From a virus, in IMG/VR virus record IMGVR_UViG_3300044529_000016, positions 1 through 42,730 of that record: 42,730 nt of DNA; one strand, written 5' to 3'. Below, piece after piece: positions 1 to 42,730 of the stretch. Position 1 is the stretch's first letter; every line of letters starts with the position of its first letter. The notes below the pieces were generated by a model. It was not told where the DNA came from, ran no database searches, and saw only the letters and a list, made by a program, of their open reading frames with translations. Made by a program: the position numbers and the translations under genes.

Positions 1-127
1 TCAGATTTGCTCCATTTGCTACGGACAGTTAGGCGGCGAATGGAGCCCGGCGAAGCACGGGCGGCGTGGTGGTGTGTCAGGCTGTGAATTGTGCGGCTCT
101 ATGCCGTGCGTATGCCTCGGTCGCCAT
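1..127. repeat. Terminal direct repeat, left copy (circular join)
   Basis: These 127 bases are identical to the last 127 bases of the window (42604-42730). The methyltransferase reading frame runs across the join without a stop and gives a normal fold order, which shows the two ends are the same locus of a circular or circularly permuted molecule. A length of 127 is also a common assembler k-mer size, so this is most likely an assembly overlap and not a biological terminal repeat. Confidence 0.95.
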
Positions 128-442
128 TGGTCCGGCCGCATCCACGTCATGAACGAATCGTGGCGCGTGCTGAAGCATGGGGGAATCCTGACGATGGAAT
201 GCCCGGACGCGGCGAAGGGCGCGGGGCACTTCCAGGACCCGACGCACACAACGCCGTGGACGCCGAACGGGTTGCAATACTTCGTGGATGGCTCTGGCGC
301 GTGGAACAGGTTCCATGATGCGTACGGAATCACGGCCCGATTTAAGCTGCTGAAGGTGTCGGAGCGGAAGTACGAAGAGATGGCGGGCGCGGTGAGTGCG
401 GAGGTTTGGAAGTTCACGGCGGTGCTGGAGGCGGTGAAATGA
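2..442 (+). CDS. SAM-dependent methyltransferase, C-terminal part (gene crosses the contig join)
   Basis: This is the 3' part of the gene that begins at 42422; the first codon here is in frame with the right end of the window. Joined, the protein has the order expected of small phage class I methyltransferases: N-terminal MRLNLGS, then ARDIFEHIGD, then NESWRVLKHGG, and a downstream FQDPTH motif. Between EHIGD and NESWRVLKHGG lies an extra segment of about 55 residues with paired cysteines (CSIC, CELC, CVC) that looks like a zinc-binding insertion. The substrate is unknown. Neighbouring glycosyltransferase, phosphatase and second methyltransferase genes suggest glycan or nucleotide-sugar chemistry. 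The gene ends in an ATGA overlap with the next one. Confidence 0.85.
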   Translation, partial: QICSICYGQLGGEWSPAKHGRRGGVSGCELCGSMPCVCLGRHWSGRIHVMNESWRVLKHGGILTMECPDAAKGAGHFQDPTHTTPWTPNGLQYFVDGSGAWNRFHDAYGITARFKLLKVSERKYEEMAGAVSAEVWKFTAVLEAVK

Positions 443-675
443 GATTCAAGGCTTCATCTGGAAATGTCTGTATTCTTACGCTTGCCGGGAAGTGCGGAAA
501 CAGGGTAGCTGTTGACGCTTCATGGGATGTGTCGCCGTCGAAGGCAGACATAAAAGAGTGCGATGCTTTTTGGGCTTCGGTATTTCCGCAGCATATGCAA
601 CTGTCTATGATGGCCAATACAGAAGAAGAGGTTAAATCTATGACGGATGGATTTCTGAACAGGAGAGACAATTGA
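439..675 (+). CDS. Small hypothetical protein (78 aa)
   Basis: No family was recognised. The start at 439 gives an ATGA overlap with the methyltransferase stop; an in-frame ATG at 406 lies further inside that gene and is less likely. The N-terminal half reads like a small beta-rich domain (VCILTLAGKCGNRVAVDASW) and the rest looks helical and charged. The gene ends inside the TTGA start of the following glycosyltransferase, so it is translated as part of the same operon. Codon use is less GC-rich at third positions than in the flanking enzymes. Confidence 0.6.
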   Translation: MRFKASSGNVCILTLAGKCGNRVAVDASWDVSPSKADIKECDAFWASVFPQHMQLSMMANTEEEVKSMTDGFLNRRDN

Positions 676-1400
676 GTTTCTCGATTATCATCCCCTCACG
701 AAACATTGACAATCTCATCCCCTGCGTTGCGGCCATCCGCGCGGCCGGCGAGACGGCCCGCATCATTGTGGCGTGGGACGGCGATTCAACGGACTGGGCA
801 CGGGATGACAACCGCTTTCGCGGGCTATTGGCGGATGGCAACCTCCAGACCATCGAAGGCGTTCAGCCGTTCGTCTTCGCCCGCAACGTGAATATTGGTA
901 TCCAGCAGGCGGGGACTGACGACGTGGTGATCATGAACGATGATGCGCTGCTCGAAACTCCGCAAGGTCTGACGGAACTTGCGCTTGATGCCAGCCAGCA
1001 CCCGGAGTACGGCGTCATTGCGGCATCGGTCGATAGTTGCGGGACGCCAAACCAGAATCATTGCTCTGCCAAGAACGGGCTCCGCGAGGAGCGCGTTATG
1101 TTGGCATTCATCTGCGTGTATATCCCTCGGCACGTGCTGACGGTGATTGGCCTGCTAGACGAAGCCTTTGCGGTGAACGCGGGCGGCGCGGGGCCACGCG
1201 GCTACGGCTGCGAAGATGATGATTTCTGTTGGAGGGCGCGGGCGGCGGGGTACAAACTAGGAGTGGAGAACGACGTGTTTGTGAGCCACACGAAACTGCC
1301 ATCGACCTTTCGCGCGGACCCGGAGCACCCGGCAGACGTGAAGATCCATGAGAGGCTGTTCGAGCAGAAGTGGGGAAGGCATCCAAGGAGGCCGTTTTGA
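672..1400 (+). CDS. Glycosyltransferase, GT2 family (242 aa)
   Basis: GT-A fold glycosyltransferase, expected to transfer a sugar from a nucleotide-sugar donor. The N-terminus FSIIIPSRN and the strand ending AWDGD are the usual GT2 nucleotide-binding start. MNDDAL (about residues 88-93) supplies the DxD-like metal and donor site. EDDDFCWRA (181-189) followed by a distal histidine in VSHTK is the usual acceptor-side motif. The start is TTG at 672, chosen because AGGAGAG lies just upstream and it overlaps the previous stop as TTGA. It is first in a run of HAD-like phosphatase, methyltransferase and further glycosyltransferase genes, so it probably modifies a phage or host surface glycan. The acceptor cannot be told from sequence. 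Confidence 0.88.
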   Translation: MSFSIIIPSRNIDNLIPCVAAIRAAGETARIIVAWDGDSTDWARDDNRFRGLLADGNLQTIEGVQPFVFARNVNIGIQQAGTDDVVIMNDDALLETPQGLTELALDASQHPEYGVIAASVDSCGTPNQNHCSAKNGLREERVMLAFICVYIPRHVLTVIGLLDEAFAVNAGGAGPRGYGCEDDDFCWRARAAGYKLGVENDVFVSHTKLPSTFRADPEHPADVKIHERLFEQKWGRHPRRPF

Positions 1401-1723
1401 GCGGATGGATAGGCGTTGATTTCGATGGAACTTTGGCGTATTACGACGGATGGAAGGGCGAAGATGTTCTTGGAGAGCCAGTCATGGTGATGCTAGAGCG
1501 GGTGCGCGGATGGATTGCTTCTGGTGTTGAGGTTCGCATTGTGACAGCCAGAGCGGATGGCGGCGCGCAGCAGCGGCGCGTAGAGGATTGGACCAACAAG
1601 CACTTAGGCCAGAAGTTACGCGTCACGCGCGAAAAGGACTTTCAGATGCGCGAGCTTTGGGACGACCGCGCGGTGCAAGTCATTCCGAACACTGGGCAAA
1701 GAGTGGATGGTCTCCATGATTGA
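1397..1723 (+). CDS. HAD-superfamily phosphatase-like protein (108 aa)
   Basis: Short HAD-fold hydrolase. VDFDGTL (residues 7-13) is motif I with the nucleophile and acid/base aspartates. VTAR (49-52) corresponds to motif II, and the late LWDDRA with its paired aspartates (89-90) to motif IV. A lysine lies in between (REKDF). At 108 aa it lacks a large cap domain, like the small phosphatases of sugar-phosphate or nucleotide pathways. The start is TTG at 1397: a full AAGGAGG ends 5 nt before it and it overlaps the previous stop as TTGA. An ATG at 1370 would extend it by 9 residues but has no such site. It may supply dephosphorylated sugars to the neighbouring glycosyltransferases. Confidence 0.82.
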   Translation: MSGWIGVDFDGTLAYYDGWKGEDVLGEPVMVMLERVRGWIASGVEVRIVTARADGGAQQRRVEDWTNKHLGQKLRVTREKDFQMRELWDDRAVQVIPNTGQRVDGLHD

Positions 1724-2282
1724 ACCTATCCCCGGATGGTTCGCACAAGATAACCAAGACCAACTAGAGCGCCTGATCGCAGAGCACGGCATCAAGAGCG
1801 TTGTGGAGGTGGGCTCATTCCTGGGCCTATCTGCCGTCTGGTTTGCGCGGCGCGTGGAGCAGGTCCACTGCGTTGACACGTGGCGCGAAGGCGCAACCTA
1901 TGAGAGTGACAACAACCTCGTGGGCACGCTGCGGCGGTGGGGCTACCCCTGCCCGTTCGATTTCTTCCCGATCTTCCGTGAGAACATCATGCGGTCCGGC
2001 GTGTGGCACAAGATCACGCCAATACACGGCGGCTCGCAGCACGTCATTGGGCAAGTGCCACACGCGGACCTGGTGTACCTGGACGCCGGCCATCGCTACG
2101 AAGAGGTGAAATCCGACATCCTCCTGTACAAGGAGCGGGCGCGCGTGATCCTCTGCGGAGATGATTACGTGAAGCGCGAAGACATCGACGGCTCGCCGTG
2201 CTTCGGTGTAATCGAGGCGGTGAATGAATTATTGCCGGACGCGCAGCATGTGGGGCCGTTCTGGTGGTGGGTGAGAAAATAA
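1716..2282 (+). CDS. Class I SAM methyltransferase (Methyltransferase_24-like, 188 aa)
   Basis: Rossmann-type methyltransferase. The SAM-binding glycine motif is VEVGSFLGLSA (about residues 30-40). The acidic residue after strand beta-2 is in HCVDTW (about 51-56). LVYLDAGHRYEEV is the post-I motif typical of the Methyltransferase_24 and cephalosporin-hydroxylase-like group often found next to glycosyltransferases. It overlaps the preceding HAD gene. ATG codons at 1707 and 1716 are both possible and neither has a strong SD. The target is unknown; context suggests O-methylation of a sugar. It is followed at once by a TAATG-overlapping small gene. Confidence 0.85.
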   Translation: MIEPIPGWFAQDNQDQLERLIAEHGIKSVVEVGSFLGLSAVWFARRVEQVHCVDTWREGATYESDNNLVGTLRRWGYPCPFDFFPIFRENIMRSGVWHKITPIHGGSQHVIGQVPHADLVYLDAGHRYEEVKSDILLYKERARVILCGDDYVKREDIDGSPCFGVIEAVNELLPDAQHVGPFWWWVRK

Positions 2283-2542
2283 TGGTCACAATAGATAAGG
2301 GAATTCCTTTGCCACCAAAAGGTGGCCGTCCTTCGCGCCCGTCACGAAGAGATCTTCTACCATTTAAGCAAATGGAGATCGGTGATTCGTTTATATGGGG
2401 GGGTAAGTCTTCTGGAGGAATCCATAAGGCAGCGGTGCGCGCAGGAATCAAGGTGGAAATACGTGGGGTAGTTGAGCGGAGTGTCACCACTCCAGGAGGA
2501 GGTATTGTTTTTAATGCCTTTAGAGTCTGGAGGGTGGAATGA
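2282..2542 (+). CDS. Small phage protein, DUF7303-like (86 aa)
   Basis: The core FKQMEIGDSFIWGGK followed by IHKAAVRAGIKVEIR resembles a family of small phage proteins (recalled as DUF7303) whose function is unknown. The N-terminus is proline- and basic-rich (PLPPKGGRPSRPSRR). The start at 2282 overlaps the preceding stop as TAATG. Third codon positions are visibly more A/T-rich than in the flanking methyltransferase and glycosyltransferase, so it may have been acquired separately. The family call is from memory of the motif only. Confidence 0.65.
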   Translation: MVTIDKGIPLPPKGGRPSRPSRRDLLPFKQMEIGDSFIWGGKSSGGIHKAAVRAGIKVEIRGVVERSVTTPGGGIVFNAFRVWRVE

Positions 2543-2802
2543 AAATCCAAGCATTCATGCCAGTTGAACTAAGCGAAGCAGAGAAATACCTTTTGGCTCT
2601 GTATGATTTACTTGGCGAGGGGCTTTCCCAGTCGATGATACGGACGGCCATCACAGAGCAGTGCGCGCGAGAGCGCGAGAGGTGCATAAAAATCGCAGAG
2701 GGAGAAATGCGCGAGGCTGCGAACTTAACAGACAAGGAATTCTCGGACGGATATTCGTTTGCGGCGCAGACGATAATCGGGAAAATCAGGAGTGGTCTGT
2801 GA
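2539..2802 (+). CDS. Small hypothetical protein with glycosyltransferase-like N-terminal tag (87 aa)
   Basis: The first nine residues, MKIQAFMPV, and about 27 bases of DNA match the 5' end of the GT2 gene at 3227. The rest (helical, charged, ending IIGKIRSGL) is unrelated to glycosyltransferases. It contains the segment AITEQCARERERCIKIAE, a pattern seen in small phage proteins of unknown role. It starts in an ATGA overlap and ends in a GTGA overlap with the next gene. The protein looks like a chimera that borrowed the start and translation signals of the glycosyltransferase. Confidence 0.65.
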   Translation: MKIQAFMPVELSEAEKYLLALYDLLGEGLSQSMIRTAITEQCARERERCIKIAEGEMREAANLTDKEFSDGYSFAAQTIIGKIRSGL

Positions 2803-3002
2803 AAATCCAAGCCTTCATGCCAGTCTTCAACGAGTCGGACGTCCTTCCGTACACCCTCCGTGCTGCTTATGATGCTTCTAATTATGCTAATGCTCATTAT
2901 GATTATTATGCTGGTTTTAATGCTTCTCGTTATGCTTCTAATTATAAGGAGATAGATTTCATAATCGGCAGACGCATGGGCCTTTTTGGTGGAAAGTGTT
3001 AA
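2799..3002 (+). CDS. Chimeric small protein: glycosyltransferase start plus NNT-codon tract (67 aa)
   Basis: It starts with GTG in a GTGA overlap. Residues 1-20 (KIQAFMPVFNESDVLPYTL) copy the start of the GT2 encoded at 3227 almost exactly. A tract of 29 consecutive codons ending in T then follows (A, Y, D, N, S, H, G, F and R only), and the protein ends with a short unrelated tail. It therefore cannot be a working glycosyltransferase. It is either a small expressed protein or a relic of recombination at the glycosyltransferase start. Expression is plausible because the frame is open and coupled to its neighbour. Confidence 0.5.
   Translation: MKIQAFMPVFNESDVLPYTLRAAYDASNYANAHYDYYAGFNASRYASNYKEIDFIIGRRMGLFGGKC
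2857..2943 (+). repeat. Low-complexity NNT codon tract
   Basis: Twenty-nine consecutive codons in the frame of the GTG-2799 gene end in T: CGT, GCT, TAT, GAT, TCT, AAT, CAT, GGT and TTT. The 14-base word ATGCTTCTAATTAT occurs twice. Base composition differs sharply from the GC-rich surroundings, where third positions favour G or C. Confidence 0.8.
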
Positions 3003-3014
3003 ATAGGTAGATCA

Positions 3015-3230
3015 ATGCCGACTCACATGACGAAATGCGTAGTATGCCAGAAGGACGTGGCGTGTTGTGGAGATAGCCATGCTCTTGGATGCGGAGGCTC
3101 GCAAGGTAAAGGTGGTTGCAATAATCCTCCATATATCGAATTCTGCTCAATCGAATGCGCTCTAGAGCTTCAGCGGCGGCTGGTTGATTCAATCGAAAAC
3201 TACAGAGAAGTTGTTGGTGAGAAGAGATGA
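3015..3230 (+). CDS. Small cysteine-rich (zinc-finger-like) protein (71 aa)
   Basis: The cysteine pattern CVVCQKDVACC ... CGG ... GCNNPPY..FCSIEC resembles a small treble-clef or FCS-type zinc finger, followed by a helical tail. No specific family was recognised. The start at 3015 follows a short AGG-containing site, and the gene ends in an ATGA overlap with the glycosyltransferase at 3227. It may be a nucleic-acid- or protein-binding adaptor. It lies between two copies of the glycosyltransferase 5' repeat, so it may have moved in with them. Confidence 0.62.
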   Translation: MPTHMTKCVVCQKDVACCGDSHALGCGGSQGKGGCNNPPYIEFCSIECALELQRRLVDSIENYREVVGEKR

Positions 3231-3979
3231 AAATCCAAGCCTTCATGCCTGTTCTGAACGAGTCGGACGTCCTTCCGTACACCCTTCAGCACCTCCGAGA
3301 GCAGGGCGTCTCGGTCCATGTGATCGACGGATGGAGCACAGATACCTCTTACGATTGGGCGCTGGTCGCGCCCGGAGTTACGGTGGAGTATTTTCCACCT
3401 GACCAACCGTCGCGTATTCAGGTCTGTGCTGACATCCTCCACCGCATTGAAGAACTCGCCGCGCATTCCGACGCCGATTGGATTCTTTATACCGACGCGG
3501 ACGAGTGGCGCAGATCCTCGCGCGACGGAGAAACGCTCCTGCAAGGCGTGGAGCGGCTGGACGCCGAAGGATTCAACGCTATCGACTTCCGGGTGTTCGC
3601 GTTCTTCTGCACCGACGCGGGCTGGCATGGCGACCCTGAGAAGTACTTCCGCTACTACAACGAGACGGACTGCATTTGCCGCCTGCCGAATCGGAAGTTG
3701 TGGAAGAACACCGGACAGCCGGTAAAGCTGGCAGACGGAGGGCACCGGGTGACGTTCAATGGTTGCCGCTTGTCGCCTGAGAAGTTCGTCATGAAGCACT
3801 ATCCCTTCCGTACCCCAGATCAGGCGCGGCGCAAACTGGAGACCCGCATCGAGCGGCGTTGCCATGAAGAGCACAAGCGCGGATGGGGCACGCATTACGA
3901 CGAGAAGTTTCCGGAGGGCTTCTTGTGGAGGCCGGAAGACCTGCACGAGTGGCCTGACACAGGGACGGCGAGACCATGA
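3227..3979 (+). CDS. Glycosyltransferase, GT2 family (250 aa)
   Basis: The N-terminus MKIQAFMPVLNESDVLPYTL is the classic GT2 opening (P-x-x-NE...). HVIDGWSTD supplies the first acidic donor site and YTDADEW (about residues 88-94) the DxD metal-binding motif. The C-terminal half holds conserved aromatic and acidic residues (WHGDPEKYFR; KHYPFRT), as in WaaE/SunS-like glycosyltransferases. It starts in an ATGA overlap and ends in another. This is the full-length parent of the shortened copies at 2539 and 2799. It probably acts with the GT2 at 672 and the methyltransferases on one glycan. Confidence 0.88.
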   Translation: MKIQAFMPVLNESDVLPYTLQHLREQGVSVHVIDGWSTDTSYDWALVAPGVTVEYFPPDQPSRIQVCADILHRIEELAAHSDADWILYTDADEWRRSSRDGETLLQGVERLDAEGFNAIDFRVFAFFCTDAGWHGDPEKYFRYYNETDCICRLPNRKLWKNTGQPVKLADGGHRVTFNGCRLSPEKFVMKHYPFRTPDQARRKLETRIERRCHEEHKRGWGTHYDEKFPEGFLWRPEDLHEWPDTGTARP

Positions 3980-4236
3980 GGATACTTCCAGAAGTTTGGC
4001 CCGATGGGGAGCCTAGAACTGGGGATCAAGTGAAGCAGTCGATTACAGTTCTTCCCTTGACCAATGAGGTGGCCATTATCATCACAGGTGCTAAATTCAA
4101 AATTGATGACGGAGGCATAGATATTCTAAAAGAGACTATCGGCCCGTGCGTGTTGATCTGTAAAGGGCAGCACCTCCAGCAGATCGTTGATGATATTCGG
4201 GAAGCCGCAGAGTATTTGGGGATTTCGATAACGTAA
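3976..4236 (+). CDS. Small hypothetical protein (86 aa)
   Basis: No family was recognised. It is a compact alpha/beta protein (strands around ITVLPLTNEVAIIITG and PCVLICKG; a C-terminal helix QIVDDIREAAEYLGI). It starts in an ATGA overlap with the glycosyltransferase, so it is in the same transcript. There are no signal peptide, membrane segment or metal motifs. Confidence 0.58.
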   Translation: MRILPEVWPDGEPRTGDQVKQSITVLPLTNEVAIIITGAKFKIDDGGIDILKETIGPCVLICKGQHLQQIVDDIREAAEYLGISIT

Positions 4237-4240
4237 GTCT

Positions 4241-4486
4241 ATGAGCGAGCCAACGCAAATGCGGATACGATTCGATCCCAACTCTCCCCGGCTGGCCGGA
4301 CATAAGGCGAAGATCATTGAAAGATTGACGGCTGGACCTGCAACCAACGGGGAGCTTTCAAGAATCGGCGGCTTACGTTTTGGCGCTAGGCTGAAGGAAC
4401 TTAGGGACGCTGGATTCACGATCAAGACGTCCATCCGCAACCACGATACTGGGCTTGTGGTATACGAGTTGATCAATGACATGTAA
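4241..4486 (+). CDS. Winged-helix / helix-turn-helix-like small protein (81 aa)
   Basis: The segment KAKIIERLTAGPATNGELSRIGGLRFGARLKELRDAGFTIKTSI reads as a winged helix: helix 1 at I-ERL, helix 2 at NGELSRI, recognition helix at GARLKELRDAGF, then the wing and a final strand VVYELIND. Proteins of this type occur in many phages and may act as DNA-binding regulators. Residues after the wing (RNHDTGLVVYEL) also fit. It lies just before the portal gene, whose promoter overlaps its 3' end, so control of the late genes is an attractive but untested guess. Confidence 0.68.
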   Translation: MSEPTQMRIRFDPNSPRLAGHKAKIIERLTAGPATNGELSRIGGLRFGARLKELRDAGFTIKTSIRNHDTGLVVYELINDM

Positions 4487-4499
4487 GCGGTGGTAAACT
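4469..4499 (+). promoter_or_regulatory. Portal promoter, leaderless type
   Basis: TTGATC (4469-4474), a 19-bp spacer and TAAACT (4494-4499, with TGG just before it as an extended -10). The -10 ends 7 nt before the ATG at 4507, so the predicted transcript starts at or next to the start codon. No SD is present. The same TTGATC-19-(-10)-7-ATG spacing occurs at 11676-11706. Confidence 0.55.
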
Positions 4500-4506
4500 T
4501 GCGGGC

Positions 4507-6453
4507 ATGAGAAATCCTTTCTCGCGCAAGCCTGAACCCGCCGCGCAACTCTCCCAAACCATCCGTGAAGCGAACGCCTACCAGACCACCAACTACCGCC
4601 TGAAGCGGGAGAATGCGGTCCTGTCGAATGCCTTGGCAGAGAAGCAGAACCGCGAAGCCGCCGAACTCGACAGCGCGCGTCGGTTCCTCTCGGAGATGCT
4701 GGAGGCGCAGTGCATGTGCGGCCCCGGCCCGTGGCAGGCTGGTGACGTCCAAGCCATCGCTCACGCGTCCAAGCCACTGCGAGAGGCGCTGAACCTCCAG
4801 GAGGCCGGTCCGGTCAGTGACGTGGCTCCGCTTGGCGCGCAAGGCATGTACGAGTTGCTGCTCCAGAACGTCAACTGGCAGCGAGAAATTAACTACTCCT
4901 GGCTGGAATTCACCCGATGGGGCATCCAGCAGATAATCCTCATCTGCCGGCTGTATTACCTCAAGAACCCGATTCCGCGGCGGCTTATCGACGTACGAGC
5001 GGAGTACACCTTTGCTCGCGGCTACGACGTCACGACGAACGACGAAAACGCCAACGAGGAAATCAAAGACTTCATCCGCCGAAACCAGAAGGTCCTGGGC
5101 CATGTGGCGATGACGGCACAGCAGCGGGCGAAGGATCACGACGGCAATATGTTTTGGGTATTCTTCACGGACCCGGGAACAGGCAAGGTGACGTTGCGGA
5201 CCATCGACGCGACGGAGATTCAGGACATTTGGACGGACCCGGAAGACTCCGACACCCCACAATACTATAAGCGCGAATGGACAGAACGCGCGAATCAGCC
5301 GGACGGGACGCGGCGCACGATATCGCGCAAGGCATGGTATCCAGCCATCGACTTCGAGCCCACAGAAAAACTGATGACCATCGCGGGAGATCCGGTCATG
5401 TGGGACACCCCGGTCTACCACCGCAAGATCGGCACGGTTGGCAAGTGGCTGTTTGGATGCCCGCGTATGTATCCAATGGTCGACTGGGCGAAAGAAGCGC
5501 GGCGGTTCCTCGAAGCCTGCGCCAGCGTGCGCCAGTCCCTCTCTCAATTCGCCTTCAACATCACGACCAAGGGCGGTCAGCAGGCCATCGAGGGCATTAA
5601 ACAGCAGATGGAGACCACAGTAGGACCCGGACAGCAGGCGTGGGATTCCAACCCCCCAGCGGTCGCCGGGTCTTCGTGGATCAGTGGCCCTGGCACGAAG
5701 CTCGACGCATTCAAAGTCCAAGGCGCAACGTTCAGCCCCGAAGACGTCCGCCAATACAAGCTCATGTGCTGCATGGTGCTGGGGATGCCTGAAACGTTTC
5801 TCGGAGACGTGAGCACCGGCAACCTGGCGACGGCCACGAGCCTTGACCGGCCCACGGAGACGGTGTTCCTGTCCATCCAGGAAGAATGGATCGAGGACCT
5901 GACGATTATTTTTGGATTCATGCTCAAGCGGTCGCTGCGGGCACCGGGCGGCAAGTTGCGCGAGTCCTGCGCGGAGCCTTCGGCTATCACGATCCGGGCG
6001 GCAGAGCGGAAACTCTGCACGGCACCGGGCGGCGTTCGGTACTGGGGATTTGCGGAGGCCAAGCAATCCGATACCGAGATCGACATCCAGGTGATGTTCC
6101 CTGCCATCCGCGAGGGCGACATGGCGGTGTTGGTGAAAGCCTGCGTTGAGGCTATGACGCTGGACAACAAGGGAGGTCAGGTAGTTGGCATTGACGAGAA
6201 GACCGGCGTCCTGTGGCTCATGAAGCAACTCGGCGTGGAGCAGGCGGAAGAGATTGTAGACAAAATGTACCCGGAGAAAGGCCCGGATGCCTACGACCCA
6301 CTGCGGGCGAATGACGTGCTTCCGCCGCCGATCCCGAAGTTGCAGGACCAGCCGGGAGTGGAGCCAACGCCGGCGCAGGTAGGCGATGTGCAGGCAGCGG
6401 TGAAGGAGTCCTTCGCGCGGTTGGCTAACGCCATCGGAGAACATCTAGAATGA
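4507..6453 (+). CDS. Phage portal protein (648 aa)
   Basis: Portal subunit: it would form the dodecameric ring at the capsid vertex through which DNA is packaged and ejected. Support comes from length, from the central helix-rich region LKNPIPRRLIDVRAEYTFARGYDV, the motif FLGDVSTGNLATATSLDRPTE (here broken by FL/G) and the position just before the MuF-like gene. Such G-x-S-TGN-ATA-x-S stretches are typical of portals of this group. The N-terminus carries a coiled-coil-like segment (NYRLKRENAVLSNALAEKQ). In most phages it directly follows terL; here about 7.6 kb of other genes lie between. The reverse strand is open over nearly the whole gene but is a shadow. Confidence 0.9.
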   Translation: MRNPFSRKPEPAAQLSQTIREANAYQTTNYRLKRENAVLSNALAEKQNREAAELDSARRFLSEMLEAQCMCGPGPWQAGDVQAIAHASKPLREALNLQEAGPVSDVAPLGAQGMYELLLQNVNWQREINYSWLEFTRWGIQQIILICRLYYLKNPIPRRLIDVRAEYTFARGYDVTTNDENANEEIKDFIRRNQKVLGHVAMTAQQRAKDHDGNMFWVFFTDPGTGKVTLRTIDATEIQDIWTDPEDSDTPQYYKREWTERANQPDGTRRTISRKAWYPAIDFEPTEKLMTIAGDPVMWDTPVYHRKIGTVGKWLFGCPRMYPMVDWAKEARRFLEACASVRQSLSQFAFNITTKGGQQAIEGIKQQMETTVGPGQQAWDSNPPAVAGSSWISGPGTKLDAFKVQGATFSPEDVRQYKLMCCMVLGMPETFLGDVSTGNLATATSLDRPTETVFLSIQEEWIEDLTIIFGFMLKRSLRAPGGKLRESCAEPSAITIRAAERKLCTAPGGVRYWGFAEAKQSDTEIDIQVMFPAIREGDMAVLVKACVEAMTLDNKGGQVVGIDEKTGVLWLMKQLGVEQAEEIVDKMYPEKGPDAYDPLRANDVLPPPIPKLQDQPGVEPTPAQVGDVQAAVKESFARLANAIGEHLE

Positions 6454-6659
6454 ACACAAAACCTATGACGCATAGCTTCACACAATTATGCCGAGACGGG
6501 CATATAAAATCCATTGAAGGCGGCGTTCCTGTTGACGCTTGGTCAGTAGTCTGCGGCGGCGGGTTTCTGTTTGACGGAGTGTTCCACACGACAGATGATC
6601 GCGTGCCTAAATATACAGAGGCGCTGGAAAGGATTAGAAGTGAAGCTGACCGCAGTTGA
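6450..6659 (+). CDS. Small hypothetical protein (69 aa)
   Basis: No family was recognised. It starts in an ATGA overlap with the portal stop. The sequence is hydrophilic, with a glycine-rich centre (VVCGGGFLFDGVF) and a helical, charged C-terminus. It overlaps the start of the KTSC-like gene by about 20 nt, consistent with coupled translation. Confidence 0.58.
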   Translation: MNTKPMTHSFTQLCRDGHIKSIEGGVPVDAWSVVCGGGFLFDGVFHTTDDRVPKYTEALERIRSEADRS

Positions 6660-7065
6660 ATTCTCGAACGTCGCGGAAGTCATCTGGCTGGAGGGCGTCA
6701 ACATCTTCCTGGTGCGCTTCCATGACGGCGCGGTCTACGCGTACCTGGAATTCACGCCAGAGCAGAACGCGGCGTTCGAAGCGGCCCCCAGCAAGGGCAC
6801 ATTCGTTGCCACCATCCGCAACCGTTTCGTAGTGATCCAGAAGGATGGAGAGCCGATAGGCCGGCCGGAACCGAAAGCCCCGGCAGTTCTGAACACGCTG
6901 GACGAAGACGCGGGACGGTGTTGCCAGAAGGCGCTAAACAAGATCGACGCGCAGGTCATGGCAGGATTCCAGTGCGACGGCTGCGGCCTGTCTTTCGTCT
7001 CCGAAATGGTCGGCTCCGTGCGCCACTGGAGAATCAAACCATTCTATGCGGTGCTGAGAAAATGA
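6640..7065 (+). CDS. KTSC-domain-like protein with C-terminal zinc ribbon (141 aa)
   Basis: Residues 1-70 follow the KTSC domain pattern of small phage and bacterial proteins (SNVAEVIWLEGVNIFLVRF, DGAVYAYLEF, APSKGTF). The second half contains a knuckle, FQCDGCGLSF, and a CC pair (GRCCQKAL) that could bind zinc. The start is GTG at 6640 with AGG-containing sequence upstream. Open frame continues upstream to 6571, but that part is out of register with the domain. KTSC function is unknown; an RNA- or protein-binding role has been suggested for related folds. Confidence 0.68.
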   Translation: MKLTAVEFSNVAEVIWLEGVNIFLVRFHDGAVYAYLEFTPEQNAAFEAAPSKGTFVATIRNRFVVIQKDGEPIGRPEPKAPAVLNTLDEDAGRCCQKALNKIDAQVMAGFQCDGCGLSFVSEMVGSVRHWRIKPFYAVLRK

Positions 7066-7226
7066 AACGCAAACCACTTACGATAAAGAATCTAAAGAAT
7101 GTGCTGCGCGAACTCAAACCTGGAATGGTGATTGATCCTAGTCGCGTTACGCACATCGTAGTCGACGCTTGCCATGCTGAAAGATTTCCAACCATCTCCA
7201 GGACGGAACTTCCGAAAAGAAAATGA
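7062..7226 (+). CDS. Small hypothetical protein (54 aa)
   Basis: A basic small protein starting at the ATG in an ATGA overlap with the KTSC-like gene. The sequence starts KRKPLTIKNLKNVLRELKPG and ends in a basic tail (ELPKRK). No family was recognised. Overlaps on both sides show it belongs to the operon. Confidence 0.55.
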   Translation: MKRKPLTIKNLKNVLRELKPGMVIDPSRVTHIVVDACHAERFPTISRTELPKRK

Positions 7227-8068
7227 CCCGGTTCACTTCCATCATCGAATCGGCTAACGCTCTCGCGGACCTCCTGGAAGCCACGGCCAAGCGCGGCCTG
7301 AAGCGGCCCCGCCATCAGAAGACGCTGAAGCAGGTACGCGCGAAACTGGCGAAGGTCTTTCGCTCCTACTTCGGTCGTCAGCGTGAAGCGTTCCTGCGCG
7401 AGGTGAAACCGAAAATCCACGTTGTGCTGATGAGCCACCCGCCACAACTGCGAGAGGCCAAGTCTTCAGGTGGACGGCGATTCGCGGATGCGCTGATACC
7501 CTCCAGCCTTAGCCCGTTGAAATTTCCGATGAATGGCACAGAGGAAAGCGAGTTCAACACGGCCATCGGGGAGGCGGTCGCAGGTGCCGCCGCCACACTA
7601 GCGAAGGAGCTCAAGTCCGGAGAGACGATCAGCGACAGCGTTACGACCAAATGGCTGCGGGAGAACTCGCTCACGAAACTGACCGGGGAACTCTCGGACA
7701 CCAGCACGCAACGCCTGCGCGATGCCGTGGCGGATGCCTGGGACGCGGGCGGGAGCTTCGATCAAATCACCAAGGCCATCACGGACACCTTCGAGGATTT
7801 CTCCACCACGCGGGCAGGACTGATCGCGCAGACAGAAAGCGCGGACGCCTACAACGAAGGCCGGGACGCTATCGCCCGCGGCGCGGGATTGGATGAGAAG
7901 GCTTGGGAAACAGAGAGCGGCGACCCGTGCCCCATCTGCATCGAGAACGAAGCGGCCGGCTGGCTGGACATTGACGAAGACTTCCCGAGCGGCGACGATC
8001 AGCCGACAGCGCATCCGAACTGCGAATGTGTTCTAAATTTCAGGAAATCATCGGAGGAAGATGAATGA
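7223..8068 (+). CDS. Phage head morphogenesis protein, MuF / SPP1 gp7 family (281 aa)
   Basis: Minor head protein, usually packaged or bound at the portal. The C-terminal half holds the family signature: a helical region with ISDSVTTKWLRENSL and FEDFSTTRAGLIAQTE, then the metal-binding-type segment CPICIENEAAG and HPNCECVLNF at the end. Length and position right after the portal fit. The N-terminal 120 residues are helical and basic. It starts in an ATGA overlap with the preceding small gene and ends in one with the muralytic-like gene. Confidence 0.87.
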   Translation: MTRFTSIIESANALADLLEATAKRGLKRPRHQKTLKQVRAKLAKVFRSYFGRQREAFLREVKPKIHVVLMSHPPQLREAKSSGGRRFADALIPSSLSPLKFPMNGTEESEFNTAIGEAVAGAAATLAKELKSGETISDSVTTKWLRENSLTKLTGELSDTSTQRLRDAVADAWDAGGSFDQITKAITDTFEDFSTTRAGLIAQTESADAYNEGRDAIARGAGLDEKAWETESGDPCPICIENEAAGWLDIDEDFPSGDDQPTAHPNCECVLNFRKSSEEDE

Positions 8069-8463
8069 AACCCACGCACCCGATAGAACTGCTGGCCTGT
8101 GCCATCGCCACCCAGGAAGGATGGTTTCAGCCTGATGCTATTCCAGCGAAGCGCAACAACCCCGGCGACCTCCGCTTTGCTCATCAGATGGGCGCAACGG
8201 TTCCGGCTGGTGCACCTGAATCACCGCCGCCAATCGCGCAGTTTGAGAACAAGGCCCTTGGCACCACGGCGTTGTTCCGGCAGTTGTGGCTACAAGTGGC
8301 GCAAGGGCAGACGGTGCGGCAGATTATCGCACAGTGGGCGCCACCGACAGAAAATAACACCAGCGCGTATCTTCAGGACGTGCTGAACTGGACTGGGCTG
8401 CCAGCGGATGTTCCGGTGCTGACGCTGTTGCCTCCGCTGGTGGATTTGGCGGTGAGTTCGTGA
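8065..8463 (+). CDS. Muralytic-like protein with NNPGDLR motif (132 aa)
   Basis: The pattern is AIATQEGW ... RNNPGDLRFA ... IAQFENKALGTTALFRQL ... TVRQIIAQWAPPTENNTSAYLQDVLNWTG, here broken into its parts. It is seen in small phage structural or peptidoglycan-degrading proteins. The early glutamate (QEGW) is a candidate catalytic acid of a lysozyme-like fold. No signal peptide or cell-wall-binding repeat is present, and no other endolysin was found in the window, so this could be the endolysin or a virion-associated muralytic enzyme. The enzymatic role is inferred from motif memory, not shown. Confidence 0.65.
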   Translation: MKPTHPIELLACAIATQEGWFQPDAIPAKRNNPGDLRFAHQMGATVPAGAPESPPPIAQFENKALGTTALFRQLWLQVAQGQTVRQIIAQWAPPTENNTSAYLQDVLNWTGLPADVPVLTLLPPLVDLAVSS

Positions 8464-8654
8464 GCCAGTTCAAAATCAAACGGCGGCGCAACGATTTAGA
8501 GAAATTGCTAAAACTGCACGAGTGCGGGAAGGCTACGCCCGGAGTAACGCATGTCAAGGTTGCTCACGATGAGTGGTGTCCGATGCTCCACGGCGCAAGC
8601 GAGTGTACATGCAATCCCGATGTGACCTTCTATCCGCGTGGCGACCTGAATTAA
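8460..8654 (+). CDS. Small cysteine-containing hypothetical protein (64 aa)
   Basis: The GTG start overlaps the previous stop as GTGA. The segment HDEWCPMLHG..ECTCNPD resembles a short conserved motif in small phage proteins of unknown role, with three cysteines and histidines that could hold a metal ion. The N-terminus is basic (KIKRRRNDLEKLLKLHECGK). Its stop overlaps that of the convergent minus-strand gene (shared TTAA). Confidence 0.6.
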   Translation: MSQFKIKRRRNDLEKLLKLHECGKATPGVTHVKVAHDEWCPMLHGASECTCNPDVTFYPRGDLN

Positions 8655-9052
8655 ACTCCTAGCGCCTCTTTGAACGCCGCGAGAACCTGACCACGCGTTG
8701 TGTCCAGGGCTGGCCGGAGATACGGTTGCGCCACCATGCCCGCCCAACTCTCTGAGTACGGATACGGCCCCGCGCCAGCCGATGCAGCCCCGCGGCGGCC
8801 AGTGCCGAACTCCACATAGGCTGCGTACGGCGCGGGGTAGACCACGTACCCCTGAACCGTTTTGCCGGTCCACTCGACCGATGTATCCGCGGTATCGTGG
8901 AGTTCGCCGGTGTCCACTGGCACAAGTACCTGACTTTCCTCGTAGACGATATCCGCCGCCGCCTGCGCTCCGGCCAGCAGTTTCGGGACGAGCAGCGCTT
9001 CGAGGCGTGAGAAATCTCCGGCCTTGAACGTAGACTGCGCGCGAAAGTTCAT
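8651..9052 (-). CDS. HK97 gp10-like tail completion protein, on the opposite strand (133 aa)
   Basis: The pattern ... AAADIVYEESQVLVPVDTGEL ... VVYPAPYAAYVEFGTG ... PYLRPALD is the signature of the HK97-gp10 head-tail connector / tail completion family (here broken into parts; PVDTGEL and YVEFGTG are the core). The family member normally sits between the head-closure and tail-terminator genes on the same strand as the rest. Here it is inverted and displaced between the muralytic-like gene and small genes. A -10-like TAAGAT ends 6 nt before its ATG and there is no SD, so it probably has its own leaderless transcript. Confidence 0.85.
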   Translation of the reverse strand: MNFRAQSTFKAGDFSRLEALLVPKLLAGAQAAADIVYEESQVLVPVDTGELHDTADTSVEWTGKTVQGYVVYPAPYAAYVEFGTGRRGAASAGAGPYPYSESWAGMVAQPYLRPALDTTRGQVLAAFKEALGV

Positions 9053-9058
9053 GTGCCC

Positions 9059-9064
9059 ATCTTA
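9059..9064 (-). promoter_or_regulatory. -10 element of the gp10-like gene
   Basis: Reading the minus strand, TAAGAT is followed by 6 nt and the ATG at 9052. There is no SD. The -35 region is weak. It faces the plus-strand TATAAT at 9076, so the two promoters are divergent and overlapping. Confidence 0.4.
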
Positions 9065-9075
9065 CCGCTTGCTGG

Positions 9076-9081
9076 TATAAT
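9076..9081 (+). promoter_or_regulatory. Extended -10 promoter of the proline-rich ORF
   Basis: TGG-TATAAT, a perfect -10 with an extended TGn motif, ends 7 nt before the ATG at 9089. There is no SD and no clear -35. A leaderless transcript is predicted. Confidence 0.6.
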
Positions 9082-9088
9082 CCAGCAC

Positions 9089-9208
9089 ATGAGACAGCGC
9101 GTCGATATGGACCCGGACCCCGGCGATCCGAATAACCCGCCGCAGACACCGCCTCAAGTTCCGCCACAACCGCCGCCGCAGGTGCCGCCTGGTGGTGATG
9201 GAGACTAA
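9089..9208 (+). CDS. Proline-rich small protein (39 aa)
   Basis: It encodes MRQRVDMDPDPGDPNNPP followed by repeated PPQ/PPQVPP units and an acidic GGDGD end. No family was recognised; such proline-rich peptides are extended and may be linkers or binding tails. The start is supported by the TATAAT placed 7 nt upstream. The stop lies inside the start region of the next gene (ATG at 9198), so the two are translationally coupled. Confidence 0.5.
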   Translation: MRQRVDMDPDPGDPNNPPQTPPQVPPQPPPQVPPGGDGD

Positions 9209-9464
9209 ATTGCCCCTCGGAGCCGTGGAGGTGGACTGGGTGAAGACTATTGCCGTGGCTGGCGCAGCAGCGGCGGGCGTTGAAAAGGTGCTGAAGGTCT
9301 ATCGCATCTGGCGCGCGGCGAACCATGTCCAGACGGCGGCAATGGGACTCACCGTCAAAAACGGTGAGTACAATCAACTCCTAAAGACGCTTGGCCGCAT
9401 TGAGAAACGGTTGGACGCGCACAGTCAGCGACTGGAAACAATCGAGGGCCGACTGGCAACTTGA
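9198..9464 (+). CDS. Small hypothetical protein with C-terminal coiled coil (88 aa)
   Basis: A moderately hydrophobic N-terminal part (VKTIAVAGAAAAGVEKVL) is followed by a heptad-like coiled coil (LKTLGRIEKRLDAHSQRLETIEGRL). The ATG at 9198 is used as start; GTG codons at 9192 and 9195 are alternatives. It overlaps the proline-rich gene by 11 nt. About 110 bp of its 3' end is also covered by the opposite-strand membrane protein gene. The layout (weak hydrophobic segment plus coiled coil) resembles some small lysis or virion accessory proteins, but no family is clear. Confidence 0.55.
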   Translation: METKLPLGAVEVDWVKTIAVAGAAAAGVEKVLKVYRIWRAANHVQTAAMGLTVKNGEYNQLLKTLGRIEKRLDAHSQRLETIEGRLAT

Positions 9465-10050
9465 GCATCGGCCATCCGATCAGCAGTGCAAGTCTTACCC
9501 AATGCACCCACGTTACGGCCAACCACGCCGGCCACGTCTCAGGGACGGGCCGCACTGATGGCAGCATCCACGTGGTGAGCCACACGGCAAGCCAGAGCAG
9601 GTACCTTCCCTCCGCGCGCTTCAGCACTCCACGGAAATCCACCGATATGTAGAAAGCACACGCCAGCGAAACGAAAGCCCAGCACAGTACGCGCTGGTAG
9701 CACGCAACCTGCACCACCTGACCGACCGCATCCCCGTGGGGCCAAGCCCAAAATGCGATAGCGAAGGCCGCGGCGATGGGCGCCAGCGCGATACTGACTC
9801 TCATGGGAATGTGGTAGCCCACCGCGCAACGAAAGAACGATTCCAAGCTGGCGACGATTTGCGCGGGCATCAGGATCAGCACGCACGGCAGCCAGACGCG
9901 CCACTCCCAGGAAGGCCCCGCAGACCACCAGAGCATCGGCAGGCCAGCGGCAAGCGAGATGGACAGGCCGAACAGCCTCCGATGCCACGTGAGCAGCACC
10001 ACGAGGATTTGAACGGCAAAGAGCAGATGCGTGATAGACTCGGGCTTCAT
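9355..10050 (-). CDS. Multi-pass membrane protein on the minus strand (231 aa)
   Basis: Several strongly hydrophobic stretches are visible (near LLFAVQILVVLLTW, VWLPCVLILMPAQIVA, IALAPIAAAFAIAFWAW, VLCWAFVSLACAFYI, YLLWLAVWLTTWML, LALLIGWPML), so about six transmembrane helices are expected. No family was recognised. A TATAAT lies on the minus strand 11 nt before the ATG. The last 35-40 residues are encoded antisense to the plus-strand gene at 9198-9464 and look non-natural, so the true end of useful sequence may be near 9465. Possible roles are superinfection exclusion or holin-like function; neither is shown. Confidence 0.6.
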   Translation of the reverse strand: MKPESITHLLFAVQILVVLLTWHRRLFGLSISLAAGLPMLWWSAGPSWEWRVWLPCVLILMPAQIVASLESFFRCAVGYHIPMRVSIALAPIAAAFAIAFWAWPHGDAVGQVVQVACYQRVLCWAFVSLACAFYISVDFRGVLKRAEGRYLLWLAVWLTTWMLPSVRPVPETWPAWLAVTWVHWVRLALLIGWPMLKLPVGPRLFPVADCARPTVSQCGQASLGVDCTHRF

Positions 10051-10061
10051 AGTTTTGGCTC

Positions 10062-10067
10062 ATTATA
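10062..10067 (-). promoter_or_regulatory. -10 element (TATAAT) of the membrane protein gene
   Basis: ATTATA on the plus strand is TATAAT on the minus strand. It ends 11 nt before the ATG at 10050, so the leader would be about 4 nt. No -35 was recognised. It is divergent from the promoter at 10103-10131. Confidence 0.45.
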
Positions 10068-10102
10068 TGCCCTCTGAACCGCCAATCGCGCTGATTTGGC
10101 TA

Positions 10103-10131
10103 TTGTTCCGCAAAAGGAACTCTGGTACTAT
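10103..10131 (+). promoter_or_regulatory. Promoter of the 10139 gene, leaderless type
   Basis: TTGTTC (10103-10108), a 17-bp spacer and TACTAT (10126-10131), with TGG as an extended -10. Seven nt separate the -10 from the ATG at 10139. No SD is present. Confidence 0.6.
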
Positions 10132-10138
10132 CCGTACC

Positions 10139-10531
10139 ATGAATATCCCAATCTTGCCGAATCACTGGCGGAATTTTCCTTTGAACGGGTTCGCGGCGGA
10201 CGGAATCACGCCCGCAGCGATAACCGGAATCCTCAAGGTCGATGACTATACCAGCGCGTACGTCGCAGTAGGCTCCGGCCTCGGGGCCATCGTGCCCAAG
10301 GTCGTGCCGGCGGCGGGCGCGAGCGTGGTGGTGACTGTGACTATGGACGCAAACGATGCAGCCAGCGGCACGCCGTTGCCGGAAGTCTCTCAGACGTTTG
10401 AGATCTTTGGACCGCCGTTGCCGGGTCAGGTGGCATTTTCGGCGGCCTTCGGCGCGTTCGCCGATCAGACGCCGATTGACACACTGCACGGAACCCCCAC
10501 CGATCCGGGTAGCGCGTCGGTAACGTTCTGA
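10139..10531 (+). CDS. Beta-rich hypothetical protein, Ig-like (130 aa)
   Basis: Sequence features suggest a beta sandwich: ITGILKVDDYTSAYVAVG, AAGASVVVTVTMDAND and QTFEIFG, with small residues dominating. Folds of this kind are common in phage decoration or fibre proteins with Ig-like domains. No specific family was recognised. The ATG at 10139 is chosen because the promoter -10 ends 7 nt before it; in-frame sequence continues upstream but lies across the promoter. It is followed by a strong hairpin. Confidence 0.6.
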   Translation: MNIPILPNHWRNFPLNGFAADGITPAAITGILKVDDYTSAYVAVGSGLGAIVPKVVPAAGASVVVTVTMDANDAASGTPLPEVSQTFEIFGPPLPGQVAFSAAFGAFADQTPIDTLHGTPTDPGSASVTF

Positions 10532-10546
10532 GGTAGAATCACTCAC

Positions 10547-10572
10547 GGGCTGGCGTCGGTGCACGCCAGCCC
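10547..10572 (+). terminator. Strong hairpin after the 10139 gene
   Basis: A perfect 10-bp stem GGGCTGGCGT / ACGCCAGCCC encloses a 6-nt loop. No T-tract follows, so it may slow or protect transcript ends without acting as a classic terminator. A TAGAAT (10534-10539) ends 7 nt before the stem. Confidence 0.55.
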
Positions 10573-10587
10573 TGTCCAAAGTTAGTA

Positions 10588-10617
10588 TTGTAATTCCCTC
10601 CAAATCATGCGCACAAT
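10588..10617 (+). promoter_or_regulatory. Possible promoter with ATCATGCGCAC motif
   Basis: TTGTAA (10588-10593), an 18-bp spacer and CACAAT (10612-10617), ending 6 nt before the ATG at 10624. The 15-base word at 10604-10618 (ATCATGCGCACAATA) recurs with one change at 28604-28618 in another promoter, which suggests a shared operator. Confidence 0.4.
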
Positions 10618-10623
10618 ACAAGC

Positions 10624-10707
10624 ATGAAGATCAATGTTAACTTCGTGGCGCTTTTGATCGTGGCGGGCGTGGTGTATGCCATTCTGCATGGTCTGGGGCG
10701 CGTGTAA
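10624..10707 (+). CDS. Single-pass membrane peptide ending GLGRV (27 aa)
   Basis: The peptide MKINVNFVALLIVAGVV continues YAILHGLGRV: one hydrophobic helix of about 17 residues with a short basic end. The stop overlaps the next start as TAATG. The last five residues match the end of the 40-aa membrane peptide at 10952. Function is unknown; size and layout recall small lysis or regulatory membrane peptides. Confidence 0.5.
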   Translation: MKINVNFVALLIVAGVVYAILHGLGRV

Positions 10708-10955
10708 TGGAACGCTCTGAAGATGAGCCGATATTTCCGCCTACGGTCAAAGAACTTGAAAGCGCATTGTGGGTCGCATCTTATGCGGATACGGTCGTGC
10801 GTTCTTTTATAGAAACCGGGCACCCAGAACCGGATGCGTTTATTTCGTTGTGTTCTTCGTTGGAGGGATTAAGGGGCCACGTGATAGGCGGAATAGATTT
10901 TCACGAAAGGGCCGAAGATCTTCATGGTTTATTGCTAAAGGATCAACCGAAATGA
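10707..10955 (+). CDS. Small hypothetical protein (82 aa)
   Basis: An acidic, helical protein (VKELESALWVASYADTVVRSF; FHERAEDLHGLLLKD). No family was recognised. It overlaps the preceding peptide by TAATG and the following one by ATGA, so it is made from the same message as two small membrane peptides. Confidence 0.58.
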   Translation: MERSEDEPIFPPTVKELESALWVASYADTVVRSFIETGHPEPDAFISLCSSLEGLRGHVIGGIDFHERAEDLHGLLLKDQPK

Positions 10956-11074
10956 CCCGCTCTCGCGTCTATCGCTTCGTGGCGCTGTCCTGGCTGGTTC
11001 CGTGCCCACCGTTTCAGGCTGTGGCGTTCGCTGCTCTCACGATTTGGATGGTACGTGGATTGGGGCGCGTATGA
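10952..11074 (+). CDS. Small membrane peptide ending GLGRV (40 aa)
   Basis: It starts MTRSRVYRFVALSWLVP and has a hydrophobic centre (FQAVAFAALTIWMV) before RGLGRV. The positive N-terminus with one membrane-spanning stretch suggests an inner-membrane peptide. It starts and ends with ATGA overlaps. The GLGRV ending and underlying bases (TGGGGCGCGT) are shared with the 27-aa peptide, as if the two genes exchanged or duplicated their 3' ends. Confidence 0.5.
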   Translation: MTRSRVYRFVALSWLVPCPPFQAVAFAALTIWMVRGLGRV

Positions 11075-11493
11075 CCTCGGCGAAAGTGCTCCATCCGCTT
11101 GACGCGGGGTTGGTGGAAGTTGGCGCGGCTTCGTCCGGGCTTCCGTTCCCTCCGAATGGTTGGGAGATTATCCAGGAATGGGGTCTTGGTTACGCACTGC
11201 GACACTCCAATGGTCTGCGGGTGTTGATCGACTGCTCCCAGAAGTCTGACGAGTCTTGGTGGGTTCACGTGTCGTTCTCGCGCAAGGCGTGGACGCCATC
11301 GCACGAAGACGCCTGCATAGTGAAGCGCGACTTTTTGGGAGACCGATACGCCTACGCCGTCCACCCGCCGCGTGAGAATTACGTCAACATTCACAATCAC
11401 TGTCTGCACCTGTGGGCCGTGTGCGATCAGGCGAATGGCGCGGTACTCCCCGAGTTCAGCGATGTGCTAGAGGGAATCGGGCGGTCGATATGA
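11071..11493 (+). CDS. DUF7694-like phage protein (140 aa)
   Basis: The C-terminal two thirds follow a pattern seen in many phage proteins of unknown role (recalled as DUF7694): WWVHVSFSRKAWTPSHED, VKRDFLGDR, then YVNIHNHCLHLWAVCD. The HxHCLHLW end is characteristic. The N-terminal 55 residues are less conserved. The ATG at 11071 overlaps the preceding stop as ATGA. Function is not known. Confidence 0.65.
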   Translation: MTSAKVLHPLDAGLVEVGAASSGLPFPPNGWEIIQEWGLGYALRHSNGLRVLIDCSQKSDESWWVHVSFSRKAWTPSHEDACIVKRDFLGDRYAYAVHPPRENYVNIHNHCLHLWAVCDQANGAVLPEFSDVLEGIGRSI

Positions 11494-11501
11494 CCCGCTG
11501 G

Positions 11502-11675
11502 CTACTTCACAGGCGCGCCGAACACAGCCCATCCTAGAATCCCGATCAGCACGAACTCTAGCAGGCTTCCACCCCACGACCGAAACGGAAACGGCTGACC
11601 TGGCGTGTAGCCTGACCAAATTCCAAACACCAGCGCGACGATGTACAACACCCAAAACAGGATTGCTAAAGTCAT
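11502..11675 (-). CDS. Small two-helix membrane protein, minus strand (57 aa)
   Basis: Two hydrophobic segments (MTLAILFWVLYIVALVFGIW and LEFVLIGILGWAVFG) flank a short polar turn. This size and topology resemble class II holins, but the loop is neutral and the role is unproven. The start at 11675 has a good SD (GGAGG, 5 nt upstream on the minus strand). An ATG at 11693 is possible but would lie upstream of that site. TAGAAT on the minus strand at 11692-11697 is a plausible -10. Confidence 0.6.
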   Translation of the reverse strand: MTLAILFWVLYIVALVFGIWSGYTPGQPFPFRSWGGSLLEFVLIGILGWAVFGAPVK

Positions 11676-11706
11676 TTGATCCTCCGCGCCCATTCTACGC
11701 TATAAT
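11676..11706 (+). promoter_or_regulatory. Promoter of the 11714 gene, leaderless type
   Basis: TTGATC (11676-11681), a 19-bp spacer and TATAAT (11701-11706), ending 7 nt before the ATG at 11714. No SD. The geometry is identical to the portal promoter. It overlaps the minus-strand promoter and SD of the membrane protein gene (TAGAAT at 11692-11697 reversed), so use of the two may exclude each other. Confidence 0.6.
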
Positions 11707-11713
11707 CCGGGCC

Positions 11714-12007
11714 ATGCAGGTTTACACGCTTCCAGACATCACGCCTAACGGGGTTGTCAACCTCGGCACAGCGGCCACGAGCGCAAGCGCACCGACCAAA
11801 GCGGTATGGATCAACATGACGGCCAGCGGCTCCAGTATCCGGCACGGAGACGCCAACGTAGGCGCGGCTCGCGGGCAGGTGCTCACTACCGGAGTCCCGT
11901 TCTTGACGCACCCGCGCTGCGACAATCCGCAGGTGCCCTACGATCTGAGCAAGATCAGCCTGTACGGGTCAGGCTCGGACAAGGTGTCAATCACCTACGC
12001 CTTCTGA
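11714..12007 (+). CDS. Small beta-rich hypothetical protein (97 aa)
   Basis: The sequence (MQVYTLPDITPNGVVNLGT ... VWINMTASGSSIRHGD ... ISLYGSGSDKVSITYAF, split here) resembles small virion or decoration proteins with a compact beta fold: an interior of alternating hydrophobic residues, glycine turns and no charged helices. No family is certain. The ATG is chosen from the TATAAT 7 nt upstream. It converges with the minus-strand zinc-finger gene; their 3' ends overlap by 13 bp. Confidence 0.6.
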   Translation: MQVYTLPDITPNGVVNLGTAATSASAPTKAVWINMTASGSSIRHGDANVGAARGQVLTTGVPFLTHPRCDNPQVPYDLSKISLYGSGSDKVSITYAF

Positions 12008-12321
12008 TCGGTCTTCGCTTCGGGCTCGACAGCCGGCCCCGGTAGCGACTCGATGCAGGCGGCGACCTCGGCACCCATGAAGGGCCGCCCTCCCCACTGC
12101 GCGAAGTAGGAGGAGGCGTGCTGGCGCATCGCGTTTATCCCTCGCAGGATTCCTCTCCGTTCCATTCTCCAGTCGTTCCCCGCGTCGTAATCCCGCTTGT
12201 ATTGCGAGCGGCATTCCTTGCACCACGGGTTTGCGTCTGAGTCTCCACCGGCCTTCGGATTGATGCCGCACTTCGTACACATTTTCGTTTTGACTTCGGT
12301 CTGCGTTTGGGCTGTTGCCAT
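11995..12321 (-). CDS. Zinc-finger protein, minus strand (108 aa)
   Basis: CTKCGINP ... NPWCKECRSQYKRDY is a four-cysteine zinc ribbon / HNH-like knuckle common in small phage proteins, followed by a helical segment (GILRGINAMRQHASSYFAQ) and an acidic tail. It may bind nucleic acid. A TAACAT -10-like element ends 6 nt before its ATG and no SD is close, so it fits the leaderless group. It is transcribed away from the protease gene across a 67-bp divergent region. Confidence 0.72.
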   Translation of the reverse strand: MATAQTQTEVKTKMCTKCGINPKAGGDSDANPWCKECRSQYKRDYDAGNDWRMERRGILRGINAMRQHASSYFAQWGGRPFMGAEVAACIESLPGPAVEPEAKTDQKA

Positions 12322-12327
12322 AGCGTA

Positions 12328-12382
12328 ATGTTAAAACATTTTTCCTCCAAATGTTTGCTATAGGACTGAAACCGCTTATATT
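12328..12382. promoter_or_regulatory. Divergent promoter region between zinc-finger and protease genes
   Basis: On the minus strand TAACAT (12328-12333) ends 6 nt before the ATG at 12321. On the plus strand TATATT (12377-12382) ends 6 nt before the GTG at 12389. Between them AACATTT and AAATGTT form a 7-bp inverted repeat, a possible operator or hairpin. Confidence 0.45.
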
Positions 12383-12388
12383 CCAATC

Positions 12389-14029
12389 GTGATTGTCCTT
12401 CGATCCGGCTACTTGGTGATTGCCCAAAAACTTCAGGAAGCAGCGGAAATGCTCACGTCCAGCGATGTCCGGGCGCGGCTCTCCGATGCGATCCAAGACG
12501 CTCACCGGGGCAGCGGGACATGGGCGTACTACATCGACCATACAGGCGACGGCGAATCTGGCGACGTGATCTATTCGTGTGACGGCGACGTGTTCCGGGC
12601 TCCCTATGAAATTTCTGGCGGCGAAGGGACGGCGGCGAAGTGCGTTATTGACGCGGACAGAGCCGAAGACGTCGTACCGCGTACCATCTACGAGCCGGAA
12701 ATGGATGAGCCGGACCACTACGCGGCGATGGAGTCTGCAAAGCTCTACACCAAAGGCGGCGTTCCACTTGTCGAACGGATGATTCCGAAGTCCGAACGGG
12801 ACAAGGCGGGCTCTGGAAGTTTCGCCGGCAAGGGGAAATCGTTCCCAATTCTGAAGGCAGAAGATGTCGCGGCCGCAGCTTCGAGTATTGGGCGCGCGGG
12901 CTCGGGCAACTACTCGACCGACGTCATAAAAAAGAACATCATCCGCATCGCCAAGGAAAAGGGCTGGACATCGGAACTGCCGAAGGCGTGGCAGGACAAG
13001 ACCGACGCGAAGGAATCCGCAGCGACCGAAACCACTGGAACGCTGAAGCTCTCCGAGACCACGACTCGCGCGACAGACGAAGCGCTGGAGTTGATCGAAT
13101 CGGCGGCGGGCGCGGAGATGGAAATCAAGCTCATCGCACCCGGGCGCGGTTCGCGCGCGTTCTACCCCGCTGAAGTTTTGAAGCGGGACGGCCCCAAGGT
13201 ATTCGCCAAAGGAACGCAGATCTACATCAACCACGCCACCAAAGCGGAAGAGGCGGCACGGCCGGAGGGCGATTGGCACAAACTGGCCGGCGCGCTGGCA
13301 TCCGATGCCTACTGGAAAGAGAGCGATAAGCACGGTCCTGGTTTGTACGCCAAGGCTGCTTTCGCCCCGGACATTGCGCCACTCATCAAGGCTAAGGCTT
13401 CCTACTCGGGAATGTCGATTCGAGCCAACGGTGACGCCGCGATGGAGTCCGGCCGCATCGTCCAGAAGGAAGGGCTTCCGGTTCTCGGAAAGCTCACGAG
13501 CGCGGAGAGCGTCGACGTGGTGACGCGGGCGGGCGCAGGCGGAATGATTTTGACTGAGGCGGCGCGCGCCGCAAACCAAAAAGAGGAGAACAGCATGGAT
13601 GCGGAAGAAATGAAATTGCTGCGCGAGAGTGTAGCGCGGCTGTCCAATCGAGAAACGCGCCGCGATGCCATCCAGGAGGGCGCCCGCATTCTGCGAGACG
13701 TCGCACTGCCGGACGCGGCCAAAGAGTACATCATCGAGACGGTTCTGAAGGAATCGCTTCCAATGAAAGACGGAGCCCTCGACACGGCGAAGTTCACCGA
13801 GTCGGTCAACAACGAAGCGAAGCGCTTCGGTTCGGCCATCGGCGCAACTCCGCGCGTTACGGGCATGGGCGCAGCGGCCCCGGTGGAAATCACCGAAGCT
13901 GACCGTGCGGCGGCGAAGGAAGCGGAAACAGCCAACGAGCAGCGCTTCGCTGAAGCCTGGGGCGGTCTAATCGGAAACACTGGCGACAAGGCAGTTCTGG
14001 AGCGCGCCATGAAAGGACGGGCCAACTAA
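12389..14029 (+). CDS. Capsid maturation protease fused to scaffold (546 aa)
   Basis: The central domain has the layout of phage prohead serine proteases: FAKGTQIYINHAT (catalytic-type His near 282), RPEGDWHKLAGAL, GLYAKAAF and YSGMSIRA (candidate serine 340 or 343). The N-terminal 200 residues form an extra domain with a segment typical of helix-rich phage head proteins (GSFAGKGKSFPI, VIKKNIIRIAKEKGW). The C-terminal 140 residues are charged and helical, as expected of scaffold. The GTG start lacks an SD and has TATATT 6 nt upstream. An in-frame internal start at 13595 could yield free scaffold. Genes for a decoration protein and major capsid protein follow. Confidence 0.83.
   Translation: MIVLRSGYLVIAQKLQEAAEMLTSSDVRARLSDAIQDAHRGSGTWAYYIDHTGDGESGDVIYSCDGDVFRAPYEISGGEGTAAKCVIDADRAEDVVPRTIYEPEMDEPDHYAAMESAKLYTKGGVPLVERMIPKSERDKAGSGSFAGKGKSFPILKAEDVAAAASSIGRAGSGNYSTDVIKKNIIRIAKEKGWTSELPKAWQDKTDAKESAATETTGTLKLSETTTRATDEALELIESAAGAEMEIKLIAPGRGSRAFYPAEVLKRDGPKVFAKGTQIYINHATKAEEAARPEGDWHKLAGALASDAYWKESDKHGPGLYAKAAFAPDIAPLIKAKASYSGMSIRANGDAAMESGRIVQKEGLPVLGKLTSAESVDVVTRAGAGGMILTEAARAANQKEENSMDAEEMKLLRESVARLSNRETRRDAIQEGARILRDVALPDAAKEYIIETVLKESLPMKDGALDTAKFTESVNNEAKRFGSAIGATPRVTGMGAAAPVEITEADRAAAKEAETANEQRFAEAWGGLIGNTGDKAVLERAMKGRAN
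13595..14029 (+). CDS. Internal in-frame scaffold product of the protease gene (144 aa)
   Basis: Within the protease gene, GAGGAG (13583-13588) lies 6 nt before an in-frame ATG (13595). The predicted product MDAEEMKLLRESVARLSNRE and onward is a highly charged helical protein: the scaffold part without the protease. Lambda makes its scaffold Nu3 from inside gene C in the same way. The good internal SD in a gene whose own start lacks one supports this reading. Expression is inferred. Confidence 0.6.
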   Translation: MDAEEMKLLRESVARLSNRETRRDAIQEGARILRDVALPDAAKEYIIETVLKESLPMKDGALDTAKFTESVNNEAKRFGSAIGATPRVTGMGAAAPVEITEADRAAAKEAETANEQRFAEAWGGLIGNTGDKAVLERAMKGRAN

Positions 14030-14030
14030 A

Positions 14031-14435
14031 ATGAAAAACCAACTTTATGCTGGACCGCCTACTGGAGCGCGGTTCGTTACCTGCCCGTCGACGGTCAAGG
14101 CTGGCGATGCGGTTCTCGTAGGCGTTGAGCCCGCCGTGGCTCTGAACGACTACCAGGCGAACAGCGGCGGCGCAACGTTCTACTTCGGTGGGACTTTCAC
14201 ATTGACGGTCGTTGGATCTTCGAGCCATTCGCCCTACACGCCGGAGGCAATCAACCCCGGCGACAAACTCTATGCGTCCGGCACGCTTGACACTGCGACC
14301 AACGTTACCACCGGTCTGCTTATCACTGGCACCACGACCGATACGCCGTTTGGCTTTATCGACCCGTCTGGACCTGGTGTGAGTTCCGGCGCAACGAACA
14401 CTGCTACACCAGTCCGGCTGTTGCCGTCCAACTAA
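14031..14435 (+). CDS. DUF2190-like capsid decoration protein (134 aa)
   Basis: The pattern of a short N-terminal extension, VTCPSTVKAGDAVLVGVEPAV as the barrel opening (split: VKAGDAVLVG), FTLTV, NPGDKLYASG and a final TPVRLLPS matches DUF2190-type small beta-barrel proteins that trim phage capsids, which usually lie between protease and capsid genes as here. It starts 2 nt after the protease stop and is followed by an AAGGAG before the capsid gene. Confidence 0.75.
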   Translation: MKNQLYAGPPTGARFVTCPSTVKAGDAVLVGVEPAVALNDYQANSGGATFYFGGTFTLTVVGSSSHSPYTPEAINPGDKLYASGTLDTATNVTTGLLITGTTTDTPFGFIDPSGPGVSSGATNTATPVRLLPSN

Positions 14436-14448
14436 GGAGAAAATGAAA

Positions 14449-15858
14449 ATGTTCAAAATTGGATCTCCCGAATTCGCCCCCGGCCAAGACCAGCACGGCG
14501 GCATCCCGCGCGGCGGCGGCGGAATGGACTTCGCAACCACGCTTCCCGAGTGGAGCGGTGATGCTCTCGCGTCTCACGCGCAAGGCTACCAGCGTGCGGC
14601 CCGTCAAGCCACGGCACAGCATACCCGGCGCGTCAACGAAGCGGCGGTGCTGCTCAATGACGTGATTGGTGGACGGCTGGACCCCGTGTTCTGGCGGGAA
14701 GCTCTCGCGCCTCGCAACCCGGTTCTGGTTGAGCATCTGCGCCAGACCTATCCGAATGTGTTCTCGGTCAATGGGCGACACATGGGGCTGCGCGAAACGA
14801 TGGCCGTCACCGATTACCAGGCACTCTATGCCGATGTGATCGACCGGCTGTACTACGGCAACTTCGCCGCGTGGCCCATCACCAATATGCCTGTGGTGAT
14901 GGAAAAGGACCTCCGCGACTTCCGTCAAGTGAAGCGCTACATGTACGACGGTCTGGTGACCCCGTACACCGGCAGCGACCCCGGCGCGCCCCCGCCTCAA
15001 CAGGCCATGTTGGGTCCGGCCCCGCAGAATGGAGCCATTCCTCCGACGCCTGCGACATCGACGGCTGCTGTCACCTATTCGCCGCTGCTCTATCAGTCCA
15101 GCGCTTCGATCAACTGGGCGGCGTTCGTCGGTGATGACCTCGGCATCTTCCGCGACGTCCCGCGCCGGCTGGCGATCAAGGGCAACCGCGGTATCGCGAA
15201 GTTCATCACGCAACTCTACGCCGATATCAACGGCCCGAACACCTCCGCGTCTCAGCCTCTCTTCCAGAGCGGCTACCACAACCAGTTGATCACGGCCAAC
15301 GGCGCAAGCTCGAGCAACCCCCGCCTGACCATTCAATCGCTTGTCGAGGCATACAACCTCCTCGCGGGTCAGTTGGATGCGACCGGCGACCCCATTATGA
15401 TTGGCGGCCCGATGTACCTGGTGTACGGTGACAGCGATTACGGCACCGCCAAGAACCTGGCGAACGCTCTCGAAAACTTCACCACCCTGCAAGGTGGCGT
15501 CCCCGGCTCGGCACAGACCGGCCAAATGCTCCGCGTCAAGAATTGGGCGATGGAGAATTTGACCCTGATCTACGACCCGTACCTGACGCTGGTAGCGACC
15601 AACAACCCGCACTCGTGGTTCCTGGTTTGCGACCCGCGTTCGCAGGAACGGCCCGGTGTGGAGTTCGGCACCCTGACCGGCTTCAAGGAGCCTCAGTTGT
15701 TCACCGAGATCCCGACCACCGCGCGTATGGGCGGCGGCCCCGATCCGACGATGGGGAACTTCTGGAGCAACAACCAGAATTTGAAAATCATGGGCGTCAT
15801 GGGCGGAAGCGCCATTGACGGCCGCTCCTGGGTCGGTTCGAACGGCTCCGGTTCCTAG
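14449..15858 (+). CDS. Major capsid protein (469 aa)
   Basis: Position after protease-scaffold and decoration genes, length and composition identify the capsid subunit. Features fit an HK97 fold: a helical N-terminal region, the long spine-like stretch VTDYQALYADVIDRLYYGNF, a beta-rich P-domain-like segment (MEKDLRDFRQVKRYMYDG) and a late domain ending SNGSGS. No other gene in the region could be the coat protein. ATG codons at 14443 and 14449 are both in frame; AGGAG (14435-14439) lies 9 nt from 14449 and only 3 nt from 14443, so 14449 is preferred. A strong terminator follows. Confidence 0.85.
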   Translation: MFKIGSPEFAPGQDQHGGIPRGGGGMDFATTLPEWSGDALASHAQGYQRAARQATAQHTRRVNEAAVLLNDVIGGRLDPVFWREALAPRNPVLVEHLRQTYPNVFSVNGRHMGLRETMAVTDYQALYADVIDRLYYGNFAAWPITNMPVVMEKDLRDFRQVKRYMYDGLVTPYTGSDPGAPPPQQAMLGPAPQNGAIPPTPATSTAAVTYSPLLYQSSASINWAAFVGDDLGIFRDVPRRLAIKGNRGIAKFITQLYADINGPNTSASQPLFQSGYHNQLITANGASSSNPRLTIQSLVEAYNLLAGQLDATGDPIMIGGPMYLVYGDSDYGTAKNLANALENFTTLQGGVPGSAQTGQMLRVKNWAMENLTLIYDPYLTLVATNNPHSWFLVCDPRSQERPGVEFGTLTGFKEPQLFTEIPTTARMGGGPDPTMGNFWSNNQNLKIMGVMGGSAIDGRSWVGSNGSGS

Positions 15859-15913
15859 TCTCCACTGTGGGGAAACTGTAGCCGCGCATTTGCGGTGTGG
15901 GTAAGAGAACGCG

Positions 15914-15949
15914 CGCCGGGGCTGGCAACGGCCCCGGCGTTTCTGGTTT
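15914..15949 (+). terminator. Terminator after the major capsid gene
   Basis: A 9-bp GC stem CGCCGGGGC / GCCCCGGCG with an 8-nt loop is followed by a T-rich stretch (TTTCTGGTTT). It fits intrinsic termination or attenuation, limiting transcription from capsid into connector genes. Confidence 0.75.
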
Positions 15950-15957
15950 CAGGGATT

Positions 15958-16437
15958 ATGTCGGCCTCCTACAACTTCTGCGATGGCACACAGAACGGCA
16001 TCGACTACGTTCGCCTGCTGATCCCTGATACCGGGTCGGACGGTTCCCCGCCTGTATTCATCTTTCAGAATTCGGAGATCCTGGCCTTCTACAGCATCAA
16101 TGCGATGCAGTGGCAAAGCTCGATGTTTTTCTCCGGTCCTGGTGGATTGATGAACCTTCCCGCCACGCCATCGAATATCTACCGTGCCGCGGCGCTGGCG
16201 CTGCGGACGCTGTCCGGCAACAACGCACGGCTGGCGGCGGTGACGCAACTCTTGGACGTGAAACTCTCGCCAGACAAGGCATCGGCGGCGCTTCGCGCGG
16301 TGGCTCAAGACTACCTCGACATGGATGACAACTCGGGAGCCTTCGCCATCGCGGAGCAAGTCAATACCTCGTGGGCATTCCGTGATCGGTGGATCGCGCA
16401 GTTGCAGCGGCAGACGGGCGGCGGTGGAATCGCATGA
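15958..16437 (+). CDS. Head-tail connector (adaptor)-like protein (159 aa)
   Basis: Position after the capsid gene and a helical fold (VRLLIPDTG ... IFQNSEILAFYSI ... YRAAALALRTLSGNNARLAAV ... LLDVKLSPDKASAALRAVAQDYLDM, split) match gp6/gp15-like adaptors that bind the portal ring. The ATG at 15958 is chosen; open frame upstream crosses the terminator. AGGG lies just before it. The protein ends in a glycine-rich tail. Family identity is inferred from context and helix pattern. Confidence 0.65.
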   Translation: MSASYNFCDGTQNGIDYVRLLIPDTGSDGSPPVFIFQNSEILAFYSINAMQWQSSMFFSGPGGLMNLPATPSNIYRAAALALRTLSGNNARLAAVTQLLDVKLSPDKASAALRAVAQDYLDMDDNSGAFAIAEQVNTSWAFRDRWIAQLQRQTGGGGIA

Positions 16438-16466
16438 TCTTCCTCGATCAAGGAAAGGTGAAATGA
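16434..16466 (+). CDS. Possible micro-ORF (10 aa)
   Basis: ATG at 16434 overlaps the adaptor stop as ATGA and ends in another ATGA overlap at 16463. It encodes MIFLDQGKVK. It may only carry translation across to the next start or be chance; the chain of overlaps is the only support. Confidence 0.2.
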   Translation: MIFLDQGKVK

Positions 16467-16510
16467 ATGGGAATTATATACATGACTACACAAACAGAAA
16501 AGGAGATTGA
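16463..16510 (+). CDS. Possible micro-ORF (15 aa)
   Basis: An AAGGAAAGG-type SD precedes ATG at 16463, giving MNGNYIHDYTNRKGD. Its end holds the AGGAG (16501-16505) that serves the next gene at 16517. It is A/T-rich compared with its surroundings. Either a real leader peptide or a remnant. Confidence 0.25.
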   Translation: MNGNYIHDYTNRKGD

Positions 16511-16516
16511 AAACAA

Positions 16517-16795
16517 ATGAGTTGGAGTGTAAGTGCGACGGGAACCCCGGCAGAGGTTCGAGGCCGTCTTGATGAGCAGTTTAAAGGTCCGCTTGCGGAA
16601 AAACCAGCCGGACTCAACGATGACGGTGAACGCCGCACTGTCGAAATGCTGCGTGATAGCATTGACCAGTGCCTATCAACGTTTGACCCGGTAAGAACTG
16701 TGGCCGTAAGCGCCTACGGGCACATGGGATTCAGTGATTGGGACACGAAGGCTGGGGCGAACCAGTCCGTGAGTGTTTCGATCAACCCGGTGTAG
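16517..16795 (+). CDS. Hypothetical protein in the connector region (92 aa)
   Basis: No family is certain. The sequence is hydrophilic with a helical centre (DDGERRTVEMLRDSIDQCLSTF) and a beta-like end (TVAVSAYGHMGFSDW, NQSVSVSINPV). An AGGAG lies 11 nt before ATG 16517. The position between adaptor and tail-completion genes suggests a connector or accessory virion role, but small unrelated genes also occur here. Confidence 0.58.
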   Translation: MSWSVSATGTPAEVRGRLDEQFKGPLAEKPAGLNDDGERRTVEMLRDSIDQCLSTFDPVRTVAVSAYGHMGFSDWDTKAGANQSVSVSINPV

Positions 16796-16802
16796 TTAAG
16801 TC

Positions 16803-16808
16803 TATAAA
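16803..16808 (+). promoter_or_regulatory. -10 element (TATAAA) before the 16815 gene
   Basis: TATAAA ends 6 nt before the ATG at 16815; no SD is present. The gap matches the leaderless group. No strong -35. Confidence 0.4.
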
Positions 16809-16814
16809 TCCCAA

Positions 16815-17237
16815 ATGAATCAGAATGCCATAGCGCTTGCAATCGCCGGGGTGATGCCCGCGGCGCGCGCTACGGGACTTATCCACGCGCTGGCTACCTT
16901 TCAGAATCCATCTGGTCTCCTCACTGCGAATGGTACGCCCGATGGAAACTACGTCAATATTTCAGGATTGATTGACGTGAATGTGATGGCGGCTCCCAGT
17001 GGAGGCGCAGGTGGGAATATCCAGGCGACCCAACAGAAGGCCGTTTCTCAGGACACGTTTTCAAACAAGAGCCACGTCTTGATGGATGGGTATTATCCAG
17101 CGGTGGAGGCGTGCTGGAGGTTCGGCGGTCGGATGATCCTCAATGGTCAGATTTACGACAACAACGATATATGCGGGGTTGAAGCAGACAGCCAGAGCCA
17201 AATGACGCGCGTTGAGGTCATGGTGGTGACCGTATGA
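16815..17237 (+). CDS. Phage protein of the connector region (140 aa)
   Basis: A beta-rich protein (NYVNISGLIDVNVMA; HVLMDGYYPAV; RMILNGQIYDNNDICGVEADSQ, and a final strand VEVMVVTV). Position and fold pattern suggest a head-closure (stopper) component, which usually precedes tail terminator genes. The family was not recognised with certainty. Its stop overlaps the next start as ATGA. Confidence 0.6.
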   Translation: MNQNAIALAIAGVMPAARATGLIHALATFQNPSGLLTANGTPDGNYVNISGLIDVNVMAAPSGGAGGNIQATQQKAVSQDTFSNKSHVLMDGYYPAVEACWRFGGRMILNGQIYDNNDICGVEADSQSQMTRVEVMVVTV

Positions 17238-17671
17238 CGGCGGAAACCAAACTGCGGACGCTGGCATCGGCGGATTCGGTGCTGCGCGGGTTCTTCGGGA
17301 CTTCGCCGTTCCGGTGGTATCACCTCCAGCTTCCGCCGTCTGCGCTGCCCAACAGCGGCGTTCCGTACCCATGCACTGCGCGGGTCCGGCAAGTCTCGCA
17401 GGTTCCCTACTACACCCAAGAGGGGATGAACCGCCTCAACAACGTGCGCTTTCAGATCGACGTGCTCTGTGCGAACGTGGACACCGTTGACCAGGCTACG
17501 GCTGCTATCGCGGCATGGCTCGGCACGGTCTCATTTTGCGACCCAACGTTGACGCCGGGGCAGTCTCCCAATTTTGTTTTGAACATTCGTCCGGGGCTGG
17601 AAGTTCAGTTAAAACCGCCAGTCCCAGTTAATTCAATCGACGTGAAGGTCTTCAATCTGGACCTGATCTGA
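17234..17671 (+). CDS. Tail completion / terminator-like protein (145 aa)
   Basis: The pattern of an N-terminal helix (LRTLASADSVLRGFFG), then MNRLNNVRFQIDVLCANVDTVDQATAAIAAWL (split) and a final strand fits the DUF3168/gp17 type of tail terminator, which caps the tail tube at the head end. It is placed directly before the tail tube gene, as expected. It starts in an ATGA overlap. Assignment rests on context and strand-helix order. Confidence 0.7.
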   Translation: MTAETKLRTLASADSVLRGFFGTSPFRWYHLQLPPSALPNSGVPYPCTARVRQVSQVPYYTQEGMNRLNNVRFQIDVLCANVDTVDQATAAIAAWLGTVSFCDPTLTPGQSPNFVLNIRPGLEVQLKPPVPVNSIDVKVFNLDLI

Positions 17672-17694
17672 CAACCAACAAAGGATAAATTGAC

Positions 17695-18126
17695 ATGCCT
17701 GCTCTACCGACTCCCGCAATTGCATCCGCAAATACCCAGCTTTTCCTGGGCACTGACATCAGCCCCTCTGTCTTTTCGACCTCCATCGGACGCCTCGGCA
17801 ATATCGACTTTGCCGGTGTCGCCGTTGACGTGGTTGACGTATCCAACCAGACCAGCACGGCTCACCGCACCCTGGCAACATTACTGAAGTCCGGCGACCT
17901 GAACGCTATGCTGTTTTGGGAACCTGACCAGACACAGGACCAGGAACTCTTTGCGCTGATCCTCCAGGCGCCGCCTGTACTGCGTTCCTGGAAGGTGGAA
18001 TGGCCGGACGGAACCAACTGGTTGTTTTCTGGCTGGTTGACCAAGTTCACCCCGAAGGCCGACATCGGAAAAGAATTGAATGCCTCGTTGACCATCTCGA
18101 TTGACGACAGCATCACGGTCGATTAA
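17695..18126 (+). CDS. Major tail tube protein (143 aa)
   Basis: Typical tail tube features: N-terminal small beta strand with TQLFLGTD, IDFAGVAVDVVDVSNQTS (segment replacing the canonical DVT-T sequence), a central helix, WKVEWPDGTNWLFSGWLTKF (split) and a last strand LNASLTISIDDS. Position between terminator and tail assembly chaperone is standard. AAAGGATAA precedes the ATG. It polymerises as rings around the tape measure. Confidence 0.82.
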   Translation: MPALPTPAIASANTQLFLGTDISPSVFSTSIGRLGNIDFAGVAVDVVDVSNQTSTAHRTLATLLKSGDLNAMLFWEPDQTQDQELFALILQAPPVLRSWKVEWPDGTNWLFSGWLTKFTPKADIGKELNASLTISIDDSITVD

Positions 18127-18137
18127 GGGCTGACATC

Positions 18138-18467
18138 ATGACCGGCATCGACTACCCCACCATCACGGCGGATGGTAAGTTGCTTATCGTCCGCTTTTCG
18201 CTCTATGCGCAAATGCTCCTGTCTTTACAGGGCGTATCACTAGACCATCTTCTAACGCGTTCCGATCCAGGATACATCGCACAACGTTTGCGGCTATTTG
18301 CCGTGGCCGTCAGCGAGAACTACCCGGACCCCGCGCAGGCTCCCGGAATGGCAAAATGGGCGCAGATACTTCCGCTCTCGCAGTTCGCGGAAGTTGACGC
18401 GGTGATTGAGCAAGCCCTGGGAAAAGCCAAAGAGGAATTGCAGACAGGCGCGGTGATTCCTCAATAA
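18138..18467 (+). CDS. Tail assembly chaperone, short form (109 aa)
   Basis: Short product of a two-frame chaperone gene, the equivalent of lambda gpG. A helical domain (LYAQMLLSLQGVSLDHLL; AEVDAVIEQALGKAKEEL) precedes the stop at 18465. The heptamer GGGAAAA at 18419-18425 is in the correct register (G GGA AAA) for -1 slippage. The following frame is open across the site and encodes the extension listed next. Both forms help the tape measure protein to assemble. Confidence 0.8.
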   Translation: MTGIDYPTITADGKLLIVRFSLYAQMLLSLQGVSLDHLLTRSDPGYIAQRLRLFAVAVSENYPDPAQAPGMAKWAQILPLSQFAEVDAVIEQALGKAKEELQTGAVIPQ

Positions 18468-18772
18468 GCGGGCCTGTAAAACTAGACGAGCAATACTGGC
18501 TCAAGGTGTGGGCGTTCGGCGTGTCGAAAGACGGTCTAGGGCTGCCAGAAAAGGATCTCTGGCACCTCACCGACCGGGAGCACGCCGCGCTCTACGCCGT
18601 CTATTTGCAGGGCCGTGGGATTGCGCCGCCGCTCACCCAGGAAGAGAGGGCCCAACTTGCGCGCAATGAGACATATCTGCTGGAACAGAAGGCGCGGGCG
18701 CATAATCGCAAGGTGGAACAAACCAAACTCCGACTCGTAGAACGCCGGGAAAGAAGGAAGGCCAATGGCTGA
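18138..18772 (+). CDS. Tail assembly chaperone, -1 frameshift fusion (211 aa)
   Basis: join(18138..18425,18425..18772). After slippage on GGGAAAA, translation continues in the -1 frame through GPVKLDEQYWLKVWAFGVS and the helical, basic C-terminus (RNETYLLEQKARAHNRKVEQ) to the stop at 18770-18772. The second frame has no convincing start of its own: GTG at 18506 lacks a good SD, and the frame is open back through the overlap. This matches the G/GT arrangement of siphophages. It overlaps the tape measure start by 8 nt. Confidence 0.78.
18419..18425 (+). promoter_or_regulatory. Slippery heptamer GGGAAAA (-1 programmed frameshift site)
   Basis: The register is G GGA AAA in the zero frame; slippage gives GGG AAA. 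It is the same type as lambda's GGGAAAG. It is about 14 codons before the zero-frame stop. Confidence 0.75.
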
Positions 18773-21700
18773 AGGCGAGAATATCGGCGGCGTAAATATC
18801 TCCATCGGGGCGGATTACTCCGACGTACTAACGGCGTTCACGGACATCCAGAATCAGGCCACGCAAGCGGGCGCGGCCGTGGGGCAGGCGTTCGCCGGCA
18901 GCGCAACCGGCATTGCTGATTTTGACGACGCACTACAGAAGGCGGCGCAGAGTGCGGGTGATGCCAGCGCAGCGGCCTCCGGTGCGGCGTCGGGTGTTGC
19001 CGATCTAGGAGACTCCCTCGCGGCCACAGGCGCATCGGCTACCACCGCATCTACCAATGTCGAACAGGTCTCTACCTCTACCACGCAGGCCGGCGAATCG
19101 GCGGCGGAATCATCCAACAAATTCGCGGACATGGCAGAGAAACTCACCCTCATCGGTGAGGCCCTTATTGTCACGGAAGCCTTGAAGGAATTCGCACTCG
19201 AAGCACTAAACGCATCAGACGCCGTTACGCATGCGAATATTGCATTTACTGCAATTGATGGAAGTGCGGCACAGGCAACAGCGACTATTTCCGCACTGGA
19301 AGAAGTCGCCAACAAAGACGCGCTTTCGTTCCCCGCCATCCTGACGGCCGCCACGCGAATGCAGCAGATGCTTGGGCCTGCTGCGGACGTGGCAGAGATC
19401 CTTGGACATATCGCGGATGGTGCGGCAGTCTCCGGCAAGAGCATTGACGCGGCTTCGGACGCGTTCACCCGGGCGGCTGGTACGGGCGTCATCATGGCGC
19501 GGAGTATCGCATCGCTGGGCGTAAACCTGACGCAACTTGCGGACGCCTACAACAAAGTCACCAGCACCACGGACGCCACGGCGCAGAACGTCACCGGACT
19601 GTTCAAGGCGATGGACACCGCCAGTCAGCGCACCGAAGTCTTGGAACTGGCGTTATCCAATCTCGATGGAGTAGCGCAGAAGGTCAAAGACAGCACATTC
19701 CAAGGGCTGATAACCGTTCTCGGGAACGAATGGGAATCGGTGATGATTCAGGCAGGAAACGCGATCCTGCCATTCCTAAAAGATCTTGCTTCGATTACAG
19801 AATCGGACATCATTCCATTTATCTCAAACGTAATGGAGGCGTTCAAATCGCTTCCTGGACCCGTACAAGAGGTGGTTGTTGGCGTTGGCGCGTTAGCTGC
19901 TGCCACGATTCCATTGTCAGCAGCCTTTGCAGCAGTGGGACTTGGGATTACTGGGCTCAACACCCTGCTAGTGTCCCTTGGGATTACATCGATCGAGGCA
20001 ACGACTGAAACTGGTGCTCTGGCAGTGGCGCAAGCTTCAGCAGTGGCCCCCGCCGAAGCGCTTGCTGTTGCTCAAGGGCAAGTAGTTGCGGCAGAGGAGG
20101 CCGGTGCAGCCGCAACAGCGACGGCCACCACGAGTATCGCTTCTTCGATTGGGTTACGGCTAGGCTTATATGGAGCACTGGCTGTTGCGTTGGCGTCTGC
20201 GTATGGCGCATGGAAGCAACTACAGGAAGCCGAAGCGGGAGTTGTCGCGCAGAACGCGGAACTAGATAAGTCGCTCGGCGTTCTCGAAATCACGATGGCT
20301 CGGCAAGGTCTGGATATTTCAGACCTCAAGGCGCAATACGCCAGCGGCCAAATCACATTACAACAGTTCATGCAGGGCCTCCGTGATATGGAGGTGTCGT
20401 ATACCAACCTCCATCCGCCAATGGCGCAAGCTGCGGCTGACGCGCAGGCACACACCGACAAACTTTCCCTGCTAAAAAACGCCGTCAAAGAGGCACAGGA
20501 CGCAGTAGATAAGCTAACTGCGGCTGGCGTCTCGCAAGCCGGTCAGTCGGATAAACTTTTGGCCGCAGATAACGCTCTTGAAGCGGCGCAAAAAGCGTAC
20601 AATATCGCGCTCCAAGGAGGCCACGACGCAGCCCAGCAAGCAGCAAAAGACCAGCAGGAAATCGCCACGGATGCAGCCAATGTTGCTGTTATGTTGGACA
20701 AGGTACCAGCCAGCTTCAAGGCGTACATTGCTTCCCTTTCGGCTGGTGGGGCAGAGGGGAAAAAGCTGGAGTCGGAAATCGACTCGCTGATTACTAAATT
20801 TGAAAAGCAGGCGCAGACGGCTGACGGTCCGGTAAAAAGTGCGCTGGTTGGAATGATCGCGCAGTTGCAGGCCATGAAGGAGATGACTGCGGCGGCAGAG
20901 AGCCCCACCGACGAACTGGGAAACAAATTATTAACGCTGTCCGATTACATTCAGGCAGCGCGTGACGCTTCCATTGGCCTTTCTACCGGGACAGAAAAAC
21001 TCACCCTGGATTACGAAGACGCCGTTAACAATTTACTGGTAGTCCACGCCGAATATGTGGGTGGAACTAAGAAACTTTCGGACTACGAAAAAGCGCAGAA
21101 TGCGGTAACAAAAGCGCAGGAGAACTTGAACGACGCTGAAGCTGCGGCGGGTGCCAAAACTTCAGAAGCAACGGATGACTACTCGCTTTTGAGTGTTCAG
21201 CTTGCCATTGCCAAACAAAAACTGGAGGACGTTAAAAACGCATACGCTAACGATCCTACGCTGGCGGGGAAGGTACAGGCCGCGCAGCGCGAAGTCACCA
21301 CGCTACAGAACGAACTCAACACGGCCCTTTCACAGACCCCATCAGCGGCGAATGCGGCGGCGGCTGGTATTGATTGGGTTGCAGCGGCGTGCGGCAAAGC
21401 CATCAATCAGTTATTCAGCTTGACCGCTGCGATTCAGTCCACCTTCGCGGCTTTCGATTCTGCCTACGAACAGAGCCTCGGAACGGTCACTATCGGAGGC
21501 CAGCAGCAGGTAAACGGTCACACATCGCTCATGCCTGGTCAGTTCTCGGCGAATCCTGGCAGCGCGATTTATAACACCGAGGCGGCGAATCCCACCAGCG
21601 CCGGTACCCCGCTCATCAATTGGGGCGCGTACTACCAGCAGCAGGCATCAGCGGGCGTTTACACGGCGACTCAGTTGGAATCGCTCATCGCGGCGGGACT

Positions 21701-22472
21701 TATCAAGAGCGGATCGTATACCACTTCGAGCGGCGGCCAGTTCCCTGGATCGGCCAGCGGATCTTCCAACTCGGCGGTTGTGATGGGGCCTGCCAGCGTC
21801 CAGGCTGGACTGGCCGGACTGAATGCGCAGATTGCCGCAGGAGGTTCGACAGTAGGCTCTACCAGCACGGACACAGGCACCACGGACGTACAGTCGCAGA
21901 TAGCTTTTCTCCAAGCGGCTTTTGACGCCGCCGAAGCCAACGTACAAAAAGTCATTACTGCCTACGATGCGGGCACGGACTCTCTGGACCAACTCAACGC
22001 GGCAACCGCGATGGCGGCAATGGCCAACGACGCACTGTACACCGCCGTCAACGCCGCCAACGCTGCGACGGGGGCCAATACATCAGCCACGAACTCACTC
22101 ACAACCGCTACGGCGGCATCAACCACGGCGGCTCAGGGATCAGCGACGGCAAGCACGAACGTCCTGGGAGCCATGACGAATCTAACGTCATCGGTAACCC
22201 AGTTGACCACGGCCACCGTTGCGGCCACGGTCGCCAAGAACGTTGTAGGAGCGACCACCGCGATTGCCGGTACTGGCGTGGTGCTGGGCTATGGCGTAGC
22301 CGGGACAGGCGGCGGAACAAACGTTGTGGGAACCACAACCAGCTACAACAACAACGGCGGAAACACTCCGTTGGTCTTCAACTTCCAGGGCGCGAACTTC
22401 AGCAGCGCAAGCCCTGACATGGTGCAGGCGGCCGTCACTCAGGCACTCCGCACGGCGGGGGCGCGGTTCTGA
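18765..22472 (+). CDS. Tape measure protein (1235 aa)
   Basis: The longest gene, directly after the chaperone, rich in Ala, Thr, Ser and Gln, with long helical stretches. A hydrophobic middle (near PVQEVVVGVGALAAATIPL and SSIGLRLGLYGALAVALAS) could form membrane-crossing segments that act during DNA entry. Coiled-coil blocks (KLSLLKNAVKEAQDAVDKL; AQREVTTLQNELNTA) follow. Protein length sets tail length; 1235 residues predict a tail of roughly 180 nm by the usual helix rule (inference). The C-terminus is Thr/Ala/Gly-rich. It overlaps the next gene by one base (TGATG). Confidence 0.9.
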   Translation: MAEGENIGGVNISIGADYSDVLTAFTDIQNQATQAGAAVGQAFAGSATGIADFDDALQKAAQSAGDASAAASGAASGVADLGDSLAATGASATTASTNVEQVSTSTTQAGESAAESSNKFADMAEKLTLIGEALIVTEALKEFALEALNASDAVTHANIAFTAIDGSAAQATATISALEEVANKDALSFPAILTAATRMQQMLGPAADVAEILGHIADGAAVSGKSIDAASDAFTRAAGTGVIMARSIASLGVNLTQLADAYNKVTSTTDATAQNVTGLFKAMDTASQRTEVLELALSNLDGVAQKVKDSTFQGLITVLGNEWESVMIQAGNAILPFLKDLASITESDIIPFISNVMEAFKSLPGPVQEVVVGVGALAAATIPLSAAFAAVGLGITGLNTLLVSLGITSIEATTETGALAVAQASAVAPAEALAVAQGQVVAAEEAGAAATATATTSIASSIGLRLGLYGALAVALASAYGAWKQLQEAEAGVVAQNAELDKSLGVLEITMARQGLDISDLKAQYASGQITLQQFMQGLRDMEVSYTNLHPPMAQAAADAQAHTDKLSLLKNAVKEAQDAVDKLTAAGVSQAGQSDKLLAADNALEAAQKAYNIALQGGHDAAQQAAKDQQEIATDAANVAVMLDKVPASFKAYIASLSAGGAEGKKLESEIDSLITKFEKQAQTADGPVKSALVGMIAQLQAMKEMTAAAESPTDELGNKLLTLSDYIQAARDASIGLSTGTEKLTLDYEDAVNNLLVVHAEYVGGTKKLSDYEKAQNAVTKAQENLNDAEAAAGAKTSEATDDYSLLSVQLAIAKQKLEDVKNAYANDPTLAGKVQAAQREVTTLQNELNTALSQTPSAANAAAAGIDWVAAACGKAINQLFSLTAAIQSTFAAFDSAYEQSLGTVTIGGQQQVNGHTSLMPGQFSANPGSAIYNTEAANPTSAGTPLINWGAYYQQQASAGVYTATQLESLIAAGLIKSGSYTTSSGGQFPGSASGSSNSAVVMGPASVQAGLAGLNAQIAAGGSTVGSTSTDTGTTDVQSQIAFLQAAFDAAEANVQKVITAYDAGTDSLDQLNAATAMAAMANDALYTAVNAANAATGANTSATNSLTTATAASTTAAQGSATASTNVLGAMTNLTSSVTQLTTATVAATVAKNVVGATTAIAGTGVVLGYGVAGTGGGTNVVGTTTSYNNNGGNTPLVFNFQGANFSSASPDMVQAAVTQALRTAGARF

Positions 22473-25400
22473 TGAGCGGATTTTCTCCAACCTATCGCGC
22501 CGATTCGCTCCACCTCTGGATCGGCACTTGGGGCGCGGGACGGGCAACGGCCTCCAGCACAACTCTGGACCTCTGCGTTTTCCCGATTCTTCCCGGCGCG
22601 ACTTCGGCTGTGCAATTCACCGCGGCGGATGTGGGCTGCCCCATCGCCATCGTCGGGGCGGGCCCCGTGGACCCACTGACTCCGGGCATCTACGGGATTC
22701 CCGGCTCAACCTTCGTCACCACCATCGCGGCGTACGTGTCGCCTTCTCACGTGACGCTGACTGATGCGCCGCCAACCAGCTTCTATAATTCCGGCGTCAA
22801 TAACGTGGCCGTCTATCGCAAGTGCGTTTGCGTGATGGACTCGATTCAGTTCTCGTCCACCATCGCACCGGGCACCAATGACGCCTTGCAATTCGCCACG
22901 CTCGACAATCCCTTGCAGGGCTATGATTATTTCGTCCGCAACCAGGTGATTTGCAAAGGCCAGCCGGTTTTGCTCACCAGTGACGACCCGGACTTTGCCG
23001 ACAATACCGCCGTCTTTGGTGGGCTGATTGACATTCTGAACGTCTCAAACCAGATGAGCACATCGGGCAGCGGGCCGTCTGGTGGTAGCGGATTGACCGC
23101 GCCCGCGAACGCCAATCTCGGCTATCCGTTCTCATTCTCGGCTCAATGCCGCTCCTGGGATTCCATCGCCTCGCGGCGCATCGTTCAGCCAGAACGCGCC
23201 ACGAAGTACACGCAGATGGACGCTGGTGTAATCATGAATCTCGTTGTGGTGACCAACCTCAACGATGAGGGGATCGCATTTGAAAACGACGTGCCGCCGA
23301 TCAGCACGTCTCCGCTGGTGTCCGGGCTCCCGGTGATTGACTTCGGCGTCCCGGCCGGATCGTACATCATCGACCTCTTGAACCAGCTTGTTTCGCAGAT
23401 GAATTCAGCCGACCCCACGAAGGTCTATTTCTGGTACACCGACGCTTGGCGCACAATCCATCTCTCAGAGCAAACGGTGACGGCGGCCCCGTGGGACGTT
23501 GACGACACAATGGGGAGCGCGGGGAATGCTCTGCTGGCATCGAGCACGGCGCAATCGGCGAACCAGTATTCCAATCAGTGTTACGTGGTGGCGTCGGAGT
23601 TCCTAGGGAATTTCACCACCGTTATTTTTATCGGAGACGGCACCACCAAGAGCTTTAATCTGCCATCGGCGGCAGTCTCCGCACCATCGGCCACTATCGG
23701 GATCACCGCGCAGACCGTAGGCGTCCTGAACGTGGATACAGGCAAGCAGTGGTATTGGTCGCAGGGGTCCTCTGTGTTTTCTCAGGACGCCGGAGACGCA
23801 CCGCTCGGCGCTGGCGTTCAGATGTCCGTTGCTTACCAACTTTCGCAGCCGGCGGTAGGCGTGGCAGTGAACGCCGAAGGACTGGCAGAGCGGGCGATTG
23901 TGGAGGGGACCGGCGCGCTGTATCAGAGTTCCACGACGTTTTCACAGCCGATTGACCAGGCCGATTTGCTCAATTATTGCGAGACTCTGGCGGCGGAATT
24001 CGGCACGATTCCGCAGCAGATTCCACTTTCGACAATTCGCCCCGGCCTGAAGGTCGGACAATTCCAGACGATCAAACTTGCAAGCACAGGCATCAGCGGC
24101 GTATTCCTCATCGCGTCAATCAATATGGTGACGGTGCAGAACATCATCACCTGGAATTACGTCGCCATCGGTGGAGCGAACATCGGAGACCAGATTACCG
24201 CTTGGGCCAAGTTCATCAACCGCGGGCAGGCGACCTTGAGCCTGACGACTCCAACGCCACCCGTCTACAGCGCAGAGAACACCATCACTATCGACCATAC
24301 AAAAGTGGTGGGCGGCGATAAAACGGATTTCATTTTCGGATTCATCGGCGTTTACGAATTTCTGAAGACCATCGCGGCCGGCGGCGGGGTGAACTATTCT
24401 GACGGCTCTGATATTTTCTTTTCCACCACCACGGATCAAACCGGGCTGCTAGACTTCGACCTGGGATTCTATGACGGCGCTTCCGGCCAGATTGCGGCCT
24501 GGGTGCGCATCCCGACTCTTTCATCGACTGTCGATACCGTCATCTACATTCTGTACGGCTCGCCGTCAATTTCCGTTTCTCTCGCGAATCCGGCTGATAC
24601 ATGGTCACCCTATGCCGATGTGAGCGGCACTCCGAATCCGAACTATCACGGCGTCTACCATCTTGGAGAATCCGGCGCGCCGTACAATGACTCGACCAAA
24701 TATGCCAACGCTTCCACTGGATCGGCTGGCAGCGGCTATCCCACCGTGACCGATGGACCGTTTGGGCTGGCGCAGTTCTTTTCGGCCCCGTCTTCTCCCG
24801 GTGAGGGAATCGCATTGCCGTCACTGTTCGACGGTTTCGGATTCTCGAATTTCAACGGCACTATCGAATGCTGGATCAACACGACTTCCGTCAACTTCGC
24901 CAGCGCGGATCAAGTCGTCTTCGTCACCGCGGCGCATACTACGAGCTTCGGTCATGGCTTCGCCGTCACCGGACACAACGACGGAGTTTTTGGACACCAG
25001 CCGGGTTTCGGTGTCGGTTATCTGAATTACAACGGTGGCGTGAATAATGTCCAGTACAACGGAATCCAGATCAACGACGGCAACTGGCACCGGCTCACGG
25101 TCACGCAGAGCGCATCAGACGTAAAAATCTATGTAGATGGCGTAGACGGCGGATCTCTCGGCTTCGGCCAAAACAACGCGATGGGCTCGGCTCCGGTGCT
25201 CCTGGGATCTCCGTTCGGCGTTTCCGTGGGCCAGCCCTACGATGGCGCGCTGGCCGAAACGCGCATGACGCAAATAGTCAAGGACGCAAATACCATTGCG
25301 ACGGAATGGGCCAATCAGAGCAGTCCCGACACGTTCTACGCCATCACGAATAGTGTCATCTCTCCACCGCAGCCGCCAGTCAACGTGATTGGAAATCCGC

Positions 25401-25786
25401 AAGGCACAGTCACGCATACGACAGGTGGACTCACCGCGAATATGCCAGTGGTGGGCAACGGCGGCGCGGATATCAAGAGCGGCACGCGGACAGGCAACAC
25501 GACGGAGCTTGTGAGTGCGACGGGCGCGGCGACCTCGGGAGGCCCACTGATCTATGACGCCAGCGGCAATGCAGAGGCGGGCGCGGCAGGGCAGCTTGTG
25601 CCTAGCGGTGGAACTGCGGGCGAAGTTCTGACCAAGAACAGCGGCACAAATTACGATACGATCTGGCAGACCCCATCCGATGACATTCAGGTCAATGGCA
25701 TTACGACGCTCAATATAATTCAGATCAACGGGGTTGAGGTTTGGCGCGGACAAACTGAAATCCAGATCAATGGGAGTTTCATTTAA
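22472..25786 (+). CDS. Tail tip / baseplate protein with DUF2341-like and LamG-like domains (1104 aa)
   Basis: The N-terminal 600 residues read like a tail-tip or hub protein, with beta-rich sequence and LSTIRPGLKVGQFQTIKLA near 510-550 typical of baseplate hubs. At about 620-710 a DUF2341-like module follows (FYDGASGQIAAWVRIP, YILYGSP). At about 790-930 comes a concanavalin/LamG module (GTIECWINTT, DGNWHRLTVTQS, KIYVDGVDGG). These lectin-like domains suit sugar binding on the host surface. The last 150 residues are Gly/Thr-rich and end with two QINGV-type repeats. It starts as TGATG with the tape measure stop. Confidence 0.82.
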   Translation: MSGFSPTYRADSLHLWIGTWGAGRATASSTTLDLCVFPILPGATSAVQFTAADVGCPIAIVGAGPVDPLTPGIYGIPGSTFVTTIAAYVSPSHVTLTDAPPTSFYNSGVNNVAVYRKCVCVMDSIQFSSTIAPGTNDALQFATLDNPLQGYDYFVRNQVICKGQPVLLTSDDPDFADNTAVFGGLIDILNVSNQMSTSGSGPSGGSGLTAPANANLGYPFSFSAQCRSWDSIASRRIVQPERATKYTQMDAGVIMNLVVVTNLNDEGIAFENDVPPISTSPLVSGLPVIDFGVPAGSYIIDLLNQLVSQMNSADPTKVYFWYTDAWRTIHLSEQTVTAAPWDVDDTMGSAGNALLASSTAQSANQYSNQCYVVASEFLGNFTTVIFIGDGTTKSFNLPSAAVSAPSATIGITAQTVGVLNVDTGKQWYWSQGSSVFSQDAGDAPLGAGVQMSVAYQLSQPAVGVAVNAEGLAERAIVEGTGALYQSSTTFSQPIDQADLLNYCETLAAEFGTIPQQIPLSTIRPGLKVGQFQTIKLASTGISGVFLIASINMVTVQNIITWNYVAIGGANIGDQITAWAKFINRGQATLSLTTPTPPVYSAENTITIDHTKVVGGDKTDFIFGFIGVYEFLKTIAAGGGVNYSDGSDIFFSTTTDQTGLLDFDLGFYDGASGQIAAWVRIPTLSSTVDTVIYILYGSPSISVSLANPADTWSPYADVSGTPNPNYHGVYHLGESGAPYNDSTKYANASTGSAGSGYPTVTDGPFGLAQFFSAPSSPGEGIALPSLFDGFGFSNFNGTIECWINTTSVNFASADQVVFVTAAHTTSFGHGFAVTGHNDGVFGHQPGFGVGYLNYNGGVNNVQYNGIQINDGNWHRLTVTQSASDVKIYVDGVDGGSLGFGQNNAMGSAPVLLGSPFGVSVGQPYDGALAETRMTQIVKDANTIATEWANQSSPDTFYAITNSVISPPQPPVNVIGNPQGTVTHTTGGLTANMPVVGNGGADIKSGTRTGNTTELVSATGAATSGGPLIYDASGNAEAGAAGQLVPSGGTAGEVLTKNSGTNYDTIWQTPSDDIQVNGITTLNIIQINGVEVWRGQTEIQINGSFI

Positions 25787-26578
25787 ATGTCGATTATCAA
25801 TTTTAACAACACGACCCCGGCTGCTCCAGGTGGGAACACAAACGTCACGTGGCAGACCTCAGGAGATCAGACCTCGGGCTACGTGCCCACCGCTGGTATC
25901 AACCTCGAAACCAACGGCACGCCGAACGCCTCTCAGGTGGTGCTGAATCTCATCGCAGGCACCAACGTCACAATCACGGACGGCGGCGGCGGCGCAATCA
26001 CAATTGCTGCGACGGGTGGCGGTGGTGCGTCTGGGCTAGTGCTGCTGGAGACGGAGACGGCGGGTGGCTCCACGTCTAATATCCCCTGCACCACGCGCAA
26101 CGCCTCCGGGCAGAGCGGGAACACGTTTCAGGCCGACTTTGACGAGTATCTGATCGAAGTCTCCGGCCTGATTAACGGATCGTCCGGTACGGTCGGATTT
26201 CAGACCTCGGCAAATTCTGGCGGTGCGTGGGACACGGGATCGAACTACGCATGGCAGGCGTGCTTTGCCGACACTACGGGCGCTGGCGGCCAATCGAGCG
26301 CCGGCGACACTATCATGAATTGGTTTGCCTCTGCCACGACACCCGCTACCGATTTATCTTGGGTAGGAACATTCCGGCTGTATAATCCGGCTGCGACCTC
26401 TTTGTTTCCGCAAATGGTGGGGCTTGTGGCAAACCCGTACTCTGGCGCTTCCGTCATGCATATGATTTCGTGGGGAGGATTTCACAAGAGCCTGACGGCG
26501 ATCAACGCGATTCGTATCATCGCAAGCGCTGGCAATATCACGGCGGGCACAATTCGCATTTACGGCCTCAGCAAATAG
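25787..26578 (+). CDS. Tail fibre / receptor-binding-like protein (263 aa)
   Basis: A Gly/Thr/Asn-rich N-terminus with TNVTITDGGGGAITIAATGG, the repeat-neck typical of phage fibre trimers, is followed by a C-terminal beta domain of about 160 residues (EYLIEVSGLINGSSGTVGF; FRLYNPAATS; IRIYGLSK end). It starts immediately after the previous stop. It likely forms the receptor-binding tip together with the LamG-bearing protein. Specificity unknown. Confidence 0.75.
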   Translation: MSIINFNNTTPAAPGGNTNVTWQTSGDQTSGYVPTAGINLETNGTPNASQVVLNLIAGTNVTITDGGGGAITIAATGGGGASGLVLLETETAGGSTSNIPCTTRNASGQSGNTFQADFDEYLIEVSGLINGSSGTVGFQTSANSGGAWDTGSNYAWQACFADTTGAGGQSSAGDTIMNWFASATTPATDLSWVGTFRLYNPAATSLFPQMVGLVANPYSGASVMHMISWGGFHKSLTAINAIRIIASAGNITAGTIRIYGLSK

Positions 26579-26584
26579 TACAAT
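26579..26584 (+). promoter_or_regulatory. -10 element (TACAAT) before the 26591 gene
   Basis: TACAAT ends 6 nt before ATG 26591; no SD. It overlaps the stop region of the fibre gene. Fits the leaderless group. Confidence 0.4.
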
Positions 26585-26590
26585 AGCGTC

Positions 26591-26851
26591 ATGCGCAGGC
26601 GTGGATTTCTCGCGGCGTTCTTCCAGGCGGCTCCCGTGGTGATGTTTGCCGACGCCGAAGTTCCGGCGCGGCTGGCGGCCACCGGCGCATTAGTTCTTGC
26701 TCACGCTCCACAGCCACCACTCAGCCTAATTCTCACGCTCAACGGGATTGTTCAGCAGGCCGGAAAAGATTTCATTGTCAAGGGGAATTTGCTATCGCTG
26801 CCAATCACAGCAACCGACGCAGTGCAGGCGTGGTATCGCTACCTCGGATAG
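26591..26851 (+). CDS. Small fibre-like protein with twin-arginine-like N-terminus (86 aa)
   Basis: The N-terminus MRRRGFLAAFFQAAPVVMFA resembles a Tat/Sec signal: basic residues with RRGFL, then a hydrophobic stretch. The C-terminal half LTLNGIVQQAGKDFIVKG and AVQAWYRYLG follows the short domain seen at the ends of many tail proteins (NG..Q..G.DF/Y). Export of a fibre-like domain would be unusual; the N-terminal similarity may be chance. A -10-like TACAAT lies 6 nt upstream. Confidence 0.6.
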   Translation: MRRRGFLAAFFQAAPVVMFADAEVPARLAATGALVLAHAPQPPLSLILTLNGIVQQAGKDFIVKGNLLSLPITATDAVQAWYRYLG

Positions 26852-27027
26852 ACCGCACACGCACGCAGAGAACGAGACGATTCCGGGCGCTCAAGGCCGT
26901 GCGTATAGACTACGATGCCATGCGGGATACGGATCGTGATGAGTGGATACGCGCCATCGGCCCACAGTTCGTCACATCCTCGCAAGCGCTCCATAATTTC
27001 GCGGTGCTGTTCGGCGAAGATTTATAG
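26830..27027 (+). CDS. Small hypothetical protein (65 aa)
   Basis: A basic N-terminus (RIDRTRTQRTRRFRALK) is followed by a mixed helix (DEWIRAIGPQFVTSSQALHNFAVLFGEDL). No family was recognised. GTG 26830 overlaps the previous gene by 22 nt; GTG 26899 (AAGG upstream) is an alternative start. The gene ends just before the promoter with tandem palindromes. Confidence 0.45.
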   Translation: MVSLPRIDRTRTQRTRRFRALKAVRIDYDAMRDTDRDEWIRAIGPQFVTSSQALHNFAVLFGEDL

Positions 27028-27055
27028 TGCGCACGTGCGCACATCATGGTATGAT
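27027..27055 (+). promoter_or_regulatory. Promoter with tandem GTGCGCAC palindromes
   Basis: TGG-TATGAT (extended -10 at 27050-27055) ends 8 nt before ATG 27064. Just upstream two copies of the perfect palindrome GTGCGCAC lie end to end (27027-27034 and 27035-27042), and ATCAT-GGT-ATGAT (27043-27055) forms a further inverted repeat across the -10. This is a strong operator layout, probably for the small ribbon-helix-helix-like protein encoded next. Confidence 0.6.
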
Positions 27056-27063
27056 TTGCGCGT

Positions 27064-27243
27064 ATGCCAGCAGCAAAGCTCGTCCGCGACGGCAAGACCG
27101 TGAAGCGGCCGCGCGCCAACATCCCACTGCACCCGGATTTATACCGCAGAGCGAAGGCGGCGGCGAAGAAAGCAAAGCTACCGTTGAGCGACTGGGCGGC
27201 TGGGCTGATGGCGCGTGAAACCAATTGGACACCAAAGGAGTAA
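27064..27243 (+). CDS. Ribbon-helix-helix-like small DNA-binding protein (59 aa)
   Basis: The sequence runs KRPRANIPLHPDLYRRAKAAAKKAKLPLSDWAAGLM (split): a short strand, PLHPDLYRRAKAAAKKA as helix A and LPLSDWAAGLM as helix B, the layout of Arc/MetJ-type ribbon-helix-helix repressors. The basic N-terminus would contact DNA. It has its own promoter with three palindromes, suggesting autorepression. Its stop region contains the AAAGGAG used by the next gene. It is the only clear repressor-like protein near the tail and lysis genes. Confidence 0.62.
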   Translation: MPAAKLVRDGKTVKRPRANIPLHPDLYRRAKAAAKKAKLPLSDWAAGLMARETNWTPKE

Positions 27244-27248
27244 TACTC

Positions 27249-27689
27249 ATGCCGGATTGCAGCGCTGGAAGCTCCCAGCAATTTACGGAAATCAACGCTT
27301 TGAACGCGAAACTCGCTTACGACTCTGCCGCGCAATTGCAGCATCAGTCGTTAGCCGACAACCAGGAAGACGCCCGCGCTTGGGCTGCCCTGAAACTGCG
27401 CATCGCGCACAACAATGAAGCCTTTGACCATGCCATCCGCATGGGATCGGTGATCGCGGGGCAGGCCGGATACACAGAGGGCCAGCAGACCGTTAGCCCT
27501 GTTCGCACCGGCACGGGTGATGCCATCGTCGGTGGCGTCGGGGTGAGTGCCGAGCAGGTGGCGGCCAACATCGCGGCACTGTCTGACGTGGTAACCAAGC
27601 TGTCGGATGCTCTGGCGGCGGTGATCGTGACGGCGGCCGGCGGGGCATCGACGCCCAGCCAAACCAAACCGCCCGTGGTGGCGGCCTAA
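27249..27689 (+). CDS. Hypothetical helical protein near the lysis genes (146 aa)
   Basis: A mainly helical Ala/Gln-rich protein (MPDCSAGSSQQFTEINALN; LADNQEDARAWAALKLRIAHNN; SAEQVAANIAALSDVVTKLSDALAAV, split). AAAGGAG lies 8 nt before ATG 27249. No family was recognised. It could be a virion or lysis accessory protein. Confidence 0.58.
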   Translation: MPDCSAGSSQQFTEINALNAKLAYDSAAQLQHQSLADNQEDARAWAALKLRIAHNNEAFDHAIRMGSVIAGQAGYTEGQQTVSPVRTGTGDAIVGGVGVSAEQVAANIAALSDVVTKLSDALAAVIVTAAGGASTPSQTKPPVVAA

Positions 27690-27690
27690 C

Positions 27691-28053
27691 ATGCAGCACC
27701 AGCGGAAAGGGGCGGTCCTCGCGGTCGCCCTCCTGCTGATCCTCGCGGCGTGCGCTACAACCGCGACGGCACCCACGCACCCCGGGGCGATCAACGCTTT
27801 TGACTCGACCGCCTACGACACGCTAATTACCGTTCAGGCATCGCTCAACCAGGCCAAGGCCCTCATCACGACCTATCCGCAGTTCAAAGCGGATCTCAAT
27901 ACCGCAATCGCAGCCTACAACGCAGCGCAGGCGGCATACAAGACGTACCACGCTGCCGGCGCAGCCGGATCAACCACGGCGCTCCAGACGCAACTACAAG
28001 CGCTCGTTGCGCAGGTAGCGGCACTCCTGAAAAACCTAGGGGTGACGGCATGA
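27691..28053 (+). CDS. Lipoprotein (120 aa), spanin-like candidate
   Basis: A signal with lipobox (LLLILAAC, cysteine at residue 21) follows a basic N-terminus; the mature part is helical with coiled-coil character (QASLNQAKALITTYPQFKADLN; TQLQALVAQVAALLKN). A phage-encoded outer-membrane lipoprotein next to a holin candidate suggests an o-spanin or superinfection-exclusion protein. No separate i-spanin is obvious. It implies a host with lipoprotein processing and probably two membranes. Confidence 0.7.
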   Translation: MQHQRKGAVLAVALLLILAACATTATAPTHPGAINAFDSTAYDTLITVQASLNQAKALITTYPQFKADLNTAIAAYNAAQAAYKTYHAAGAAGSTTALQTQLQALVAQVAALLKNLGVTA

Positions 28054-28259
28054 ACACGCTCCAGGAAATCCTGACCATCATCCAGGAAGCGGCCACAGTA
28101 GCGCAGCCGCTACTTGTGGGCGTCCCAGTGGGGGAGGCGGCAGATGTGGCAGCCCAATCACTCATTAAGATCGTCCAGGCGGCCCTGACGGCTCACCAGC
28201 AGATCACCGGCCAGCCCATCGACTTGACGCAATTGCAGCCAATTACGCCAGTGGAGTAA
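28050..28259 (+). CDS. Small hypothetical helical protein (69 aa)
   Basis: A short amphipathic helical protein (MNTLQEILTIIQEAATVAQ; ADVAAQSLIKIVQAALTAHQQ). It overlaps the lipoprotein by ATGA. The hydrophobic face could pair with the lipoprotein or holin. No family was recognised. Confidence 0.58.
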   Translation: MNTLQEILTIIQEAATVAQPLLVGVPVGEAADVAAQSLIKIVQAALTAHQQITGQPIDLTQLQPITPVE

Positions 28260-28264
28260 AATCT

Positions 28265-28456
28265 ATGAACTGGAAAACGTCGGCCTCCGGGCTGGTATCC
28301 TCGGCGGCGGGCCTCGTGCTCGCTCTCAATGCTGGCGGCGTGGCCGAACCGAAATGGCTCATCATCACGGCTGGCTTTGTGTTGGCCGGTGGCCTCGCGG
28401 CTCTCGGGATCTCAGGCAAAGATAATGACGTTACGGGCGGTACGAAGCAACAATAG
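28265..28456 (+). CDS. Holin candidate, two membrane helices (63 aa)
   Basis: Two hydrophobic segments (GLVSSAAGLVLALNAGGVA and WLIITAGFVLAGGLAALGI) are joined by a short turn (EPKW), followed by a polar tail. Size and layout fit class II holins, and it lies at the end of the late region after a lipoprotein gene. GGAG lies 8 nt upstream. It is the last gene before the strong terminator. Role inferred. Confidence 0.6.
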   Translation: MNWKTSASGLVSSAAGLVLALNAGGVAEPKWLIITAGFVLAGGLAALGISGKDNDVTGGTKQQ

Positions 28457-28534
28457 CGCTTGATTTTCGCCTGTTTCTGGCGTAATATTCCATCGAGGCC
28501 GTATCCTCCGAGCGGCCTTCCTATCCCACACTCG

Positions 28535-28569
28535 CCCGCCTGAATCCCTCCGGTCCAGGCGGGTTTTTT
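28535..28569 (+). terminator. Intrinsic terminator after the late region
   Basis: CCCGCCTG / CAGGCGGG stem (28535-28542 and 28556-28563) with a run of six T directly after. A textbook rho-independent terminator that separates late genes from the early promoter at 28600. Confidence 0.9.
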
Positions 28570-28599
28570 ATTGCTAACCAAAGAGAGTAAAAATAATTC

Positions 28600-28628
28600 T
28601 TGCATCATGCGCACGATAAGCGCATACT
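28600..28628 (+). promoter_or_regulatory. Early promoter 1 (TTGCAT-17-CATACT)
   Basis: TTGCAT (28600-28605), 17 bp, CATACT (28623-28628). The spacer holds ATCATGCGCACGATA (28604-28618), shared with the site at 10604-10618. The word AGCGCATACTGT around the -10 recurs at 35343-35354 in the second early promoter. The predicted leader is about 30 nt, with a GGTCG/CGACC hairpin just before AAGGAG. Confidence 0.75.
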
Positions 28629-28665
28629 GTATTCAGGTCGACACCACGACCAAGGAGAAAAGACG

Positions 28666-28932
28666 ATGAGCCCATTTTACATCAAGACGTACAGGCAGCA
28701 TGTTTCCAGATCTTTGGCAAGTAGGATTGATTTGGAAGTCAAGCGCATTTCTCCGGTTGTTGAATTTGTGCTACATGAATGCGCTGGCAACGAAATCCAC
28801 GCTTGGATCGAGCGTCCTAATGATGGACAAAATGACTCCAATTATCGCCGAGCAGAAAACAATAAAATTGCGTCGGTAGTGGACTCGATGATGAGCGCCA
28901 AATTGCGCGCATCGGTCAAAGTGGTGCGCTAA
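28666..28932 (+). CDS. Small early hypothetical protein (88 aa)
   Basis: The first gene of the early block. AAGGAG (28652-28657) lies 8 nt before ATG 28666. A mixed fold (FYIKTYRQHVSRSLASRIDLE; VVEFVLHECAGNEIHAWIERP; basic KLRASVKVVR end) with no recognised family. It is expressed from the promoter at 28600, behind a leader hairpin repeated at the 30265 gene. First early genes are often host-takeover proteins, but nothing here shows that. Confidence 0.6.
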   Translation: MSPFYIKTYRQHVSRSLASRIDLEVKRISPVVEFVLHECAGNEIHAWIERPNDGQNDSNYRRAENNKIASVVDSMMSAKLRASVKVVR

Positions 28933-29267
28933 TGACCCGCACCACAAGGCGCGACGACGGCTACACCATCAGCTATTCGAACGGAAACGAGATGGAATGG
29001 CGCTGCAGCAACTGCGGAGCGGAGCACGCCTGCGAAGTGACCGACGAGCCGGATATGCTCCCTTGCCAAGGTTCGGACGAATGCCACGTGCGGATGTGCG
29101 AAGAGTGCCGGGTCCAGTGCGACGGTTGCGGCCTGTACTCCTGTGCGGAACACGTTAGCGAGGTTGTCCATATATGTGACACGTGCGTAGAGCAGGCCAC
29201 CAATGAGTCGGAAGAATTCGATTGCTACTGCGCTGGTGACCACTGCACCTGCGGAATGGGGAGGTAA
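28932..29267 (+). CDS. Cysteine-rich zinc-binding protein (111 aa)
   Basis: Repeated knuckles (CSNCGAEHAC; DECHVRMCEECRVQCDGCG; YSCAEH; CDTC; CYCAGDHCTCG) suggest two or three zinc sites, perhaps a RING/B-box-like or treble-clef array. No specific family was recognised. It starts in a TAATG overlap. It may act as an adaptor binding host protein or nucleic acid. A long structured leader follows. Confidence 0.65.
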   Translation: MTRTTRRDDGYTISYSNGNEMEWRCSNCGAEHACEVTDEPDMLPCQGSDECHVRMCEECRVQCDGCGLYSCAEHVSEVVHICDTCVEQATNESEEFDCYCAGDHCTCGMGR

Positions 29268-29404
29268 GTAGATCCCAATGAAATAGTCTTTCCGTCCCTC
29301 TTTCGGTGCGTCCCGAATCTCCGGGGAGGGAGGCGCTTCGCTGGTGTGGTAACCAGCGGCAGGCCGGGGGCGTCACGTCCGGCTGAAAGATTTTAGGAGG
29401 AGCT
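29268..29404 (+). promoter_or_regulatory. Structured leader before the 29405 gene
   Basis: The gap has no gene but folds well: CGCTGGT (29339-29345) pairs with ACCAGCG (29352-29358), GCCGG (29363-29367) with CCGGC (29379-29383), and TCCCG with a CGGGGA after it. AATCT (29316-29320) can pair with AGATT (29388-29392), closing the whole domain. AGGAGG lies 6 nt before ATG 29405. Candidate cis-regulatory RNA, unidentified. Confidence 0.45.
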
Positions 29405-29803
29405 ATGGAGTATCCACAGACAGCAAAAGAGCAGTTAGAGAAATGGGATGCAGGAGATTCTATCTGGATGGTTGAAATGGGAGGGCTTGGCCCTGGCTAC
29501 GAGCAGGCGATTCAGGTTCTCGCTATGGAGTTGGTGCGCGACAAGTTAAACCAGACACTGCCTCCTATTGGAGATCCCGCTTGGGGCTCGTGGGGAGATG
29601 AGACGGTTTCAAGGATTGACTACCGAAAGCCGGACGGAACGTATGCATGTGGTGGATTCAGCGGGGCGCAGGTTGGAGCAGCCAAGAGCCTAGCGTTACA
29701 TATCCTCCGCCATGGGCCAGCGAAGGCATTCTCTGACGAAGCAGGTAAGAACCGCATGATTCAGGTCAGTCGCACGTGGCCGAACATTCCGGCTCCAAAG
29801 TAG
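29405..29803 (+). CDS. Hypothetical early protein (132 aa)
   Basis: A mixed acidic protein (YPQTAKEQLEKWDAGDSIWMVEMGG; SWGDETVSRIDYRKPDG, with a late PAKAFSDEAGKNRMI). No family was recognised. AGGAGG lies 6 nt upstream of the ATG. Translation may be controlled by the preceding structured leader. Confidence 0.6.
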   Translation: MEYPQTAKEQLEKWDAGDSIWMVEMGGLGPGYEQAIQVLAMELVRDKLNQTLPPIGDPAWGSWGDETVSRIDYRKPDGTYACGGFSGAQVGAAKSLALHILRHGPAKAFSDEAGKNRMIQVSRTWPNIPAPK

Positions 29804-29805
29804 TA

Positions 29806-29848
29806 CTCCGTTAACTTCGGTGGACTATTATCCTCCGAAGAAACGGAG
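29806..29848 (+). promoter_or_regulatory. Long hairpin ending in the SD of the 29861 gene
   Basis: CTCCGTT (29806-29812) pairs with AACGGAG (29842-29848), then CTTCGG (29815-29820) with CCGAAG (29835-29840) and GGA with TCC around a 6-nt loop: 16 base pairs in 43 nt. The 3' arm contains the only purine-rich site (ACGGAG) before ATG 29861, so the hairpin would hide it. No T-tract follows. Confidence 0.5.
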
Positions 29849-29860
29849 CAAGATGTAAGT

Positions 29861-30058
29861 ATGAACAGCACAACAAAGCGTCACGAAAAAGCGATTCGGG
29901 AAAGCATCGAAAAGCGTTTCTCTCAGGGCTGGACGCCTGAACAGATCGCAAAGCGGGTATGGCTGTGCTTCGGCTACCTGACGGACTGGACCGCAGATAC
30001 CGTGATCGTCAAGATGCACGCAGGGAATGCCACCTTCCGAAAAGGGTTGTCCGCATGA
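29861..30058 (+). CDS. Small hypothetical protein (65 aa)
   Basis: A basic, helical N-terminus (KRHEKAIRESIEKRF) followed by SQGWTPEQIAKRVWLCFGYLTDW, which reads like a helix-turn-helix or small scaffold. No family was recognised. It ends in ATGA with the next gene. Confidence 0.58.
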   Translation: MNSTTKRHEKAIRESIEKRFSQGWTPEQIAKRVWLCFGYLTDWTADTVIVKMHAGNATFRKGLSA

Positions 30059-30225
30059 TGACCGAACGGGAAGTCGAGCCGATCATGGACAAATTGAGGG
30101 AAGCCGAGAGGATGGTGCTATTGGTTATCTCAGATGACAACAAGCGTGATAGCTGGAGTGCGGCTGAAGAGTGCAAGGTATTTATTTGGAAAGCCATGGA
30201 CAGTGCTGGAGACATGGCCAGATAA
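30055..30225 (+). CDS. Small hypothetical protein (56 aa)
   Basis: ATG at 30055 (ATGATG, either usable) overlaps the previous stop. A helical acidic protein (VEPIMDKLREAERMVLLVI; NKRDSWSAAEECKVF). No recognised family. It is short but well coupled. Confidence 0.52.
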   Translation: MMTEREVEPIMDKLREAERMVLLVISDDNKRDSWSAAEECKVFIWKAMDSAGDMAR

Positions 30226-30235
30226 AACTGTACGT

Positions 30236-30268
30236 TCGACACCACGAGCGGGGAGGAAGAGACGATGA
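30236..30268 (+). repeat. Repeated leader element, second copy
   Basis: The stretch from TCGACACCACGA through the SD to GACGATGA matches 28638-28669 with few changes and one indel. Both copies contain a short hairpin with loop ACACCA just before the SD. Confidence 0.65.
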
Positions 30269-30612
30269 CGAAGCAGCAGAAAGAGAATGTAGAGCAGGCC
30301 ATTAAGGATCTGTGCGCCTGTGATGAGGCGCTTGCCGCGTTGGATCAGTTGGCGGGACAGCATCGGGACCTGCCTCCAGTGGCGAGCGTTTGCTACACGA
30401 AACTGATGGACTCACGAAGGCGGTTCTTGACGAATTGGAACTCGGACGACGAGGAAGTCAAGATCATCCGCTGCTCTGGGGCCGATCCAGAATATCACGC
30501 AGACTCGAAGAAAGCCTGTGATGTCTGGATCGACGCCGAGTCGACCTACGCCAATGCTGGCTTGTGTGAGTGCTGCGGAGAGCGCGCGGCGGAACAGGCG
30601 GCAACACGATGA
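30265..30612 (+). CDS. Hypothetical protein with C-terminal cysteine cluster (115 aa)
   Basis: A helical N-terminus (KQQKENVEQAIKDLCACDEALAALDQL), a mid segment EEVKIIRCSGADPE and a C-terminal CECCGERAA cluster that could hold a metal. GGGGAGGAAGAG lies before the ATG in a leader shared with the first early gene. No family was recognised. Confidence 0.6.
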   Translation: MTKQQKENVEQAIKDLCACDEALAALDQLAGQHRDLPPVASVCYTKLMDSRRRFLTNWNSDDEEVKIIRCSGADPEYHADSKKACDVWIDAESTYANAGLCECCGERAAEQAATR

Positions 30613-30929
30613 GCGATTCAGGCATTCCGATTATCAACGTAAAGCCTCAGCGGAACATCGAGTACGCGGCGGTTGATGGCGTAACCGAGGTGTGCGAGTC
30701 TTTTTCCTTCCACTTGAACCACGAGGATCACGGCGGATTGAGGTATGAGAACTCGGACTACTTCACGAGCCGCAAGATACGCTGCCACGTAGAAGACCGG
30801 GACTGGGTAGCTGAGGCGCTGTACGACGAATGCCAGCAAGTAGTGCGGGATCGAGTGCAGGCGACAATTGAGAGGCTACAGGCCCGCAAGGGCGCGAAGA
30901 TCGCAGAGCAGCAAAGGAGAGCAGGCTAA
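30609..30929 (+). CDS. Hypothetical early protein (106 aa)
   Basis: ATGA overlap with the previous stop. A beta-like first half (IPIINVKPQRNIEYAAVDG; SFSFHLNHEDHGGLRYENSD) and a helical basic C-terminus (VVRDRVQATIERLQARKGA). No recognised family. It lies just before the SSB-like gene, with which it overlaps by one base. Confidence 0.58.
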   Translation: MSDSGIPIINVKPQRNIEYAAVDGVTEVCESFSFHLNHEDHGGLRYENSDYFTSRKIRCHVEDRDWVAEALYDECQQVVRDRVQATIERLQARKGAKIAEQQRRAG

Positions 30930-31456
30930 TGCCAATTTACGCGAAAGCATCAGGAACGAACTACACCCCCGCCCCACAAGGCACGCACGCGGCGGTATGC
31001 GTCGATGTGGTGGACCTCGGAATTATCGAGACTACCTACAGCGGCAAAACAAAGAAGCAGCACAAAATCAAGATCGTCTGGCAGATTGACGAACTCCGCG
31101 ACGACGGCAAGCAATTCACGGTCTCGAAGCGTTACACGAACTCCCTGCACGAGAAAGCCTCAATGCGGAAGGATCTGGAATCGTGGCGCGGTCGCCCGTT
31201 CACCCAAGCCGAGCTTGAGCAGTTCGACTTGGAAGTTTTGCTTTCGGTGGGCGCGATGGTCAACGTGATACACAACGTCAAGGATGGCAGCACCTACGCC
31301 AACGTCGCGGCGGTCATGAAGATGCCGAAAGGCATGAGCGCTCCAGCGCCGCGCGAGTATGTGCGCGAGTGTGACCGGGAGCCAGAGCAGCACGACGACG
31401 CGCCGGATTATCAAGGGGGGCAGTATGCCGCAACAGACGAAGATTGCCCGTTCTAA
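30929..31456 (+). CDS. Single-stranded DNA-binding-like protein with acidic tail (175 aa)
   Basis: The early part (APQGTHAAVCVDVVDLGIIE; KKQHKIKIVWQID; QFTVSKRYTNSLHEKASMRKDLESWRGRPFT, split) follows phage proteins of the DUF669/SSB-like OB-fold group. The end, ATDEDCPF, is like the acidic-aromatic tip of bacterial SSB proteins (DDDIPF) that recruits replication proteins. It lies among early genes and overlaps the next start (ATG 31425). Role in replication or recombination inferred. Confidence 0.72.
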   Translation: MPIYAKASGTNYTPAPQGTHAAVCVDVVDLGIIETTYSGKTKKQHKIKIVWQIDELRDDGKQFTVSKRYTNSLHEKASMRKDLESWRGRPFTQAELEQFDLEVLLSVGAMVNVIHNVKDGSTYANVAAVMKMPKGMSAPAPREYVRECDREPEQHDDAPDYQGGQYAATDEDCPF

Positions 31457-31688
31457 TCCCGTCTTTTCCTGCGACTGCTGTCACCACGTCCGCCCCTCTG
31501 AGGAAGGCGTGCGCTTCAACGAATTGACGTTCTGTGAATCGTGCTGGCAGTTGGTTCTTGCTGAGGCGCACGACCCCGCAGACGAGGAAATCACCGACCA
31601 GAATACGGCCTGGTGGTGTGCAATGCTGACTGCGGCGGGCGTGACATCGCCAGAAGCGCGGGCGGCTGTAGAGAGGTGGGTGAACTAG
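31425..31688 (+). CDS. Small zinc-finger-like protein (87 aa)
   Basis: CDCCHHVRP ... LTFCESCWQL is a CxC/CxxC ribbon. The C-terminal half is helical (TAWWCAMLTAAGVTSPEARAAVERW). It overlaps the SSB-like gene by 32 nt. AGGGGGGCAG lies before the ATG. No specific family was recognised. Confidence 0.62.
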   Translation: MPQQTKIARSNPVFSCDCCHHVRPSEEGVRFNELTFCESCWQLVLAEAHDPADEEITDQNTAWWCAMLTAAGVTSPEARAAVERWVN

Positions 31689-31859
31689 ATGGCGAGACCG
31701 AAGCGCACTATTGAGCAAGAGTGGTACGACGTGTTTAGTGACGCGGACGTATCAGAACAGGCGATCATGATTCGCATGTGCGAGCAGATCCACCGGCAGA
31801 AACGCCGCGGCAAGTTGGAAGCGAAACCCGAGGCGGTGGAGATGGAGGCCACGGCATGA
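31689..31859 (+). CDS. Small hypothetical helical protein (56 aa)
   Basis: ATG directly after the previous stop (TAGATG). A basic-acidic helical protein (RPKRTIEQEWYDVFSDAD; IRMCEQIHRQKRRGKLE). It ends in ATGA with the Gp157 gene. No recognised family. Confidence 0.55.
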   Translation: MARPKRTIEQEWYDVFSDADVSEQAIMIRMCEQIHRQKRRGKLEAKPEAVEMEATA

Positions 31860-32515
31860 GCGGCCTATCGCTGTACACGATTGAGCAATCCCTCGCAGAG
31901 TTGTTGGAGGCGCGGGAGGATCTGATTGAGAAGCGGGCAACCGTCGCTGATGGGCTCCCGCCGCAATCCGCCGACGCCGGGGATTTAGAAGCGGATGTCA
32001 ATGCCGAACTCGCGGAAGTCGAAAAAGCCCTAGCCGAGTACTTCACCCGCGAGATCTCAAAAGCTGATGGAGTGCATTACGCGATTCGCGCATACACCGA
32101 CGTCCTAGCCCAGGCAGAGGCGGAAAAGCAGCGCATCACAGAGCGGGTCGACCGGCTCAAGTCCACACTGAAGCGCATCAAGCAAGCTGCCTGCGAAGCG
32201 ATGGAAGTCTTAGGGAAGAAGCGCATCGACGGGACGGCCGGCAGATATCTGATGTGTAAAGCAAACGGAGGGGTGGCTCCGTTGACTATCCAGCCGGAAG
32301 TTTTACCTAACGATTACCGCGACGTCGTTATACAGATGCCGCACAACTTCTGGTTTTACTTGGTGGGTTCTCTGTCTCCTGAAGAATGGCCAGCGGGTGT
32401 GCGAACGAAATCGCTTGAGCCTAACAATGACCGCATCCGGGCGGCGCTGGCTGCGGGTGAAGAAGTCCCAGGCGCACGGTTGGGAGAGCGGGGAAAGCAT
32501 CTGGAGATCAAATGA
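31856..32515 (+). CDS. Siphovirus Gp157-family protein (219 aa)
   Basis: The sequence follows the Gp157 family: MSGLSLYTIEQSLAELLE, a long coiled coil (AIRAYTDVLAQAEAEKQRI, then RVDRLKSTLKRIKQAACEA), then the segment KKRIDGTAGRYLMCKANG and a closing EPNNDRIRAALAAGEEVPGA. Gp157 proteins are linked to phage resistance in Streptococcus and to replication/recombination neighbours. It overlaps the flanking genes by ATGA. Confidence 0.82.
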   Translation: MSGLSLYTIEQSLAELLEAREDLIEKRATVADGLPPQSADAGDLEADVNAELAEVEKALAEYFTREISKADGVHYAIRAYTDVLAQAEAEKQRITERVDRLKSTLKRIKQAACEAMEVLGKKRIDGTAGRYLMCKANGGVAPLTIQPEVLPNDYRDVVIQMPHNFWFYLVGSLSPEEWPAGVRTKSLEPNNDRIRAALAAGEEVPGARLGERGKHLEIK

Positions 32516-32685
32516 CAAACGAACAAGACAGAGAGCAGGAAGCGCGGGTAGTGGCGATCATGGCGGCTATTCTGCGGGCGTCTCCCACGGAAGGGGGTGG
32601 GTGGGGTACAACTGTCGAGAATGCAGTTTTAGACGCCCGCTCAATCCTTGCTGAGTCCCGCAAGCAGGTACAGGAGGGGCGATGA
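32512..32685 (+). CDS. Small hypothetical protein (57 aa)
   Basis: A helical acidic protein (TNEQDREQEARVVAIMAAIL; ENAVLDARSILAESRKQVQ) coupled by ATGA on both sides. Its last 17 coding bases (AGCAGGTACAGGAGGGG) include the SD for the next gene and recur at 33274-33290. No recognised family. Confidence 0.55.
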   Translation: MTNEQDREQEARVVAIMAAILRASPTEGGGWGTTVENAVLDARSILAESRKQVQEGR

Positions 32686-33329
32686 TAGACACGGCAATTG
32701 AACTGTTTCACGCCGATGGAAAGCCCTCGGGCATTTGGTATTGCTCTGAATGTCGCTCAGTGCATAACGACCAGCGATTAGCCCAATCCTGCCACGGAAC
32801 CACGCACTGCAAGGACTGCGGTAAGGAGCTCGGCAAGCGCCAGCCGTACTACCGCACTCAGTGCGAGGAGTGCTACAGCAAAGAGTGGCGCGAGAGGATG
32901 GCTAAGGAAGAGTTTGAGCGCTACACAAAAGCCACCAAGATAAAGGCGTCCGAGTATACGGGGCCGCAGGTGTTCTTCGGTGATCACTATTACGAAACCG
33001 TTGAGGACGCCATCGACCAATGCGAAAAGCCACCGGAATACGTTTGGTCTGCCAAAGATGTTGGGCTACGAAAGGCCACTATTGAAGATCTCATTGAGAG
33101 AATCCTCGAAGAGGCGTGGGAGGACGCGGACTCCGGCGACCTTAACGGAGTTGAGGAACTCGAAAAGGCGGTGGACGCCTTCAACGATGCTAACAGCGGA
33201 GTCTCGGTTTACATGGTGGACTACAACGAGGCTCTTGTGTTGGACGATGCCATTCTCGCTGAATGGAAATCTGAGCAGGTACAGGAGGGGAAGTGGCCTC
33301 ATGGCGAACTGGACACAGGCCGATCTTGA
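32682..33329 (+). CDS. Zinc-ribbon protein (215 aa)
   Basis: CSECRSVHNDQRLAQSCHGTTHCKDCGKEL and TQCEECYSKEW (split) supply two likely zinc sites. The rest is acidic and helical (ATIEDLIERILEEAWEDADSG) with a late VSVYMVDYNEALVLDDAI segment. No specific family recognised. It may recognise nucleic acid. It overlaps the nuclease gene at 33301. Confidence 0.65.
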   Translation: MIDTAIELFHADGKPSGIWYCSECRSVHNDQRLAQSCHGTTHCKDCGKELGKRQPYYRTQCEECYSKEWRERMAKEEFERYTKATKIKASEYTGPQVFFGDHYYETVEDAIDQCEKPPEYVWSAKDVGLRKATIEDLIERILEEAWEDADSGDLNGVEELEKAVDAFNDANSGVSVYMVDYNEALVLDDAILAEWKSEQVQEGKWPHGELDTGRS

Positions 33330-33720
33330 CGCGCATCTCGCCGGCCGCCGCGGGGTTCAACCGGGCATCGCTCCCCCGGCTGGGCCCCGGCAACCGAAGG
33401 GCTACCGCTCAAAGACCGAGGCGTCCTACGCGCAGCACCTTGACCTTATGGTACACGCCGGCCAACTGAATACATGGCGCTACGAGGCGGTGCGGATGGC
33501 GTTGGCTCCGGGGGTTACGTACATCCCGGATTTCCTGGAGGTGATGCCCGATGGTTCGGTGTTGCTGGTGGAGGTGAAGGGCCGGAAGGGTTCGGGATTC
33601 TGGACCCTTCCGGTTTCCAAGGTGAAAGTGAGAATGGCGGCGGCATTGTTTCCTTGGTGGAAGTTTGCAATCACGTGGCCCGGTGCGAGGCTCGGCACGT
33701 GGGATAGGATCGAACTATGA
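33301..33720 (+). CDS. DUF1064-like nuclease (139 aa)
   Basis: The pattern RSKTEASYAQHLDLMVHAG, NTWRYEAVRMALAPG, VTYIPDFLEVMPDGS and LLVEVKGRKGSGFW is that of DUF1064/VRR-NUC-like phage nucleases. IPDF and EVKG give the PD-(D/E)xK catalytic residues. Such proteins are predicted Holliday-junction or repair nucleases. ATG 33301 lies inside the zinc-ribbon gene; its SD is in the repeated AGCAGGTACAGGAGGGG element (33274-33290). It ends in ATGA. Confidence 0.8.
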   Translation: MANWTQADLDAHLAGRRGVQPGIAPPAGPRQPKGYRSKTEASYAQHLDLMVHAGQLNTWRYEAVRMALAPGVTYIPDFLEVMPDGSVLLVEVKGRKGSGFWTLPVSKVKVRMAAALFPWWKFAITWPGARLGTWDRIEL

Positions 33721-34373
33721 AAGAGCACCCGATTATATTCAGCGGACCGATGGTATTGGCTCTGCTGGCAGGGCGTAAGAGCGTGACGCGGAGGCTGTCG
33801 AAGCAGTGGCTTAAAGTTAAGTCTGGAGATCGGTTATGGGCGAGAGAGGCGTATGGAATTGGCGGCGCGCGGCTGATTGATCCCTGCTTGAACTTTCGCG
33901 CGGATGGCGCGCAGAGCCCACTATTCGGTGTCAAGCCGGGCTGGTGGCGGCGTGCCGAGGAAGCGTTCGGCGTTGTGAGAAGCGAGGAACTGCTCAGGAT
34001 CAGGAATGGTTGGATTCCTTCGATTCACATGCCGCGGTGGGCCTCCCGCATTACGCTCGAAGTGCTGGAAGATGCGCGGCTGGAGCGGTTGCAAGATATC
34101 ACCGAAGACGAGGCCAAGGCTGAGGGAATTGGGGTTGGCTCCCGCGCGACTGCTCCCGGCGATAGTCCCAATATCTGTGTTGGTTGCGGTATGCACAAAA
34201 AGAGCCATATTGGGATTTCTTTTACATGTTTCGGGAGTTGTGGCTACGTCTTTAGCAGCGCTACCTATCGCGGGGGATTCGCTTTCCTATGGGACCAACT
34301 TCACACCAAACCAGGCGAACGGTGGGACGACAACCCGGAAGTGGTGCGAGTCGGCCCGTTTAAGGTGCTCTGA
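33717..34373 (+). CDS. ASCH-like phage protein (218 aa)
   Basis: MKEHPIIFSGPMVLALLAGR with KSVTRRLSKQW, KSGDRLWAREAYG and IHMPRWASRITLEVLEDAR is the characteristic pattern of ASCH-related phage proteins (often labelled morphogenetic). ASCH folds bind RNA or modified nucleotides. An inserted cysteine segment (NICVGCGMHKKSH; TCFGSCGYVF) interrupts the usual domain near residues 155-180, and may bind zinc. Confidence 0.72.
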   Translation: MKEHPIIFSGPMVLALLAGRKSVTRRLSKQWLKVKSGDRLWAREAYGIGGARLIDPCLNFRADGAQSPLFGVKPGWWRRAEEAFGVVRSEELLRIRNGWIPSIHMPRWASRITLEVLEDARLERLQDITEDEAKAEGIGVGSRATAPGDSPNICVGCGMHKKSHIGISFTCFGSCGYVFSSATYRGGFAFLWDQLHTKPGERWDDNPEVVRVGPFKVL

Positions 34374-34594
34374 TGCCACGGATACCAGACTGCAATTGCG
34401 GCTTCTGCCCGCGATGCCTTCGACGCAGATACAACCGCACCTGGCGGGACAAGCACCGGGAGCGCGCGGGCCTTCCGGCTATTGTAGCGAAGCCGAAAGT
34501 TGAGGATACCCGGAAGGTCTACAAGACGACGTTCGCGAAGTGGGCGGCTTCCAGGCGCGAACAGTGGGCTCTCCAGTCCCTCGGGGACCAATAG
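34373..34594 (+). CDS. Small basic zinc-finger-like protein (73 aa)
   Basis: CNCGFCPRCLRRRYNRTWRD is a tight CxCxxCxxC cluster followed by very basic sequence, then a helical C-terminus (KVYKTTFAKWAASRREQW). It is likely to bind nucleic acid. TGATG overlap with the preceding stop. A structured leader follows. Confidence 0.6.
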   Translation: MPRIPDCNCGFCPRCLRRRYNRTWRDKHRERAGLPAIVAKPKVEDTRKVYKTTFAKWAASRREQWALQSLGDQ

Positions 34595-34610
34595 GAACGG
34601 AAGGAAGGCG

Positions 34611-34684
34611 CACAGGGCGTCCTGGTGAACGTCTGAGCCATCCGAAATGCTCGGGGGAGCGAAGCGGAGCAGGTTTAGGCGTTC
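34611..34684 (+). promoter_or_regulatory. Structured leader with a 13-bp long-range helix
   Basis: GAACGTCTGAGCC (34627-34639) pairs over its full length with GGTTTAGGCGTTC (34672-34684), allowing G-U pairs. It encloses TGCTC/GAGCA (34648-34652 with 34667-34671) and is preceded by a CACAGG/CCTgGTG hairpin. The leader lies between the zinc-finger gene and the Sm-like gene, with AAAAGGAAAAC before ATG 34710. Unidentified candidate RNA element. Confidence 0.45.
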
Positions 34685-34709
34685 TCCAGTACGAAAAGGA
34701 AAACAAACG

Positions 34710-34976
34710 ATGAGAAAACTAGTGGAAGTTACCGAAGTGGCAGGAGAAGGGCTTGATTCTTTACTCGGGCAGAATGTGCTGATTTTCTGCCTGAACTACA
34801 TCTACACCGGGAAGTTGACGGGGGTTAACGACTCCTGCATTTTGTTGGAGCAGCCGAGTATCGTCTACGAGACCGGCCCGTGGAGCGATGCAAAATACAA
34901 AGATGTTCAGAGGCTGCACTGCGATAAGTGGTACGTGCAGAGATCGGCCATCGAGAGTTTTGGAGTGGGCAAGTGA
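34710..34976 (+). CDS. Sm-like-fold phage protein (88 aa)
   Basis: The segment LLGQNVLIFCLNYIYTGKLTGVNDSCILLEQPSIVYETG (split) has the layout of a small five-strand Sm/SH3-like barrel: strand, FCLNYIYTGKL, GVNDSCILLEQ and IVYETG. WYVQRSAIESFG closes it. Similar small proteins occur in many phages, sometimes likened to Hfq; RNA binding is plausible but unproven. AAAAGGA precedes the ATG. Confidence 0.65.
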   Translation: MRKLVEVTEVAGEGLDSLLGQNVLIFCLNYIYTGKLTGVNDSCILLEQPSIVYETGPWSDAKYKDVQRLHCDKWYVQRSAIESFGVGK

Positions 34977-34995
34977 TACGCGGGAGTAGGCAGAA

Positions 34996-35343
34996 ATGGT
35001 CGGGGTCGGGGTCATGGTCGGGGTCGGGGTCGGGGTCGCGGTCGCGGTCGTGGTCGGGGTCGTGGTCGCGGTCGTGGTCGGGGTCGTGGTCGGGGTCGTG
35101 GTCGTGGTCGGGGTCGTGGTCGTGGTCGTGGTCGGGGTCGGGGTCGGGGTCGTGGTCGCGGTCGTGGTCGGGGTCGCGGTCGGGGTCAAAGTGAAACGAA
35201 TGCAGCTACCCTCGGAAGCCGCGGCGCTTGACCGGCTGGCTATCCCGCTCCTACCTCGATTCGGGGTGAAGGAAGCGTACCGGCTGGCGCTGAAGGAACC
35301 GGAGAGGGCAAGGAAATTGGCTCTTGAAATCGAGCGGCGATGA
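34996..35343 (+). CDS. Val-Gly repeat protein with short helical C-terminal domain (115 aa)
   Basis: Residues 2-65 come from 32 copies of a GGTCNN hexamer, read as Val alternating with Gly, Ala, Val or Met, giving an elastin-like or membrane-like stretch. From about residue 66 a normal domain follows (MQLPSEAAALDRLAIPLLP; EAYRLALKEPERARKLALEIE). GGGAG lies 9 nt before ATG 34996. The alternative is a shorter gene from GTG 35191 or ATG 35200 and a non-coding repeat. Its 3' end contains the second early promoter. Confidence 0.45.
   Translation: MVGVGVMVGVGVGVAVAVVVGVVVAVVVGVVVGVVVVVGVVVVVVVGVGVGVVVAVVVGVAVGVKVKRMQLPSEAAALDRLAIPLLPRFGVKEAYRLALKEPERARKLALEIERR
34998..35189 (+). repeat. Tandem hexamer repeat (GGTCNN)32
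   Basis: Thirty-two uninterrupted 6-bp units begin GGTC and vary only in the last two bases: mostly GG, GT or GC, one AT and a final AA. GGGGTC units in series give runs of four G suitable for G-quadruplex formation. All three plus frames are open. Confidence 0.95.
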
Positions 35344-35352
35344 GCGCATACT
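35324..35352 (+). promoter_or_regulatory. Early promoter 2 (TTGAAA-17-CATACT)
   Basis: TTGAAA (35324-35329), 17 bp, CATACT (35347-35352). AGCGCATACTGT is shared with promoter 1 at 28600. The transcript would start near 35359-35360, exactly where the first leader hairpin begins. Confidence 0.78.
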
Positions 35353-35359
35353 GTTCCTT

Positions 35360-35451
35360 ACTGCGGCCCAATCGCAGTATTGGAAGACCCGAAAGCGGTG
35401 GAGATCTAGCCGTCTCCACCCATCGGGCCGTCTCGGCTAGGAGATGACAAT
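35360..35451 (+). ncRNA. Structured 5' leader with SD-masking pseudoknot before the HNH gene
   Basis: P1 ACTGCG/CGCAGT (35360-35365, 35373-35378); P2 CCCGA/TCGGG (35388-35392, 35423-35427); P3 GGTGGAGA/TCTCCACC (35397-35404, 35413-35420). The P3 loop CTAGCCG (35406-35412) pairs with CGGCTAG (35434-35440), which overlaps the SD AGGAG (35439-35443) of the TTG start at 35452. The P1 loop GGCCC can also pair with GGGCC (35425-35429). No known riboswitch class was recognised. Confidence 0.6.
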
Positions 35452-35712
35452 TTGCCATCAAAACGAATTTACCGAACTCCCATTCATTGGAAGATTAAAC
35501 AGGAAATATGGGGAATGCCATGTGCTGCCTGCGGCTCCAGGAACGATGTGCATGTGGACCATATAATCCCAGTTTCGAAAGGCGGCACTTCGGAAAGGTC
35601 CAATCTGCAACCTCTGTGTTATTGGTGCAACGGCATCAAGGGCGGCCGGATTATGACCAATCAGCAGATATTGGATAGATATCCAGGCAGGTCCATAAAG
35701 GGGGCCACTTAG
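35452..35712 (+). CDS. HNH endonuclease (86 aa)
   Basis: CAACGS (CxxC at residues 24-27), VDHIIPVSKGG (catalytic DH at 36-37), NLQPLCYWCN (second CxxC-type pair and the N) form a complete HNH/treble-clef nuclease. The start is TTG at 35452, with AGGAG 8 nt upstream. The compact size fits phage HNH proteins near packaging or replication genes, or free-standing homing enzymes. Translation may be gated by the pseudoknot leader. Confidence 0.85.
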   Translation: MPSKRIYRTPIHWKIKQEIWGMPCAACGSRNDVHVDHIIPVSKGGTSERSNLQPLCYWCNGIKGGRIMTNQQILDRYPGRSIKGAT

Positions 35713-36537
35713 ATGGAATGGTTCCGATACAAGACCCGCACAATTGAGTGCCGCAAGGTCCAGGCGCTACCCGCTCCTCTGTTTAAGGCTTGGGTGAACC
35801 TCTTGTGCATCGCCAGTATTTATGATGGAACTCTTCCAGCAGTTCCCGAGATAGCCTTTCGGCTGCGCTGTTCAGAAGACCGAGCCGCCGAGTGGATTGC
35901 CTCGCTGAAAGAGTCGCATCTTATTGACTGTAACGGAGATGGTAGCTTTTCAATGCACGATTGGAATGAGCACCAATATGTTTCAGACAACGTTACAGAG
36001 CGTGTAAGGAAACACCGTGCGAAACGGGCAGGAAACGTTTCAGTAACGGCCCCAGATACAGAACAGATACAGAACAGAACAGAGACAGACTCAGATGCAG
36101 AAAAAACCTTTGCGCTGGCCCCCTCTGACGCGGGCGTGGTTCGACCCCCTGTACCAACCTTCGAGGACTTCTGGCGGGTCTGGTGGAACAAAACAGCCAA
36201 GGCCGACGCGCAAAAGGCGTGGCCCGCGGCGGCGCACTCCCACGGAGCGGCTTTCCTGATTGAGCAGGCCCTCTCGGATCGGGCGCGGTTCGAGCCCACT
36301 GAAGACTGGAGTTGGCGCGCGAAGCTGCACCCGGCGACGTGGCTGCGCGGGAGGCGGTGGGAGGATCAGACGCCGATTGCGGTCCCGAAGAAGAACGGCC
36401 ACATTCCCCAGTACACGCCTGACGTGGTGCCAGCAGAGACGCCACAGCAGCGTAGGGAAGCGCTGGAGTGGATGCGGGAGCACGACCCGGACCCAAAGGC
36501 GCGGGAGTATGCTGCAAAAGAACTGGGGGCCACGTGA
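35713..36537 (+). CDS. Replication-organiser-like winged-helix protein (274 aa)
   Basis: The N-terminal 100 residues (MEWFRYKTRTIECRKVQALP; LFKAWVNLLCIASIYDGTLP; IAFRLRCSEDRAAEWIASLKES; MHDWNEHQYVSDN) follow phage replisome organiser and DnaD-like winged-helix domains that load a helicase at the origin. Residues 90-150 are polar and linker-like; the C-terminus (FEDFWRVWWNKTAKADAQKAW; LHPATWLRGRRW) matches the C-terminal motif of such proteins. No helicase or polymerase is coded here, so host enzymes would be recruited. Confidence 0.78.
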   Translation: MEWFRYKTRTIECRKVQALPAPLFKAWVNLLCIASIYDGTLPAVPEIAFRLRCSEDRAAEWIASLKESHLIDCNGDGSFSMHDWNEHQYVSDNVTERVRKHRAKRAGNVSVTAPDTEQIQNRTETDSDAEKTFALAPSDAGVVRPPVPTFEDFWRVWWNKTAKADAQKAWPAAAHSHGAAFLIEQALSDRARFEPTEDWSWRAKLHPATWLRGRRWEDQTPIAVPKKNGHIPQYTPDVVPAETPQQRREALEWMREHDPDPKAREYAAKELGAT

Positions 36538-36746
36538 GGCGTAAGAAACCCCGCCCAGTGCTTCCTCCACCGTGTGCCGTTTGCCGGCCAACAGGAGGCT
36601 ACTGGCGCATCGGATTTATGGGTGGGCTGGAAAGGTGCGACTGTCCGCGCGGCGTGGCCCTGAGCCAAATGCGGCGCAACCGGGGCAGGCTGCCGGCGGC
36701 GAAGGCGGAAGCGTTTGACGGCCGAATGGCTCAGACAGGAGAGTGA
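36534..36746 (+). CDS. Small cysteine-containing protein (70 aa)
   Basis: GTG start overlaps the replication gene stop (GTGA). CAVCRPTGGYW ... ERCDCPRG could form a zinc site; the termini are basic. No family recognised. GAGAGTGAA after it serves the next gene. Confidence 0.58.
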   Translation: MRRKKPRPVLPPPCAVCRPTGGYWRIGFMGGLERCDCPRGVALSQMRRNRGRLPAAKAEAFDGRMAQTGE

Positions 36747-36747
36747 A

Positions 36748-37044
36748 ATGCCAGTCCGAATGATTGCAGCCGAGCCCGCCACCTGGCCGGCGCACCTTAC
36801 CCCAATTGGAGTCCACGAACCTAAAGACAACCCGTGGGTGGAGTCTAAAAAAAAAGAATTGCCGCGGCTGCAACTCGTGACGGTCACAGCACTGCGCCCG
36901 CTTTGCCCAAAGTGCGGCGGCGACCGCGGATCATGGGGACGCAGGTACTGTAGTGCGAAGTGCCGCAAGGCGTTTTGGATCTGCCGTCAGCAGACAGAGA
37001 AGCGGCGAGTGTGGGACAGGGAGCGGAAGAGGCGGCACGCATGA
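36748..37044 (+). CDS. Small zinc-ribbon protein (98 aa)
   Basis: CPKCGGDRGSWGRRYCSAKCRKAFW is a CxxC/CxxxC ribbon (split), followed by a very basic tail (RRVWDRERKRRHA). The N-terminal 50 residues are proline- and acid-rich. It likely binds nucleic acid. GGAG precedes the ATG at 36748. Confidence 0.62.
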   Translation: MPVRMIAAEPATWPAHLTPIGVHEPKDNPWVESKKKELPRLQLVTVTALRPLCPKCGGDRGSWGRRYCSAKCRKAFWICRQQTEKRRVWDRERKRRHA

Positions 37045-37118
37045 CGCGGTTACGGCGGCAGCAACTCCGAAGCGGGCGGAACTGAAGAGAATTTCGAGAG
37101 CGAGTTTGGAGGCTAAAA

Positions 37119-37415
37119 GTGGGAATTGAGACGGCGGTAAAAGAGCACCCGACCAAGCAGAAAAATAGTCCAAGATTTCTCAGAACTGCGAAGAAAGAGA
37201 GAGGTATAGCCGTGAGCGATGATACAGAATGCACGGAGGACTGCAAGATTAGCATAGTGATGAGTGGATCGGCAGCGGATGCCCTGATTGAGTGGATGCT
37301 GGTGAGCCCTCCCGGAATTGTGAAGGATCGTGATTTGCTGCTTCCTGTGGTTTTGAAGATTAATGACTTACGCCGAAGGACTTCACGTAAACGGCTTGAG
37401 CAGTTGGATTTCTAG
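37119..37415 (+). CDS. Hypothetical protein (98 aa)
   Basis: GTG 37119 has GGAGG 6 nt upstream. A basic N-terminus (KEHPTKQKNSPRFLRTAKK) precedes an acidic helical part (SAADALIEWMLVSPPG; VLKINDLRRRTSRKRLEQL). An inner GTG at 37212 is an alternative start for the conserved-looking part. No family recognised. The gap 37045-37118 holds only a possible 14-codon frame from 37041. Confidence 0.55.
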   Translation: MGIETAVKEHPTKQKNSPRFLRTAKKERGIAVSDDTECTEDCKISIVMSGSAADALIEWMLVSPPGIVKDRDLLLPVVLKINDLRRRTSRKRLEQLDF

Positions 37416-37418
37416 TGT

Positions 37419-37455
37419 AACAACAAAACGCATCTGAAATGTTTGAACATCTCAC
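37419..37455 (+). repeat. 37-bp direct repeat, copy 1
   Basis: AACAACAAAAC, then CTGAAATGTTTGAACATCTCAC, matches 37775-37811 except for two bases. It contains the inverted repeat ATGTT-TG-AACAT. It lies just before the SD of the gene at 37475. Confidence 0.85.
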
Positions 37456-37474
37456 ATCCAGGAGAGCAAGCCAA

Positions 37475-37774
37475 ATGAGTAAGGACTTCTGCGATTACTG
37501 TGAACGTCCAGTTCCAGGCGGGTGCCTGCACTTATACGGCAGCCAAAAGCAGTGTGTGGTCGGCTCACGCGAAGACGCCGAATGGATTGTGGGCATGGCA
37601 ATATGGGAAGACTTGACAGATCGGCGCGGTGTTAAAAATGAACTTAACGCCTGCGAGGATTCGATCAAGGCCGAAATCATAGAGACAATTGGGAGCTTGG
37701 CAATCGCCGCCTATCGAAAGCTGACTGCCGATTCAACGGCACCTGACCAGGCGCACGACGGGCGCGAAGGCTGA
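37475..37774 (+). CDS. Cysteine-containing hypothetical protein (99 aa)
   Basis: CDYCERPVPGGCLH ... KQC could form a zinc site; the middle is helical (DAEWIVGMAIWEDLTDRRG; IETIGSLAIAAYRKL). The C-terminus LTADSTAPDQ and its DNA recur at the end of the gene at 39882. AGGAG precedes ATG 37475. It is flanked by two copies of a 37-bp repeat, as if it were a cassette. Confidence 0.6.
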   Translation: MSKDFCDYCERPVPGGCLHLYGSQKQCVVGSREDAEWIVGMAIWEDLTDRRGVKNELNACEDSIKAEIIETIGSLAIAAYRKLTADSTAPDQAHDGREG

Positions 37775-37828
37775 AACAACAAAACTCACCTGAAATGTTT
37801 GAACATCTCACCTGATAGGGTGTAAAAT
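37775..37828 (+). promoter_or_regulatory. Promoter with operator-like repeat before terS
   Basis: Copy 2 of the 37-bp repeat (37775-37811) contains TTGAAC (37799-37804), followed by 18 bp and TAAAAT (37823-37828). The inverted repeat ATGTT-TG-AACAT overlaps the -35, a likely operator site. The leader to ATG 37869 is about 33 nt and lacks a clear SD. Confidence 0.55.
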
Positions 37829-37868
37829 GGCGCGTAGTTCAGATAACAGGGAATTAACACGGTTTTAA

Positions 37869-38189
37869 ATGCCTTTTACGAAGGGAATGAAGCGGCCGGC
37901 CGGGGCTGGACGGAAGAAGTCCTCACCCAACAGAACCACCGTTACGGCGCTTTTGGATAGTTTGGGCTGCGACCCCATCGAGGGCATGGCACGTCTCGCG
38001 ATGGACGAAGATCAGGCCGCCTCCCTCCGCGGCCGGATGTATGCCGAGCTGGCCCAGTACCGCTGGCCGAAACTGAGGGCGATGGAACTCTCTGGACCTG
38101 GCGGCGCACCAATCGAGGTCAATGCTTCCCCACGACAATTGCTCACTGATCGAATCGCTAGCATTTCTCAGCGAAACCGAACAAGCTGA
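37869..38189 (+). CDS. terS: Small terminase subunit-like protein (106 aa)
   Basis: The basic N-terminus KRPAGAGRKKSSPNRTTVTALLDSLG (split) and the helical pattern (GMARLAMDEDQAASLRGRMYAELAQYRWPKLRAMEL, split) are those of small DNA-recognition subunits. It ends in a proline/asparagine-rich tail. The gene overlaps terL by 68 nt, as is common. It would bind the packaging site and direct the large subunit. Confidence 0.75.
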   Translation: MPFTKGMKRPAGAGRKKSSPNRTTVTALLDSLGCDPIEGMARLAMDEDQAASLRGRMYAELAQYRWPKLRAMELSGPGGAPIEVNASPRQLLTDRIASISQRNRTS

Positions 38190-39504
38190 AGCGCTTGCAG
38201 GATTCACTGAGGACGAGATTCGGTCTCTGATTTGGGACTGGCGTGCCAATGCCCGAAAGAACCAAATTCAGCCCGCAGGAGATTGGCGGTTCTGGTTGCT
38301 GCTGGCGGGCCGGGGCTTCGGCAAGACCAAGACCGGCGCTGAGACGGTGCGTGAATGGGCGTCTCAACCCCTTGAAGCTCCGATTCACCTGGTGGCTCCC
38401 ACCGCTTCTGACATCCGCGGTGTGATGATTGAAGGACCTTCCGGGATTCTGTCCTGCTATCCACACGGAAGCGGCCCTGTGTACGAGCCTTCCAGGCGCC
38501 ATCGGTTGACATGGCCTAACGGTAACGTGGCTCTCGGGTTCTCGGCCGATGAGCCAGAACGACTTCGCGGCCCTCAGTGCGGTAGGTTTTGGGCAGATGA
38601 GCTTGCAGCGTGGCGCTACCTTGACGCGGCCTGGGATAACCTGATGTTCGGTTTCCGCGTCGGCTCCGATCTTCGGGGCGTCATCACCACAACCCCGAAA
38701 CCCTTGGAACAGCTTCGCAAGATGATTGCCGACAAGGGCACAATCGTAACAAGGGGAAGCACTTACGATAACCGATCGAACCTCAACCCTGAATTTCTGT
38801 CACACGTCATCACGAAGTACGAAGGGACGCGGCTGGGCCGGCAAGAACTCAATGCGGAACTGCTGGATGACGTTCCCGGCGCCCTGTGGACCCGGAAGCT
38901 GATCGACGCCGGCCGCGTCCACCACACCGAGGTCGATAAGCGGCCCGATGTGATAATCCGAATCGTGGTGGCTGTCGATCCGGCTGTCACTTCCGGCGAA
39001 GAGTCTGACGAGACTGGAATTATTGCCGCCGCTTTGACGCGCTCGCTGCACGTCTTGGTCCTGGACGATGCCTCGTGTAAGGAAACCCCTCTTGGGTGGG
39101 CCAAAGCAGCTACGGGGCTCTTAGGCGCAAGGCGTGGTGATCGCATCGTGGGAGAGGTCAACAACGGCGGTGACCTGGTGGAGGCCAACCTCCGGGCCGT
39201 CGACGCCAATGTTCCGTACCGCAAGGTGTGGGCCAGCCGCGGCAAGGCGGTACGCGCGGAGCCCGTCGCCGCACTGTACGAGCAGGGGCGCGTCCACCAC
39301 GTGATGCGCGATGGAACGCACGGGACGGATTTCGACAAGCTCGAAGACGAGATGTGTTCCTACGTTCCTGGAGTCACCGGAAAGTCGCCAAACCGAATGG
39401 ATGCTTTGGTTTGGGCGATAACAGACCTACTGATTGATCCGGCTCCGCAAACGGTAACCGTGCCTGTTGGTGTCGGGCCTGGGTACCAGATCTCACCCAT
39501 CTAG
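38122..39504 (+). CDS. terL: Terminase large subunit (460 aa)
   Basis: DNA-packaging motor and nuclease. Walker A is LAGRGFGKTKTG (about 61-72). RFWADELAAW carries the Walker B and catalytic acid (about 155-164). ITTTPKP is motif III, the coupling motif. The RNase H-like nuclease starts at VAVDPAV (D about 286), with VNNGGDLVEANLR and a late DALVWAI segment. Length and order are complete. The portal does not follow directly, since about 7.6 kb of accessory genes intervene. ATG 38122 lies inside terS. Confidence 0.95.
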   Translation: MLPHDNCSLIESLAFLSETEQAEALAGFTEDEIRSLIWDWRANARKNQIQPAGDWRFWLLLAGRGFGKTKTGAETVREWASQPLEAPIHLVAPTASDIRGVMIEGPSGILSCYPHGSGPVYEPSRRHRLTWPNGNVALGFSADEPERLRGPQCGRFWADELAAWRYLDAAWDNLMFGFRVGSDLRGVITTTPKPLEQLRKMIADKGTIVTRGSTYDNRSNLNPEFLSHVITKYEGTRLGRQELNAELLDDVPGALWTRKLIDAGRVHHTEVDKRPDVIIRIVVAVDPAVTSGEESDETGIIAAALTRSLHVLVLDDASCKETPLGWAKAATGLLGARRGDRIVGEVNNGGDLVEANLRAVDANVPYRKVWASRGKAVRAEPVAALYEQGRVHHVMRDGTHGTDFDKLEDEMCSYVPGVTGKSPNRMDALVWAITDLLIDPAPQTVTVPVGVGPGYQISPI

Positions 39505-39511
39505 TACCACA

Positions 39512-39563
39512 CGTCCGCGTTGCGGATACTTTTCTCTTGCAATCCGTCCGCGTTGCGGATACT
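39512..39563 (+). repeat. Duplicated 19-bp operator-like element
   Basis: CGTCCGCGTTGCGGATACT occurs at 39512-39530 and again at 39545-39563, identical, 33 bp apart (about three helical turns). Each holds the perfect palindrome TCCGC-GTT-GCGGA. The second fills the promoter spacer. Confidence 0.9.
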
Positions 39564-39565
39564 AT
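39537..39565 (+). promoter_or_regulatory. Island promoter (TTGCAA-17-TACTAT), operator in the spacer
   Basis: TTGCAA (39537-39542), 17 bp, TACTAT (39560-39565), ending 7 nt before GTG 39573. A leaderless transcript is predicted. The TCCGC-GTT-GCGGA palindrome lies between -35 and -10, so a bound repressor would block polymerase. Confidence 0.72.
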
Positions 39566-39572
39566 CTCTCCA

Positions 39573-39746
39573 GTGGCAGTGATAATCAGACGGTGCGCGA
39601 TTTGCAGCCATGAATGGCCGGCGCATCAGAACAGCCCGGAGCCGCGGCGGTGCCCAAAGAGCGGATGCCGGTCCACCAGGTGGCGGGGGAAACCCGCAGA
39701 GGCACCGAAAGGAGAGCGGACCTATGCCCCTATCGACAATGCTTGA
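39573..39746 (+). CDS. Zinc-ribbon protein behind the operator promoter (57 aa)
   Basis: RRCAICSHEWPAHQ ... RRCPKSGCRSTRW is a two-knuckle zinc ribbon seen in small phage proteins. The GTG start is set by the promoter: TACTAT ends 7 nt before it and no SD exists. Because it sits first behind duplicated palindromes it could be an autoregulator, but zinc ribbons of this kind are not known repressors. It overlaps the following gene. Confidence 0.62.
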   Translation: MAVIIRRCAICSHEWPAHQNSPEPRRCPKSGCRSTRWRGKPAEAPKGERTYAPIDNA

Positions 39747-39885
39747 CGAAATCCTGACCGAAGCTATCGAGGCGCAGCTTGACCCCCGGGCGGCAGAGCG
39801 GGAACAGCGGCGGGCGGATGCGCTGCGGAAGTTCGCGGCGGCTGCAACGGAAGAGGCTGAGTGGCTGGAAAGGCTGGTAGCATGA
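39724..39885 (+). CDS. Small helical protein (53 aa)
   Basis: AAAGGAG precedes ATG 39724. A charged helical protein (LDEILTEAIEAQLDPRAAERE; RRADALRKFAAAATEEAEW). No recognised family. It ends in ATGA with the next gene. Confidence 0.55.
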   Translation: MPLSTMLDEILTEAIEAQLDPRAAEREQRRADALRKFAAAATEEAEWLERLVA

Positions 39886-40085
39886 AGACGCTTGAGCAGG
39901 CGTGTGTGGATATCCTGAAGCTGCTGGCAGTCATTCATGGACATGAGCAGAAAACAGGCGTGCCTTTGGAATGCGAAGAATCGGCAATCTGTTACGGCAT
40001 CCGCGACCGATGGTTCGACCGATGGTTGACTGCCAATTCAACGTCACCCTCTCAACCCGAGACGGGCGCGAAGGCTGACCAATGA
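39882..40085 (+). CDS. Small hypothetical protein (67 aa)
   Basis: The N-terminal helix (TLEQACVDILKLLAVIHGHEQ) and YGIRDRWFDRWLT segment have no recognised family. The last 52 bases (40027-40078) are nearly the same as the 3' end of the gene at 37475, but a one-base indel puts their ends in different frames. ATGA overlap on both sides. Confidence 0.58.
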   Translation: MKTLEQACVDILKLLAVIHGHEQKTGVPLECEESAICYGIRDRWFDRWLTANSTSPSQPETGAKADQ

Positions 40086-40285
40086 AATTCCTCCGCTGGT
40101 GGTGCTCAACCTTCCACGGCTCCATCATGTTCGCCGGCGGTCGGACGTACGAGTGCAGGACATGCGGCCGGCGCTTCGAGAACCCGGCGAACGACGGCCC
40201 GATGAGTTCGCGCAAATCCCAAGCCCCGATGTCGAAAGAGACACGTGATGGTGTAATTCTGGAAAGCGTCGGGGCTGCGCGATGA
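40082..40285 (+). CDS. Small zinc-ribbon-like protein (67 aa)
   Basis: YECRTCGRRFENP gives one CxxC knuckle; the N-terminus (KFLRWWCSTFHG) adds a further cysteine and histidine. Basic overall. ATGA overlaps on both sides. No recognised family. Confidence 0.58.
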   Translation: MKFLRWWCSTFHGSIMFAGGRTYECRTCGRRFENPANDGPMSSRKSQAPMSKETRDGVILESVGAAR

Positions 40286-40731
40286 AACCACAAGTCCGAA
40301 GAACGCGACAAGCGAATCGTGGAGGCCTAATGACCAAGGCTGATCGTGCCTACATGGGCTTCATTGCTAAACTACCGTGCTTGTGCTGCTACGCAGAGTG
40401 GTGGAACGCGTGCGTTCGATTGCCAGACTTCTCTGCTGACCGAATCCTTTTTTTTAAAGTTGAGGCTCTGCGAGATCAATTTCCATTCCGGCAATCGTCA
40501 CGCACCGAAGTCGCCCATCTCGGAGCAAGCACCAGCCGCCGCGGACTAAGCCAGCGCTACCCGGCTAAGGAATGCGGCCCGCTCTGCGCCGGCCATCATC
40601 GGGAGTTCAAAGACTCACACCACGCGGGGACGGCGACGTTCTGGAGCAAGCACCCGCTGTTGGATCGAGACGGACTGCTGATCATGCTGCAACGAATTTA
40701 CGCGAGTAATCCTGTGGAGGTGACAATTTGA
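40282..40731 (+). CDS. HNH-like (DUF968-type) protein (149 aa)
   Basis: LPCLCCYAEW (first CxxC-type pair), EVAHLGASTSRRGLSQRYPAKECGPLC (split; AH as the HNH histidine region), PLCAGHHREFKD and FWSKHPLL follow HNH-like DUF968/recombinase proteins of phages. A central tract with many A/T bases (TCCTTTTTTTTAAAG) encodes ILFFKVEALR and looks inserted. It ends in a TTGA-type overlap. Confidence 0.68.
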   Translation: MKPQVRRTRQANRGGLMTKADRAYMGFIAKLPCLCCYAEWWNACVRLPDFSADRILFFKVEALRDQFPFRQSSRTEVAHLGASTSRRGLSQRYPAKECGPLCAGHHREFKDSHHAGTATFWSKHPLLDRDGLLIMLQRIYASNPVEVTI

Positions 40732-40994
40732 TTATCTTGGGACAGCGGTATTTCACAGAGCAGAAAGAGAAAGATCAATTCGCGTTCTTTCGGATGATTG
40801 ACGGCAATATCGTTCAGGTAGGCTACATCGCCATTGGCGAGAAGGACGCCCGCGCGGTCCTGGGATGGCTTGATGGACGAACCGAGCCAGTGCCAGCTAT
40901 TGACGACGAAAAAGCAGGGAAAGTGTTGGATGTCATGGACGCACTTCAGTTGCTTCGTGAGCGTCTGGCGTTTGCTGCGGAGCCGAAGGCATGA
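40728..40994 (+). CDS. Small hypothetical protein (88 aa)
   Basis: TTG 40728 has GGAGG upstream and overlaps the previous stop (TTGA). A beta-rich first half (QFAFFRMIDGNIVQVGYIAIG) and a helical end (KVLDVMDALQLLRERLAFAAE). No recognised family. ATGA overlap with the glycosyltransferase gene. Confidence 0.6.
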   Translation: MIILGQRYFTEQKEKDQFAFFRMIDGNIVQVGYIAIGEKDARAVLGWLDGRTEPVPAIDDEKAGKVLDVMDALQLLRERLAFAAEPKA

Positions 40995-41707
40995 CCCAGC
41001 CCACCGTGTGCGCCGTTATGTTGGTAAACGGCCGGCCTGAGATGGTTCAGCGAGCGGTGCGGAGCTTCGAGGTGCAGAGCTATCGCGATGCGTCTTTGCT
41101 GGTGCTGGATTCCGGCAAACAGCAAGTGCGTATAGGTCGGCAACTGTCGGACATTCACAAGTACGGCCATGATGTCCTGGTGAAATATATCGGAGGCCCG
41201 CTCCATAAACATACAATCGGAACCTTGCGCAATCTAGCCAACGGTCTGACGCGCGCCGATATCCTCTGCCATTGGGACTCTGACGACTGGAGCCACCCTC
41301 GCCGCATCGAAGAGCAAGTAGCCCTCCTGCAATCCAGCGGCAAGCAGTGTGTAGGCTACCGGGACATGCTGTTTTGGGACACGCGGCCCGGTGCTTTCTG
41401 TGGCGCATACGTCTACCGCAACGACCACCCGGCCTATGTGATTGGCTCGTCCATGATGTACTGGCGCACGGCGTGGGAGGCGTGCCCATTTGACGACGCG
41501 CCACACGAGGACCAGCGCTGGTGGCTGAAGAATAAGAGCCAGTGCGCGGCGGTGGGCTCGATCTATCCTGACTGCCAGCCCCGGATGATTTGCGCCATCC
41601 ACGGCGGCAACACGAGTGCCGCATATAGCCCGGAGAAAATGAAATCCGATCAGTGGCGGCGCGCGCCGGAGTGGGACGCGCACTGTGGAAAGGTGATGGA
41701 GTTATGA
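40991..41707 (+). CDS. Glycosyltransferase, GT2 family (238 aa)
   Basis: TVCAVMLVNGRPEMVQRAVRS (split) is the GT2 opening. HWDSDDW (about 94-100) is the DxD metal/donor site. A later region with AYVIGSSMMYWR and DDAPHEDQRWW resembles the acceptor-side ED motif. It belongs to the same sugar island as the GT2 genes at 672 and 3227, across the join. ATGA overlap on both sides. Confidence 0.87.
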   Translation: MTQPTVCAVMLVNGRPEMVQRAVRSFEVQSYRDASLLVLDSGKQQVRIGRQLSDIHKYGHDVLVKYIGGPLHKHTIGTLRNLANGLTRADILCHWDSDDWSHPRRIEEQVALLQSSGKQCVGYRDMLFWDTRPGAFCGAYVYRNDHPAYVIGSSMMYWRTAWEACPFDDAPHEDQRWWLKNKSQCAAVGSIYPDCQPRMICAIHGGNTSAAYSPEKMKSDQWRRAPEWDAHCGKVMEL

Positions 41708-41808
41708 TGGACCTGCCTTTTCCGTTTGTGTTTTCCGCATGTTGCGCATTCTGGATGCGCCTCTTCGGATGGCAGGACCATAGCGAGTACCAGAGGAGTA
41801 CTACCTAG
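41704..41808 (+). CDS. Small membrane-like peptide (34 aa)
   Basis: ATGATG at 41704 or 41707. It encodes MMDLPFPFVFSACCAFWMRL, then FGWQDHSEYQRSTT: one short hydrophobic stretch with two cysteines and a polar end. ATGA overlap before, direct TAG-ATG junction after. No recognised family. Confidence 0.4.
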   Translation: MMDLPFPFVFSACCAFWMRLFGWQDHSEYQRSTT

Positions 41809-42315
41809 ATGCCCGGAGACAATTTCAAGGTTGAAGTACACAGCGAAGGCCGAACGCACTTCGATGCGGCGGTGAGGATAGCGTTCGCAAATGCGCCCGG
41901 AGGAAAGGCTTCGCACTTCCTGAGTCCGGTCCCAACGTTGTCTTGCGAGAACTGTGCAGGTGGCAAGACTGGCCACTGGATAGGCGAAGACCGCAAGCAA
42001 TATTGCGAATACAAGTGCCGGGAATGCGACGGCACAGGAAAGAACCCGACACATGCCGGGATGGTGCTTCTCTGGCATGAAGATACCGTGGGCGGGGTTG
42101 CGGCATCTCCGCTACCGTTCCCGCTGACCGTAGATGCCGCTGTTGACTTCCTCTGGCGGTATTTGGAAAGCGCAGAGTTTGGTTGTCAGCCGGATCACGA
42201 TGGCAGTAACGGCAAGGGCTTCATTGTAAGCACTGGAAACTTTTGGGGTCATGTTGAGGGAAGCTATTGCGCCTTCATCGGCGTGTATCCGGACTGGCAA
42301 ATGTACGGCAAGTAA
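41809..42315 (+). CDS. Hypothetical protein with zinc-finger-like insert (168 aa)
   Basis: A first domain (FKVEVHSEGRTHFDAAVRIAF), a cysteine segment (CENCAGG ... YCEYKCRECDGTGK) like a DnaJ-type CxxCxGxG knuckle, and a second domain (LTVDAAVDFLWRYLESAEFG; GFIVSTGNFWGHV). Similar proteins without the insert occur in phages, with no known function. AGGAG lies before the ATG. Confidence 0.62.
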   Translation: MPGDNFKVEVHSEGRTHFDAAVRIAFANAPGGKASHFLSPVPTLSCENCAGGKTGHWIGEDRKQYCEYKCRECDGTGKNPTHAGMVLLWHEDTVGGVAASPLPFPLTVDAAVDFLWRYLESAEFGCQPDHDGSNGKGFIVSTGNFWGHVEGSYCAFIGVYPDWQMYGK

Positions 42316-42365
42316 TTGCGGATTCCAGTGTGCTCAACCACAGCGAAATCCGAAACGAGAACTAA

Positions 42366-42425
42366 ATGAATGAGAGCGAACAATGTACGAAGCGACACAA
42401 CGAAATCCGGAAAGCCGAAAGATGA
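42366..42425 (+). CDS. Possible micro-ORF before the methyltransferase (19 aa)
   Basis: ATG 42366 gives MNESEQCTKRHNEIRKAER and ends in an ATGA overlap with ATG 42422. It may carry ribosomes to the methyltransferase start. The words CACAGCGAAATCCG (before it) and CACAACGAAATCCG (inside it) are near-repeats. Weakly supported. Confidence 0.25.
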   Translation: MNESEQCTKRHNEIRKAER

Positions 42426-42730
42426 GACTCAACCTCGGAAGTTCAGACGCCCACTTGAAAAGCTTCGTCAATGTCGATATCGCACAACCATGCGACCAAG
42501 TGGCGGACCTGTCCCTCCCGTGGCCGTGGGAAGATTCCAGCGTGGAGGAAATTGTAGCGCGGGACATCTTCGAGCATATCGGAGACTGCCAGCACGTCGG
42601 GCTTCAGATTTGCTCCATTTGCTACGGACAGTTAGGCGGCGAATGGAGCCCGGCGAAGCACGGGCGGCGTGGTGGTGTGTCAGGCTGTGAATTGTGCGGC
42701 TCTATGCCGTGCGTATGCCTCGGTCGCCAT
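42422..42730 (+). CDS. SAM-dependent methyltransferase, N-terminal part (continues at base 2)
   Basis: MRLNLGSSDAHLKSFVNVDI is the SAM-binding start of short phage methyltransferases, followed by VADLSLPWPW and ARDIFEHIGD. The ATG at 42422 is preferred because it starts the conserved motif and overlaps the small frame before it; ATG 42383 would add 13 residues. The frame runs off the right end inside the cysteine-rich insert and resumes at base 2. The joined protein has about 207 residues. Confidence 0.85.
   Translation, partial: MRLNLGSSDAHLKSFVNVDIAQPCDQVADLSLPWPWEDSSVEEIVARDIFEHIGDCQHVGLQICSICYGQLGGEWSPAKHGRRGGVSGCELCGSMPCVCLGRH
42604..42730. repeat. Terminal direct repeat, right copy
   Basis: Identical to bases 1-127. 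The unit length without the second copy is 42,603 bp. Confidence 0.95.

Follow-up and report, generated by a model that had tools for sequence, protein, structure and literature searches.

What does a folded RNA leader in front of a phage HNH endonuclease gene belong to, and what might it control? The locus that raises this question lies in a virus record of 42 730 bases (the window, that is, the whole stretch of DNA analysed), whose portal, head and terminase genes indicate a tailed phage. The HNH gene is followed by a replication-initiation gene and preceded by a promoter and a series of hairpins (Table 1). Comparison with other phages suggests that the leader is probably a cis-regulatory RNA hiding the Shine-Dalgarno sequence (SD) of the first gene of a replication operon in a loop-SD pseudoknot. 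The family that it represents is apparently undescribed and has been found only in phages so far.

Promoter and fold of the window leader

The promoter scan called a single promoter from 34.5 to 36.0 kb, where 0.6 would be expected by chance. Its predicted +1 (approximately 35359, 6–8 nt past the -10) was the first base of P1, in agreement with the sequence-only reading, which had described a consensus-like promoter whose transcript begins with this helix. The leader (35354-35470) folded 3.9 standard deviations better than dinucleotide shuffles (z -3.9). All 6 nt of the P2 loop were complementary to the H3 loop, and the pairing can be extended to 7 bp (CUAGCCG/CGGCUAG), or to 8 bp counting one G-U pair; the anatomy proposed earlier, three helices in order with a third loop complementary over 7 bp, was right. 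A scan of both strands found adjacent hairpins with complementary loops at this locus alone in the window, the control of six shuffled windows, scanned on one strand, giving 0, 0, 0, 0, 2 and 0. The further claim that the pseudoknot hides AGGAG held for the first 2–3 nt only, which are taken by the loop-loop pairing. The remaining nucleotides are held in the 3' arm of H3, and the fold is therefore better named two kissing hairpins.

Table 1. Features of the leader and of the operon behind it in the window
Feature	Position	Strand	Basis or remark
Sigma70-like promoter, TTGAAA (35324-35329), 17-nt spacer, CATACT (35347-35352)	35324-35352	+	Promoter scan
P1, UACUGCG(GCCCAAU)CGCAGUA (35359-35379), with UUCC (35354-35357) pairing GGAA (35382-35385); first helix of the transcript	35354-35385	+	
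P2a, outer stem, CCCGA (35388-35392)/UCGGG (35423-35427)	35388-35427	+	Predicted fold, counterparts in relatives
P2 hairpin, GGUGGAGAU(CUAGCC)GUCUCCACC, loop (35406-35411) complementary to SD region	35397-35420	+	
H3 hairpin, GUCUC(GGCUAG)GAGAU, loop (35435-35440) predicted to kiss P2 loop	35430-35445	+	
SD, AGGAG, 8 nt 5' of TTG	35439-35443	+	Part in loop-loop helix, part in H3 arm
HNH endonuclease gene, 86 amino acids, TTG start, first gene of the operon	35452-35712	+	PF01844, E 2.4e-12
Replication-initiation gene (DnaD/replisome-organiser-like), second gene of the operon	35713-36537	+	phrog_9474, E 4.2e-13

Pairing of the P1 loop to AUCGGGCC was possible in the window and in one relative (L002, below) and inconsistent across the other members. 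Palindromic P1 loops, as a dimerisation site, were noticed by eye; they are compatible with chance and no claim is made for them. The sequence CATCGGGCC also occurs on the minus strand at 38942-38950, 40196-40204, 15406-15414 and 3998-4006, a frequency not above that in shuffles. Just 5' of the leader, positions 34996-35190 contain approximately 190 nt of a GGTCGN hexamer-like tandem repeat (ggtcggggtc...), and the ORFs called through this repeat look like artefacts of it.

Related leaders and the genes that follow them

One close relative of the HNH gene was identified in IMG/VR, L002 (67% identity). Its leader has little sequence similarity to that of the window, yet its parts and their order match: TTGATC-17-TAGAAT, P1, a P2 loop with CCUCUGA, and UCAGAGG across the SD. 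Searching with the replication gene led to L017, with a leader immediately 5' of the replication gene, and to L018 and L019, in which a small ORF lies between leader and replication gene. A pattern derived from these leaders (GCTCG-NNN-GGGGCG-loop-CGNYGCC-NNN-CGA) was used to scan IMG/VR. It matched 30 stretches, among which a full stem, an upstream -10 and loop-SD pairing were present in L023, L024 (and L052) and L037 in addition to the known leaders; the remaining matches were attributed to chance. Relatives of the L023 and L037 replication proteins added L172, L174, L175 (and L176), L178, represented by about ten near-identical contigs, and L181. The comparison set thus comprised 12 distinct leaders, the window and 11 further phage leaders, all known from metagenomic contigs. 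A further locus with the same gene, L177, scored 13.7 bits with the covariance model and was excluded, having neither promoter nor pseudoknot, which suggests that the leader is dispensable in some relatives.

The first gene behind the leader encodes an HNH protein in the window and L002 and a small orphan ORF in L018, and it is of the replication-initiation type in the other nine (L017, L023, L024, L037, L172, L174, L175, L178 and L181), where no HNH gene lies directly behind the leader. Family searches gave replication or primosomal matches for proteins of the window, L017, L018, L023 and, weakly, L002. The assignments for L037, L172, L174, L175, L178 and L181 were made by homology to L023, and that for L024, which had no database match, is a DUF1376-like reading. 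A replication-initiation-type gene is the constant neighbour of the leader. The sequence-only reading was correct in placing an HNH gene first behind the leader of the window, and the tie that it drew between the two was not supported. The leader is not an accessory of the HNH gene, for its closest copy, in L175, is followed by a replication gene and no HNH. The gene order places the leader with the replication operon, the HNH gene being an insertion or passenger that separates it from the replication gene. TTG starts are frequent behind the leader (7 of 12: the window, at 35452, L002, L023, L024, L037, L175 and L181), and TTG is itself a weak start.

Searches beyond these phages gave no further members among the matches listed. 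No relatives of the HNH gene were found in bacterial genomes, and no named phage had a DNA match to the window or to the L023 leader. The pattern scan of bacterial genome contigs returned at least 118 matches, and none among the matches listed had a full stem with loop-SD pairing. A covariance model run on 396 genomes of one phylum (reached via a Bryobacteraceae MAG) gave three weak matches only, with broken stems or partial alignment, which were judged to be chance.

Covariation and two subtypes

Two subtypes could be distinguished. The P2 of type A (L002, L017, L018, L023, L024, L037 and L181) combines a short apical stem with a bulged G and a CU/A internal loop, and its anti-SD strand sits in a loop of about 8–11 nt. 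In type B (the window, L172, L174, L175 and L178), the P2 loop measures 6–7 nt and kisses that of an SD hairpin, and the type A core (GCUCG..., bulged G, GGCG/CGYY) is absent. The closest copy of the window leader was that of L175 (82% identity over 78 nt, E 4e-14 among the collected loci), from which it differs in P2 by compensatory A-U to C-G double changes (GGUGGCGCU/AGCGCCACC in L175). Counterparts of H3 were CAUCUC/GAGAUG in L175 and UCACCU/AGGUGA in L178 and L172, and those of P2a in relatives were CCGGG/CCCGG, GCCGG/CCGGC and GCCAG/CUGGC.

The loop-SD helix was kept in all 12 distinct leaders, in the form of nine different helices of 6–9 bp, and the strand paired to the anti-SD overlaps or abuts the SD in every one. 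Own loop-SD pairing summed to 78 contiguous Watson-Crick pairs over the 12 leaders, a value reached by none of 20 000 permutations of the SD strands. In an alignment of P2/P2a from six type A sequences, the window excluded, 98.0% of cells were paired and 7 of 17 pairs showed double changes; 0–1 of 500 shuffled controls reached any of five measures, and slid controls were far lower too. Covariation in stem and loop-SD helix, which the sequence-only reading had named beforehand as a refutation test, was therefore present. Because the helix partition behind the all-leader permutation test and the type B stems is a manual one, fitted to the structure, the more independent supports are the type A covariation, the permutation test and the promoter register. 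A promoter with a 17-nt spacer was found in 11 of the 12 leaders including the window, its -10 ending 91–118 nt before the start codon, the same scan finding none in L037. A 5' P1 hairpin, not conserved in sequence, was present in all 11 leaders tested. A loop-SD descriptor scored 20 or more in 10 of 13 leaders (L177 included); among replication genes of distant relationship, which a protein-similarity search had supplied, 2 of 75 reached this score. With the nested structure alone, before formation of the 6–9 bp pseudoknot, the probability of the SD being unpaired was 0.38–0.66; the loop-SD helix would add 6–11 kcal/mol (duplex energy).

The covariance model R1, built from the six type A sequences without the window, gave its top match in the window at 35384-35454 (13.4 bits, E 0.056 over 42.7 kb), with the TTG start codon in register. 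The next-best window match reached 12.9 bits, and the model alone is thus only suggestive for the window; a local search without filters gave E 6.6e-4. R1 missed the remaining type B leaders. Both subtypes occupy the same position, 5' of homologous replication genes, and the window may be regarded as a divergent, type B member of the proposed family, the joining of A and B resting mainly on position, common parts and the weak model score of the window. Rfam 15 gave 0 matches for the window at the gathering score and none relevant at E<=10, and none relevant for the 11 related loci at E<=5, in keeping with the earlier statement that the element matches no known class. Comparison among these sequences shows the helices, the pseudoknot, the promoter and the SD placement. 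The same fold, built from completely different pairing letters before unrelated replication genes in at least 11 other phages, argues for a real RNA control element.

Proposed control of the replication operon

If the leader acts as its anatomy suggests, an mRNA leader of about 90–110 nt would be made from its own promoter, with P1 forming first and P2 next. The P2 loop would then capture the SD strand, either by kissing a small SD hairpin, as in the subtype of the window, or in a plain hairpin pseudoknot, as in the other. Reduced access of ribosomes would keep the replication operon silent or low, and a trans-acting signal would open the pseudoknot or prevent it from forming. Repression as the default state and regulated opening are what we infer from this arrangement, and the label 'riboswitch or protein-responsive element' in the sequence-only reading was likewise an inference. 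Since the leader is retained in front of different first genes (HNH, several replication types, an orphan ORF), the product of that gene is probably not the signal. Autoregulation by the first gene, of the T4 gene 32 type, is unlikely, the non-homologous first genes arguing against it; a host factor, a metabolite or a conserved phage protein would be more likely. The gene 32 pseudoknot was, according to a 2010 review, perhaps the only viral example of a pseudoknot in translational autoregulation (PMC3014915). Like the present leader it is a 5' pseudoknot on an mRNA of a phage replication module and controls translation. Unlike the pseudoknot of the leader, which includes the SD strand and precedes a variable gene, it is located about 67 nt upstream, where it nucleates the binding of protein across an A+U-rich, unstructured ribosome-binding site.

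Other explanations were weighed against this one. That the structure is owned by the HNH gene, as a precaution silencing a homing endonuclease early in infection, would fit HNH being the first gene in the window and L002, and SD-sequestering structures are documented before both intron-encoded and free-standing phage homing endonuclease genes, such as T4 I-TevI, Aeh1 mobE and segB (PMC3014915). Those structures likewise hide the SD before a phage endonuclease gene, but they are described as helices, with no pseudoknot or kissing interaction, whereas the leader is tied to replication genes. With 9 of 12 leaders directly before a replication-type gene without HNH, L018 before a different small ORF and L175 without HNH, ownership by the HNH gene is largely refuted and very unlikely. 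Plasmid-like copy-number control, in which a countertranscribed antisense RNA would target the loop-SD pseudoknot, is unlikely. Translation of ColIb-P9 repZ requires a pseudoknot, and this is blocked by antisense RNA (PMC8383071), and leader pseudoknots at the replication initiator have been described for IncB and IncL/M repA in references given in PMC10724649. As in these plasmids, a loop of the leader pairs near the ribosome-binding site of an initiator gene and the pseudoknot could serve as a translation switch; loops of 6–7 nt would also be good antisense targets. The paired strand of the present leader, however, overlaps the SD, whereas the repZ pseudoknot lies upstream of it and activates. 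Antisense promoter candidates were absent in 9 of 12 leaders (opposite strand, from 130 nt before the start to 350 nt past it), and the lack of a consistent antisense promoter argues against repZ-like control. Since pseudoknots may also activate, as in the RepZ plasmids, the sign of the leader's effect is not proven.

Even less probable than HNH ownership is a co-transcriptional element acting on RNA polymerase, with the SD pairing incidental. The folded RNA starts at +1 directly after the promoter, as in HK022 put, but put RNAs are two plain stem-loops, and a maintained loop-SD covariation would have no reason. Chance structure without function is the least credible reading, hardly worth entertaining: GC-rich hairpins are common and the nested fold of L002 alone was no better than shuffles (z -0.37), but the compensatory turnover across 12 leaders and the single occurrence in the window speak against it, and covariation refutes it. 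A metabolite riboswitch is a special case of the preferred SD-hiding leader, in which a ligand would stabilise or open the loop-SD pseudoknot. Riboswitches of the preQ1 and SAM-II type use such a pseudoknot as their expression platform; the leader shares it and differs in core sequence and outer stems, with no Rfam match. A compact pseudoknot on the SD, independence of the identity of the first gene, and the invariant bulged G and CU/A internal loop of type A would suit this possibility. Against it stand the lack of the bulged G and the GGCG/CGYY stem in the subtype of the window, the few invariant unpaired bases outside type A, the lack of a ligand candidate, and no convincing bacterial-genome copies among the matches listed. 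A phage-specific riboswitch class, in which the leader would sense a metabolite of the infected cell and thereby gate the translation of any replication-initiation operon placed behind it, is accordingly a tentative and rather doubtful proposal; if true, phage genome replication would start only under suitable conditions.

Under the preferred reading, an SD-hiding leader of replication operons, the point at which phage DNA replication is decided would be occupied by a family of structured RNAs that has apparently gone undescribed. None of the known precedents compared has the same layout, and no description of it was found in the open-licence literature searched. That the covarying loop-SD pseudoknot persists as the genes behind it change suggests that a common signal controls phage replication post-transcriptionally. 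The element offers nine natural loop/SD pairs that can be exchanged for one another, which makes tests readily available.

Many head and tail genes link the leader-bearing phages to one another, but their gene content is not identical. No window protein had a match in every record searched, several of the records being fragments. The small protein at 34707-34973 (structure model with mean pLDDT 38, too poor for use) was rejected as a common factor, not being common to the leader-bearing records. The small ORF of L018 (2665-2991) weakly resembles Hfq (PF17209, E 1.2e-4, below the Pfam cut-off), contains an FKHA motif and may encode a phage Sm/Hfq-like protein; it too was rejected as a common factor, no other leader-bearing record having an Hfq-like protein. 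The most widely common window protein among these phages was the family-2 glycosyltransferase at 40991-41707, one of three family-2 glycosyltransferase-like genes in the window (the others at 672-1400 and 3227-3979). DNA-methyltransferase-like genes, recognised by eye from SPPC/SPPYW motifs, lie 5' of the leader in L002 (47-757), L018 (1050-2132) and L024 (2163-3170).
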